Source of the DNA: Citrobacter youngae ATCC 29220
GTDB lineage: Bacteria; Pseudomonadota; Gammaproteobacteria; Enterobacterales; Enterobacteriaceae
Length of the DNA stretch: 64,000 nt
Direction of reading: 5' to 3'
Assembly (NCBI RefSeq): GCF_000155975.1
Contig: NZ_GG730299.1
Span: forward strand, 2,396,204 to 2,460,203
In this document: one piece after another, positions 1 through 64,000 of the stretch
Layout of the letters: each line of letters starts with the position of its first letter
How positions within the stretch are numbered: position 1 is the first letter of the stretch
Translations under genes and position numbers: made by a program
The notes under the pieces: model-generated
The model's database searches: none
Seen by the model: the letters and a program-made list of their open reading frames with translations, nothing else
Told to the model about the DNA's origin: nothing

Positions 1-385
1 AGACCAGTTTGCCATTTACCGTGATTGCCGCACTCAGCAGAATACGGGCGTTGGGCTGAATATCTGCCGGGTTAAACGGCAATACGAAGCTAAATGGCGC
101 TTGCTTGCCTTCGGTACGGACCGCTTTTTGCGACAGCACTTTTGACGGCGCATCGGCCAGCGACGCATCCGACAGCGTGACGGTCAGCACCGCATCCGGC
201 GGCAGGGCCACTTTCTGGCGGATCCATACCGTACCAGATACATTTGGCTGTTGAATTTTAGACTGTGTGTCAGAAATTGACGTATTAGGGCTTGGCGCAG
301 GTGTTTGAATATCTGCACTTTTATCGGCACAGGCCGCCAGAGCGACTGCAACCGCTAAACCACTTACCATGTGCACGAGTTTCAT
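1..385 (-). CDS. ybaY: YbaY family outer-membrane lipoprotein (3' end outside window)
   Basis: The first 128 codons are present; the gene runs off the left edge, so the C-terminus is missing. The N-terminus MKLVHMVSGLAVAVALAAC is a lipoprotein signal with the lipidated Cys at residue 19, followed by a Ser/Thr/Pro-rich linker and the start of the YbaY (DUF306-like/YscW) beta domain (VSGTVWIRQKVALPPDAVLTV). The ATG follows an AGGAGA ribosome site. Its function is not firmly known in E. coli; it is described as a glycoprotein/polysaccharide-metabolism-type lipoprotein. It is divergent from tesB, with about 210 bp between the two starts. The match to E. coli YbaY is near identical over the visible part. 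Confidence 0.93.
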   Translation of the reverse strand, partial: MKLVHMVSGLAVAVALAACADKSADIQTPAPSPNTSISDTQSKIQQPNVSGTVWIRQKVALPPDAVLTVTLSDASLADAPSKVLSQKAVRTEGKQAPFSFVLPFNPADIQPNARILLSAAITVNGKLV

Positions 386-596
386 TAAATTCTCCTTATC
401 ATCTATGCACCAGCGAGAACTTTCCTCGCCAGAAGAGTGGTTAACAAAAATATAACGTGACTAAGTGTGGCACAAATTAGTAATTTCCGCCTGTAATAGG
501 CCTGTAATTCAGACAATTGCACCCATCGGACCACTTTCAAAATTGCGTTATACTCTGCCTAACTCGCGCGACGTCGATATTACCTGGAGAGCTCCT

Positions 597-1457
597 ATGA
601 GTCTGGCACTCAAAAATTTGCTGACATTGTTAAATCTGGAAAAAATTGAAGAAGGGCTCTTTCGCGGCCAAAGTGAAGACTTAGGGTTACGTCAGGTTTT
701 TGGGGGACAGGTTGTCGGTCAGGCGCTATATGCCGCGAAAGAAACCGTTCCGGAAGAACGTCTGGTGCATTCCTTTCACAGCTACTTTTTACGCCCCGGC
801 GATAGCCAAAAACCCATCATTTATGATGTAGAAGTCCTGCGTGATGGTAACAGTTTCAGCGCGCGCCGCGTGGCCGCAATCCAGAACGGCAAACCCATTT
901 TTTACATGACCGCCTCCTTTCAGGCAGCGGAAGACGGGTTTGAACATCAGAAAACGATGCCGGATGCGCCAGGTCCCGATGAGCTGAAGTCAGAAACGGA
1001 GATCGCTCGTTCAGTGGCGCATCTTCTGCCGCCGCTATTGAAAGAAAAGTTTATCAACGACCGTCCGTTGGAAGTCCGCCCGGTGGAGTTTCATAACCCC
1101 TTAAAAGGTCATGTCGCACCTCCGACCCGTCAGGTATGGATCCGCGCCAACGGTGAGCTGCAGGACGATCTGCGCGTCCATCAGTATCTGCTGGGTTATG
1201 CCTCTGACCTGAATTTCCTGCCCGTCGCGCTACAGCCGTATGGGATTGGTTTCCTGGAAAAAGGGATTCAGATCGCGACCATTGACCATTCGATGTGGTT
1301 CCATCGTCCGTTCAATATCAATGAATGGCTGCTGTATAACGTCGAAAGCACTTCTGCCTCCGGCGCCCGGGGCTTTGTGCGCGGGGAATTTTATACGCAG
1401 GACGGCGTGCTGGTCGCCTCTACCGTGCAGGAAGGGGTAATGCGTAATCGCAATTGA
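597..1457 (+). CDS. tesB: Acyl-CoA thioesterase II
   Basis: A 286-residue acyl-CoA thioesterase that hydrolyses medium- and long-chain acyl-CoA to free fatty acid and CoA in the cytoplasm. The start is [20 protein letters not shown] at 597, after a GGAGA site; the frame is open further upstream to 465, but that extension is unlike the family and would cover the promoter. Two hot-dog domains are visible: the N-terminal [23 protein letters not shown] and the C-terminal half with [31 protein letters not shown], which carries the catalytic Asp region. Length equals the E. coli protein. It is convergent with amtB across a REP element. Confidence 0.97.
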
Positions 1458-1460
1458 TTT

Positions 1461-1520
1461 CTTATCCGGCCTACAGGCTAAATCGCTGTAGGCCGGATAA
1501 ACGTTAGTGCCATCCGGCAT
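1461..1520. repeat. REP/BIME element between tesB and amtB
   Basis: Two facing REP units are seen: cttatccggcctacag, then ctgtaggccggataa followed by gccatccggca. They lie just after the tesB stop and before the amtB stop, the usual REP position between convergent genes, where they can stabilise mRNA 3' ends or bind gyrase, Pol I or IHF. Confidence 0.9.
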
Positions 1521-1529
1521 ATTGAGAAA

Positions 1530-2816
1530 TCAGGCGTTGTAAGCGTTCTCGCCGTGACTGTTCACATCCAGACCTTCGCGTTCCTGCTCTTCTGGTACGC
1601 GCAGGCCCACGGTCATATCTGCCAGCTTATAGCCAATAAATGCCACTACGCCGGACCAGACAATGGTAATCGCAACGCTTTCCAACTGCACCAGTAACTG
1701 ATGTCCCATGGTCACGCCCTCGGCAAAACCCACGCCTCCCAGAGAGCTGGCGGCAAAAACGCCGGTCAGGATGCAGCCAACAATGCCGCACACGCCGTGA
1801 ACGCCAAACACGTCACAGGGATCGTCCACGCGCAGAAAACGCTTCAGCATCGTCACCCCCCACAGACCCGCCAGACCAGCTACCACGCCGATAATCAGCG
1901 CACCGCCGACGCCGATATAGCCACAGGCAGGCGTGACGCCAACCAGACCCGCAACGGCCCCAGAACAGGCCCCCAGCAGAGAAGGTTTACCACGCAACGC
2001 CCACTCCCCGAAGATCCAGCCGAGGATGGCGGCAGCGGTGGCGACCACGGTATTGACGAAGGCCAGCGCAGCGATTTCATTCGCCGTCCCCGCTGAACCG
2101 GCGTTAAAGCCAAACCAACCAATGTAGAGAATGGCGGTGCCGGTAAAGACCATCGGCAGGTTATGCGGTTTAAAGGCTTCTTTGCCAAAACCAACGCGTT
2201 TGCCAATCAGATACGCGCCAACCAGACCAGCTATCGCCGCGTTGATGTGTACGACCGTTCCGCCGGCAAAATCCAGCGCGCCATGCGTAGCCAGCAAACC
2301 GCCGCCCCAGACCATATGCGCGATAGGAATGTAAGACAGCGTCAGCCACACCACCACAAAAATCAGTACCGCCGAGAAGCGAATGCGCTCAGCCAGCGCG
2401 CCAACGATCAGCCCAACGGTGATGCAGGCGAATGAGCCCTGAAAAGCAACGTGAATGTACTGGTAGAAACTCCCCGTCACCGCCGTCAGCGCAATGTTCT
2501 TCAGCAATACCCAGTTGAAGTTGCCGAAGAAATTATTCCCTTCGCCAAAGGCCAGTGAATAGCCATAAACCACCCACAAAATACAGACCAGTGCGAACGT
2601 TACCGTCACCTGAGTCAGCATCGACAGCACGTTCTTACCGCGAATCAAACCGCCGTAAAACAGCGCAATCCCCGGAATGGTCATAAACAACACCAGCGCG
2701 GTACAGATCATCATAAAAGCGTTATCTGCTTTATCCGCGACCGCCGGTGCCGCCATCGCCAGTCCCGGCAACAGCGCCAGTGAAGCAATACCCGTTTTCA
2801 TCGTTGCTATCTTCAT
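1530..2816 (-). CDS. amtB: Ammonium channel AmtB
   Basis: A 428-residue inner-membrane ammonia/ammonium channel that works as a trimer. A 22-residue signal peptide (ending LPGLAMA) precedes eleven hydrophobic helices. The pore signatures are visible: FQGSFACITVGLIVGALAERIRFSAV, the twin-His segments (AGGTVVHINAAIAG and CDVFGVHGVCGIVG) and the DPCDVFGVHG motif. The start is MKIATMK, with AGGAAA about 8 nt upstream, not the six-codon-longer frame. It lies 31 bp after glnK in one operon; GlnK blocks the channel by inserting its T-loop when nitrogen is sufficient. Nearly identical to E. coli. Confidence 0.98.
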   Translation of the reverse strand: MKIATMKTGIASLALLPGLAMAAPAVADKADNAFMMICTALVLFMTIPGIALFYGGLIRGKNVLSMLTQVTVTFALVCILWVVYGYSLAFGEGNNFFGNFNWVLLKNIALTAVTGSFYQYIHVAFQGSFACITVGLIVGALAERIRFSAVLIFVVVWLTLSYIPIAHMVWGGGLLATHGALDFAGGTVVHINAAIAGLVGAYLIGKRVGFGKEAFKPHNLPMVFTGTAILYIGWFGFNAGSAGTANEIAALAFVNTVVATAAAILGWIFGEWALRGKPSLLGACSGAVAGLVGVTPACGYIGVGGALIIGVVAGLAGLWGVTMLKRFLRVDDPCDVFGVHGVCGIVGCILTGVFAASSLGGVGFAEGVTMGHQLLVQLESVAITIVWSGVVAFIGYKLADMTVGLRVPEEQEREGLDVNSHGENAYNA

Positions 2817-2847
2817 TTTTTGGTTTCCTATCACTGTGTGTCAGACG

Positions 2848-3186
2848 TTACAGTGCAGCTTCGTCGGTTTCGCCGGTACGAATGCGAATCACGCGTTGCA
2901 GCTCGGCGACGAAGATTTTGCCGTCGCCAATTTTTCCGGTGTAGGCCGCCTTGCTGATGACATCAATCACTTCATCCAGTTGGTCGTCGGCAATCGCCAC
3001 ATCAATCTTCACCTTGGGCAAAAAATTGACGCTATATTCAGCCCCCCGGTACAGCTCGGCATGACCTTTCTGTCGGCCAAACCCCTTCACTTCGGTGACG
3101 GTCAGCCCCTGAATACCAATGGACGACAACGCTTCGCGGACGTCTTCCAGTTTGAACGGTTTGATTACCACGGTAACCAGCTTCAT
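2848..3186 (-). CDS. glnK: Nitrogen regulatory PII protein GlnK
   Basis: A 112-residue PII signal protein. It reads 2-oxoglutarate, ATP and ADP, is uridylylated by GlnD, and plugs AmtB. The T-loop shows GHAELYRGAEYSVNF with the uridylylated Tyr51, and the B-loop signature GKIGDGKIFVAEL is present. The start is MKLVTVVIKPFKLEDV with GGAGGGG upstream; a 14-codon-longer open frame is rejected. It is the first gene of glnK-amtB, behind a sigma54 promoter and NtrC-type sites, so expression should rise on nitrogen limitation. Confidence 0.98.
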   Translation of the reverse strand: MKLVTVVIKPFKLEDVREALSSIGIQGLTVTEVKGFGRQKGHAELYRGAEYSVNFLPKVKIDVAIADDQLDEVIDVISKAAYTGKIGDGKIFVAELQRVIRIRTGETDEAAL

Positions 3187-3239
3187 AGATCCCCTCCAGT
3201 CAGAATTCAGTAGTGGCTGCAGATACACCAGATGAATAT

Positions 3240-3255
3240 TGCAAGGGGTGTGCCA
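3240..3255 (-). promoter_or_regulatory. Sigma54 (-24/-12) promoter of glnK-amtB
   Basis: On the minus strand the sequence reads TGGCACACCCCTTGCA, a close match to the sigma54 consensus (GG at -24, GC at -12, correct spacing). It places the transcription start about 12 bases further on, near 3229, about 45 bp before the glnK start. This agrees with the known NtrC/sigma54 control of glnKamtB. Confidence 0.9.
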
Positions 3256-3317
3256 GGAATGAAAAACGCCGGATGATTCAGCCGCGCAGGGGGCGGCCGG
3301 GAAAGGAAAAGAAAAAA

Positions 3318-3334
3318 CGCACTATAACGGTGCA
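3318..3334. promoter_or_regulatory. Probable NtrC enhancer site upstream of glnK
   Basis: The sequence gcactataacggtgc has the GCAC-N7-GTGC dyad typical of NtrC sites. It is centred about 75 bp upstream of the -24/-12 element, a normal enhancer distance. A weaker half-site (TGCACCA) follows at 3351-3357. Confidence 0.75.
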
Positions 3335-3393
3335 TAGTGCGTTACATTTTTGCACCAGATTGTTGATTGCCCTCTGGCGGCGAAAATGATTTA

Positions 3394-6937
<3,544 letters not shown>

Positions 6938-6981
6938 GCGTTATGTCCTGACAAGATTTCCGGCAATGAGCGCCGGGAGAA

Positions 6982-7440
6982 TTATTCAATAGGTAGAGCA
7001 GTTGTGTATTTAATCTGTTCCATCGCAAAGCTGGAGGTGACGTCAGACAGGCCCGGTACGCTGTTCACCAGGCGCTTATAGAATTCATCATAGCTTTTCA
7101 TATCGGCGACCTGTACCCGCATCAGGTAGTCATACTCCCCGGCCATACGCCAGAACCCCAGAACCTCCGGCATTCCGGTCACTTCGGTGACAAAGCGGCA
7201 ATACCATTCGCTGCTGTGATGCTGAGTTTTGATCAGCACAAATGCGGTCAGACCCAGCCCCAGTTTTTCGGGATCCAGCAGAGCGACTCTGCCCAGCAGG
7301 ATCCCGTCGTCCTCAAGCCGTTTGAGACGTTTCCAGCAGGGGGTGGTTGTCAGATTAACGGCATCTGCTAACGCCTGCAAAGAAAGGGTGCAGTCCTGTT
7401 GCAGTAAGCCGAGCAGCTTACGGTCAATTTTGTCTAACAT
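6982..7440 (-). CDS. decR: Lrp/AsnC-family cysteine-responsive regulator DecR (YbaO)
   Basis: A 152-residue Lrp/AsnC regulator with an N-terminal winged helix ([45 protein letters not shown]) and a C-terminal RAM/ligand domain. In E. coli, DecR activates cysteine detoxification genes in response to cysteine; in Salmonella, YbaO is reported to control cdsH. The start is MLDKID after GGAGTGG; upstream in-frame codons extend towards the divergent gene and are rejected. It is divergent from cdsH with a 116-bp shared control region, so it probably regulates that gene and itself. Confidence 0.95.
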
Positions 7441-7452
7441 ATCCACTCCACA

Positions 7453-7467
7453 GAGAAGAATTTTCTC
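7453..7467. promoter_or_regulatory. Dyad in the decR/cdsH control region (candidate DecR operator)
   Basis: gagaagaattttctc is a near-perfect dyad (GAGAA-N5-TTCTC with a GAATT core), 13-27 bp before the decR start and about 90 bp before cdsH. Lrp/AsnC proteins bind 13-15 bp AT-centred dyads. No DecR consensus was available to compare, so the assignment is inference. Confidence 0.4.
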
Positions 7468-7556
7468 CTTACATTCTATTTTAAAGGCTAAATGGCAACA
7501 ATTTTTTCCGTGCTTTTCGCTATTCTGGGCACAAAATGACAAATGGATATCTTTTA

Positions 7557-8612
7557 ATGATGAATAGCTCCTGGGTTAAAAACGCCATCAATGAAATCAA
7601 CGCAGATTATCAGCGTTCAGCGGATACGCATCTCATTCGCCTGTCGCTCCCGGCGTTTCCTGGCATTCAGCTCTATCTAAAAGATGAGAGCACGCATCCG
7701 ACCGGGAGCCTGAAGCATCGTCTGGCGCGTTCACTGTTCCTGTACGGACTGTGCAATGGCTGGATCAAAGAAGGCACCACCATCATTGAATCATCGTCCG
7801 GTTCAACGGCGGTCTCCGAAGCTTACTTCGCCCGACTGTTAGGACTGCCGTTTATTGCCGTCATGCCTTCCTGTACGGCGAAACGTAAAATTGAGCAGAT
7901 TGAGTTTTACGGCGGGCGCTGCCATTTCGTGGAAAGCGCCTGCGAAATTTATGCGGCTTCAGAGCAGCTGGCGCGTGAGCTGAACGGCCATTACATGGAC
8001 CAGTTCACCTACGCTGAGCGCGCCACCGACTGGCGCGGCAATAACAATATTGCCGACAGTATCTTTCGTCAGATGCAGTGCGAACCCAACCCCGTTCCCC
8101 GCCATATCGTGATGAGCGCCGGAACCGGCGGTACCTCGGCAACCATTGGTCGCTATATTCGCTGTCAGGGCTACGATACTCGTTTGATGGTGGTGGACCC
8201 GGAAAACTCGGTCTTTCTGCCCTTCTGGCAGGATCGTGACGCAACGTTACGCAGCCCGGTAGGTAGCAAAATCGAAGGCATCGGCCGCCCACGCGTCGAA
8301 CCCTCTTTCATTCCGGACGTAGTCGATGAAATGCTGCGCGTGCCGGATGCCGCCAGCGTTGCCACCGCGCACTGGCTGGAGACGCAGTTGGGTCGTAAAG
8401 TCGGCGCCTCGACCGGCACCAATATGTGGGGAACGCTACAGCTTGCCGCCCGCATGCGCGACGCAGGAGAAACGGGATCGCTGGTAACATTGCTGTGCGA
8501 TAGCGGCGAACGCTATCTGGAAACCTATTACAATCCGCAGTGGGTCGACACGCACATCGGTGATTTAACGCCGTGGAAAGCGGAGCTTGCGCAACTCCTG
8601 AATACCCGCTAA
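7557..8612 (+). CDS. cdsH: PLP-dependent cysteine desulfhydrase, CdsH type
   Basis: A fold-type II PLP enzyme of the cysteine synthase/cystathionine beta-synthase family, 351 residues from this start. Seen: the PLP lysine in HPTGSLKHR (Lys53), a substrate loop SSGSTAVS and a phosphate-binding loop [13 protein letters not shown]. It is very like Salmonella STM0458/CdsH, a cysteine desulfhydrase that breaks cysteine into sulfide, ammonia and pyruvate; E. coli K-12 lacks it here. The frame is open from 7536, but ATGs at 7557 and 7560 agree better with the family. Divergence from the cysteine regulator decR supports the role. Confidence 0.85.
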
Positions 8613-8618
8613 TCAGAC

Positions 8619-8645
8619 AAAAAAAAGCCAGACGCGCAGTCTGGC
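8619..8645 (-). terminator. Rho-independent terminator after cof
   Basis: On the minus strand GCCAGAC-N5-GTCTGGC is followed by eight T. It lies between the convergent cdsH and cof stops and fits cof; the stem may also slow transcription coming from cdsH. Confidence 0.88.
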
Positions 8646-8662
8646 TTGCTGGAAGGGATCTC

Positions 8663-9481
8663 TCATTCGGGGGAATAAGGTAGATGCGGATTGTCCAGCC
8701 AATGCGTCAAAAAGTGTGACACTGCCTGATTACGGCAGTGGCCAATCACCGATAAATGCGGCAATTCGGCAATCAGTTGCGGCATCGCGTTACCCATAAT
8801 CAGGCCGCGCCCTACGCTGCTTAACATTTCGCGATCGTTCATGGCATCGCCAAACGCCATACACTCGGCCATTGAATAACCTAAGTGGTCGCTCAATACC
8901 GCCAGCGCAGAACCTTTGTTACAACCCAGCGGCAGTACCTCAAGGCAATCAACGGCGGAAAAACAGAGATTCGCCTGCTCACCCAGCGCCTCATTGAGTT
9001 GAATACGCAGACGGATCAGCGTGTCATGATCGCCGCAGAAACAGATTTTCGTGACCTGGTGGGCGGGAATACGTTTCACATCCACGATCTGGTAACGAAA
9101 TCCGCTATACACATGCGCCTGAAGCAGCGAGGGGATCTCTTGTCCGGTGAACCAGCCATTGTCATTAAAGACGTGCATGCTGGCCGTGGTGTCCCACTTC
9201 TGGTGCAACACCGTATCCGCAACATTTGGATCCAGATCCTGACGGTGCAGCACATCGCCCTCGATCGAGTGAATACGCGTGCCGTTACCGGTGATCAAAA
9301 AGGCGTCCAGCGAAATGGAACCCAGAATATGGCGCATCTCCAGCACATGGCGACCGGTAGCAAATGTCAGGGTGATATCACGTTCACGCAGGCGCGCCAG
9401 CGTTGAAAGCGTTTCATCGCCTAAATGGTGATTCGGCATCAAAAGGGTGCCATCCATATCAAATGCAGCCAGACGAGCCAT
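8663..9481 (-). CDS. cof: HAD-superfamily HMP-PP phosphatase Cof
   Basis: A 272-residue Cof-type (class IIB) HAD phosphatase. In E. coli it hydrolyses the thiamine precursor HMP-PP and also acts on sugar phosphates and PLP. HAD motif I is FDMDGTLL (Asp8, Asp10), motif II ATGRH, and motifs [13 protein letters not shown] and [11 protein letters not shown]. The start is MARLAAF after GGAG, four codons inside the longest frame. It is convergent with cdsH and divergent from ybaE. Confidence 0.95.
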
Positions 9482-9581
9482 TTCTTTCTCCACACTGTGA
9501 GGCGGTTAACTTGTGATTCAGTATCACCTGAGATATACGGAAGTAATAGTGAATAGATAAAATTAATTGTTCCGGGTTTAT

Positions 9582-11282
9582 ATGCGACTATTGAACCGAC
9601 TAAATCAATACCAACGCCTGTGGCAGCCCTCGAACGGGGAGCCGCAGTCGGCGACCATTGGCGAACTGGCTGAACGCTGTTTTTGCAGCGAGCGCCACGT
9701 ACGAACCCTGTTAAAACAAGCGCAGGATGCAGGCTGGCTGGAATGGCACGCCCAGTCCGGGCGGGGTAAACGCGGGCAACTATGCTTTTTAGTCACGCCG
9801 GATTCGCTACGCAATACCATGATGGAGCAGGCGCTGCAAAAGGGAGAACAGCTTAACGTGCTGGAGCTGGCCCAGCTGGCGCCGGGCGAATTAAGAACGC
9901 TGCTACAGCCATTTATGGGCGGTCAGTGGCAAAACGACACGCCAACCCTGCGTATCCCCTATTACCGTCAGCTTGACCCTTTGCACCCCGGATTTCTCCC
10001 CGGCCGCGCAGAACAGCATCTCGCCGGGCAGATATTCTCTGGCCTGACCCGCTTTGACACGAATACTCAACGCCCCTGCGGAGATTTAGCTCACCACTGG
10101 AATATCTCCGCTGACGGTCTGCGCTGGGATTTCTATATTCGTTCCACCCTGTACTGGCATAACGGCGATGCCGTCAGCAGCACACAGCTGCATCAACAGC
10201 TGCTGATGCTGCTGGAGCTACCCACCCTGAATAAATTGTTCATCAGCGTCAAACGTATTGAGGTGACCCATCCCCAGTGTCTGACCTTTGTCCTGCATCG
10301 CCCCGACTTCTGGTTAGCGCATCGCCTGGCAAGCTACAGCAGCCATCTGGCGCATCCTGAGCATCCGTTTGTTGGCACCGGCCCGTTCAGACTCACGCTG
10401 TTTACCCCTGAACTGGTGCGTATTGAGAGTCACGATCACTACCACCTGAGCCACCCTCTATTAAAAGCCATTGAATACTGGATAACCCCGCAGCTCTTTT
10501 CTCAAGACTTGGGCACCAGCTGTCGCCATCCGGTACAAATTGCGATTGGTAAACCCGAAGAGTTACCCATGCTAAGCCAGGTGAGTAGCGGGATAAGCCT
10601 CGGTTTTTGCTATCTCACGCTCAAAAAAAGCGCGCGCCTGAATACCCTGCAGGCCCGCCGGCTGGTCAATATTATCCACCGCTCTTCCCTGCTCCAGACG
10701 CTTAACGTAGATGAAAACCTGATCACCCCAAGCAATGCGCTGCTGCCAGGATGGACAATCCCACAATGGGATGAGCTGGACGAGGTAGCGCTACCGGAAA
10801 AACTGACGCTGGCCTACCATCTGCCGGTAGAACTTCACGCCATGGCTGAACAGCTCCGCCAGGCGCTGGCGCTACTCGGGTGTGAATTAACGCTTATTTT
10901 TCATAATGCTAAGAACTGGGATGGCAATCATCCTTTAGCCCAGGCCGACCTGATGATGGGAGACAGGCTGATTGGCGAAGCGCCTGAATATACCCTGGAA
11001 CAGTGGTTACGCTGCGATCAGCTCTGGTCACATGTACTGAATGCCCCCGAATACACGCATCTGCAGACCACGCTGGATGCCCTGCAAGTTCAGGCCAATG
11101 AAGACGATCGCCACGCGGCGTTACAGCAGGTTTTCGCTACGCTGATGCATGACGCCACGCTGACCCCGCTGTTCAATTATCACTATCGTATTAGCGCGCC
11201 ACCGGGCGTGAACGGCGTGCGTCTGAATCCTCGCGGCTGGTTTGAGTTCACCGAAGCCTGGTTACCGCCGCCTTCCGCGTGA
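9582..11282 (+). CDS. ybaE: SgrR-like transcriptional regulator/solute-binding protein YbaE
   Basis: A 566-residue protein with the SgrR layout: an N-terminal helix-turn-helix (residues 1-95, ELAERCFCSERHVRTLLKQAQDAGWLEW) and a C-terminal SBP_bac_5 oligopeptide-binding-like domain with no signal peptide (RAEQHLAGQIFSGLTRF, WDFYIRS). It is probably a cytoplasmic regulator that senses a small molecule. The target is not known. The ATG at 9582 has no strong ribosome site; an upstream TTG five codons earlier (9567) is a less likely start. It precedes queC in the same direction by 64 bp. Confidence 0.93.
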   Translation: MRLLNRLNQYQRLWQPSNGEPQSATIGELAERCFCSERHVRTLLKQAQDAGWLEWHAQSGRGKRGQLCFLVTPDSLRNTMMEQALQKGEQLNVLELAQLAPGELRTLLQPFMGGQWQNDTPTLRIPYYRQLDPLHPGFLPGRAEQHLAGQIFSGLTRFDTNTQRPCGDLAHHWNISADGLRWDFYIRSTLYWHNGDAVSSTQLHQQLLMLLELPTLNKLFISVKRIEVTHPQCLTFVLHRPDFWLAHRLASYSSHLAHPEHPFVGTGPFRLTLFTPELVRIESHDHYHLSHPLLKAIEYWITPQLFSQDLGTSCRHPVQIAIGKPEELPMLSQVSSGISLGFCYLTLKKSARLNTLQARRLVNIIHRSSLLQTLNVDENLITPSNALLPGWTIPQWDELDEVALPEKLTLAYHLPVELHAMAEQLRQALALLGCELTLIFHNAKNWDGNHPLAQADLMMGDRLIGEAPEYTLEQWLRCDQLWSHVLNAPEYTHLQTTLDALQVQANEDDRHAALQQVFATLMHDATLTPLFNYHYRISAPPGVNGVRLNPRGWFEFTEAWLPPPSA

Positions 11283-11346
11283 AGAAGCTGGTCGACGCCA
11301 CGCCCAGGCGCTACCATAGGGGTTTCGTTATTTGTCAGGAAAAGCC

Positions 11347-12042
11347 ATGAAACGTGCCGTTGTTGTATTCAGTGGAGGTCAGGACTCCACAACCTGTCTG
11401 GCGCAAGCGCTACATCAGTATGATGAAGTGCACTGCGTGACCTTTGATTATGGTCAGCGCCACCGCGCTGAGATTGATGTCGCACGTGACCTGGCCTTAA
11501 AACTGGGCGCGCGTGCGCACAAAGTCCTCGACGTGACGCTGCTTAGCGAACTGGCCGTCAGCAGCCTGACACGCGATAACATCCCGGTACCCGACTACGA
11601 ACCCGACGCGAACGGCATTCCCAATACCTTTGTGCCCGGGCGCAATATTCTGTTTTTAACCCTGGCGGCAATTTACGCTTACCAGGTGCAGGCAGAGGCG
11701 GTCATTACCGGCGTTTGCGAAACCGATTTCTCCGGCTATCCGGACTGTCGCGATGAGTTCGTCAAAGCGCTGAACCATGCCGTAAGCCTGGGGATGGCAA
11801 AAGATATCCGCTTTGAAACCCCGCTGATGTGGATAGATAAAGCCGAAACCTGGGCACTGGCCGATTATTGGGGCAAGCTGGACCTGGTACGCGCAGAAAC
11901 GCTGACCTGCTATAACGGCATCAAAGGAGACGGCTGCGGTCATTGTGCGGCCTGTAATCTGCGCGCCAACGGCCTCAATCATTATCTGGCGGATAAACCG
12001 GCGGTGATGGCGGCGATGAAGCAGAAGACCGGGTTAAAGTAA
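11347..12042 (+). CDS. queC: 7-cyano-7-deazaguanine synthase QueC
   Basis: A 231-residue ATP-dependent enzyme converting 7-carboxy-7-deazaguanine and ammonia to preQ0 in queuosine synthesis. It has the PP-loop motif [11 protein letters not shown] at the N-terminus and a zinc site near the C-terminus ([16 protein letters not shown]). The start is [11 protein letters not shown] after AGGAAA; five extra upstream codons in frame are ignored. It belongs to the same pathway as queA and tgt at 51-53 kb in this window. Confidence 0.97.
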
Positions 12043-12050
12043 TGTATTGA

Positions 12051-12090
12051 GTGATGCCGGATGGCGCTTTGCTTATCCGGCCTACAGGCA
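12051..12090. repeat. Single REP unit between queC and fadM
   Basis: gatgccggatggcgc followed by gcttatccggcctacag forms one REP hairpin, just after the queC stop and before the convergent fadM stop. Confidence 0.85.
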
Positions 12091-12100
12091 CTCACCGCCC

Positions 12101-12499
12101 CTATTTCACCATCTGCTCCAGTTTTTCACGTAACTCCCCTTCCAGCGGCAGCGCTTTTTGCGTTTTTAGATCAATACAAACGAAGGTAATCAGCGCATCA
12201 GCCACCACCTGCCCCTCCGGCTCCAGCGTTATCGTCTGGTTTAACACGCCGCTTTTACCGTTGAGCTGTTGAACCTGACTGGTGATGGTCAGCAGATCGC
12301 TCAGCACCGCAGGTCGGCGGTAGTTGATATTAATATTCACGACCACAAAAGCGATGTTGTGCGCGGTCATCCACTGAAAGCTGTCGGTGTTTTCCAGTCC
12401 ATCCCAGCGTGCTTCTTCCAGAAACTCAAGATAACGGGCATTGTTAACGTGCTGATAAACATCGAGGTGATAACCACGGACTTTAATTTGTGTTTGCAT
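12101..12499 (-). CDS. fadM: Long-chain acyl-CoA thioesterase FadM (YbaW)
   Basis: A 132-residue single hot-dog thioesterase. It cleaves unusual intermediates of oleate beta-oxidation such as 3,5-tetradecadienoyl-CoA. The active-site region is GYHLDVYQHVNNARYLEFLEEARWDGL, with the family Asp near residue 13. Length and sequence match E. coli. It is preceded by a FadR-like operator, in keeping with known FadR repression and induction by oleate. Confidence 0.96.
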   Translation of the reverse strand: MQTQIKVRGYHLDVYQHVNNARYLEFLEEARWDGLENTDSFQWMTAHNIAFVVVNININYRRPAVLSDLLTITSQVQQLNGKSGVLNQTITLEPEGQVVADALITFVCIDLKTQKALPLEGELREKLEQMVK

Positions 12500-12547
12500 A
12501 GCGCAGGAACCTTACGTTGTTTTTATAGGAACAGACTTCGGGGTATA

Positions 12548-12571
12548 GAGGTCATAACTGGTATGACCTCT
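12548..12571 (-). promoter_or_regulatory. FadR-like operator upstream of fadM
   Basis: aactggtatgacctct at 12556-12571 resembles FadR sites (ANCTGGTCNGACCT). It lies inside a larger perfect dyad, GAGGTCAT-N6-ATGACCTC (12549-12570). The site is 50-70 bp upstream of fadM. Comparison to FadR sites is from memory of the motif. Confidence 0.65.
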
Positions 12572-12605
12572 ACAGTCTGGCAAACTTTCAGCACTCTGCA
12601 AGTTA

Positions 12606-13052
<447 letters not shown>

Positions 13053-13061
13053 TCAGAAATG

Positions 13062-13082
13062 GAAAAGGCCGCGAAAGCGGCC
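13062..13082 (-). terminator. Terminator after ppiD
   Basis: The minus strand reads GGCCGC-tttc-GCGGCC-TTTT, between ppiD and ybaV. The stem is short but strong. Confidence 0.8.
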
Positions 13083-13126
13083 TTTGGTTGATACAACTTT
13101 TTGCAATTTTTTGCGAGGAGCCTCGG

Positions 13127-15001
13127 TTATTGCTGCTGCTCCAGCGCGTCGCCGACTTTAATTTTTGCGGCTTTACGCAGGTTGCTCATCAGCGCTTCAA
13201 AAGTAATTTGCGCGTTGTTCTGAGTAATCCCCTGAACCATCGCTTTCTTCTGCGCTTCAGGCATAGAACCCGCTTTCACTTCTTCCAGCGCCAGCAGAAC
13301 AACGTTGCCCTGCATATCGTTCGCCACGCCGTAGCTCGGTTTATCTTGCGCTGGCAGGCTCAGACCAAAGGCCGCCTGACTCAGCGGATCCTGACCGGTA
13401 CGGCTCAGCGTTTTCGCCTCGCCAAAGCTCAGGCCCGCTGCTTTCATCGCGTCATCGCCTTTACCTGCTTTCAGGTCCGCCAGCAGTTTATCGGCATCCA
13501 GCTTCGCCTGCTGCACTGCTTTATTGTGCTTAACAAGCGCAGTTACCTGCTCTTTCACTTCTGCCAGTGGCTTAACGGCTTCGGCTTTGTGCTCTGCAAT
13601 ACGCAGCACAAACGCGCGATCGCCATCCACGGTGATGATGTCGGAGTTACTGCCAGGCGTACCGTTCTCGCCAACCAGACCACCATTGAAAATGATGTCA
13701 GCAACCGGTTTGAAGTTCAGCTCTTTCGGCAGGCTGTCACGGCTAAACCAGCCTGTTTCAACCGCTTTCATACCCGCAGCCTGCTCCGCACCCGCCAGAG
13801 ATTCATTATCGTTGCTGGCGGCATCGCTCACTTTCTGCTGCAGCGCATAGTATGCATCCAGCGCTTTTTCCTGCTTCACTTTTGCCGCAATGTCATCACG
13901 GGCTTCGCTCAGCGGTTTAACCTGCGCAGGCTGTACGTCGTCAAGACGCGCAACGAGGAAACCAACGGAAGACTTAATCACGCCGGACAGCTGGCCTTTT
14001 TCTTTCAGGCCGGCATTTTTCAGCTCGTCCGGGGTGGTGGACTCTTCCAGCCAGCCCATGTCGCCGCCTTTACGGGCGGAGATGATGTCGGCAGATTTTT
14101 CTTTTGCCAGCGCAGCGAAATCACCACCTTTGTTCAGCTCGTCCAGTACCGCTTTCGCTTCATCTTCCGTTTTGGTCTGAATGATGCTGTAGCGGTTACG
14201 CTGCGGCTGAGTGAACTGGTCCTGATGCTGATCATAATAAGACTGAATATCAGCGTCGCTGGCCGTCTCCTGCATAGCCGCCGCATCCAGCTTGATGTAG
14301 CTCACGCGGAACTGTTCCGGCGTCATAAAGTTGTTTTTATTCTGCTCGTAGTAGCTGGTAACTTCCTGATCGGTAACAGACTGCTTCGCGGCAAGTGCGT
14401 TAACGTCAATCGTCGCCTCACGAACGATACGCTGCTGTGCGACCAGTGCCGCCAGCTCGTCTGTTTCACCTTTCAGCATGAAGTCCGTACCGGCTACGCT
14501 GTTGATCAGCTGCTGGGTAGTAAGCTGATTGCGTAATGCCTGGGCATACTGGTCTGCGGTCATACCCATTTGATTCACAATCGCGTTGTAGCGGTTGTTA
14601 TCAAATTTGCCATCAACCTGGAAAGACGGCGTGGTGAAAATGGCCTGTTTAACCTGATCGTCGCTGATATTGAGCTTCAGTTCGCGGGAGTACTGATCCA
14701 GCAGCGCTTCGTCAATAAGACGATTCAGCACCTGCTGACGCAGCGTTTTCATATAGCCTTCGTTCGCCGCCAGCTCAGAGTATTGATCGCCCAACTGCTG
14801 CTGCATGCGGTTACGTTCGCTATTGAACGCATTCTCAAATTGCCCGCGGCTGATCTCCTGGCCATTCACTTTGGCGGCGTAGTTCTTGCCCCCGCCAATC
14901 AGGTAACCACTCACGCCGGTCAAAATGAACGACACGATAATGATACCGAAAATAATCTTGAGCACGAGACTGTTAGCAGCCGTGCGTAAGCTGTCCATCA
15001 T
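13127..15001 (-). CDS. ppiD: Periplasmic folding chaperone / parvulin-like protein PpiD
   Basis: A 624-residue membrane-anchored SurA-like chaperone near the SecYEG exit. One N-terminal membrane helix (LVLKIIFGIIIVSFILTGVSGYLIGGG, residues 12-38) is followed by a periplasmic part with a SurA-N-like region, a central parvulin domain (about 265-355, YSIIQTKTEDEAKAVLDELNKGGDFAALAKEKSAD) and a C-terminal region. The E. coli parvulin domain lacks strong isomerase activity. The gene lies between hupB and ybaV as in E. coli. A 503-codon open frame on the opposite strand is a shadow. Confidence 0.97.
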   Translation of the reverse strand: MMDSLRTAANSLVLKIIFGIIIVSFILTGVSGYLIGGGKNYAAKVNGQEISRGQFENAFNSERNRMQQQLGDQYSELAANEGYMKTLRQQVLNRLIDEALLDQYSRELKLNISDDQVKQAIFTTPSFQVDGKFDNNRYNAIVNQMGMTADQYAQALRNQLTTQQLINSVAGTDFMLKGETDELAALVAQQRIVREATIDVNALAAKQSVTDQEVTSYYEQNKNNFMTPEQFRVSYIKLDAAAMQETASDADIQSYYDQHQDQFTQPQRNRYSIIQTKTEDEAKAVLDELNKGGDFAALAKEKSADIISARKGGDMGWLEESTTPDELKNAGLKEKGQLSGVIKSSVGFLVARLDDVQPAQVKPLSEARDDIAAKVKQEKALDAYYALQQKVSDAASNDNESLAGAEQAAGMKAVETGWFSRDSLPKELNFKPVADIIFNGGLVGENGTPGSNSDIITVDGDRAFVLRIAEHKAEAVKPLAEVKEQVTALVKHNKAVQQAKLDADKLLADLKAGKGDDAMKAAGLSFGEAKTLSRTGQDPLSQAAFGLSLPAQDKPSYGVANDMQGNVVLLALEEVKAGSMPEAQKKAMVQGITQNNAQITFEALMSNLRKAAKIKVGDALEQQQ

Positions 15002-15040
15002 GGTGTAACCACACTCCGCTGTAGATGACTATACGCGTTA

Positions 15041-15115
15041 TCCTTCAAGCCGCATCCGCGTTGGCTACAACAACGGCGGCAAGGATGTTGAGTATATATG
15101 CTTCACGCAGCATAG
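15041..15115. repeat. Truncated copy of the dispersed hairpin repeat
   Basis: Read on the minus strand, 15036-15066 carries agccaacgcg followed by gatgcggcttgaaggat, matching the right end of the fuller elements at 46.1 and 57.6 kb (agccaacaaagaggc, gcatgaaggatgaagcgtat). Only the outer arms remain (atcctt...aaggat); the central CTTAC/GTAAG stem is missing. It lies in the ppiD-hupB gap. Confidence 0.55.
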
Positions 15116-15206
15116 CGTTTCCTGAACGCTGCGCACAAAGACCTATTGTGACAAGAAACAGGGGCAATTGTCAGCCCACAACGCGTAGAAAGTACCGGAA
15201 TCACAA

Positions 15207-15235
15207 ATAAAAAAGGCACATCAGTCGATGCGCCC
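15207..15235 (-). terminator. Terminator after hupB
   Basis: The minus strand reads GGCGCATC-gact-GATGTGCC-TTTTTTA, 35 bp after the hupB stop. One G-U pair is in the stem. Confidence 0.85.
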
Positions 15236-15269
15236 TTGTACTTCGTCACATCCCCAAAGGGGAAATCAC

Positions 15270-15542
15270 TTAGTTTACCGCGTCTTTCAGTGCTTTACCT
15301 GCACGGAAGCCCGGTACTTTAGCCGCGGCAATGGTGATCTCTTTACCTGTTTGCGGGTTGCGACCAGTACGGGCAGCACGCTCTTTAACGGCAAAAGTAC
15401 CAAAACCTACCAGCGCTACGTCATCACCTTCCTTCAGGGATTCGGTAACAGAAGCAATAATTGCATCTAACGCACGTCCAGCCGCAGCTTTAGAGATATC
15501 AGCCCCTGCAGCAATTTTGTCGATCAGTTGAGATTTATTCAC
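15270..15542 (-). CDS. hupB: DNA-binding protein HU-beta
   Basis: A 90-residue histone-like HU beta subunit, which bends and compacts DNA as a homodimer or with HU-alpha. The DNA-binding arm signature [24 protein letters not shown] is present, and the protein is practically identical to E. coli HupB (VPGFRAG replaces VPSFRAG near the end). It lies about 210 bp after lon, separated by a strong terminator, so it must have its own promoters in 15543-15680. Confidence 0.98.
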
Positions 15543-15682
15543 TCTTCTCTTCCTCTTTTATAATTTATATCGCACCTGAATCCTTCAAAGTGCGACCGCG
15601 CAGCAGTTATATCAGGCCTGCCATGCCCTTACAACACCCGTTAATGATGGCAAGCCTAATCCGTCATCTAAATTAGCTATAC

Positions 15683-15719
15683 AAAAAAAGGCTGGCAAGT
15701 CCGAAATGGCCTGCCAGCC
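15683..15719 (-). terminator. Terminator after lon (bidirectional in form)
   Basis: The 8-bp stem GGCTGGCA / TGCCAGCC has a 14-nt loop; seven T follow on the minus strand and a T-rich run on the plus strand. It lies 33 bp after the lon stop. Confidence 0.9.
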
Positions 15720-15751
15720 CTGTTTTTATTAGTGCTCTTTGCGCGAGGTCA

Positions 15752-18106
15752 CTATTTTGCGGTCACAACCTGCATTCCGGACGGTTCATTTTGCAGCGCA
15801 AGACTCAGAACTTCCTCGATGCGTTTCACCGGATGGATGTCCAGATCGGCAATCACGTTGTCCGGAATCTCTTCCAGGTCGCGTTTGTTTTCATCTGGAA
15901 TTAAGACCGTTTTAATGCCGCCACGGTGCGCCGCCAGCAGTTTTTCTTTCAAACCACCGATTGGCAGCACCTGACCACGCAGGGTGATCTCGCCGGTCAT
16001 CGCCACATCGGCGCGAACCGGGTTGCCGGTCAGACAAGAAACCAGCGCGGTGCACATGGCAATACCGGCACTCGGGCCATCTTTCGGCGTCGCCCCTTCG
16101 GGTACGTGAACGTGGATGTCACGTTTTTCGTAAAAGTCCGAATTAATACCCAGTTTTTCCGCACGCGCACGCACCACGGTCAGCGCAGCCTGAATGGACT
16201 CCTGCATCACCTCACCCAAAGAACCGGTGTAGGTCAGCTTGCCTTTACCCGGTACGCAGGCGGTTTCGATGGTCAGCAGATCGCCACCCACTTCCGTCCA
16301 CGCCAGCCCCGTCACCTGACCCACGCGGTTTTCGTTGTCCGCGCGACCGTAGTCAAAGCGCTGCACGCCGAGATAATCATGCAGATTTTCACCGTTAATT
16401 ACGATGTGTTTCAGTGAGTTATCCAGCAACAGTTGCTTAACCGCTTTGCGGCACAGCTTGGAGATTTCACGCTCCAGGCTACGCACGCCCGCTTCACGGG
16501 TGTAGTAACGAATAATGCCCACAATGGCGCTATCGTCGACCGTCAGCTCGCCTTTTTTCAGCGCGTTACGCTCAATCTGTTTCGGCAACAGGTGACGTTT
16601 AGCGATGTTCAGCTTCTCGTCTTCGGTATAACCGGACAGACGGATCACTTCCATACGATCCAGCAACGGCGCCGGAATATTCATGGAGTTAGAGGTCGCA
16701 ACGAACATCACGTCGCTGAGATCGTAGTCCACTTCCAGGTAGTGATCGCTGAACGCCACGTTCTGCTCTGGATCCAGCACCTCAAGCAGTGCGGAAGCCG
16801 GATCGCCACGCATGTCGGAAGACATTTTGTCGATCTCATCGAGCAGGAACAGCGGGTTTTTAACGCCCACTTTGGCCATTTTCTGGATCAGTTTACCCGG
16901 CATTGAACCAATATAGGTCCGGCGGTGACCGCGAATTTCAGCCTCATCACGCACGCCGCCCAGCGCCATACGGATGTATTTACGTCCGGTGGCTTTGGCG
17001 ATGGACTGTCCCAGAGAGGTTTTACCTACCCCCGGCGGCCCAACCAGACACAGGATCGGCCCCTTGATTTTGTTCACACGGCTTTGAACCGCGAGATACT
17101 CAAGGATACGGTCTTTGACGCGTTCCAGACCGTAATGGTCGGTATCGAGGATTTCCTGCGCCTGACGCAGGTCTTTTTTGACCTTGCTACGCGCGTTCCA
17201 CGGTACCTGTACCATCCAGTCGATGTAGCCACGCACCACGGTCGCTTCCGCCGACATCGGAGACATCATTTTCAGCTTCTGCAGCTCGGCTTCCGCTTTC
17301 TCTTTTGCCTCTTTCGGCATTTTCGCCGCGTCGATCTTACGCTTCAGCGCTTCGTTTTCGTCCGGCGCGTCGTCCATCTCGCCGAGTTCTTTCTGAATGG
17401 CTTTCATTTGCTCGTTCAGATAGTACTCACGCTGGGATTTTTCCATCTGCTTCTTCACGCGGTTGCGAATGCGTTTCTCAACCTGCAGCAGATCGATTTC
17501 GGATTCCATCATCGCCATCAGATATTCCAGACGTTCGTTAACGTCGGACATCTCCAGCACGGACTGCTTGTCAGCCAGCTTCAGCGGCATGTGCGCAGCG
17601 ATGGTGTCCGCCAGACGCGCAGGATCGTCAATGCTGTTCAGCGACGTCAGCACTTCTGGTGGGATTTTCTTGTTCAGCTTGATATAGCCTTCGAACTGGC
17701 TGATAGCGGTACGCACCAGCACTTCCTGTTCGCGCTCATCAATGGCTGGCGAGTCAAGGTACTCCGCTTTCGCAGAGAAATGCTCGCCGTTGTCAGACAG
17801 CGCAGAAATACGCGCGCGCTGTAACCCCTCGACCAGCACTTTTACGGTGCCGTCAGGCAGTTTCAGCATCTGCAAAATAGAGGCCACGGTCCCGACGGTG
17901 AAAAGATCGTTTACACCCGGCTCATCCGTTGACGCTTCTTTCTGTGCGACCAGCATGATTTTTTTATCATGGTCCATAGCCGCTTCCAGACAACGGATAG
18001 ATTTTTCCCGCCCTACAAATAAGGGTATGACCATGTGCGGATAAACCACCACATCGCGCAACGGCAATACGGGGATTTCAATGCGTTCAGAACGCTCAGG
18101 ATTCAT
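15752..18106 (-). CDS. lon: ATP-dependent protease Lon
   Basis: A 784-residue cytoplasmic AAA+ serine protease that degrades misfolded proteins and regulators such as SulA and RcsA. Domains in order: N-terminal LAN domain (1-200), coiled coil, AAA+ domain with Walker [10 protein letters not shown] (about 356-363) and Walker [10 protein letters not shown], then the protease domain with catalytic Ser in DGPSAGIAM and Lys in [10 protein letters not shown]. The start is [15 protein letters not shown]; the longer open frame covers the heat-shock promoter. Almost identical to E. coli. Confidence 0.99.
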
Positions 18107-18187
18107 AGAGCTCTCTCTTAGTTTAGTGTCCGCCAGGTAATCAGGTGGTACGACTGTGCACCACACCACCTTTAACATGTATGTCAG

Positions 18188-18219
18188 TATATGGGGATGT
18201 TTCCCACACATTCAACGCC
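18188..18219 (-). promoter_or_regulatory. Sigma32 heat-shock promoter of lon
   Basis: On the minus strand a -35 of gcgTTGAA (18211-18218) and a -10 of CCCCATAT (18189-18196) match the sigma32 consensus and the well-known lon heat-shock promoter. The start point should fall about 75 bp upstream of the lon start. Confidence 0.9.
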
Positions 18220-18234
18220 ATGTTTACGGAAAAA

Positions 18235-18265
18235 TAAAAGGGGAGATAAAATCCCCCCTTTTTAA
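18235..18265 (-). terminator. Terminator after clpX
   Basis: The minus strand reads GGGGGGAT-ttt-ATCTCCCC-TTTT, between the clpX stop and the lon promoter. It lets lon be transcribed separately. Confidence 0.85.
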
Positions 18266-18290
18266 TTAAATGTCTGTATGAATTGATGAA

Positions 18291-19565
18291 TTATTCGCCA
18301 GATGCCTGCTGCGCTTCCGGCTTACCGTAAATCAGCAATGGCTTGCTCTGACCGCCAATCACCGACTCATCGATCACCACTTTTTCGACGTCTTCCATAG
18401 AAGGCAGATCGTACATGGTGTCGAGCAGCGCGGCTTCGACGATAGAACGCAGACCACGGGCACCGGTTTTACGCGCCATTGCTTTCTTGGCGATCGCATC
18501 CAGCGCTTCCTCACGGAACTCCAGATCGACACCTTCGAGATTGAACAACGCCTGGTATTGCTTGGTCAGGGCGTTTTTCGGCTCTTTCAGGATCTGGATC
18601 AGCGCTTCTTCACTCAGTTCGCTCAGCGTTGCCACCACCGGCAGACGACCGATGAACTCAGGGATCAGACCAAATTTGATCAGATCTTCCGGCTCTACCT
18701 GCGACAGCAGCTCACCTTCGCTGGCTTTATCAGACTGCGCTTTTACCGTCGCGCCAAAACCAATGCCGGAGCCGGTTTCAACACGGTTAGCAATGACTTT
18801 ATCCAGACCAGCAAAGGCGCCGCCGCAGATAAACAGGATCTTAGAGGTATCAACCTGCAAGAACTCCTGCTGCGGATGTTTACGCCCACCCTGCGGCGGA
18901 ACGGCGGCAACCGTACCTTCGATCAGTTTCAGCAGCGCCTGCTGCACGCCTTCGCCGGAAACGTCACGGGTAATGGACGGGTTGTCAGACTTACGAGAAA
19001 TCTTGTCGATTTCATCGATATAGACGATCCCGCGCTGCGCCTTCTGTACGTCGTAGTCGCACTTCTGCAGCAGCTTCTGAATAATATTTTCAACATCTTC
19101 ACCCACATAACCGGCTTCGGTCAGCGTGGTGGCGTCGGCCATGGTGAACGGAACGTCCAGCAGGCGCGCCAGCGTTTCAGCCAGCAGCGTTTTACCGGAA
19201 CCCGTCGGGCCAATCAGCAGGATGTTGCTTTTGCCCAACTCGACGCCATTGCTGGTGTCGCCGTTGCGCAGACGTTTGTAATGGTTGTATACCGCGACCG
19301 CCAGCACTTTCTTCGCTTGCTCCTGACCGATAACGTAGTCGTCCAGGTGATTGCGAATTTCATGTGGCGTCGGCAGCGCACTGCGTTCACGGTGCGGTGC
19401 TACTTCCTTAATCTCTTCGCGAATGATGTCGTTACATAAATCGACACATTCGTCGCAGATATACACGGATGGACCGGCAATTAGCTTCCGCACTTCATGC
19501 TGGCTTTTGCCGCAAAAAGAGCAGTACAACAATTTGCCCGAGCCATCTTTGCGTTTATCTGTCAT
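18291..19565 (-). CDS. clpX: ATP-dependent Clp protease ATPase subunit ClpX
   Basis: A 424-residue AAA+ unfoldase that feeds substrates (for example ssrA-tagged proteins and RpoS via RssB) to ClpP. The N-terminal zinc domain shows CSFC and CDEC pairs; Walker A is GPTGSGKT and Walker [11 protein letters not shown]; pore loops include GYVG and the RKH loop (GGRKHP); the ClpP-contacting IGF loop is GSGIGF. It forms an operon with clpP upstream, 126 bp apart. Same length as E. coli. Confidence 0.99.
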
Positions 19566-19691
19566 GGGTCAAAACCTCTTCTTTGTTCTTTGTGCCGCAC
19601 ACGACGACGCAAATGCCATTCTCAGGCGCAAGACGCTAGTCAGCGTTGTGCCGCTCCAGGTAATTATAGCGGCACACTTGCGCCCTGGGCA

Positions 19692-20315
19692 TTAATTACG
19701 ATGGGTCAAAATCGAGTCGACCAGACCGTACTCTACCGCTTCAGAAGCGGAGAGGAAGCGATCGCGCTCGGTATCACGTTCAATCTGCTCAAGAGATTGA
19801 CCCGTATGATGCGCCATAAGTTCGTTCATGCGCCCTTTTACCTTCAGGATTTCACGGGCATGAATTTCAATATCCGTTGCCTGGCCCTGGTAACCGCCCA
19901 GAGGCTGGTGGATCATGACGCGAGAGTTAGGCAGGCAAAAACGTTTACCTTTTGCCCCGGCGGTCAGCAGGAAGGCGCCCATTGAGGCCGCCTGGCCCAT
20001 ACAAATGGTGCTGACGTCCGGCTTAATAAACTGCATGGTGTCATAGATAGACATCCCGGCAGTAATCACCCCACCAGGGGAGTTGATGTACAGATAGATA
20101 TCTTTTTCCGGGTTTTCTGCTTCCAGGAACAGCATCTGCGCCACAATCAGGTTAGCCATGTGGTCTTCGACCTGGCCAGTCATAAAAATGACGCGTTCCT
20201 TAAGTAGACGAGAATAGATATCAAATGAGCGCTCACCACGTGAGGTCTGTTCAATGACCATCGGCACCAGCGCCATATGGGGTGCAAAGTTATCTCGTTC
20301 GCCGCTGTATGACAT
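19692..20315 (-). CDS. clpP: ATP-dependent Clp protease proteolytic subunit ClpP
   Basis: A 207-residue serine peptidase forming the two-ring, 14-mer chamber used by ClpX and ClpA. The catalytic Ser is in [10 protein letters not shown], His in [11 protein letters not shown] and Asp in the [12 protein letters not shown] region; the N-terminus [20 protein letters not shown] holds the processed propeptide. The start is MSYSGERD after AGGAGACGG; a 39-codon upstream frame overlaps the heat-shock promoter and is rejected. First gene of clpPX. Confidence 0.99.
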
Positions 20316-20393
20316 TTCCGTCTCCTGGATAAAATTTGAAAAAACCTGCTGTGCTGATTGTAACCTTATGGACGGATTATCAGCTAGTCCCTC

Positions 20394-20424
20394 TGTAATG
20401 GGTACGCCATCGCCATAATTCAAG
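20394..20424 (-). promoter_or_regulatory. Sigma32 heat-shock promoter of clpPX
   Basis: The minus strand shows -35 CTTGAA (20419-20424) and -10 CCCATTACA (20394-20402), matching sigma32 spacing. It lies about 80 bp upstream of clpP and corresponds to the known E. coli clpP promoter. Confidence 0.85.
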
Positions 20425-20495
20425 CATAACAATCTTTTGTTGTAACGCTAACACTGAAACGCTGTTTTCGCACTCTTCCCATGCAAAATGCGTGA

Positions 20496-20527
20496 CAAAA
20501 AAAACCCGCCACCAAAAGGTGACGGGC
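20496..20527 (-). terminator. Terminator after tig
   Basis: The minus strand has CCCGTCACC-tttt-GGTGGCGGG-TTTTTTTT, 35 bp after the tig stop. Confidence 0.93.
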
Positions 20528-20561
20528 TTGCGTACGAAATTCGTGCTAAAAAAGCGACGAA

Positions 20562-21869
<1,308 letters not shown>

Positions 21870-22124
21870 TCAAAAAATCACAGTGCTCGGTCAACTCTTC
21901 TCCGCAAGCACAGGTTGTTGGCTTCGCGGAACTGGGATGTTCTCATAAGCAATCACATTCCCTGTCGTCAGAATCATCCCGAAGACATTCCGAAAAATAA
22001 GACGCGCATTATAGCGGCATCACTTTTATGAGTCGAGAACGGTTATCGCGCGTTGCTGCGGCTTTTTTCACAATTCCCGGCTAATTTTTGTCTGAATACT
22101 GTACGACTGCCCCAGAATTCAGAC

Positions 22125-22152
22125 AAAACAAAACGGCCCGCAGGCCGTTTTC
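22125..22152 (-). terminator. Terminator after bolA
   Basis: AACGGCC / GGCCGTT form the stem with T-rich flanks on both strands; it is downstream of bolA on the minus strand (TTTTGTTTTG tail). Confidence 0.85.
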
Positions 22153-22206
22153 ACATATTCCGTAGCAACATACTGGAAAAACGTCGCTTGTTGCAAATCC
22201 GTTTTT

Positions 22207-22524
22207 CTACGCGATGCTCCCGGCTCCACGACAGGGGGGCGACGCAAAAATCGTATCCTGCAACGCTTCCCACTCCTTAATGGTATAGGTATGCAGGGCT
22301 AACGCATGTACGGTTGTGGAGAGTTCCGCCGTTAACGTACCGTAAATCATCCGATGGCGATTAAGAAAACGTTCACCTGTAAAGCGATCGCTAACCAGCA
22401 CAACCTTAAAGTGGCTTTCAGAACCTGCCGGGACATTGTGACGATAGCTTTCATCCACAACTTCGAGGAATACGGGTTGGAACGCTGCCTTTAATTTTTC
22501 TTCTATTTGCTCACGAATCATCAT
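22207..22524 (-). CDS. bolA: BolA family transcriptional regulator
   Basis: A 105-residue BolA protein: a class II KH-like fold with the conserved [24 protein letters not shown] core. It affects cell shape and motility/biofilm genes, and with monothiol glutaredoxin can hold a 2Fe-2S cluster. The start is [10 protein letters not shown] after GGAGGAAA; 11 upstream codons are ignored. A gearbox promoter is visible upstream, in line with stationary-phase and stress expression. Divergent from yajG. Confidence 0.97.
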
Positions 22525-22570
22525 GAAATTTTTCCTCCGACAACGCTGAGATGTCACCCATCCCTTTAAA

Positions 22571-22605
22571 TACTAGCCGCTTTTACCGTTTTCATTACAC
22601 CTTAG
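22571..22605 (-). promoter_or_regulatory. Gearbox promoter of bolA (bolAp1-like)
   Basis: The minus strand has CGGCTAGTA at 22571-22579, the gearbox -10 of bolAp1, preceded by the conserved gaaaacggtaaaag stretch. This promoter type is RpoS-dependent and growth-rate inverse in E. coli. The remaining 22606-22829 region holds the yajG promoter side, where I see no clear motif. Confidence 0.8.
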
Positions 22606-22829
22606 CAACAAAAATTAGCGCTTTTCTGATTTTCTCATCCAAACGAATGAAGTTCACTAATTTCACCCTTCGGTTTATGGCGAAAAGTCCGTTTATGGTC
22701 TCCACAATGTCATAAAACGGACAACACAATGAATTTACATGCGTTACCTACTTCCCCTCATCGTTGGCAATGTTATGATGGCGGGAATTTTCTCTAACCA
22801 CACAATTTAGATTCGCTGAGAGCTCTGGC

Positions 22830-23408
22830 ATGTTTAAAAAAATCCTCTTCCCGTTAGTTGCGATGTTTATGTTAGCAGGATGCGCAACGCCGCCTACCAC
22901 CATTGAAGTCTCACCCAAAATTACCCTGCCGCAGCAGGATCCGAGCCTGATGGGCGTGACCGTGAGTATCAATGGCGCCGACCAGCGTCAGGATCAGGCG
23001 CTGGCAAAAGTCACCCGCGACAATCAGCTGGTTACCCTGACCGCATCCCGCGATCTGCGTTTCCTGCTGCAAGAAGTCCTGGAAAAACAGATGACCGCAC
23101 GCGGTTATATGATCGGTCCGAACGGTGCAGTTAACCTGCAAATCATTGTTAACCAGCTGTATGCTGACGTGTCGCAGGGTAGCGTGCGCTATAACATCGC
23201 CACCAAAGCAGACATCGCCATCATCGCCACCGCAGCCAACGGCAACAAGATGACCAAAAATTATCGCGCAAGCTACTCTGTTGAAGGCGCGCTGCAGGCC
23301 TCTAACAAAAATATTGCTGATGCCGTTAACAGCGTCCTGACCGACACCATCGCTGATATGTCTCAGGACACCAGCGTTCACGATTTCATCAAGCAGAACG
23401 CTCGTTAA
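22830..23408 (+). CDS. yajG: YajG family lipoprotein
   Basis: A 192-residue lipoprotein with signal MFKKILFPLVAMFMLAGC (lipid-carrying Cys18). The remainder is the YajG domain (PPTTIEVSPKITLPQQDPSLMGVTVSINGADQR ...). Function is uncharacterised. It lies 44 bp upstream of ampG in the same direction, and the two form an operon in E. coli. Between them is a GGCCCG/CGGGCC hairpin without a T-run, so read-through is expected. Confidence 0.95.
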   Translation: MFKKILFPLVAMFMLAGCATPPTTIEVSPKITLPQQDPSLMGVTVSINGADQRQDQALAKVTRDNQLVTLTASRDLRFLLQEVLEKQMTARGYMIGPNGAVNLQIIVNQLYADVSQGSVRYNIATKADIAIIATAANGNKMTKNYRASYSVEGALQASNKNIADAVNSVLTDTIADMSQDTSVHDFIKQNAR

Positions 23409-23452
23409 TTTCTGCCCTTATGGCCCGGCGTTCGTCGGGCCTATAGAAGCCC

Positions 23453-24928
23453 ATGTCCAGTCATTACTTACGTATTTTTCAGCAACCACGTTCAGCTATC
23501 CTGCTCATTCTGGGATTCGCCTCCGGATTACCGCTCGCCCTGACCTCCGGTACGCTTCAGGCGTGGATGACGGTCGAGAATATCGATCTTAAAACCATCG
23601 GGTTCTTTTCTCTGGTCGGCCAGGCCTACGTGTTTAAATTCCTCTGGTCCCCATTGATGGACCGCTATACGCCGCCGTTTTTAGGTCGACGTCGCGGTTG
23701 GCTGCTGGCCACCCAGCTACTGCTGTTGATTTCTATCGCCGCAATGGGCTTTCTGGAGCCGGGCACGCAGCTGCGCTGGATGGCCGCGCTGGCGGTGGTG
23801 ATCGCGTTTTGTTCCGCATCGCAGGATATCGTTTTTGACGCATGGAAAACCGATGTATTGCCTACGGAAGAGCGTGGCGCGGGTGCGGCAATCAGTGTGC
23901 TGGGTTACCGTTTAGGGATGCTGGTTTCCGGCGGGCTGGCCCTGTGGATGGCCGATCGCTGGCTAGGCTGGCAAGGCATGTACTGGCTGATGGCGGTGCT
24001 GCTGATCCCCTGTATCATCGCCACTTTGTTAGCGCCGGAGCCAACAGACGCTATTCCGGTGCCGAAAACGCTGGAACAGGCGGTTGCGGCTCCGCTGCGC
24101 GACTTCTTTGGTCGTAACAATGCGTGGCTGATTCTACTGCTCATCGTGCTGTATAAGCTCGGTGACGCCTTCGCCATGAGCCTGACCACCACCTTTTTAA
24201 TCCGCGGCGTCGGATTTGATGCGGGCGAAGTCGGCGTGGTGAATAAAACGCTGGGGCTGCTGGCAACCATCGTTGGCGCGCTGTACGGCGGGATCCTGAT
24301 GCAGCGCCTTTCGCTGTTTCGCGCGTTGCTCATTTTTGGGATTCTGCAAGGGGCGTCAAACGCAGGCTACTGGCTGCTGTCCATTACTGACAAACACATG
24401 TTCAGTATGGCCGCCGCCGTCTTCTTTGAAAACCTGTGTGGCGGGATGGGCACCGCGGCGTTTGTCGCCTTATTAATGACGCTGTGTAATAAGTCTTTTT
24501 CAGCGACTCAGTTCGCCCTGCTCTCCGCGCTTTCAGCGGTTGGTCGCGTTTACGTTGGTCCGGTAGCGGGTTGGTTTGTCGAAGCGCACGGGTGGCCCAC
24601 GTTTTATCTGTTCTCCGTGTTTGCCGCGATCCCAGGACTCCTACTGCTGCTGGTTTGTCGCCAGACGCTGGAACATAGCTGGCAAAATGAAAGCTTTATG
24701 CCGCGCACGGAGTTTCGTGGGGCGTACGGTCTGGCATTAATGACGCTGGTCGTGGGCTGCTGTTTGCTGGCCGTCTGGCTACTGTTGTTGACCCTGAATG
24801 CGCTGGACTACACCAACTTCTCCTTCCTGCCGGAACTGCTTGAAATCTCGGTGGTGGTCGCCGTCTGCGGAGTCGTTTTTGGTGGATTGCTGGATTTTCT
24901 GGCACTGCGCAAAACCCGTCTGGCGTAA
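23453..24928 (+). CDS. ampG: Muropeptide transporter AmpG
   Basis: A 491-residue MFS inner-membrane permease that imports GlcNAc-anhydro-muropeptides for cell-wall recycling, and is needed for induction of ampC-type beta-lactamases. About 14 hydrophobic segments are visible; the N-terminal half contains GFASGLPLALTSGTLQAWMTVENIDLKTIGFFSLVGQAYVFKFLWSPLMDRY, including the DRY-type MFS loop. The last 70 residues are more divergent from E. coli than the rest. Follows yajG. Confidence 0.97.
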   Translation: MSSHYLRIFQQPRSAILLILGFASGLPLALTSGTLQAWMTVENIDLKTIGFFSLVGQAYVFKFLWSPLMDRYTPPFLGRRRGWLLATQLLLLISIAAMGFLEPGTQLRWMAALAVVIAFCSASQDIVFDAWKTDVLPTEERGAGAAISVLGYRLGMLVSGGLALWMADRWLGWQGMYWLMAVLLIPCIIATLLAPEPTDAIPVPKTLEQAVAAPLRDFFGRNNAWLILLLIVLYKLGDAFAMSLTTTFLIRGVGFDAGEVGVVNKTLGLLATIVGALYGGILMQRLSLFRALLIFGILQGASNAGYWLLSITDKHMFSMAAAVFFENLCGGMGTAAFVALLMTLCNKSFSATQFALLSALSAVGRVYVGPVAGWFVEAHGWPTFYLFSVFAAIPGLLLLLVCRQTLEHSWQNESFMPRTEFRGAYGLALMTLVVGCCLLAVWLLLLTLNALDYTNFSFLPELLEISVVVAVCGVVFGGLLDFLALRKTRLA

Positions 24929-25389
24929 CAATCCGCATTAATATCGCCGTTGTAATCACCCTGCGTAATTATAACGGCTAAATAAACACCAACTGATAAA
25001 AAAATAATATTTGTTATTTTGTGCGCCATAGAATTTGGAAATTATTGACGCCTTCTATACATGCTATTTTCCTTACTCGATTCAGCCACGATAAATTTAT
25101 TTTTTGTTCTGCAATTGTCTTTTTATTGATAATCAATTGTTAAACAATTGTTTTATTTTCGTATTGGTTATACCAATTGCCCTTCACACATCCCTCACCT
25201 GCCCGCTTTCGTTATAACATGATGTTGCAACAGGTTCTTAAAGCCAATCCGACATATATTGCAACATATGTGACACGCTCGGCAGAACCCAGTAACACAG
25301 ATCCAATGATGTTTACAGTAATGTAACCTTCCCGTAAAATGACCTCACACTTTAAACGCCACCCGGTCCCGTGGAATTGAGGTCGTTAA
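24929..25389. other. Long AT-rich control region upstream of cyoA
   Basis: This 461-bp gap has no credible ORF. It is much more AT-rich than its neighbours from about 24950 to 25160 and contains a perfect 17-bp palindrome, CAATTGTT-A-AACAATTG (25134-25150), whose GTTAA core resembles part of an ArcA site. cyoABCDE of E. coli is repressed by ArcA and Fur; assigning this palindrome to either is inference. I could not pick out the -35/-10 pair with confidence. Confidence 0.5.
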
Positions 25390-29282
<3,893 letters not shown>

Positions 29283-29293
29283 GAGCGGCGATT

Positions 29294-30184
29294 ATGATGT
29301 TTAAGCAATACCTGCAAGTAACGAAACCAGGCATCATCTTTGGCAACCTGATCTCGGTGATTGGGGGGTTCCTGCTGGCCTCGAAAGGCAGCATCGATTA
29401 TCCCCTGTTTATCTACACGCTGGTTGGGGTGTCACTGGTTGTGGCGTCGGGTTGTGTATTTAACAACTACATCGACAGGGATATCGACAGGAAGATGGAG
29501 AGGACCAAAAACCGCGTGCTGGTTAAAGGTCTGATTTCCCCTGCTGTCTCGCTGGTGTACGCCACCCTGCTGGGTATTGCTGGCTTTATGCTGCTGTGGT
29601 TTGGCGCGAACCCTCTGGCCTGCTGGCTGGGGGTAATGGGCTTCGTGGTCTATGTGGGCGTTTATAGCCTGTACATGAAGCGCCATTCCGTTTATGGCAC
29701 ATTGATTGGCTCACTCTCCGGCGCTGCGCCGCCGGTGATTGGCTACTGCGCCGTAACCGGTGAGTTCGATAGCGGCGCGCTGATTCTGCTGGCTATTTTC
29801 AGCCTGTGGCAGATGCCGCACTCTTACGCGATTGCGATTTTCCGCTTTAAGGATTATCAGGCTGCCAACATCCCGGTGCTGCCGGTGGTGAAAGGCATTT
29901 CAGTCGCGAAGAACCATATCACGCTGTATATCGTGGCATTTGCTATCGCCACGCTGATGCTAACCCTGGGCGGCTATGCAGGTTATAAATACCTGATTGT
30001 TGCTGCGGCGGTGAGCGTCTGGTGGTTGGGCATGGCGCTGCGCGGTTATAAAGTGGAAGATGACAGAGTCTGGGCGCGCAAGCTGTTCGGTTTCTCCATC
30101 ATCGCCATTACCGCGCTCTCGGTGATGATGTCCGTCGACTTTATGGTGCCAAACTCGCAGAACCTGCTGACTTACGTCTGGTAA
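29294..30184 (+). CDS. cyoE: Protoheme IX farnesyltransferase (heme O synthase)
   Basis: A 296-residue UbiA-family membrane prenyltransferase that adds a farnesyl group to heme B to make the heme O of the bo3 oxidase. The Asp-rich motif [18 protein letters not shown] (about 57-73) binds farnesyl diphosphate, and a second conserved loop is [15 protein letters not shown]. About nine helices are visible. Last gene of cyoABCDE, 11 bp after cyoD; BIME repeats follow. Confidence 0.97.
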
Positions 30185-30203
30185 GTTAATCGTCACATCT
30201 TCT

Positions 30204-30296
30204 ATGCCGGATGGCGGCTGACGCCTTATCCGGCCTACATAAAAAGCATGTTGCTTGTAGGCCGGATCGGATATGTCAGTATCGCCATCCGGCATT
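30204..30296. repeat. BIME with two REP units after cyoE
   Basis: Two inverted REP units are present (atgccggatggcgg...ccttatccggcctac and gtaggccggat...cgccatccggcat), just after cyoE and before the yajR promoter. They are probably part of the cyo operon 3' end. Confidence 0.9.
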
Positions 30297-30406
30297 TTCG
30301 TCTCCTGTAACCTCCCCTCACAACGACAACATTTGTTAATGAAGAGCATGTTTACCGCGCCCCCATACCGCTTTACACTACACCCGGATTTTATACAGAG
30401 GTGGGA

Positions 30407-31771
30407 ATGAACGATTACAAAATGACGCCCGGTGAGTTGCGCGCCACCTGGGGTTTAGGGACCGTGTTCTCGTTGCGCATGCTTGGCATGTTTATGGTCC
30501 TGCCGGTTCTGACCACGTACGGTATGGCGCTACAGGGCGCCAGCGAAGCGCTAATAGGCCTTGCCATCGGCATTTATGGCCTGGCGCAAGCCGTTTTCCA
30601 GATCCCCTTTGGCCTGCTCTCGGACCGCATCGGTCGTAAGCCGCTTATCGTCGGTGGACTGGCGGTTTTCGTTCTCGGCAGCGTGATTGCCGCCCTCTCC
30701 GATTCAATCTGGGGAATTATTCTTGGCCGGGCTCTGCAAGGATCTGGCGCGATTGCCGCCGCCGTGATGGCGCTGCTTTCCGACTTAACCCGTGAGCAAA
30801 ACCGTACTAAAGCGATGGCGTTTATCGGCGTCAGCTTTGGTATTACTTTCGCCATTGCGATGGTGCTGGGGCCGATTGTTACCCATGCGCTGGGGCTACA
30901 CGCGCTGTTCTGGATGATTGCGGCCCTGGCCACCACGGGTATCGTGCTGACCATTTGGGTCGTTCCCAATAGCACCAGCCACGTGCTCAACCGTGAGTCA
31001 GGCATGGTAAAAGGCAGCTTCAGCAAAGTGCTGGCGGAGCCCAAACTGTTAAAGCTCAACTTTGGCATCATGTGTCTGCACATTTTGCTGATGTCCACTT
31101 TCGTCGCCTTACCAGGCCAACTGGCGAAAGCAGGCTTCCCCGCCGCAGAACACTGGAAGATTTATCTGGTGACGATGCTGCTGTCCTTTGTTTCCGTGGT
31201 GCCGTTCATCATATACGCCGAAGTTAAGCGCCAGATGAAACGCGTATTCCTCGCCTGCGTACTGCTGATCCTTGTCGCAGAAATTGTCTTGTGGAACGCG
31301 AACATTCGTTTCTGGGGACTGATTGCGGGCGTTCAGATATTCTTCCTCGCCTTTAACCTGATGGAGGCCCTCCTCCCTTCGCTTATCAGTAAAGAGTCTC
31401 CGGCTGGTTATAAAGGCACGGCGATGGGCGTTTACTCCACCAGCCAGTTTCTTGGCGTGGCGATTGGCGGTTCGCTGGGCGGCTGGGTGGTCGAAATGTT
31501 TGACGGTCAGGCGGTATTTCTGGCTGGCGCGCTACTGGCGGCCATTTGGTTGTTGGTGGCAAGCACAATGAAAGAACCGCCGTACGTCAGCAGCCTGCGG
31601 GTGGAAATTCCACCAGAGATTGCCGCGGATGATACCCTTAAGCAGCGTCTGCTGGCTAAAGAGGGGATAAGCGAAGTGTTAATTGTGGCGCAAGAGCATT
31701 CGGCCTACGTGAAAATCGACAGTAAAGTGACCAATCGATTCGAAGTTGAACAGGCGATAAGCCAGGCCTGA
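30407..31771 (+). CDS. yajR: MFS transporter YajR
   Basis: A 454-residue major facilitator with 12 helices and a C-terminal cytoplasmic YAM (ferredoxin-like) domain of about 65 residues (LKQRLLAKEGISEVLIVAQEHSAYVKIDSKVTNRFEVEQAI). MFS motif A is GLLSDRIGRKPLIVGG. It is a drug/H+ antiporter-type protein whose substrate is not known. The ATG at 30407 follows GAGGTGGG; a GTG two codons earlier is not preferred. It is convergent with yajQ across a REP. Confidence 0.95.
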   Translation: MNDYKMTPGELRATWGLGTVFSLRMLGMFMVLPVLTTYGMALQGASEALIGLAIGIYGLAQAVFQIPFGLLSDRIGRKPLIVGGLAVFVLGSVIAALSDSIWGIILGRALQGSGAIAAAVMALLSDLTREQNRTKAMAFIGVSFGITFAIAMVLGPIVTHALGLHALFWMIAALATTGIVLTIWVVPNSTSHVLNRESGMVKGSFSKVLAEPKLLKLNFGIMCLHILLMSTFVALPGQLAKAGFPAAEHWKIYLVTMLLSFVSVVPFIIYAEVKRQMKRVFLACVLLILVAEIVLWNANIRFWGLIAGVQIFFLAFNLMEALLPSLISKESPAGYKGTAMGVYSTSQFLGVAIGGSLGGWVVEMFDGQAVFLAGALLAAIWLLVASTMKEPPYVSSLRVEIPPEIAADDTLKQRLLAKEGISEVLIVAQEHSAYVKIDSKVTNRFEVEQAISQA

Positions 31772-31774
31772 AGA

Positions 31775-31859
31775 TTGCCGGATGGCGACTGCCGTCTTAT
31801 CCGGCCTACAAATAGCGTGTGCGACCTGTAGGCCTGATAGGCGTAGCGCCATCAGGCAT
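31775..31859. repeat. BIME between yajR and yajQ
   Basis: It contains a standard REP (ttgccggatggcgac...cttatccggcctac) and a variant unit (gtaggcctgataggcg...gccatcaggca), between two convergent stops. Confidence 0.88.
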
Positions 31860-31865
31860 GGCGAC

Positions 31866-32357
31866 TTAATCGCGGAAGTTTTTAAACTGGAACGGCTGGC
31901 CGAGATCGCCACCACGAACCAGCGCCATGACGGATTGCAGATCGTCACGCGCCTTACCGGTCACACGGATTTCTTCGCCCTGAATCTGCGCCTGCACCTT
32001 CAGTTTGCTGTCTTTAATCAGCTTAACGATTTTCTTTTGCACCGCGCTTTCGATGCCCTGCTTCAGCTTAGCTTCCACAAACCAGGTTTTACCGCTGTGC
32101 ACAAAGGTTTCCGGTACGTCCAGCGACGTGCCTTCAATACCGCGTTTCAGCAGCTTGGCACGTAAAATATCCAGCAGCTGATTGACCTGAAAATCAGACT
32201 CGCTCAGCACCTTAATCGTCTTATTTGACTCATTCAGCTCAAAAGTCGCTTCAACGCCACGAAAATCAAAGCGTGATTCTACTTCGCGGCTGGCGTTATC
32301 CACCGCGTTACGGGCTTCCTGAAGATCAACTTCAGAGACAATATCGAAAGATGGCAT
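31866..32357 (-). CDS. yajQ: YajQ family nucleotide-binding protein
   Basis: A 163-residue UPF0234 protein with two RRM/BolA-like domains. It binds nucleotides or RNA, and cyclic-di-GMP in some relatives. The start [22 protein letters not shown] is after a GAGGAAAAG site; 15 upstream codons in frame are ignored. The C-terminal [14 protein letters not shown] is typical. Divergent from panE. Confidence 0.95.
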
Positions 32358-32531
32358 CTTTTCCTCTCCCTTCATTTTTGATGCGAAGCATAATACCTGC
32401 AAAGTTACTCAACAGACAGCGCTATACTAGGCTGTATCTTTTAATTGTACGCGGTACTGATGCCTGCGAACAATAAAGGGGTACGGCTGATATGGATTAA
32501 CACCTGGTGCTGTTGCAGGTGAGGAGGAAGA

Positions 32532-33996
<1,465 letters not shown>

Positions 33997-34025
33997 CTCT
34001 TCAGGCCACACGCAGACAAGGAATT

Positions 34026-35081
34026 ATGATGAAAGGATACCTGAGCACATTGGCTTTACTGCTTCTTTCCAGCCACGCCAGCGCAACGCAGCTTGAAATA
34101 AAGAACCTTGAGTATCGCTATCCCAATAGCACTGAGATGCAGTATCGCGTGCCGTGGTTTACCTCAACGGATAATCCCCAGGTTGCAAAACGCATTAACG
34201 ATTACATTTTCGCAAGCTTTATCAATCAGCTACCGGGTAATTCTCCGCAGACCACAGTAAATCAGTTTGCAAATTCAGAGATGAATCCCACCGCAAATCT
34301 TGACTACGCGGTTGAGTATCGCGATGACAAAATCCTGTCACTGAATATAACAGTCGAGGGATGTGGAGCATATTGCGAGTCCTACAATGTGCCGGTAAAT
34401 TTCGATTTAGCCAGCGGCGCAGCAATTACCCTTAGCGATCTTTTCTCCCGCTCCACGATGGCCGAATTAAACACCCGCATCAGAAAAGATATCCGCAGCC
34501 AAATTGATACCTTTGTTGCCGCACAGAAGGAAGGTGAAGATTCTGGCTATGCCGAATTCTACGCCTCGTGCGCAACCTACACTGACGGGTTGTACTACAT
34601 CGACAAATTCTCCCTACAAAAAGATCATCTGGCTTTCCTGAACGGGCGCTGTAGCAACCATGCCAACCGCGCGGGCGATGAACTAGGCGATTTCACCACG
34701 AAAATACCTACTGAAGAACTGCATAATCAGTTCACTCCATACGGTCAGTATCTGACTGGTGCAAAGAGTACAACACCGGTTGAGCCCACGCCCGGCATTG
34801 ACGGCAAGGTCATGTACGGCACGCTGGGAAAAAGCATGCGTATTGTGCTGAAGGTGGACTGTAATTACGGTGATTTTTTTGAAGGGGCTTACTTTTACCA
34901 GAAATTTGGCGCGCCGATTGAACTAACCGGTAAGTGCGACACAGCCAACAACCAGCATTATGAGCTGAAGACGTCTGCCGAAGAACAATCAAAAGAGAAA
35001 ATAACGCTGGATTTAAAAGACGGCGTCTATCAGGGCGTCTGGGAGTCGAACGGGAAGACGCTTCCCGTGCGTTTTGAATAA
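34026..35081 (+). CDS. Secreted DUF3298-like (RsiV/PdaC-type) protein, uncharacterised
   Basis: A 351-residue protein I do not recognise by gene name. An N-terminal signal peptide (MMKGYLSTLALLLLSSHASA, cut about residue 20) makes it periplasmic or outer-membrane associated. Residues 60-220 look like the DUF3298/RsiV fold: YRDDKILSLNITVEGCGAYCESYNVPVNFDLASGAAITLSDLF is typical of that domain. Five Cys before residue 230 could form disulfides. A C-terminal part (about 260-351) ends in a beta-rich DLKDGVYQGVWESNGKTLPVRFE. A second ATG at 34029 has better ribosome-site spacing. E. coli and Salmonella lack it between yajL and thiI. Confidence 0.85.
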   Translation: MMKGYLSTLALLLLSSHASATQLEIKNLEYRYPNSTEMQYRVPWFTSTDNPQVAKRINDYIFASFINQLPGNSPQTTVNQFANSEMNPTANLDYAVEYRDDKILSLNITVEGCGAYCESYNVPVNFDLASGAAITLSDLFSRSTMAELNTRIRKDIRSQIDTFVAAQKEGEDSGYAEFYASCATYTDGLYYIDKFSLQKDHLAFLNGRCSNHANRAGDELGDFTTKIPTEELHNQFTPYGQYLTGAKSTTPVEPTPGIDGKVMYGTLGKSMRIVLKVDCNYGDFFEGAYFYQKFGAPIELTGKCDTANNQHYELKTSAEEQSKEKITLDLKDGVYQGVWESNGKTLPVRFE

Positions 35082-35091
35082 TACCGTTGTA

Positions 35092-35178
35092 TTGCCGGAT
35101 GGCGGCGTAACCGCCTTATCCGGCCTACAAAACGGTACAGTCTGTAGGCCGGATAAGCGGCAGCGCCATCCGGCAAAG
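35092..35178. repeat. BIME between the DUF3298-like gene and thiI
   Basis: Two REP units in inverted order (ttgccggatggcgg...ccttatccggcctac; gtaggccggataagcgg...gccatccggcaa) separate the convergent stops. Confidence 0.9.
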
Positions 35179-35181
35179 GAA

Positions 35182-36630
35182 TTACGGGCGATACACCTTC
35201 ACGTTCTCAAAGCCCTGCTCGCGCAGATACAGCGCCTGCAGGCGGCTCATCACCCCGCGTTCACACCACAGCAGCCAGGTTTTACTCTGGTCCAAATCGC
35301 CGAATTTGGTGCTCAGCTTGTAGAACGGCAGCGGAACCACGTCCACACCTTCCACCTTCAGCGGCTTGTCATCCTGTTCATCCACGGAACGGATATCCAG
35401 AATCACGTCGTTCGGACCGAAACCGCTCACGGTTTCCACTTCCACCACGGTCTGCTGAGTCTGCTGGGCGATATCGCGAATATCGATATTGTTCGCTTCT
35501 TCGACCACTTTATCGAGGATCGAGAAATCGAAGTTTTCTTCTTCGGCTTCAATCTTCGCTTTAACCGCTTTCACCGTCGGGCTTTTTGAAATTACGCCGC
35601 AGTATTCCGGCATGGTACGGGCAAAGTCCTCGGTACCAATTTCACGCGCCAGATTGATAATGTGCTCTTTATCATGAGAGATAAGCGGACGCAGGATCAG
35701 GGTGTCCGAAACGTTATCGATCAGGCGCAGGTTGGTCAGCGTCTGGCTGGACACCTGGCCCAGCGCTTCACCGGTCACCAGCGCCTGCACGCCGTAGCGC
35801 TCAGCGACTTTCGACGCCGCACGGACCATCATACGTTTAAGAACCACGCCCATCTGGCCGTCGTCGACTTTCTCCAGGATCTCGCCAACCACCGGCTCAA
35901 AGTTGATGGCGATAAAACGCACGCGATGCGAACTACCAAAGCGGTTCCACAGATAATGCGCCACCTGGCGAACGCCGATTTCATGCGCTGCGCCGCCGAG
36001 GTTGAAGAAGCAGTAGTGTACGCGGCAGCCGCGACGCATCAGCATGTAGCTGGACACGCCGGAGTCGAAACCACCGGAGATCAGCGACAGGACGTCTTCC
36101 TGCGTCCCAATCGGGAAACCGCCAATACCTTCATAGCGGCCTTTGACCAGCAGCAGACGGTCGTTTTCGATTTCAAGATTCACCGTCACGTCCGGCTTCG
36201 TCAGCTTCACGCGCGCGGATTCAATATGTTGATTCAGTCCACCGCCAACATAACGTTCCACCTCAATGGAGCTAAACTCATGCTTACCGCGACGCTTAAC
36301 GCGTACGCAGAAGGTTTTACCTTCCAGCTGATCGCGATACTGCACCAGCGCTTTCTCGAAAATATCGTGCATATCGGTAAACGGCACGTCTTCTACTTCG
36401 AGAATATGGTGGATCCCCGGAATACGGGTCAGCGCGTCGCGAATATCCAGACGCTGGCTTTCATCTTTAGCGCGAACCTCAACGTGATCCCAGTGACGGA
36501 CAACGGCAAGGTCTTCATCGTAGTGCTTTAAAACGTTACGAATGTTCCCTGTCAGAATTTTTATAAAGCGCAAACGCACAGATTGGCTTTTGATGGTGAT
36601 TTCTGGGAACAATTTAATGATAAACTTCAT
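35182..36630 (-). CDS. thiI: tRNA 4-thiouridine synthase / thiamine thiazole sulfurtransferase ThiI
   Basis: A 482-residue enzyme that makes s4U8 in tRNA and supplies sulfur for the thiazole of thiamine. Order: ferredoxin-like and THUMP domain (1-165), PP-loop ATPase with SGGFDSG, then a C-terminal rhodanese domain. Cys344 (PEYCGVIS) and the rhodanese Cys456 (LLWCERGVM) are both present. The start is [15 protein letters not shown]; 44 upstream codons are ignored. Divergent from xseB. Confidence 0.98.
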
Positions 36631-36838
36631 GGCGGCAATGGTTCTTTGGCAAGTCTGAACGACTTGTAATGGGAAAAAATACAGCAGCCCATACCCTGCG
36701 GCTGCATCCAGGCGCGCAAGTATACCACCATCATGGTCATCCTGTGCACATCGCCTTACCATTGCGCGTTATTTGCTTATCAGTGCGAGTCCGTTACCAT
36801 AGTCTTGTGCTGCCATTACAGAGAGTCAGACATTCATT

Positions 36839-37081
36839 ATGCCGAAGAAAAATGAAGCGCCCGCCAGCTTTGAAACAGCGCTGAGCGAGCTGGAACAGAT
36901 TGTTACCCGTCTGGAAGGCGGCGACCTGCCGCTGGAAGAAGCGCTGAACGAATTCGAACGTGGCGTACAGCTGGCGCGTCAGGGACAGGTCAAATTGCGA
37001 CAGGCTGAACAGCGCGTACAAATCCTGCTGTCAGACACTGAAGACGCCGCCCTCACGCCTTTTACACCGGATAATGAGTAA
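36839..37081 (+). CDS. xseB: Exodeoxyribonuclease VII small subunit
   Basis: The 80-residue small subunit of ExoVII, which acts with XseA on single-stranded DNA. It is helical throughout, with the family motif [38 protein letters not shown]. First gene of xseB-ispA-dxs; its stop codon is directly followed by the ispA start. Confidence 0.98.
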
Positions 37082-37981
37082 ATGGATTTTACGCAGCAGC
37101 TACAGGCTTGCGTTGAGCAGGCCAACCAGGCACTGAGCCGTTTTATCGCGCCACTGCCCTTTCAGAACACTCCCGTGGTCGAAACCATGCAATATGGCGC
37201 ATTATTAGGCGGTAAACGTCTGCGCCCGTTTCTGGTATATGCAACCGGCCAGATGTTTGGCGTCAGCCTGAGTACGCTTGATGCTCCCGCTGCCGCGGTA
37301 GAGTGCATCCATGCCTATTCTCTGATGCACGATGATTTACCCGCGATGGACAACGACGACCTGCGACGCGGTCTGCCAACCTGCCACGTAAAATTTGGCG
37401 AGGCAAACGCGATCCTGGCCGGTGATGCGCTGCAAACGCTGGCATTTTCCATTATCAGCGACGCGCCCATGCCGGAAGTCGCCGACCGGGACCGCATCGC
37501 GATGCTCTCTGAACTGGCCCAGGCCAGCGGTATCGCCGGTATGTGCGGCGGTCAGGCGCTGGATCTGGAAGCTGAAGGTCATCAGGTTGAGCTGGATGCG
37601 CTGGAGCGTATTCACCGCCATAAAACCGGAGCACTGATTCGCGCCGCCGTGCGTCTGGGTGCATTAAGCGCGGGCGATAAAGGGCGGGAATGCCTGGCAA
37701 TACTCGACAAATACGCAGAAAGCATCGGTCTGGCCTTCCAGGTTCAGGATGACATACTGGATGTGGTAGGCGATACTGCAACATTGGGTAAACGTCAGGG
37801 TGCTGACCAGCAGCTTGGCAAAAGTACCTATCCTGCACTTCTGGGTCTTGAGCAAGCCCGGAATAAAGCCCGGGATTTAATCGAGGATGCCCGCCAGTCG
37901 TTAAGTTTACTGGCCGCGCAGTCTCTCGATACCTCGGCACTGGAAGCGCTAGCGGACTACATAATCCAGCGTGATAAATAA
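37082..37981 (+). CDS. ispA: (2E,6E)-farnesyl diphosphate synthase
   Basis: A 299-residue trans-prenyltransferase making FPP from IPP and DMAPP/GPP. The first Asp-rich motif is LMHDDLPAMDND with the FPPS-type spacing and the second VQDDILDVVGD. It begins immediately after the xseB stop. In operon with dxs, so precursor supply (DXP) and chain elongation are co-expressed. Confidence 0.98.
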   Translation: MDFTQQLQACVEQANQALSRFIAPLPFQNTPVVETMQYGALLGGKRLRPFLVYATGQMFGVSLSTLDAPAAAVECIHAYSLMHDDLPAMDNDDLRRGLPTCHVKFGEANAILAGDALQTLAFSIISDAPMPEVADRDRIAMLSELAQASGIAGMCGGQALDLEAEGHQVELDALERIHRHKTGALIRAAVRLGALSAGDKGRECLAILDKYAESIGLAFQVQDDILDVVGDTATLGKRQGADQQLGKSTYPALLGLEQARNKARDLIEDARQSLSLLAAQSLDTSALEALADYIIQRDK

Positions 37982-38005
37982 ACCAACATATCCAATGAGC
38001 TTGCG

Positions 38006-39868
38006 ATGAGTTTTGATATAGCCAAATACCCGACCCTGGCGCTGGTCGACTCCACCCAGGAGTTACGTCTGCTGCCAAAAGAGAGCCTGCCAAAGCTTTG
38101 CGACGAACTGCGCCGCTATTTGCTCGACAGCGTGAGCCGTTCCAGCGGGCACTTCGCCTCCGGTCTGGGCACGGTGGAACTTACCGTCGCGCTGCACTAC
38201 GTCTACAACACTCCGTTTGACCAGTTAATCTGGGATGTGGGGCATCAGGCTTATCCGCACAAAATTCTGACCGGTCGCCGCGATAAAATCGGCACTATCC
38301 GTCAGAAAGGCGGCCTGCATCCGTTCCCGTGGCGCGGAGAGAGCGAGTATGACGTACTGAGCGTTGGGCACTCCTCAACCTCCATCAGCGCTGGTATCGG
38401 TATTGCGGTCGCCGCCGAGAAAGAAGGCAAAGAACGCCGTACCGTTTGTGTGATTGGCGACGGCGCTATCACCGCCGGGATGGCGTTTGAAGCGATGAAC
38501 CACGCAGGTGATATTAAGCCTGACATGCTGGTTATCCTTAACGATAACGAAATGTCGATTTCAGAGAACGTCGGCGCGCTGAATAACCACCTGGCGCAGT
38601 TGCTCTCTGGCAAACTCTACTCCTCGCTGCGCGAAGGCGGGAAGAAAGTGTTCTCCGGCGTACCGCCGATCAAAGAGCTGCTCAAACGTACCGAAGAGCA
38701 CATCAAAGGCATGGTCGTGCCGGGCACGCTGTTTGAAGAGCTGGGCTTTAACTACATTGGTCCGGTGGACGGTCACGACGTGCTGGGCCTTATCACCACG
38801 CTGAAGAACATGCGCGATCTGAAAGGCCCGCAGTTCCTGCACATCATGACTAAAAAAGGTCGTGGCTATGAGCCAGCGGAAAAAGATCCGATCACCTTCC
38901 ACGCCGTACCAAAATTTGATCCATCCAGCGGCTGTCTGCCGAAAAGCAGCGGCGGCCTGCCGAGCTATTCAAAAATCTTCGGTGACTGGTTGTGCGAGAC
39001 CGCGGCGAAAGACAACAAGCTGATGGCGATCACCCCGGCGATGCGAGAAGGCTCCGGTATGGTGGAGTTCTCGCGCAAATTCCCGGACCGTTACTTCGAC
39101 GTAGCGATTGCCGAGCAGCACGCGGTGACCTTTGCAGCAGGTCTGGCGATTGGCGGCTATAAGCCGGTCGTGGCTATTTACTCTACCTTCCTGCAACGCG
39201 CTTACGATCAGGTGCTGCATGACGTCGCCATCCAGAAACTGCCGGTCCTGTTCGCCGTTGACCGGGCAGGAATTGTTGGCGCAGATGGGCAAACCCACCA
39301 AGGGGCGTTCGATCTCTCCTTCCTGCGCTGCATCCCGGAAATGGTCATCATGGCCCCGAGCGATGAAAACGAATGCCGCCAGATGCTGTTTACCGGCTAT
39401 CACTACAACAATGGCCCATCGGTCGTGCGCTATCCACGCGGTAACGCGGTGGGCGTTGAGCTGACCCCGCTGGAAAAACTGCCAATCGGTAAAGGTCTCG
39501 TCAAGCGCCACGGTGAGAAACTGGCGATTCTTAACTTTGGCACCCTGATGCCGGAAGCGGCTCAGGTCGCGGAATCGCTGAACGCCACGCTGGTCGACAT
39601 GCGCTTCGTGAAACCGCTGGATGAAACGTTGATCCTGGAAATGGCGGCCCAACACGACGTGCTGGTTACCATTGAAGAGAATGCCATTATGGGCGGCGCA
39701 GGCAGTGGCGTAAACGAAGTACTGATGGCCCATCGTAAGCCCGTTCCGGTGCTGAATATTGGCCTACCCGACTTCTTCATTCCCCAGGGCACTCAGGATG
39801 AGGCTCGCGCCGAACTGGGCCTGAATGCCGCCGGAATTGAGGCCAAAATCAAGGCCTGGCTGGCATAA
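38006..39868 (+). CDS. dxs: 1-deoxy-D-xylulose-5-phosphate synthase
   Basis: A 620-residue TPP-dependent enzyme condensing pyruvate and glyceraldehyde 3-phosphate to DXP, the first step of the MEP isoprenoid pathway and a precursor for thiamine and PLP. The TPP/metal motif is [20 protein letters not shown], with the catalytic Glu in [15 protein letters not shown]. The C-terminal transketolase-like domain is complete. It follows ispA by 24 bp. Confidence 0.99.
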
Positions 39869-39877
39869 TCCCCTCCC

Positions 39878-39919
39878 CGCTCCTGCTATGCTTAATGAAT
39901 AACACGCTAAGCAGGAGCG
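39878..39919 (+). promoter_or_regulatory. Hairpin enclosing the yajO ribosome-binding site
   Basis: CGCTCCTGCT (39878-39887) and AGCAGGAGCG (39910-39919) are a perfect 10-bp inverted repeat with a 22-nt loop. The right arm contains the AGGAG of yajO, six bases before its ATG. As RNA this would hide the ribosome site. It lies directly after dxs. There is no T-run, so it is not a standard terminator. Confidence 0.6.
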
Positions 39920-39924
39920 AATTA

Positions 39925-40899
39925 ATGCAATACAACACCTTAGGAAAAACCGACCTTCGGGTCTCCCGCCTTTGCCTGGGCTGCATGACGTTTGGCGAGC
40001 CCAATCGCGGCAATCACGCCTGGACGCTACCTGAAGAGAGCAGCCGCCCGATAATCAAACGCGCCATTGAAGGCGGCATTAACTTTTTCGATACCGCCAA
40101 CAGCTATTCCGCGGGCAGCAGTGAAGAAATTGTCGGTCGTGCGCTGCGTGATTTCACCCGCCGCGAAGATGTCGTGGTCGCCACCAAAGTTTTTCACCAG
40201 GTTGATGATTTAGCGGAAGGATTATCCCGTGCACAAATCCTAAGGTCGATCGACGACAGCCTTAGACGCCTGGGCATGGACTATGTGGACATCCTGCAAA
40301 TTCACCGTTGGGATTACAACACGCCAATCGAAGAAACGCTGGAAGCCCTCAACGACGTAGTAAAAGCCGGTAAAGCTCGCTATATCGGTGCCTCGTCAAT
40401 GCACGCTTCGCAGTTTGCTCAGGCGCTGGCCCTACAGAAGCAACACGGCTGGGCGCAGTTTGTCAGCATGCAGGATCACTACAACCTGATATACCGCGAA
40501 GAAGAACGCGAAATGCTGCCGCTCTGCTATCAGGAAGGCGTCGCGGTGATCCCATGGAGTCCGCTGGCACGCGGTCGCCTGACCCGCCCGTGGGGAGAAA
40601 CAACCGCACGCCTGGTTTCCGATGAAGTTGGTAAAAATTTATACAGCGAAAGCGATGAAAACGACGCGCAAATTGCCGCACGGCTGGCCGGCGTCAGCGA
40701 AGAGCTGGGCGTCACGCGGGCGCAGGTCGCGCTGGCATGGCTGCTGAGCAAACCGGGGGTGGCAGCGCCGATTATCGGCACATCGCGCGAGGAACAGCTG
40801 GATGAGTTGCTTAATGCGGTGGATTTAACGCTGAAGCCGGAGCAAATTGCCGAACTGGAAACGCCGTACAAACAGCATCCGGTGGTGGGGTTTAAATAA
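39925..40899 (+). CDS. yajO: Aldo/keto reductase YajO (1-deoxyxylulose-5-phosphate synthase YajO)
   Basis: A 324-residue aldo-keto reductase (TIM barrel) with the AKR features GGINFFDTANSY (catalytic Asp/Tyr), VVVATKVF (Lys) and DILQIHRWD (His). In E. coli, YajO has been implicated in forming DXP from ribulose 5-phosphate and in thiamine supply; otherwise it is a general carbonyl reductase. The start is MQYNTLGKTDLRVSRL after AGGAG. Position after dxs fits the proposed role. Confidence 0.95.
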   Translation: MQYNTLGKTDLRVSRLCLGCMTFGEPNRGNHAWTLPEESSRPIIKRAIEGGINFFDTANSYSAGSSEEIVGRALRDFTRREDVVVATKVFHQVDDLAEGLSRAQILRSIDDSLRRLGMDYVDILQIHRWDYNTPIEETLEALNDVVKAGKARYIGASSMHASQFAQALALQKQHGWAQFVSMQDHYNLIYREEEREMLPLCYQEGVAVIPWSPLARGRLTRPWGETTARLVSDEVGKNLYSESDENDAQIAARLAGVSEELGVTRAQVALAWLLSKPGVAAPIIGTSREEQLDELLNAVDLTLKPEQIAELETPYKQHPVVGFK

Positions 40900-40907
40900 T
40901 CTGCCAT

Positions 40908-40998
40908 TGCCCGATGGCGCTGCGCTTATCGGGCCTACGAAATCGACATATTGTTCGGACGTAGGCCGGATAAGGCGTTTACGCCGCCATCCGGCAAA
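40908..40998. repeat. BIME between yajO and pgpA
   Basis: One REP variant (ttgcccgatggcgc...gcttatcgggcctac) and a standard unit (gtaggccggataaggcg...gccatccggcaa) lie between the convergent stops. Confidence 0.88.
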
Positions 40999-41002
40999 CC
41001 CT

Positions 41003-41521
41003 TTAAATGATGCCTACCGGCCAGTGATGACCGATAAAATATAAAATTCCGGCAGAGAGTATCCCGGCGACAATATCGTCGATCATTATCCCCGTTCCGC
41101 CATGCACATTGCGATCGAACCAACGGATCGGCCACGGTTTCCACATATCCAGAATACGGAAAATCACAAATCCGGCGGCAACCCACTGCCAGTCGAGGGT
41201 CGGTAGCGCCATCAGGGTTATCCACATGCCGACAAACTCGTCCCAGACAATGCTGCCGTGATCGTGCACGCCCATGTCTTTCGCCGTTTGATGACACAGG
41301 TAAACGCCGATACAGATCGACAACATGACCACCAGCGAATACAGCTGCCATGGCAGAAACGTCATTAAATACCAAAAAGGGATCGCCGCCAGCGATCCCA
41401 TGGTGCCAGGAATAATGGGACTCAACCCGCTACCAAAACCGGTGGCTAACAGGTGCCACGGATTGCGCATACTCAGGCGGCTTTTGGCGACATCTTTTTT
41501 AAGGCGCGGCAAAATGGTCAT
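41003..41521 (-). CDS. pgpA: Phosphatidylglycerophosphatase A
   Basis: A 172-residue inner-membrane phosphatase acting on phosphatidylglycerol phosphate. Features: [26 protein letters not shown], hydrophobic helices and the acidic motif [13 protein letters not shown]. The start [14 protein letters not shown] lies inside the end of thiL (23-bp overlap), a coupled pair as in E. coli. Last gene of the nrdR-ribD-ribE-nusB-thiL-pgpA run. Confidence 0.96.
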
Positions 41522-42476
41522 ATCCTTTCCAGTCGAACGTGACGGGTTTTCCATCGCGCGTAAAGTGAACGCCTTCCACATCCGCACTCATCTGCCCGAT
41601 GCAGGTAAACGAGGTCCCGAGGTGCGCCAGCGCAACGTCCAGCGCGCCACGGTTGATTTCCGGTACGGTAAAGCATAACTCATAATCTTCACCACCCGAG
41701 AGCGCCCAGCGCAGGGCCTGTTCCGGCTCAACGTGCTGTGAAAATGCCGTGGAGTAAGGCAGCGCGTCGACGTTTACCCGCGCGCCGCAGCCGCTGGCAT
41801 TGACGATATGCCCCAGATCGGAAATCAAGCCGTCGGAGAGATCGATAGCCGCGCTCGCCAGATCGCGCAGCGCCTGCCCTTGTAAAATTCGCGGCGTGGG
41901 ACGCAGATGGCGCTTGAGCAGATAATCGGCGTCTTGTGCATCGGCAACCTGCAAGCGGTCCTGCAAAATCGCCAGTCCGGCCGCGCTGTCGCCCGGCGTG
42001 CCGGTCACATAAATCCAGTCGCCCGGCTTCGCTCCGGAGCGTTTTAGGGCGCGCCCAACGGGAACATAGCCATGGATACCCAACGTCATCGACAGCGGCC
42101 CACGCGTGGTGTCACCGCCAATCAGCTGCATATCGTAGTAATTGAGGAGTTCAAACAGGCCATCGCTGAAGGCTTCAAGCCAGGCTTCATCGACGTCAGG
42201 TAACGTGAGCGCCAGCGTCAACCATGCAGGATCGGCTCCCATCGCCGCCAGATCGCTCAAATTCACCGCCAGCGCTTTCCAGGCGAGATCGGCGGGATCA
42301 ATGTCGGGGAGGAAGTGGTTACCTGCCACCAGCGTATCGGTGCTGATCGCCAGCGTCTGTTTTTCAGGGATGTTCAGGAGTGCGCAATCGTCGCCAATAC
42401 CGGTTTCGACATCAAGACGAGACGTTCTTACGCGATCAAAATAACGGGCAATCAGGGAAAATTCGCCGCATGCCAT
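41499..42476 (-). CDS. thiL: Thiamine-monophosphate kinase
   Basis: A 325-residue ATP-dependent kinase turning thiamine phosphate into thiamine diphosphate. It belongs to the PurM-like fold: [30 protein letters not shown] (metal/ATP site), [16 protein letters not shown] and [16 protein letters not shown]. It starts 77 bp after nusB and overlaps pgpA. Confidence 0.97.
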
Positions 42477-42552
42477 ACGTTATGCCTCAGCAGAAAAAAA
42501 GAAAAAGCCGGGGACAGCGGAAACAGGTTCCACCATCCAACCGGCCTCGGGA

Positions 42553-42972
42553 TTACTTTTTGTTGGGGCGAATCACAGGTGCTGCTTTATCCAGTACGCC
42601 GTTAACGAATTTATGGCTGTCTTCGGCGCCGAAGGTTTTCGCCAGTTCAATCGCTTCGTTGATAGCCACTTTGTACGGCACATCACTACGTTTAGACAGT
42701 TCAAACAGCGCAATACGCAGTACGGCTTTTTCTACCTGACCCAGCTCTTCCAGCAGACGAGACAGGTAAGGCTTCATTAATCCATCCAGGTACGCGCTGT
42801 TAGTCGCCACCCCGGACAGCAGCTCACGGAAATACAGAACGTCGACATCTTTAACGTCCTGTTCCGCCAGGAACTGGTATTCAACATCAGCGATGTCGTT
42901 CTGGGACAACTGCCAGGAGTAGAGCGCCTGGACGGCACACTCACGGGCGCGGCGACGAGCAGCAGGTTTCAC
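42553..42972 (-). CDS. nusB: Transcription antitermination factor NusB
   Basis: A 139-residue all-helical factor that binds BoxA RNA with NusE (S10) to support rRNA antitermination. The N-terminal Arg-rich segment [22 protein letters not shown] is the RNA-binding face. It lies between ribE and thiL, 19 bp after ribE. Confidence 0.98.
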
Positions 42973-42991
42973 GGATTTCCCCTTACAAAAA

Positions 42992-43462
42992 TCAGGCCTT
43001 AATGGCTTTCAATACATTAATCATTTCAAGCGCAGTCAGTGCAGCTTCTGCGCCTTTGTTACCGGCTTTCGTGCCAGCACGTTCGATGGCTTGTTCAATA
43101 CTTTCGGTGGTCAGAACACCGAAGGCTACCGGAATACCACTGTCCTGAGCGACATGCGCCAGGCCATTGCTTGCACCGCCAGCCACATATTCGAAGTGCG
43201 CGGTACCGCCACGGATCACCGTACCTAACGCAATCACCGCATCGTATTTACCAGTTTTTGCCAGAGCGTCAGCCGCCAGCGGCAGCTCATACGCGCCTGG
43301 AACCCAAACAACGGTAATATTTTCATCTTTAACCTGGCCAATACGTTTCAGGGCATCGATAGCACCTTCCAGCAGGCTGTCATTGATAAAGTTGTTGAAA
43401 CGCGCAATGGTGATGGCGACGCGAGCGTCCGGAGTAGCAACGTTAGCTTCAATAATGTTCAT
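42992..43462 (-). CDS. ribE: 6,7-dimethyl-8-ribityllumazine synthase
   Basis: A 156-residue lumazine synthase (ribE/ribH), the penultimate riboflavin enzyme, forming 60-mer capsids in enterics. Signatures: [29 protein letters not shown] and [25 protein letters not shown] (catalytic His). The AAGGAAG site precedes the ATG. It is 90 bp after ribD. Confidence 0.98.
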
Positions 43463-43552
43463 ATTCTTCCTTCGGGTTCGATTTATGGCCCCGCAAGGGG
43501 GGCGGATTTTATCATAATATTCTGTGCGCTGCTTCCTCTAATTCAGAAAGCC

Positions 43553-44656
43553 TCACGCAGTGATTAAATGCAGGCAAACGTCCGGGCCTACCTGGCGTAT
43601 CTCATTGAATTTGAAATGGGGGGCGTCAGCCAGTTTCTCAAGCCCCGGCAGCACACATAATCCTCTTGCATCGCTGCCTAACAGTTTAGGCGCAACATAC
43701 ACGATTAGCTCATCCACCAAACCGGCCTGTAATAACGCGCCCGCAAGAGTAGGACCCGCTTCAACCCAAATGCTGTTAATTTGCTGTTTGCCCAGCTGCA
43801 TCATCAGCACAACCAAATCCAGATGCCCGTTATGTTCCGGTACCTTAATACTGCGAACCGACTCCGGCCAGTGGCGGGTATCGTCTTGCGTTCGGACAAT
43901 CCAGGTTTCCCCCGGCTGTTGCACAATACGGTGCTCCGGCGTTACCTGGTTGTGGCTATCAAGGACAATGCGGATTGGCTGGCGCAGATTTTCCTGCGGG
44001 TAGCTTGCCTGGGTTGACTCCCCAAGCTCCGGCCAACGCACGGTAAGCTGAGGATCGTCCGCCAGTACCGTCGCGCTGCTGGTTAAAATAGCATGGCTTT
44101 GCGCACGCAGCCGTTGCACATCGCGGCGCGCCTGCGGCGAGGTGATCCACTGGCTTTCACCGCTGGCCATCGCCGTACGCCCATCCAGCGAGGCGCCAAG
44201 CTTAAGCTGCAGATACGGAAACCCCGTGCGCATCCGCTTGAGGAAACCTTTATTAAGCTGCTCAACTTCGCTCATCATCAGCCCGTGGCTGACGTCAATC
44301 CCCGCCTGCTGCAAACGGTAGAGCCCACGGCCTGCTACCTGCGGATTGGGATCCTGCATCGCCGCAACGACTCGCGATACGCCCGCCGCAATCAACGCAT
44401 CGCAGCACGGCGGCGTACGACCATGATGGCTACAGGGTTCAAGCGTCACGTAGGCGGTTGCCCCTTGCGCTTTTTCTCCGGCCATACGCAGGGCATGGAC
44501 TTCGGCATGCGGCTCGCCAGCGCGGTAATGATAACCTTCGCCGACGATCTCTCCATCTTTAACAATCACGCAGCCCACGTTAGGGTTGGGATGAGTGGTG
44601 AAACGTCCGCGCGCAGCAAGCTTCAGCGCGCGCGCCATGTACAATTCATCCTGCAT
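43553..44656 (-). CDS. ribD: Bifunctional riboflavin deaminase/reductase RibD
   Basis: A 367-residue enzyme for the second and third steps of riboflavin synthesis. The N-terminal deaminase has the zinc motif HAEVHAL ... EPCSHHGRTPPCCDALI (His50, Cys75, Cys84). The C-terminal DHFR-like reductase begins near residue 147 (PYLQLKLGASLDGRTAMASGESQWITS). The start lies 3 bp after nrdR, with AGGAC inside nrdR. Confidence 0.98.
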   Translation of the reverse strand: MQDELYMARALKLAARGRFTTHPNPNVGCVIVKDGEIVGEGYHYRAGEPHAEVHALRMAGEKAQGATAYVTLEPCSHHGRTPPCCDALIAAGVSRVVAAMQDPNPQVAGRGLYRLQQAGIDVSHGLMMSEVEQLNKGFLKRMRTGFPYLQLKLGASLDGRTAMASGESQWITSPQARRDVQRLRAQSHAILTSSATVLADDPQLTVRWPELGESTQASYPQENLRQPIRIVLDSHNQVTPEHRIVQQPGETWIVRTQDDTRHWPESVRSIKVPEHNGHLDLVVLMMQLGKQQINSIWVEAGPTLAGALLQAGLVDELIVYVAPKLLGSDARGLCVLPGLEKLADAPHFKFNEIRQVGPDVCLHLITA

Positions 44657-44659
44657 GGC

Positions 44660-45124
<465 letters not shown>

Positions 45125-45263
45125 TCAGTGGTTAACAGCAATCTATTTTACCCTGAACTGGCGTGACAACAAAGGCGCAGCGCTTTTGAGACAAAGGATC
45201 GGTGCCTTTGTGCCCGGTGCGCACTACCATTATGTAATCGCGACAATGAAGGAAGTACTCACA

Positions 45264-45803
45264 ATGACAAGACGTTACCTAAGAATTCTCCTGGTGGGAA
45301 GCCTCTTTAGTCTTAGCGCCTGCGCACAGCAAAGCGAAGTGCGCCAGATGCATCAAAGCGTTAGCACACTGAATAAAGAGATGACGCAGCTCAATCAGGA
45401 AACGGTAAAAATTACGCAACAAAATATGTTGAATGCGAAATCAACCAGTGGCGCCTATCTGTTGCCCGGTTCCAAAACTCCAGCCCGTCTGGAGAGCCAG
45501 ATTGGCACGTTACGCATGTCGCTGATGAATATTGCGCCAAACGCCGATGGCACACGGTTAACGCTACGCATTCAGGGCGAGTCCAATACCCCTTTACCCG
45601 CCTTTAGCGCCACCGTAGAGTACGGGCAGATTCAGGGCACCACGGAGAATTATCAGGAAGTGAACGTTCAGAACCAACTGGTTAACGCTCCGGCAAGTAT
45701 TCTTGCCCCCAGCGACGTAGACATTCCGTTGCAGATAAATGGTCTCTCCCCCGACCAGTTGGGATTTGTTCGCATTCACGACGTGCAGCCTGTTAGTCAA
45801 TAA
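45264..45803 (+). CDS. yajI: DUF3251 lipoprotein YajI
   Basis: A 179-residue lipoprotein. The start is MTRRYLRILLVGSLFSLSAC (lipid-carrying Cys20); a much longer open frame reaches back across the divergent nrdR and is rejected. A short coiled-coil follows (SEVRQMHQSVSTLNKEMTQLNQETVKITQQN, about 24-55), then a beta domain. It matches E. coli YajI over its whole length. Its role is unknown. Confidence 0.93.
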   Translation: MTRRYLRILLVGSLFSLSACAQQSEVRQMHQSVSTLNKEMTQLNQETVKITQQNMLNAKSTSGAYLLPGSKTPARLESQIGTLRMSLMNIAPNADGTRLTLRIQGESNTPLPAFSATVEYGQIQGTTENYQEVNVQNQLVNAPASILAPSDVDIPLQINGLSPDQLGFVRIHDVQPVSQ

Positions 45804-45938
45804 ACCTTTTTGCGGAGCGTTTTGTGCGTTCCGCAACATCAACTCGTCCGCTTTTGTTACTCCTCTGACATAACCGATATTTCTGGCAAAACTTGGCAAC
45901 ATTCACCAGAGCCAGTACAATTCGCCACCTAAAGTACG

Positions 45939-46024
45939 CAAACGTGAACGCAATCGATTACGTGAATGATAGAACTGTGAAACAAGACATATTTTTGTGA
46001 ACAATGATTTCTATAATAGGCTCC
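45939..46024 (+). promoter_or_regulatory. tsx promoter region with CRP-like sites
   Basis: A -10 TATAAT is at 46012-46017, and a CRP-like site (aactgtgaaacaagacatat, 45973-45992) is placed for a class II promoter. A second CRP/CytR-type segment (acgtgaacgcaatcgattac) lies just upstream at about 45941-45960. This fits the known tsx P2 promoter, controlled by CRP, CytR and DeoR. Exact start point is inferred. Confidence 0.65.
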
Positions 46025-46049
46025 GAAGAAACACGAAATATTTCTACAC

Positions 46050-46166
46050 AAAATCATGCAAGACGCATCGAGGCGGCAACGGCGTGAATCCCCGGAGCTT
46101 ACATAAGTAAGTGACAGGGGTGAGCAGAGGCAGCCAACAAAGAGGCGGCTTGCAGGATGAAGTGTA
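46050..46166. repeat. Dispersed hairpin repeat in the tsx leader
   Basis: A 117-bp element lies between the tsx promoter and start codon. Outer arms are inverted (tttctacac ... gtgtatagaaa). The inner stem is CCCC-ggag-CTTAC-ataa-GTAAG-tgaca-GGGG. The middle-right part (gccaacaaagaggcggcttg) matches the element at 57.6 kb. It resembles a common hairpin repeat of enterobacterial intergenic DNA; I do not assign a family name. It would be transcribed in the tsx 5' leader. Confidence 0.7.
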
Positions 46167-46225
46167 TAGAAACGCAAATTGCGCATTTTTCTTTCCCGAA
46201 AGGGATTTCAAACAGTGGCATACAT

Positions 46226-47089
46226 ATGAAAAAAACATTACTTGCAGCCGGTGCAGTGCTGGCGCTCTCCTCGTCTTTCACTGCCAACGCAGCAGAAAAT
46301 GACAAACCGCAATATCTGTCCGACTGGTGGCATCAAAGCGTCAACGTGGTGGGTAGCTACCACACCCGTTTCTCTCCGAAACTGAACAACGACGTTTATC
46401 TGGAATACGAAGCGTTTGCCAAAAAAGACTGGTTTGACTTCTATGGCTACATCGATATTCCGAAAACCTTCGATTGGGGTAACGGTAACGACAAAGGTAT
46501 CTGGTCCGACGGTTCCCCGCTGTTTATGGAAATCGAACCGCGTTTCTCCATCGACAAACTGACCGGTGCTGACCTGAGCTTTGGACCGTTCAAAGAATGG
46601 TACTTCGCCAACAACTACATCTACGATATGGGTGATAACAAAGCCAGCCGCCAGAGCACCTGGTACATGGGTCTGGGTACTGATATCGACACCGGTCTGC
46701 CAATGGGTCTGTCCCTGAACGTGTATGCTAAATACCAGTGGCAAAACTATGGCGCATCCAACGAAAACGAGTGGGATGGCTACCGTTTCAAAGTGAAGTA
46801 CTTTGTACCGATCACCCAGGTTTGGGGCGGTCAGCTGACCTACATCGGCTTCACCAACTTCGACTGGGGCTCAGATTTGGGCGATGATCCGAACCGTACC
46901 AGCAACTCTATCGCTTCCAGCCACGTGCTGGCGCTGAACTACGATCACTGGCACTACTCCGTCGTCGCGCGTTACTTCCATAACGGCGGTCAGTGGAAAG
47001 GCGGCGATACTCTGAACTGGGGCGAAGGCGATTTCAGCGCAAAATCTACCGGTTGGGGTGGTTACCTGGTCGTGGGTTACAACTTCTAA
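46226..47089 (+). CDS. tsx: Nucleoside-specific outer-membrane channel Tsx
   Basis: A 287-residue 12-stranded beta-barrel that lets nucleosides (and albicidin, colicin K, T6-type phages) through the outer membrane. Signal peptide [22 protein letters not shown] (22 residues); mature part with [29 protein letters not shown] and a terminal Phe ([10 protein letters not shown]) typical of porins. The start is the MKKTLL ATG; an open frame 23 codons longer runs into the leader. Slightly shorter than the E. coli protein, mainly in loops. Confidence 0.97.
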
Positions 47090-47111
47090 TCCAGACGATT
47101 TATCGCAGACA

Positions 47112-47137
47112 AGCCAGCTTAACCGCTGGCTTTTTTT
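47112..47137 (+). terminator. Terminator after tsx
   Basis: AGCCAGC-N6-GCTGGCT followed by seven T, about 20 bp after the tsx stop. Confidence 0.93.
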
Positions 47138-47251
47138 GTTCCACAGCCTGGCTGTAATGATGATCAGTTAAGCGTGTATGGAGAACGTTTTGCTCTGAAT
47201 AAGTTTCCGTTCACCTTATGAGTGTTGCTTCTCTGATATCGCTATACCCGT

Positions 47252-47745
47252 GAACGTGCAAGGGAGGCCGCCGCCTCCCTTGCATCCCAGGCTCCCGGCG
47301 GGAAAATCGTCGCTGCGCGAGCTATTCGTCTTATTCCGCCTGCCTGTCGGGTCGGGGCCGAGCCTGCGTCCATGCAGGCCGTCCCCTCTGCCCGCATCCC
47401 TGCGGGCAGACCCGGTCAGTCGTCAACGCCTCATCGATTTTCAGCCGGACCGGAGTCATCGCTTCAATGCTCTGACTTCCAGTTAAATCTGTTTTGCTGT
47501 TCAGATATATTCAAATAAAAATACCGATGGTCAGGCGTGGCTGGTCCGGCTGAAAATTGCCGACGTGTTTCCGTAAGGCCGGGAGAACCCGCAGGGATGC
47601 GGGTTCAGGGCGCGCTTTACAGGGAAGTTTCCTCGCGCCCGGCCCGGTAGCCTGGAGGAATAAGCGGAGGGTATTGCGCAGCAACAATTTTCCCGCCGGG
47701 AGCCGGGATTGTAAAGGGCGTGGCGGAACGCCCTTTACACGTTCA
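47252..47745. repeat. Large GC-rich imperfect inverted repeat with nested hairpins
   Basis: The two halves are imperfect reverse complements. Perfect matched blocks include 47290-47307 with 47687-47704 (18 nt) and 47437-47451 with 47543-47557 (15 nt). Each half also has its own hairpins: 47258-47267/47274-47283, 47362-47379, 47391-47406 on the left; 47587-47604, 47608-47614/47634-47640, 47711-47721/47728-47738 on the right. The central loop (47452-47542) is AT-rich. Small ORFs inside show repeat-driven Pro/Arg-rich translation and are not credible genes. It occupies the place of yajD in E. coli. Family and function unknown to me. Confidence 0.8.
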
Positions 47746-47905
47746 CAGGAATCGGTGTTTCAGAGAAAAGATGAACATGAGGTGAACGGAACCCTTGCTC
47801 TGAGAGAGCATATTCACTACCTGCACCAATACAAGTTGATGCTTTCCGAAACTGAGGCGTTAACTAACTGGCATTACACAGCCAGGCTGCGGAGTTTCCA
47901 CAGGC
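47746..47905. other. Unexplained sequence between the inverted repeat and the secF terminator
   Basis: This stretch has no gene I can name. A plus-strand frame gives REHIHYLHQYKLMLSETEALTNWHYTARLRSFHRQKK, a non-repetitive, protein-like run, but it has no proper start except codons shared with the repeat, and it runs into the secF terminator. It may be a gene remnant. No similarity to YajD is apparent. Confidence 0.3.
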
Positions 47906-47935
47906 AAAAAAAATCCCGACCTTGCGATCGGGATT
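47906..47935 (-). terminator. Terminator after secF
   Basis: On the minus strand AATCCCGA-N8-TCGGGATT is followed by a run of T, 33 bp after the secF stop. It ends the queA-tgt-yajC-secD-secF run. Confidence 0.9.
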
Positions 47936-47967
47936 CCAGCTCTTACGCTTCTTGCGTTCTGCGTCGG

Positions 47968-48939
47968 TTAAGGCAGAATTGACGGCTGATCCGCCCCTTC
48001 TTTCTCGACCTTCTGCTGCAGCATGTGCTCACGTTTCATACCCAGCTTCAGCGCCAGCGCCGATGCTACGTAGATAGAAGACGCAGTACCGATGGAAACA
48101 CCGATAAGCATCGTCAGCGAGAAGCCTTCCAGTACCGGACCACCGAACAGGAACAGCATCAGAATAACCATCAACGTCGTACCGGACGTAATCAACGTAC
48201 GGTGCAGCGTCTGAGTCAATGACACGTTAAAGATTTCGTAAGGCGTACCGCGACGAATTTTGCGGAAGTTTTCACGAATACGGTCAGAAACTACGATACT
48301 GTCGTTTAGCGAGTAACCGATTACCGACATCAGCGATGCAACGATAGTCAGGTCAATCTCGATATGGAACAACGACAGGATCCCAAGCGTGATGATTACG
48401 TCGTGCGCCAGCGCGATAACCACACCAGCCGCCAGTCGCCACTCGAAGCGGAAACCGACGTACACCAGGATGGAGATCAGCGCCGCCATCAGCGCCATCG
48501 CACCGGTCTGCGCCAGGTCAGCCCCCACGCTCGGCCCCACGAATTCAATTCGTTTCACCGCGGCGTTTTGGTTGGTGGACTCGTTAATCACACTCAACAC
48601 TTTGCTGCCCAGCACCTGACCACCGTCTGCGCCTTCAGTTGGCGGCATACGCACCATAATGTCGTGGCTGCTGCCGAAGTTCTGCAGCAGCGGCTCAACG
48701 AAGCCCGCCTTCTCCAGCGCATCGCGCATCACGTCCATATCTGCTGGTTTTTCCAGCGTGATTTCAATTACCGTACCACCGGTGAAATCGAGCCCCCAGT
48801 TAAAGCCGCGCACGCCCATAATCACAACGGCCGCGATCAGCAGAAAACCTGAAATGCCGAAAGCCCAGTAGTCCCAGCGCATAAAGTCCCAGACTTTACG
48901 GCCGTGGTTCAATTGTTCAACAGTATATTCCTGTGCCAC
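47968..48939 (-). CDS. secF: Protein translocase subunit SecF
   Basis: A 323-residue membrane subunit of SecDF-YajC, which uses the proton gradient to help secretion through SecYEG. Six membrane helices with one large periplasmic loop; signatures [17 protein letters not shown] and [17 protein letters not shown]. The start codon is GTG ([11 protein letters not shown]) after GGAG, as in E. coli; the longer ATG frame overlaps secD and is not used. It begins 10 bp after secD. Confidence 0.97.
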
Positions 48940-48949
48940 TTCGCACTCC

Positions 48950-50797
48950 TCAGATTGACAGCTTTTTGACGCGCTTGCCGCCATACAACAGGTTTACGAT
49001 GGCACGTGTACCGACAATCGCGGTAAACATCGACGTCGCTACACCAATACCGGTAGTAATCGCGAACCCTTTAATTGCCCCGGTGCCGACTGCGTACAGA
49101 ATGATAACCTTAATCAGCGTCGTAATGTTCGCATCGAAGATGGAGCTAAATGCGCCCGCATAACCTTCATTGATGGCCTGTTGCACCGAACGCCCGTTAC
49201 TCAACTCTTCTTTGATACGCTCGTTGATCAGTACGTTAGCATCGACCGCCACCGCAAGGGTTAAGACGATCCCCGCAATACCCGGCATACTCAGCGTGGC
49301 GCCAGGCAACAGCGACATAATGCCGACAATCAGTACCAGGTTGGCAACCAGCGCGCTGGTCGCAATCAGACCAAACTTCTTATAGAAGAAGATCATGAAC
49401 AGGATAGACACCACCAGACCGGCCAGACACGCTTCCAGACCCTGTTTGATGTTCTGCATACCCAGAGTTGGACCGATAGTACGTTCTTCAACAATCTGAA
49501 TCGGCGCAATCAACGCACCGGCACGCAGCAGCAGAGACAGCTGACGCGCTTCGTTCGGGTTGTTGATACCGGTGATACGGAAGCTGTTACCCAGGCGAGA
49601 CTGGATGTTGGCGATGTTAATCACCTCTTCCTGTTTCACCAACACGGCACGACCGTTAGCATCTTTTTTACCGCTGTCTTTGTACTCCACGAACAGGGTC
49701 GCCATCGGCTTACCGATGTTGTCCTTAGTGAAGTTAGACATGATGTTACCACCCGCGCTATCCAGCGAGATGTTAACCTGCGGCTGATTGTATTCGTCCT
49801 GGCTGGAGGTGGAGTCGGTGATATGGTCACCGGTCAGGATCACGCGTTTGTACAGCACAACCGGCTGACCTTCGCGAGTCTGTTTCACTTCCGAATCACC
49901 CGGTACACGCCCGGATGCCGCAGCAGACTGGTCAACGTTGGTGTTTACCAGACGGAATTCCAGCGTCGCGGTCGCGCCCAAAATTTCTTTCGCGCGCGCG
50001 GTATCCTGAATACCCGGCAGTTCGACCACAATGCGGTCAGCACCCTGACGTTGTACAACCGGCTCAGCAACACCCAACTGGTTAACACGATTACGCAAAA
50101 TGTTGATGTTCTGCTGTACCGCGTATTCACGGGCTTCGCTCAGACGCGCATCGGTCATCACCGCACGCAGAGCATTGCTGCCCTGGCTGGAAATAACCAG
50201 ATCCTGGTGACGCTTGCTCAGATAAGAGATAGCTTCATCACGGGCGTTGCTGTCACGGAAGGTGATGCTCAGGCCGTAGTTATCTTCTTTACGAACGGTA
50301 GTATAAGGAATGCCTTTTTCACGCAGATCGCTGCGCAGGCTATCGATATTTTGTTCCTGCAACTTACTCAGCGCAGTGTCCATATCCACTTCCATCAGGA
50401 AGTGAACGCCGCCACGCAGGTCAAGACCGAGTTTCATCGGTTCTGCATGAATGGCCGCCAGCCAGCGCGGGGTTGCCGGAGCAAGGTTAAGCGCCACGAC
50501 GTATTGATCGCCCAGCACGCCCATCAGCACTTCACGTGCGCGCAATTGGGTATCAGTGGAGTCAAAGCGCGCAAGAATAGCGCCCTCTTCCAGAGCCACA
50601 GACTTAGGTGTGATTTTATCTTCTTGTAACGTTTTCTGGACCTGGATCAGCGTTTGCTCACTGGCGGCGGCACCGCGCACGCCAGTGATCTGAACAGCCG
50701 GATCCTCACCATACAGGTTGGGAAGTGCGTAAAGCAGGCCGACGACAATAACGACGACCAGCATAATGTACTTCCACAAAGGATAACGGTTTAACAC
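48950..50797 (-). CDS. secD: Protein translocase subunit SecD
   Basis: A 615-residue partner of SecF. One N-terminal helix, a large periplasmic P1 domain (about 35-450), then five further helices. Motifs: [17 protein letters not shown] (D1), [25 protein letters not shown] and [20 protein letters not shown] (D4, with the proton-path Asp). 27 bp after yajC. Matches E. coli in length. Confidence 0.98.
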
Positions 50798-50824
50798 GGC
50801 AGTTCCCTTTGGGAAAACAATAAA

Positions 50825-51157
50825 TTACAGCGCCTTCATGGTGCCTTTCGGCAGGACGGCAGCTACGAAATCACGTTTGATAACCACTTCAGTGGTGTCG
50901 TTCAGCGCGATAGCGATGTAGCCAGATTCTGCTACTTTGGTCACGCGACCCACCAGACCACCGTTGGTCAGCACTTCATCACCTTTCGCAATGGAGTTCA
51001 TCAGATTTTTGTGTTCTTTGGTACGCTTTTGCTGCGGGCGCAGGATCATGAAGTAGAAAATCAGACCAAACACCACCAGCATCAGAATCAGAGACATCGG
51101 GCTGCCCTGCGCCGGAGCACCTGTTGCCGCTACCGCATCAGAAATAAAAAAGCTCAT
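50825..51157 (-). CDS. yajC: Sec translocon accessory subunit YajC
   Basis: A 110-residue single-pass membrane protein of the SecDF-YajC complex. One helix (SLILMLVVFGLIFYFMILRP, about 19-38), followed by a cytoplasmic SH3-like part (KGDEVLTNGGLVGRVTKVAESGYIAIALNDTTEVVIKRDFV). Lies 22 bp after tgt. Confidence 0.97.
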   Translation of the reverse strand: MSFFISDAVAATGAPAQGSPMSLILMLVVFGLIFYFMILRPQQKRTKEHKNLMNSIAKGDEVLTNGGLVGRVTKVAESGYIAIALNDTTEVVIKRDFVAAVLPKGTMKAL

Positions 51158-51179
51158 TCAAATTCCCTCATTATTAAAA

Positions 51180-52510
<1,331 letters not shown>

Positions 52511-52515
52511 CCTTC

Positions 52516-53580
52516 TCACGGTCGCTCAGAAATAGCCTGCGGATTGTACGTGATAAACATGGCATCGCCGTAACTAAAAAAGCGATATTCCGCTTTTACC
52601 GCTTCATGATACGCGTGCATGGTGTTTTTATAACCAGCAAACGCGGAAACCAGCATAATCAGCGTCGATTCAGGCAGATGGAAGTTAGTCACCAGCGCAT
52701 CAATCACTTTGTATTGATAGCCTGGGTAAATGAATATCTGCGTATCGCCAAAGAACGGTGCAATGAGATCGTTTTTGGCAGCCTGCGCCGCGCTCTCCAA
52801 CGAACGCACGGAGGTGGTGCCCACCGCAATCACGCGGTTACCGCGCGCTTTCGCCGCCAGTACCGCATCGACGACATCCTGCGGCACTTCCGCATATTCG
52901 GAGTGCATGATGTGATCTTCGATAGTGTCTACGCGCACCGGCTGGAAGGTGCCCGCGCCCACGTGCAGCGTGACGAACGCCATCTCGATGCCTTTTTCGC
53001 GCAGCTTCGCCAGCAGCCGCTCGTCAAAGTGCAGGCCCGCGGTCGGCGCAGCGACGGCGCCCGGTTTTTCGCTATACACGGTCTGGTACAGTTCGCGGTC
53101 GGCATCTTCATCCGGACGGTCGATATACGGCGGCAGCGGCATATGGCCGATGGCGTTGAGGATATCGAGCACGCTGCGTTCGTCGTCGAACTCCACTTCA
53201 AACAGCGCATCGTGGCGCGCGACCATCGTCGCTTTAATGCTTTCGTCGTCGCCCAAAAGCAGCTCCGCTCCCGGCTTCGGCGCTTTCGAGGCGCGAATAT
53301 GCGCCAGAATACGTTTGTCATCCAGCATACGCTCAACCAGCACTTCAATCTTGCCGCCGCTGGCTTTACGGCCAAACAGACGCGCAGGAATGACGCGGGT
53401 GTTGTTAAAGACCAGCAAATCTCCAGGGTTGAGCTTATCGAGCAGATCGGTGAAAGTACCGTGCGTCAGCGCGCCCGTCGGCCCGTCCAGGGACAGCAAG
53501 CGGCAGCTACTGCGCTCAGCCTGCGGATAGTGGGCAATCAGGGATTCGGGTAGTTCAAAGGTGAAATCGGTAACGCGCAT
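52516..53580 (-). CDS. queA: S-adenosylmethionine:tRNA ribosyltransferase-isomerase
   Basis: A 354-residue enzyme that transfers and isomerises ribose from SAM to preQ1-tRNA, making epoxyqueuosine. Recognised by [69 protein letters not shown] and [12 protein letters not shown]. First gene of the queA-tgt-yajC-secD-secF run. A 352-codon opposite-strand frame here is a shadow. Divergent from acpH. Confidence 0.98.
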
Positions 53581-53670
53581 GACACTGACTCAGACTAAAA
53601 TAAGAGGCGGGTAGTCTAGTGCCGGGGCGTTCTCCCTGCAACCTTTACCCCTCTGGATAAACGTTTAACT

Positions 53671-54252
53671 ATGAATTTTCTTGCGCACCTGCACTTAGCA
53701 CATTTAGCGGATAGCTCACTTTCCGGCAATCTGCTGGCCGATTTTGTTCGCGGTAACCCGGCAGCCAGTTTTCCCCCTGACGTGGTGGAAGGCATCTTCA
53801 TGCACCGTCGTATCGACGTGATGACCGATAACCTGCCGCAGGTCCGTGAAGCCAAAGAGTGGTTTCGTAGCGAAACGCGCCGCGTCGCGCCGATTACGCT
53901 GGACGTCATGTGGGATCATTTTCTGTCGCGCCACTGGCCGGAAATTTCCCCTGACTTCCCACTGACGGAGTTTGTGCGCTATGCCCGCACCCAGGTGACC
54001 ACGATTTTGCCGGAATCGCCGCCGCGCTTTATCAATCTGAACAACTATATATGGTCAGAGAAATGGCTTGAGCGCTATCGGGACATGGATTTTATCCAGA
54101 ACGTCCTGAACGGCATGGCCAGCCGCCGCCCGCGTCTCGATGCCCTGCGCGACTCATGGTATGACCTCGATACACATTACGATGCGTTAGAAGAACGTTT
54201 CTGGCAGTTTTATCCGCAGATGATGGAACAGGCGCAGCGTAAAACCCTTTGA
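53671..54252 (+). CDS. acpH: Acyl carrier protein phosphodiesterase AcpH
   Basis: A 193-residue HD-related enzyme that removes the phosphopantetheine arm from holo-ACP. Conserved histidines and aspartates: [38 protein letters not shown] and [15 protein letters not shown]. Same length as E. coli AcpH (YajB). It is followed by a partial REP and then the peroxiredoxin gene. Confidence 0.96.
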
Positions 54253-54268
54253 TTGCAGCCCACATGAC

Positions 54269-54300
54269 GGGCCGGATAAGCCTTAGCCGCCATCCGATAA
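54269..54300. repeat. Partial REP unit after acpH
   Basis: gggccggataagccttagccgccatccg is a REP-like half with a slightly altered right arm, 17 bp after acpH. Confidence 0.6.
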
Positions 54301-54344
54301 AAGATTGATAGACAAAACCTGTCTCATTGATTGTCTGTGCCTCT

Positions 54345-54373
54345 TTGTCTTATTCCCGAACACTCTCTATACT
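54345..54373 (+). promoter_or_regulatory. Sigma70-type promoter of the peroxiredoxin gene
   Basis: TTGTCT (54345-54350), a 17-bp spacer and TATACT (54368-54373), with the start codon 48 bp further on. I see no OxyR site that I can defend. Confidence 0.7.
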
Positions 54374-54420
54374 GGCCCGCGTTGCGTTCCAAAAACCCCT
54401 TAACATTGCAGGAGAATTAT

Positions 54421-55023
54421 ATGGTACTGGTAACTCGTCAGGCTCCGGATTTCACAGCAGCTGCGGTACTGGGTAGCGGTGAGATCGTTGAAAACTTCAA
54501 CTTCAAACAGCATACCAACGGTAAAACCACCGTTCTGTTCTTCTGGCCGATGGACTTCACCTTCGTTTGCCCGTCTGAACTGATCGCATTCGACAAGCGT
54601 TACGAAGAATTCCAGAAGCGCGGCGTTGAAGTTGTTGGCGTTTCTTTCGACTCTGAATTTGTCCACAACGCATGGCGTAACACCCCTGTCGACAAAGGCG
54701 GCATCGGTGCAGTGAAATACGCAATGGTTGCTGACATCAAACGCGAAATCCAGAAAGCCTACGGCATCGAGCACCCGGAAGCGGGCGTTGCGCTGCGCGG
54801 TTCTTTCCTGATCGACGCTAACGGCGTTGTTCGCCACCAGGTGGTTAACGATCTGCCGCTGGGTCGTAACATCGACGAAATGCTGCGCATGGTTGACGCG
54901 CTGCAGTTCCACGAAGAGCACGGCGACGTTTGCCCGGCACAGTGGGAAAAAGGTAAAGAAGGTATGAACGCCTCTCCGGACGGCGTAGCAAAATACCTGA
55001 CCGAAAACGTTTCCAGCCTGTAA
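54421..55023 (+). CDS. Typical 2-Cys peroxiredoxin (AhpC/TsaA family)
   Basis: A 200-residue thiol peroxidase reducing hydrogen peroxide and organic peroxides in the cytoplasm. The peroxidatic Cys50 is in DFTFVCPSE and the resolving Cys171 in GDVCPAQW; the C-terminal arm YLTENVSSL is typical. It is very like the Salmonella protein called TsaA (STM0402) beside acpH; E. coli K-12 has no copy here. The start MVLVTRQAPDF follows AGGAG; the 30-codon upstream frame covers the promoter. It stands alone between its own promoter and terminator. Confidence 0.93.
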   Translation: MVLVTRQAPDFTAAAVLGSGEIVENFNFKQHTNGKTTVLFFWPMDFTFVCPSELIAFDKRYEEFQKRGVEVVGVSFDSEFVHNAWRNTPVDKGGIGAVKYAMVADIKREIQKAYGIEHPEAGVALRGSFLIDANGVVRHQVVNDLPLGRNIDEMLRMVDALQFHEEHGDVCPAQWEKGKEGMNASPDGVAKYLTENVSSL

Positions 55024-55042
55024 TTGGCATGAATCGAGAAGA

Positions 55043-55066
55043 GGCCCGCCAATGCGGGCCTTTTTT
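55043..55066 (+). terminator. Terminator after the peroxiredoxin gene
   Basis: GGCCCGC-caat-GCGGGCC followed by six T, 19 bp after the stop. Confidence 0.93.
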
Positions 55067-55098
55067 ATTGTCGTGATCCGCCCTGAATAGGCCTGACG

Positions 55099-56967
55099 TT
55101 AAAACGCGAAGCAGGAGCAGCCCAGCGCGCCCCAGAAAGCCCGATCGTCCGACACCGGAATCCCCGATTTACGCGCAATATCATGCTGATGACCGTGAAC
55201 CCCGCAGCTGCCGCAGCACTGGTGCATCTGCACCATCGCCCCGACTTTCGCGGCAACCGGCGGCGCCGAGCGATAATGCCCCGGTACCTTCACGACCGGC
55301 GACCAGTCCGGCACAACCGGGATGGCTGGCGGCGCCAGCGGGGTAAAATGCCCGGCGGCGTATACCACTTTACCATCGACAATAGTCATCACCGACTCGA
55401 TGCCTTTGATCTCTTCTTCCGGCACGCTGAAATAATCTTTGGACAGCACCACCAGATCGGCCAGTTGATCTTTCTCGATGCGCCCTTTCTTCCCCTGTTC
55501 GCTGGAGAACCAGGCGCTACCCGCCGTCCACAGCTCCAGCGCCACATCGCGCGGCAGGCGATTGTTATCACCGTACATCGCCATTCCGCCAACGGTACGG
55601 CCAGAAACCAGCCAGTACAGCGCGGTCCACGGGTTGTAGCTGGCCACGCGGGTGGCATCGGTCCCCAGCCCTACCGGAACGTCAGCCGCCAGCATTTTCG
55701 CCACCGGCGGCGTATGTTTGACCGCGTCTTTACCATAGCGATCGACAAAATACTCCCCCTGGAACGCCATACGATGTTGCACCGCAATGCCGCCGCCCAG
55801 CGCTTTTACGCGCTCGATATTGCGTTCGGTAATCGTTTCGGCGTGATCGAAGAACCAGTGCAGGCCATTGAACGGAATATCGCGATTCACCTTCTCAAAC
55901 ACGTCCAGCATGCGGCTGATGGATTCATCGTAGGTCGCATGCAGGCGGAACGGCCAGCGATGTTCCACCAGGTGGCGTACAACGCGCTCCAGCTCCTCTT
56001 CCATGCCTTCCGGTAGATCCGGGCGTGGCTGCAGGAAATCTTCAAAATCAGCCGCCGAAAAGACCAGCATTTCCCCTGCGCCATTCGCACGGTAGAAGTC
56101 GGTCCCCTGGCCTGGCTTGAGCATATCGGTCCAGCGCTCAAAGTCATCCAGTTCCTGTTTAGGGCGCTGGGTAAACAGGTTGTAGGCAATGCGCACCGTC
56201 ATCTGTTTGTTGGCATGTAGCTGCTCAATGATCTCGTAATCTTCCGGGTAGTTCTGGAAGCCGCCGCCCGCATCGATGGCGCTGGTCAGCCCCAGACGGT
56301 TCAGCTCGCGCATAAACTGCCGGGTCGAGTTAACCTGCATCTCCAGCGGCAGTTTTGGCCCTTTCGCCAGCGTCGAATAAAGGATCATCGCGTTGGGTTT
56401 GGCGATCAGCATCCCGGTCGGGTTGCCGTTGCCATCACGTACGATCTCACCACCAGCCGGATCCGGCGTTGCTTTGGTGTAGCCAACGGCCTTCAGCGCC
56501 GCGCGGTTGAGCAAAGCCCTGTCGTAAAGATGCAGCACAAAAACCGGGGTATCCGGGGCGGCTTCATTCAGCTCTTCCAGCGTCGGCATGCGACGTTCGG
56601 CGAACTGAAACTCGCTCCAGCCACCCACTACGCGCACCCACTGCGGCGACGGCGTACGGTCGGCCTGCTCTTTCAGCATGCGCAGCGCATCGACCAGCGA
56701 AGGCACACCTTCCCAGCGCAGTTCGAGGTTATAGTTCAGCCCGCCGCGAATCAGGTGCAGGTGCGAATCGTTCAGGCCAGGAATCACCGTGTGTCCTTGC
56801 AGATCGACAATCTTCGTCCCTTCGGCGGCAAAGCTCATGATCCGATCGTGGCTACCGGTCGCCAGAATCTTCCCGTTGACGATCGCCACCGCCTCGACCT
56901 GCGGGTTTTGTCTGTCGAGAGTATGAATTTTTCCGTGAGTGAGAATCAGTGTGGCAGTTTGAGACAT
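55099..56967 (-). CDS. YtcJ-like amidohydrolase family protein with Cys/His-rich tail
   Basis: A 622-residue metal-dependent hydrolase of the Amidohydro_3/YtcJ group (N-substituted formamide deformylase-like). N-terminal composite domain with the metal motif LQGHTVIPGLNDSHLHL; further metal ligands probably in FRLHATYDES and WFFDHAETIT; late Asp in GLGTDATRVASYNPW. No signal peptide. The C-terminal 45 residues are unusual: HQCCGSCGVHGHQH and GALGCSCFAF could bind metal or form disulfides. Substrate unknown; acts on amides or imides by family. First or last gene of a three-gene minus-strand set whose order from the promoter is isochorismatase, monooxygenase, amidohydrolase. Confidence 0.85.
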   Translation of the reverse strand: MSQTATLILTHGKIHTLDRQNPQVEAVAIVNGKILATGSHDRIMSFAAEGTKIVDLQGHTVIPGLNDSHLHLIRGGLNYNLELRWEGVPSLVDALRMLKEQADRTPSPQWVRVVGGWSEFQFAERRMPTLEELNEAAPDTPVFVLHLYDRALLNRAALKAVGYTKATPDPAGGEIVRDGNGNPTGMLIAKPNAMILYSTLAKGPKLPLEMQVNSTRQFMRELNRLGLTSAIDAGGGFQNYPEDYEIIEQLHANKQMTVRIAYNLFTQRPKQELDDFERWTDMLKPGQGTDFYRANGAGEMLVFSAADFEDFLQPRPDLPEGMEEELERVVRHLVEHRWPFRLHATYDESISRMLDVFEKVNRDIPFNGLHWFFDHAETITERNIERVKALGGGIAVQHRMAFQGEYFVDRYGKDAVKHTPPVAKMLAADVPVGLGTDATRVASYNPWTALYWLVSGRTVGGMAMYGDNNRLPRDVALELWTAGSAWFSSEQGKKGRIEKDQLADLVVLSKDYFSVPEEEIKGIESVMTIVDGKVVYAAGHFTPLAPPAIPVVPDWSPVVKVPGHYRSAPPVAAKVGAMVQMHQCCGSCGVHGHQHDIARKSGIPVSDDRAFWGALGCSCFAF

Positions 56968-56988
56968 AACAATCTCCTGAAAAACCGA

Positions 56989-57534
56989 TCAGGCTTTTTT
57001 CAGCCATCCGGCAAACAGACGGGTTACGATGGGCATCCAGAACCAGACCACCAGCGCAACCACACACGCATCATTGATCAGATGCAGGAGTAACGAGCCC
57101 TTCATTGCAGGTAGCACAATGCCGGTCAACCACGGTACCAGGTTGGTACTGGGAAAAATCACCAGCAGAGTTATCAGGAACTGTTTCCAGCGCCTGGGTT
57201 GGCGTACATGGGGCGCGGGCGGCGTAAACCAGAACGCCGCTTCGGTACGAATTTCGGTTTTATCACCTTCCGCCAGCAGCGGGGCTATCTCTTCCACCAG
57301 CACGCGGCGCGTATCGGACTGGGTCCAGTTATACAGATGCTCCAGCGTGTCAAAGCGGATAATGATATTCCACAGGCTGTCGCCATCCGCAGGGCGGATC
57401 ACATTCGCGCCGAGATGACCGGGAAACTCGGCCGCCACCGGCATGATTTTGCCCAGCCACTGCTCATACCGCTGCGCCTGCTCAGGCTGCAGGGTGTGGG
57501 TAATCACCAACGTCACATGTTTGTTCTGCGCCAT
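56989..57534 (-). CDS. Antibiotic-biosynthesis-monooxygenase (ABM) domain membrane protein
   Basis: A 181-residue protein: residues 1-100 form a dimeric alpha/beta ABM domain (VTLVITHTLQPEQAQRYEQWLGKIMPVAAEFPGHLGANVIRPADG), and residues 115-175 have two membrane helices (WKQFLITLLVIFPSTNLVPWLTGIV; HLINDACVVALVVWFWMPIVTRLFAGW). ABM domains include small-molecule oxygenases and heme-binding proteins; function cannot be assigned. It lies 21 bp upstream of the amidohydrolase, so the two are co-transcribed. Confidence 0.8.
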   Translation of the reverse strand: MAQNKHVTLVITHTLQPEQAQRYEQWLGKIMPVAAEFPGHLGANVIRPADGDSLWNIIIRFDTLEHLYNWTQSDTRRVLVEEIAPLLAEGDKTEIRTEAAFWFTPPAPHVRQPRRWKQFLITLLVIFPSTNLVPWLTGIVLPAMKGSLLLHLINDACVVALVVWFWMPIVTRLFAGWLKKA

Positions 57535-57589
57535 GAAGGGTTCCTTATTGAAGGGGAACAGGCCCGCTCAGGCCACAAAAGCAATACGC

Positions 57590-57708
57590 AAAACCCTTCA
57601 TGAGGCATTGAGGCGGCAAGGTTGCGGATCCCCGGTAACTTATATAAGTCAGTTACCGGGGTACGCAAACGAAGCCAACAAAGAGGCAGCATGAAGGATG
57701 AAGCGTAT
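57590..57708. repeat. Second copy of the dispersed hairpin repeat
   Basis: It includes a perfect 10-bp inner stem, CCCCGGTAAC with GTTACCGGGG, and inverted outer arms (ccttcatg ... catgaagg). The parts gaggcggcaag, gaagccaacaaagaggc and aggatgaagcgtat match the element in the tsx leader. It lies between the isochorismatase stop and the ABM gene, splitting the putative operon. Confidence 0.75.
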
Positions 57709-58350
57709 TTAAGCTTTACGTTCCGGCGCGCCATGCACCATGGTATAAGCATAATCCACGCCCATGCCGTAAGCGCCGCTATGCTCGCGGACCAGATCCA
57801 TGACCGCGTCATAGGTTTCTTTGCGGGACCAGTCGCGCTGGTATTCGAGAAGAACCTGTTGCCAGGTCACAGGGACTGCGCCCGCCTGCACCATCCTGTC
57901 AATAGAACGCTCGTGGGCATCCACGGACGTGCCGCCGGAAGTGTCGGTCACCACATACACTTCATAACCGGCTTCCAGCGCCATCAGCGCCGGGAATGTC
58001 AGGCAGACTTCGGTCCATAGCGCGGAGATAATCAATTTTTTACGTCCGGTCGCTTCCACGGCCTTCACAAACGCCGCATCTTCCCAGGAGTTCATAGAGG
58101 TGCGTTCAATCGGTTTCACATCCGGATGAACCGCTAACAATTCCGGCCAGATATAGCCGCTAAAACTTTTCGTTTCCACAGACGTATAAATCACCGGAAC
58201 ATTAAATATCTTGCCGGCTTTTGCTAAGGCCACCGTATTATTTTTCAGAGTCTGACGATCAATATTCGCCACACCAAATGACATTTGCGGCTGATGATCA
58301 ATAAAAATAAGCGTTGAGTTTTTAGGGTCAATCAGTTCCCGAATAGACAT
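57709..58350 (-). CDS. Isochorismatase-family hydrolase (YcaC-like)
   Basis: A 213-residue cysteine hydrolase of the isochorismatase-like fold. The family Asp is in TLIFIDHQPQM (Asp19), the nucleophile Cys116 in ALWTEVCLTFPAL (with the family cis-peptide before it) and a basic residue near 79-83. It is nearest to the YcaC group of uncertain substrate. First gene after the LysR promoter region; the repeat element lies just beyond its stop. Together with the amidohydrolase it suggests amide or ring-cleaving catabolism (inference). Confidence 0.85.
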   Translation of the reverse strand: MSIRELIDPKNSTLIFIDHQPQMSFGVANIDRQTLKNNTVALAKAGKIFNVPVIYTSVETKSFSGYIWPELLAVHPDVKPIERTSMNSWEDAAFVKAVEATGRKKLIISALWTEVCLTFPALMALEAGYEVYVVTDTSGGTSVDAHERSIDRMVQAGAVPVTWQQVLLEYQRDWSRKETYDAVMDLVREHSGAYGMGVDYAYTMVHGAPERKA

Positions 58351-58623
58351 AGCACACCTTCTTAATCAATAAGTTAAAAGGTAACGGTCTGTATCTGCCG
58401 TCAGCAGCAGGATCCTGAATCAGAAAGCTTGTTGAGTATAGCGGGAAATTTCTAACGAGTTATTAAAGAAAACTAACTATCCTGTGCAACTATTAATTTT
58501 GTGTTGCGATATACCCTAAACAACATCAAAAAAATGCGCATGACTAATCTAATTTATTCACTGGCATTGTTTTTCTTCATTCGGTACAACAGAAGGGTTT
58601 ATTTTTCAGGATATTTTCTGCTT
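58351..58623. promoter_or_regulatory. Shared control region of the LysR gene and hydrolase cassette
   Basis: A 273-bp AT-rich divergent region. A small dyad TAAC-GA-GTTA at 58453-58462, set in tttctaacgagttattaaagaaa, is a candidate LysR site (T-N11-A type). Only the general form supports it. Confidence 0.4.
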
Positions 58624-59526
58624 ATGCGCATCAATCTGGATGTTCTGCTGATACTCGACGCACTCGATAAACAGGGTTCATTTGCCGCGGCGGCCGAATC
58701 GCTGTTTAAAACCCCTGCGGCACTTAGCTATATGATTCAGAAGCTGGAAAGCGATTTGAATATCGAGCTGCTTGACCGCTCCGGTCACCGGGCAAAATTT
58801 ACCGACACCGGACTGATGATGCTGGAAAAGGGACGTTTGCTGCTGAGTGCGGCCAAAGATCTCGAAAAGCAGGCGGTACAGCTGAGTTCAGGCTGGGAAA
58901 AAGAGCTGGCGATTGCGCTGGACGAATCTTTTCCTTTCGCCACGCTATTGCCCATTATTGATGAATTTCATGCGCTGAATAAGCAAACCCGCCTCAGTTT
59001 TACCCACCATACGCTGGCGGGATCCTGGGAGGAGCTGACCCATAATGGAGCAGACATCATTCTGGGGGCGATTAATGAACCGCCAACGTCAGCCGCCTGG
59101 TCCTACAAAATGCTCGGCACGCTGGATAATGTTTTTGTCGTTGCGCCTGAGCATCCGCTGGCTACAGCGCCAGATGGTCTGACGAACGAACAGCTGTGCC
59201 TGCATCGGGCCATTGTTATCAGCGACAGCGCCCGCTTTTGCCATCCGCTACAAACCAATCTGATGGACGAGCAGGCGCAGATTCGCGTCGATGATTTCCA
59301 CAGTAAGGTGATGTTACTGCGGGCCGGCATAGGCTGCGGATTTCTTCCCCGCCACATTGCCAGCCCGTGGCTTGCCACAGGCGAGCTGGTGGAAAAAACG
59401 GTTATCTCATTTCGCCAAAAAGACGTGGCTTATATGGCCTGGCGCAATAGCCGCGACGGGCTGGCGCAGCGCTGGTGGCGGGAAACGCTGCTGGCAAACC
59501 TGGAGATTGCGCGCCTGTATCAATGA
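58624..59526 (+). CDS. LysR-family transcriptional regulator
   Basis: A 300-residue LysR protein. The N-terminal winged helix is [54 protein letters not shown]; the effector domain follows (about 90-295, [33 protein letters not shown]). The ATG at 58624 gives the standard family length; an open frame 41 codons longer has a non-homologous hydrophobic start. Divergent from the isochorismatase-ABM-amidohydrolase set, which it probably controls. Its end overlaps malZ by 7 bp, convergently. Confidence 0.9.
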
Positions 59527-61337
59527 CCCATCCACACCGAAGCGGAAATCGCCGGCAGCGTCAGAATATCGTCGGCGAGCAGGCCTTTACCCTCTTTGCG
59601 CTGCCATTGGGCGACACGCAGTAATGGCGAGGCGGGCAGGACCACTTCACAGGCGTGACCACGGTTAATCGCCACCAGCACGCGCTGGCGGTTGAGCGCC
59701 CGCACAAACACCACCACGTTATCCTCGGCGTAAATCACCTGACAACCTCCGTGGCGGAGCGCCTGGCTCTGGTGGCGTAATTTTGCCAGCCGCTGATACA
59801 GCGCCAGCAGGTTAGCGTCCTGTTTTTCAGGTTGCCACGGGAACGGTTTGCGACAAAAGGGATCGTTGTTCCCATCCAGGCCCACTTCGTCACCGTAGTA
59901 GATACAGGGCACGCCAGGCCAGGTAAACAGCCACACCACCGCCAGCGGCAAGCGTACGACATCTTTACCGAGCAGAGATTTAAAACGGGCGGTATCGTGG
60001 CTGTCGAGCTGATTGAACATCCGCAACTGCTGCTGATGCGATAGCCCCGCACGGTAGTTATCCATCCACGCCATACAGGTCTGGGCGTCAATGGATTGCG
60101 GGTCGTAGGAGATGTCGGTATTGGCGAGAAATCCCCATACGGGGAAAGTAAAACCGCGATAGTTCATGGCGGCATCTTCCGCATCCGCCTGCAACCACTG
60201 GCGCGCATCGCCAAAATGTTCACCCACAACATACGCTGCTGGCTGCGTTTCTTTCGCCGCCTGCGTAATCCCGGCCACATGACGCAGGTTGTTGCGCGCA
60301 CCGCCTGCCTCTCCCAGCATGTGGACGACATCAAGACGCCAGCCGTCCATACTCCACGGAGCTTTCAGCCAGTGGCGAACGATACTGTCTTCCCCGCGAT
60401 AAATTTCATTCACCAGACTTTCCGAAGAAAAATCCAGTTTGGGTAGGCTGGCATACCCCAGCCAGTCAAGCGCCACGCCGTCGGCAGAGAAATGATACCA
60501 ATCGCGCCAGGGAGAATCCGGGTTATAGCATGCCCCGTCAGTACCACGGTTATGTCGATCAAACCAGGGGTGTGAATCGCCGCTGTGGTTAAAGACACCA
60601 TCAAGAATCAGACGCATACCCTGCCGTTGGGTAGCGTGGCGCAAGCGCAGTAGCGCTCTGTCGCCGCCAAACTGTGGATCAACATGACGATAATCTTCGG
60701 TATCGTATTTATGCACGCTCGGCGCGGTAAACACCGGATTCAGGTACAGCGCCGTAACCCCTAACGTTTTCAGATACGGTAGCTTTTCGCTGATACCGTC
60801 CAAATCGCCGCCATAAAACGTCGAGCCTCCGGCCTGAGCAGTCAGCGGTTCATCCCACTCGCGCCGCACAATCTCATGTCCGGCTGCGTGATGGTAATAG
60901 ACGTTATCCTGAGCCGCCTCACGCGACTGGCTGCGGGCAAAACGGTCCGGGAAAATTTGGTAAAAAATCTGGTCGGCGACCCACTGCGGACCGTTATCCG
61001 GCACATCAACAGCAAATTGCTCCAGACGCGCTGGCGGAAAGCGGCTGAATCCCTGCGGGGTAAACCACAGCTGGCGATCGGGCCACAGTAATTTAAAGCT
61101 ATAGCGCCGACGAGGCTGCCCGCAGGCGAGATCGATCGCCGCCCGCCACGCGGTCACGCCCGGATGCGGCTGGCTACGCCGCTTGTGCATGGAAAGAGAA
61201 ATCTCTTCGTTATCGTTTTCTGCGCGTAGCGTCACCCGCTGGGGGGAATTTTCCCCGGCCAGCCACAGCGTAATTGTCAGCTGATCTTTGTTTTGCTTAA
61301 CAAATGGGGCAACCGGAAGGTGCCAGGCGTTCAACAT
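59520..61337 (-). CDS. malZ: Maltodextrin glucosidase MalZ
   Basis: A 605-residue cytoplasmic GH13 enzyme releasing glucose from the reducing end of maltodextrins. Catalytic barrel motifs: [20 protein letters not shown] (nucleophile Asp), [11 protein letters not shown] (Glu acid/base) and LDSHDTARF. An N-terminal starch-binding-like domain precedes it (1-120). The ATG at 61337 after AGGGGAT is used; the GTG one codon upstream is possible. Two MalT-like boxes lie upstream. Its stop overlaps that of the LysR gene. Confidence 0.96.
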
Positions 61338-61415
61338 CACGTATCCCCTTTGATGAAAATGAAGTCACCTTGCCATAGCAAAGAGCAGGATCACTCATCA
61401 TCTTAACGTTTATTC

Positions 61416-61437
61416 GGGGAGGAGTTAGGGGGAGGAG
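61416..61437 (+). promoter_or_regulatory. Two MalT-box-like direct repeats upstream of malZ
   Basis: GGGGAGGAG at 61416-61424 and GGGGGAGGAG at 61428-61437 both match the MalT core GGGGA(T/G)GAGG and lie 80-100 bp upstream of malZ. malZ is a known MalT regulon member. Confidence 0.7.
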
Positions 61438-61444
61438 AAAATGA

Positions 61445-61467
61445 CCGGGTAACGCAAGGCTACCCGG
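61445..61467 (-). terminator. Terminator-like hairpin after proY
   Basis: CCGGGTA-N9-TACCCGG 8 bp beyond the proY stop, with a short T-rich tail (tcatttt) on the minus strand. The weak tail lowers confidence. Confidence 0.6.
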
Positions 61468-61474
61468 CTAAAAA

Positions 61475-62848
61475 TTACTGTGCTTCAGCCAGTTGACGCT
61501 CGCGACGGCGTTTGAAAACCCAGCCCACCAGCAGCAGGGCTATCCACGCGAAACCAACGTACAGTGAAATGCGGGTATCCGGATGGTAGCCGATTAGCGC
61601 AATGATAAAGACCAGGAAAATCAGGCCAACAACGGTGGTTGTTACCCCGCCAGGTACTTTAAATTTCAGCGCCTTAACCTCTTCCGGCGGCAGACGACGG
61701 CGGAAGGCAATCTGCGACAGCAGGATCATAATCCACACCCACACCGTGGCGAAGGTCGCCAGTGAGGCGATCACCAGGAAGACGTTTTCCGGCATGATGT
61801 AGTTCAGATATACCGCAAACAGCAGCGCGATAGTCATCACCATCACCGTCACCCACGGCACGCCACGACGCGACGTTTTGGCGAACATTTTTGGCGCGCT
61901 GCCCTGCTCCGCCATACCGTGCAGCATACGCCCCACGCCGAAGACGTCAGAGTTGATGGCCGACAGCGATGCGGTAAGGACCACAAAGTTGAGGATCCCG
62001 GCGGCAAAGGTAATGCCCATATGCTGGAACGTCAGGACGAACGGACTCCCGTCGGTGCCGACCTGGTTCCACGGGTAAATAGACATAATGACGAACAGCG
62101 TCCCCACGTAAAACACGAGGATACGCATCGGTACGGAATTGATAGCGCGCGGAATAGATTTTTCCGGATCTTTGGCTTCGCCAGCGGTAATACCGATAAT
62201 CTCAATCCCGCCGTAGGCGAACATCACCATTTGTAGCGACATCACCATGCCGAGCCAGCCGTTGCTGAAGAAGCCGCCGTTGCTCCACAGGTTATGGATG
62301 CCGGTCGGTTGCCCGCCGTTGCCAATACCCCAAATGATGATACCGAAACCGGCGACAATCATGATGATAATGGTGGCGACTTTAAAGAACGAGAACCAGA
62401 ACTCCAGCTCGCCAAACACCTTCACGCTCATCAGGTTGATGGCGCAGATGATCAGCACCACGCTGAGGACCCAAATCCAGTGCGGCACGGCCGGGAACCA
62501 GACGCCCATGTAAATACCAAAGGCAGTGACGTCGGCAATGGCGACAATCAGGATTTCAAAACAGTAGGTCCAGCCGGTTATGTAGCCAGCCAGCGGTCCG
62601 AGGTTTTCCTGCGCGTAGCGCGAGAAAGAGCTGGCCGCCGGGTTATGAACGGACATTTCGCCCAGCGCGCGCATGATGATATATGCCGCGACGCCGCCGA
62701 TAATATAGGCCAGCAACACGCTCGGCCCCGCCATTTTGATAGCATCGGCCGAGCCGTAAAACAGCCCGGTACCAATTGCCGAACCTAATGCCATAAAGCG
62801 AATGTGCCGGGTGCTCAGCCCACGCTTTAGCTTGTTATTACTTTCCAT
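61475..62848 (-). CDS. proY: Proline-specific permease ProY
   Basis: A 457-residue amino acid permease of the APC family with about 12 helices. The N-terminal consensus is [45 protein letters not shown]. ProY is a cryptic proline transporter in Salmonella, visible only when overexpressed. AGGA precedes the ATG. It follows brnQ by 79 bp with a terminator between. Confidence 0.95.
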
Positions 62849-62870
62849 CGATTCCTAACCTGTTAACACA

Positions 62871-62907
62871 ATAAAAAAACCACGGGGCCATATTAATAGC
62901 CCCGTGG
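62871..62907 (-). terminator. Terminator after brnQ
   Basis: The minus strand has CCACGGGGC-N10-GCCCCGTGG followed by seven T, about 20 bp past the brnQ stop. Confidence 0.95.
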
Positions 62908-62927
62908 TTAAAACTTATTGTCAGTGA

Positions 62928-64000
62928 TTAGTGTGCGCTGGAGGTCACTTGTCGACCCGCGGCGCGATCCCAGATAATTGCCAGGATCACCATCACGACT
63001 GTTGGCATCAACCACGCCAGCCCCTGCTCCGCCAGCGGTAAACGCTGGGTCCAGGCCGGTAACACGCCGCCAATTGCAGAAGCTTTAATGCCATCAAGGA
63101 TACCAAAAATCAGGCTGATAAACATCGCAGGTGCAATGACGCGGGAAGAATTATGCCACCATGAGCGGGTAAAACTTAATACAACCAGTGCGATACATGG
63201 CGGATAGATAGCCGTCAGCACCGGAATAGAGATTTGAATCAGGTGGCTCAGCCCCAGATTAGAGACCACCATCGAGAAGCCGCCGAGGATGAATACCAGC
63301 GTACGATAAGACAGCGGAACGTACTGGGCAAAGAACTCTGCGCAGGCGCAGGTCAGGCCAACCGCGGTAACCAGACAAGCGATGAAAATCAGCGCCGCCA
63401 GCAGGAAGCTCCCCGCGCCGCCAAAGGTGTGCTGAACATACGCATGCAGAATCGCCGCGCCGTTAGCAGACTGATCGACCAGAATCGCGCTATCGGAACC
63501 CAGACGGAACAGCGCAAGGTACAGCAGCGTTAAGCCCACACCCGCCATCAAACCAGCCCAAACGGTGTAACGGGTCAGCAGACGCGACTCGGTAACGCCA
63601 CGCGAGCGGGCGGCGTTAACGATAACAATACCAAACACCATCGCGCCCAGCGTATCCATGGTCAGATAACCATTTACGAAACCATTAGAAAACGCCGCGG
63701 TTTGATAGGCTTCCATCGCATTGCTGATCGGACCAGCAGGCCAGACGATTGCGGCGACAGACAGTACCACCAGCGCGAGGATTTTCAGCGGAGCAAGGAA
63801 GTTGCCGACGGTATCCAGCAGTTTGCCCGGATACAGCGATACCAGAATAACAATCGCAAAATAGACCACGCTGTAGATGAACAGCGGCAGCGCGGAGTCA
63901 CCGGTCAGCGGCGCAATCCCGACTTCGAAAGAGACCGTTGCGGTACGCGGCGTCGCGAACAATGGGCCAACCGCCAGATAGCAGACGGTAGCCAGCAGCA
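62928..64000 (-). CDS. brnQ: Branched-chain amino acid transporter BrnQ (5' end outside window)
   Basis: The last 357 codons of an LIVCS-family carrier for leucine, valine and isoleucine; the frame is open to the right edge, and the residues there ([27 protein letters not shown]) match the E. coli protein from about residue 83, so roughly 80 residues are missing. Helices and the C-terminal [25 protein letters not shown] are typical. Apparent starts inside the visible part are not real. Confidence 0.95.

Follow-up and report, generated by a model that had tools for sequence, protein, structure and literature searches.

The imperfect palindrome of ~490 bp at 47252-47745 of the window (the whole 64,000-nucleotide stretch of DNA analysed here) is, judging from sequence comparison, part of a 722-bp element, 47155-47876, bounded by IS4-like ends. 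In our view this element is rather probably an IS4-mobilised MITE that spreads an outward-facing pair of CsrA-binding (sponge-type) RNA modules, transcribed by terminator read-through. The ingredients, i.e. an IS4-type MITE and an RNA of the TwoAYGGAY/CsrB clan, are known in kind, and their combination is unreported in the open-access literature that we searched.

The preliminary description had reported this palindrome with two perfect anchors and mirrored GC-rich hairpins in its two halves, all of which we recovered. The 18-nt anchor GGCTCCCGGCGGGAAAAT (47290-47307/47687-47704) and the 15-nt anchor ATTTTCAGCCGGACC (47437-47451/47543-47557) match exactly, and the mirrored hairpins are present. 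Half aligned locally against half, the interval 47252-47745 gives a score of 101 (145/204 identical), against a maximum of 27 among 300 dinucleotide-preserving shuffles. The symmetry is wider than claimed and reaches 47140-47893: the interval 47140-47894 scores 123 (180/254 identical; maximum of 300 such shuffles, 31), and complementarity is 72% between the 60-nt arms 47205-47264/47732-47791 and 94% between the 16-nt arms 47140-47155/47878-47893. The features of the element and its borders are the following.

47142..47154, plus strand: target duplication, left copy CACAGCCTGGCTG, terminator-like hairpin; 12/13 identical to the right copy
47155..47876, no strand: whole mobile element, IS4-type MITE, 722 bp; terminal repeats located by sequence comparison
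47155..47172, plus strand: left terminal repeat TAATGATGATCAGTTAAG; resembles the ends of a same-genus IS4-family element
47205..47256, minus strand: hairpin P7 of the left module (GTTCAC...GTGAAC)
47257..47284, minus strand: hairpin P6 of the left module
47289..47448, minus strand: left RNA core module, 160 nt, predicted, GGA loops on the minus strand; model R1, 157.3 bits, a score that is not independent, the module being a row of that model's own alignment
47367..47374, minus strand: CsrA-type loop CATGGACG, hairpin P5 of the left module
47395..47402, minus strand: CsrA-type loop CAGGGATG, hairpin P4 of the left module
47449..47545, no strand: spacer between the modules, 97 bp; 42% G+C vs 67% and 63% in the modules
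47546..47705, plus strand: right RNA core module, 160 nt, predicted, GGA loops on the plus strand; model R1, 188.3 bits, likewise from a row of the model and not independent
47592..47599, plus strand: CsrA-type loop CAGGGATG, hairpin P4 of the right module
47620..47627, plus strand: CsrA-type loop CAGGGAAG, hairpin P5 of the right module
47710..47739, plus strand: hairpin P6 of the right module
47740..47791, plus strand: hairpin P7 of the right module (GTTCAC...GTGAAC)
47859..47876, minus strand: right terminal repeat, reverse complement TAATGCCAGTTAGTTAAC; located by copy alignment
47877..47889, plus strand: target duplication, right copy CACAGCCAGGCTG; the relative G014 (locus L100) has the same insertion, internally deleted

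P6 then P7 thus stand outward of each core module. Across the family the loop of P6 (47257-47284 and 47710-47739 in the window) often begins GGCG. A consensus scan found no sigma-70-like promoter in the spacer 47449..47545; its sole hit (47715-47687, minus strand) falls inside the right core and P6. The module showed neither a promoter nor a terminator of its own.

The ends of the element were exposed by an alignment of 27 copies, chosen as near full length. In one of the 17 genomes of the genus (G003) an IS4-family element, inserted in a terminator with a 12-bp duplication, has the ends CAATGCCGATCAGTTAAG / CAATGCCGTTCACTTAAG, similar to TAATGATGATCAGTTAAG / TAATGCCAGTTAGTTAAC of the window, and carries a 455-codon frame; the E. 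coli records that match it best, at ~90% identity, bear the annotation IS4 family transposase. IS1 ends had been considered for the terminal repeats and were dropped for IS4 when the ends of this same-genus element were checked. The target duplication of IS4 is about 10-13 bp long. The flanking repeats of the window element, CACAGCC[T/A]GGCTG, are 13 bp with one mismatch, and another copy, L039, interrupts a terminator and is flanked on both sides by the exact 10-bp repeat CCGGTAACGG. Both marks of a MITE, terminal inverted repeats matching those of an autonomous element and a target duplication of ~10-13 bp, are therefore found. By eye, no transposase was seen among the listed open reading frames around the element. 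Nterm_IS4 (PF13006), found in 1/17 genus genomes, has no match in the window's own genome, whose copies would therefore be stranded unless a transposase arrives.

The terminator hit in L039 is uninterrupted in 10 of the 17 genus genomes. The remaining seven comprise two with L039's copy (L181, L182), three with another copy at or near the terminator (L192, L183, L189), one with an insertion beside it (L195) and one with apparent element ends around other sequence (L194). This last locus belongs to the window's own genome, and by eye its hotspot terminator (1981-2140) holds apparent element ends around REP-like sequence, as though REPs had taken the place of a lost middle; it is probably an internally deleted copy. 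Direct repeats in the flanks score at least 6 in 6/19 copies vs 3/342 cross-pairs, with 13/19 copies below this threshold. The 19 are those of the 27 full copies for which we could place both termini; some rows record one insertion shared by two species, and the right end of one row (L045) is doubtful. Compared in this way, the sequences show an element that is non-autonomous and inserts into intrinsic-terminator hairpins. The non-autonomous mobile unit proposed in the preliminary description is thus borne out by IS4-like ends, a target duplication, empty sites and multiple copies.

In the window the element interrupts a terminator-like hairpin in the tsx-secF interval, and had been described as standing in place of yajD. 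Within the genus this wording does not hold, since the tsx-secF interval differs among 16 relatives and is mostly other sequence: ~1.16-1.40 kb in 11/16 and 113-146 bp in 3/16, the interval of G014 having the window's insertion with its middle deleted and that of one relative being unreadable. One of the eleven longer intervals (L092) contains frames of 230 and 121 aa, which by eye look like a helix-turn-helix/WYL regulator and a glyoxalase-type protein. Directly upstream of tsx (46080-46165) there is a sequence that we take, by eye, to be ERIC-like.

The element is far from unique to this strain. A blastn search of the stretch against its own genome gave 38 matches, several places being counted twice because a palindrome matches in reverse too; the RNA model R1 gave at least 18 core matches (24 candidates scored). 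Among 40 genomes, blastn matches were found in 15, all of the window's genus (15/17 genus genomes; 0/23 outside), and one record of C. freundii aligns at 88% across 86% of the query. In E. coli, 5375 of 5426 genomes contain partial matches, each genome at 1-8 places; 30 listed E. coli places have no annotated feature. The E. coli sites that we opened lie between dusC and yohP and between yegH and asmA (convergent genes), and between an MFS transporter gene and proX and between mmuM and tauA (co-directional genes). With model R1, diverged members appeared in 35/119 sampled genomes of the bacterial family and matches in 13/197 genomes sampled from the order, six of them outside the family; one K. 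pneumoniae record gave 12 matches. One element copy (L030, 1501-2652) shares its locus with the GlmY sRNA gene.

A phage origin was rejected, with 0 matches among 50,697 phage records. The plasmid leading-region element that had also been put forward finds no support and was rejected in turn: 18/72,556 plasmid records match, and the six opened (H31, H32, H34, H36, H38, H39; H34 is 5.4 Mb) have the match beside chromosome-type genes. A C. freundii plasmid record (L050, 6001-6669) has a near-full copy between yeiP and torD, likewise chromosome-type genes.

The layout of the modules was analyzed in two sets of selected loci, A2 (29 loci) and A3 (31 loci), with 92 cores together. More than one core is present in 24/60 loci. 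Of 32 pairs of neighbouring cores separated by under 700 nt, 26 are head-to-head, 4 tail-to-tail (between array units in L070 and L077) and 2 in tandem. The L070 array (228-2303), in another genus, strings several head-to-head units together in tandem. Modules found in the K. pneumoniae record and at the E. coli loci that we opened stand alone, apart from one tandem case.

Each half of the palindrome, as the comparison of its relatives shows, is predicted to fold as a multibranched RNA module of 160 nt, in which a long stem closes off two hairpins whose loops read C-ANGGAN-G. In alignment A1 (16 cores that represent the 66 distinct ones, clustered at 93%) 97.7% of cells are paired, a value reached by 0/500 shuffles, while slid structures give 31-43%, a control in which the structure is favoured as it was derived from A1 itself. 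Changes on both sides were found in 24 of the 47 predicted pairs. Further pair types in A1 are not above shuffles (33 vs 30.1; 58/500 as high). The structured RNA, or selection on structure, suggested in the preliminary description agrees with these compensatory changes, which keep the pairing, and with the conserved GGA loops; the family is both dispersed and covarying. Had the element been an ordinary selfish MITE whose inner palindrome is a decaying inverted duplication without function of its own, internally deleted copies such as L100, probably L194, and the L060 copy (1300-1405) that lacks the two-hairpin part would come as no surprise, but neither the compensatory changes, nor the GGA loops kept across distant genera, nor the head-to-head pairing in many loci with more than one core would be expected. 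This reading is already disfavoured and we regard it as very unlikely.

The kind of pairs at paired sites bears on which strand folds. G-U exceeds A-C in A1 (11 vs 0; A-G 15) and in A2 (43 vs 16; A-G mismatches, 65, are above G-U), A2 leaning to model R1, to which it and A3 were aligned with related rows included. The GGA strand is therefore favoured as the folded one. Were the full palindrome transcribed in one piece, the RNA could form a single long hairpin. The folded strand might instead act as DNA, its hairpins and loops serving as recognition sites for a transposase or other DNA-binding protein in transposition or replication, the likeness to CsrA sites being coincidental. The palindromic architecture fits such a role, as do the K. 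pneumoniae modules (L129-L140), which are near-identical, single and dispersed and have no IS4-like ends by eye, so that the module may itself be moved or homogenised by some agent; many have beside them what is presumably REP-like sequence (by eye). But the excess of G-U over A-C points to a single RNA strand, the loops bear the CsrA consensus, relatives of the module belong to a CsrB-clan RNA family, and the copies of the window's genus already own IS4-type ends, a sufficient mobility system. We thus consider a role of the fold as DNA unlikely.

The candidate CsrA sites are the two GGA loops, P4 and P5. In A1 the sequence CANGGANG is present in both loops in 15/16 rows, L058 being one base short in the second; in A2 it is found twice or more in 29/54 cores, once in 20/54, and is absent in 5/54. 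For A2 and A3 together, which lean to model R1, GGA hairpins stand at both places in 74/92 cores, at one in 18/92 and at neither in 0/92, as counted by a script requiring three contiguous pairs; L060 1300-1405 is among the 18 one-hairpin cores. The two GGAs are 28 or 29 nt apart in 53 of the 74 cores. As a control, the best hairpin in the 70 nt past the core (P6) has GGA in its loop in only 12/87 cases (87 hairpins from 91 flanked cores, out of 92). Across the aligned cores the hairpin loops keep the consensus of a putative CsrA site, CANGGANG, while the stems vary.

These features can be compared with the CsrA SELEX consensus, RUACARGGAUGU, whose hairpins mostly have six-base loops and four or fewer contiguous pairs (PMC7652899). 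A loop GGA in a ACANGGANGU-like context, as expected of a CsrA-binding RNA, is found, with stems longer than those of most SELEX ligands. The P4 stems are long, often of 9 pairs, which argues against high CsrA affinity; the P5 stem is often short. The host genome has csrA (one match) and CsrB. The genes asmA, yegH, dusC and yohP, which flank E. coli copies, go unmentioned in the main text of the CLIP-seq study of E. coli CsrA. Gene orientation was tried as a test of the transcribed strand and is uninformative because many opened sites lie between convergent genes and those between co-directional genes show either orientation: the E. coli proX copy is sense, and the K. pneumoniae copy is antisense to its upstream co-directional gene, ccmI.

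The hairpins could also work without CsrA, stabilising or insulating 3' ends in both directions in place of the struck terminator. Insertion into terminators, near 3' ends, speaks for this, and 25/27 copies have a flanking frame directed into the element on one side or both, by a crude ORF method that may pick the wrong strand. Stabilising stems, however, need no conserved loops, yet here the GGA loops are kept while the stems vary, and in the window neither P6 nor P7 is followed by a U-run. A stabiliser of this kind appears improbable to us.

The nearest described RNA is TwoAYGGAY (RF01731), which has, like our module, an outer stem around two hairpins with A(N)GGA(N) loops, and which shares the Rfam clan CL00106 with CsrB. 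At the gathering score Rfam gave no family in 42000-54000 of the window. Scored directly with RF01731, the modules of the genus and of E. coli fall below the 43-bit cut-off, the best (L003, in the same genome) reaching 42.7 bits; a whole-genome search of the window's genome with this model returned nothing at E<=10, missing even that copy. Among the 39 family loci scanned five pass, in the module's place and strand: L158 (46.0 bits), matched over the whole model, and L073 (53.2), L074 (53.0), L064 (49.2) and L075 (43.2), matched over the two-hairpin part only. Since only these five relatives reach the cut-off and the window copy does not, the window module is, by its score, a relative and not a passing member of RF01731. 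Its loops, AGGGAU and AUGGAC on the left, AGGGAU and AGGGAA on the right, are ANGGAN and not strict AYGGAY; the two-hairpin architecture is present. TwoAYGGAY was listed in 2010 from human gut, gamma-Proteobacteria and Clostridiales (PMC2864571). It has been called a family of unknown function and proposed to bind CsrA (PMC4333381), and Rfam 15 places it among the families with improved structure and more covarying pairs (PMC11701678). In contrast to TwoAYGGAY, the module described here is a dispersed repeat, often in head-to-head pairs.

Other known systems share single traits with the element. With IS4 (IS4 family) and MITEs it has in common its ends, similar to those of the same-genus IS4-family element, duplications of 10, 12 and 13 bp and terminator-hairpin targets, whereas it has no transposase inside and carries a paired RNA module as cargo. 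ERIC, REP/BIME, YPAL and RU are, as is the element, intergenic palindromic repeats of enterobacteria; it is set apart from them, on their descriptions, by its far larger size, its branched covarying structure and its conserved GGA loops. The stem-loop families listed for E. coli and Salmonella are BoxC, Eco-1, ERIC, PU-BIME, Sal-1 and Sal-2, Eco-1 being given as genic and unable to fold; the comparison with this source is by description only (PMC2267715). Sponges of the CsrB, CsrC or RsmZ type also have GGA in hairpin loops (CsrB alone is in the same clan), but they are single stand-alone genes while the module is multi-copy, mobile and has two sites; CsrB itself has many CsrA sites (PMC7652899). 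By title and abstract, no paper that we found in the open-access literature, which covers few subscription journals, presents the repeat described here or any mobile CsrA-binding module.

We therefore return to the IS4-mobilised pair of CsrA-binding modules, for which the following scheme can be proposed. Through its IS4-type ends, the non-autonomous element would insert into intrinsic-terminator hairpins. Transcription reading through from genes with an invaded terminator, or starting at a spacer promoter that our scan missed, would produce the GGA strand of the downstream module. Given the head-to-head layout, transcription entering from either side would yield an RNA with one functional module. 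One CsrA dimer might be held across the two loops of each module RNA. The dispersed copies could then serve as CsrA sites in cis at 3' ends, or as a distributed CsrA sponge beside CsrB/CsrC; we infer CsrA binding and read-through transcription, together with either titration or local recruitment. More tentatively, and as a possibility that we would not yet favour, the whole may be a transposable family with a CsrA-sponge cargo, whose modules jump into terminators, use read-through and titrate or locally recruit CsrA according to copy number.

If true, this would account for a repeat of which almost every complete E. coli genome contains partial matches, and the long-orphan TwoAYGGAY motif would acquire a home and a genomic habit, as well as a partner open to testing. 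A mobile element would be spreading the binding sites of a post-transcriptional global regulator at gene 3' ends and, should the sponge reading hold, transposon load would be tied to the control of metabolism and lifestyle.
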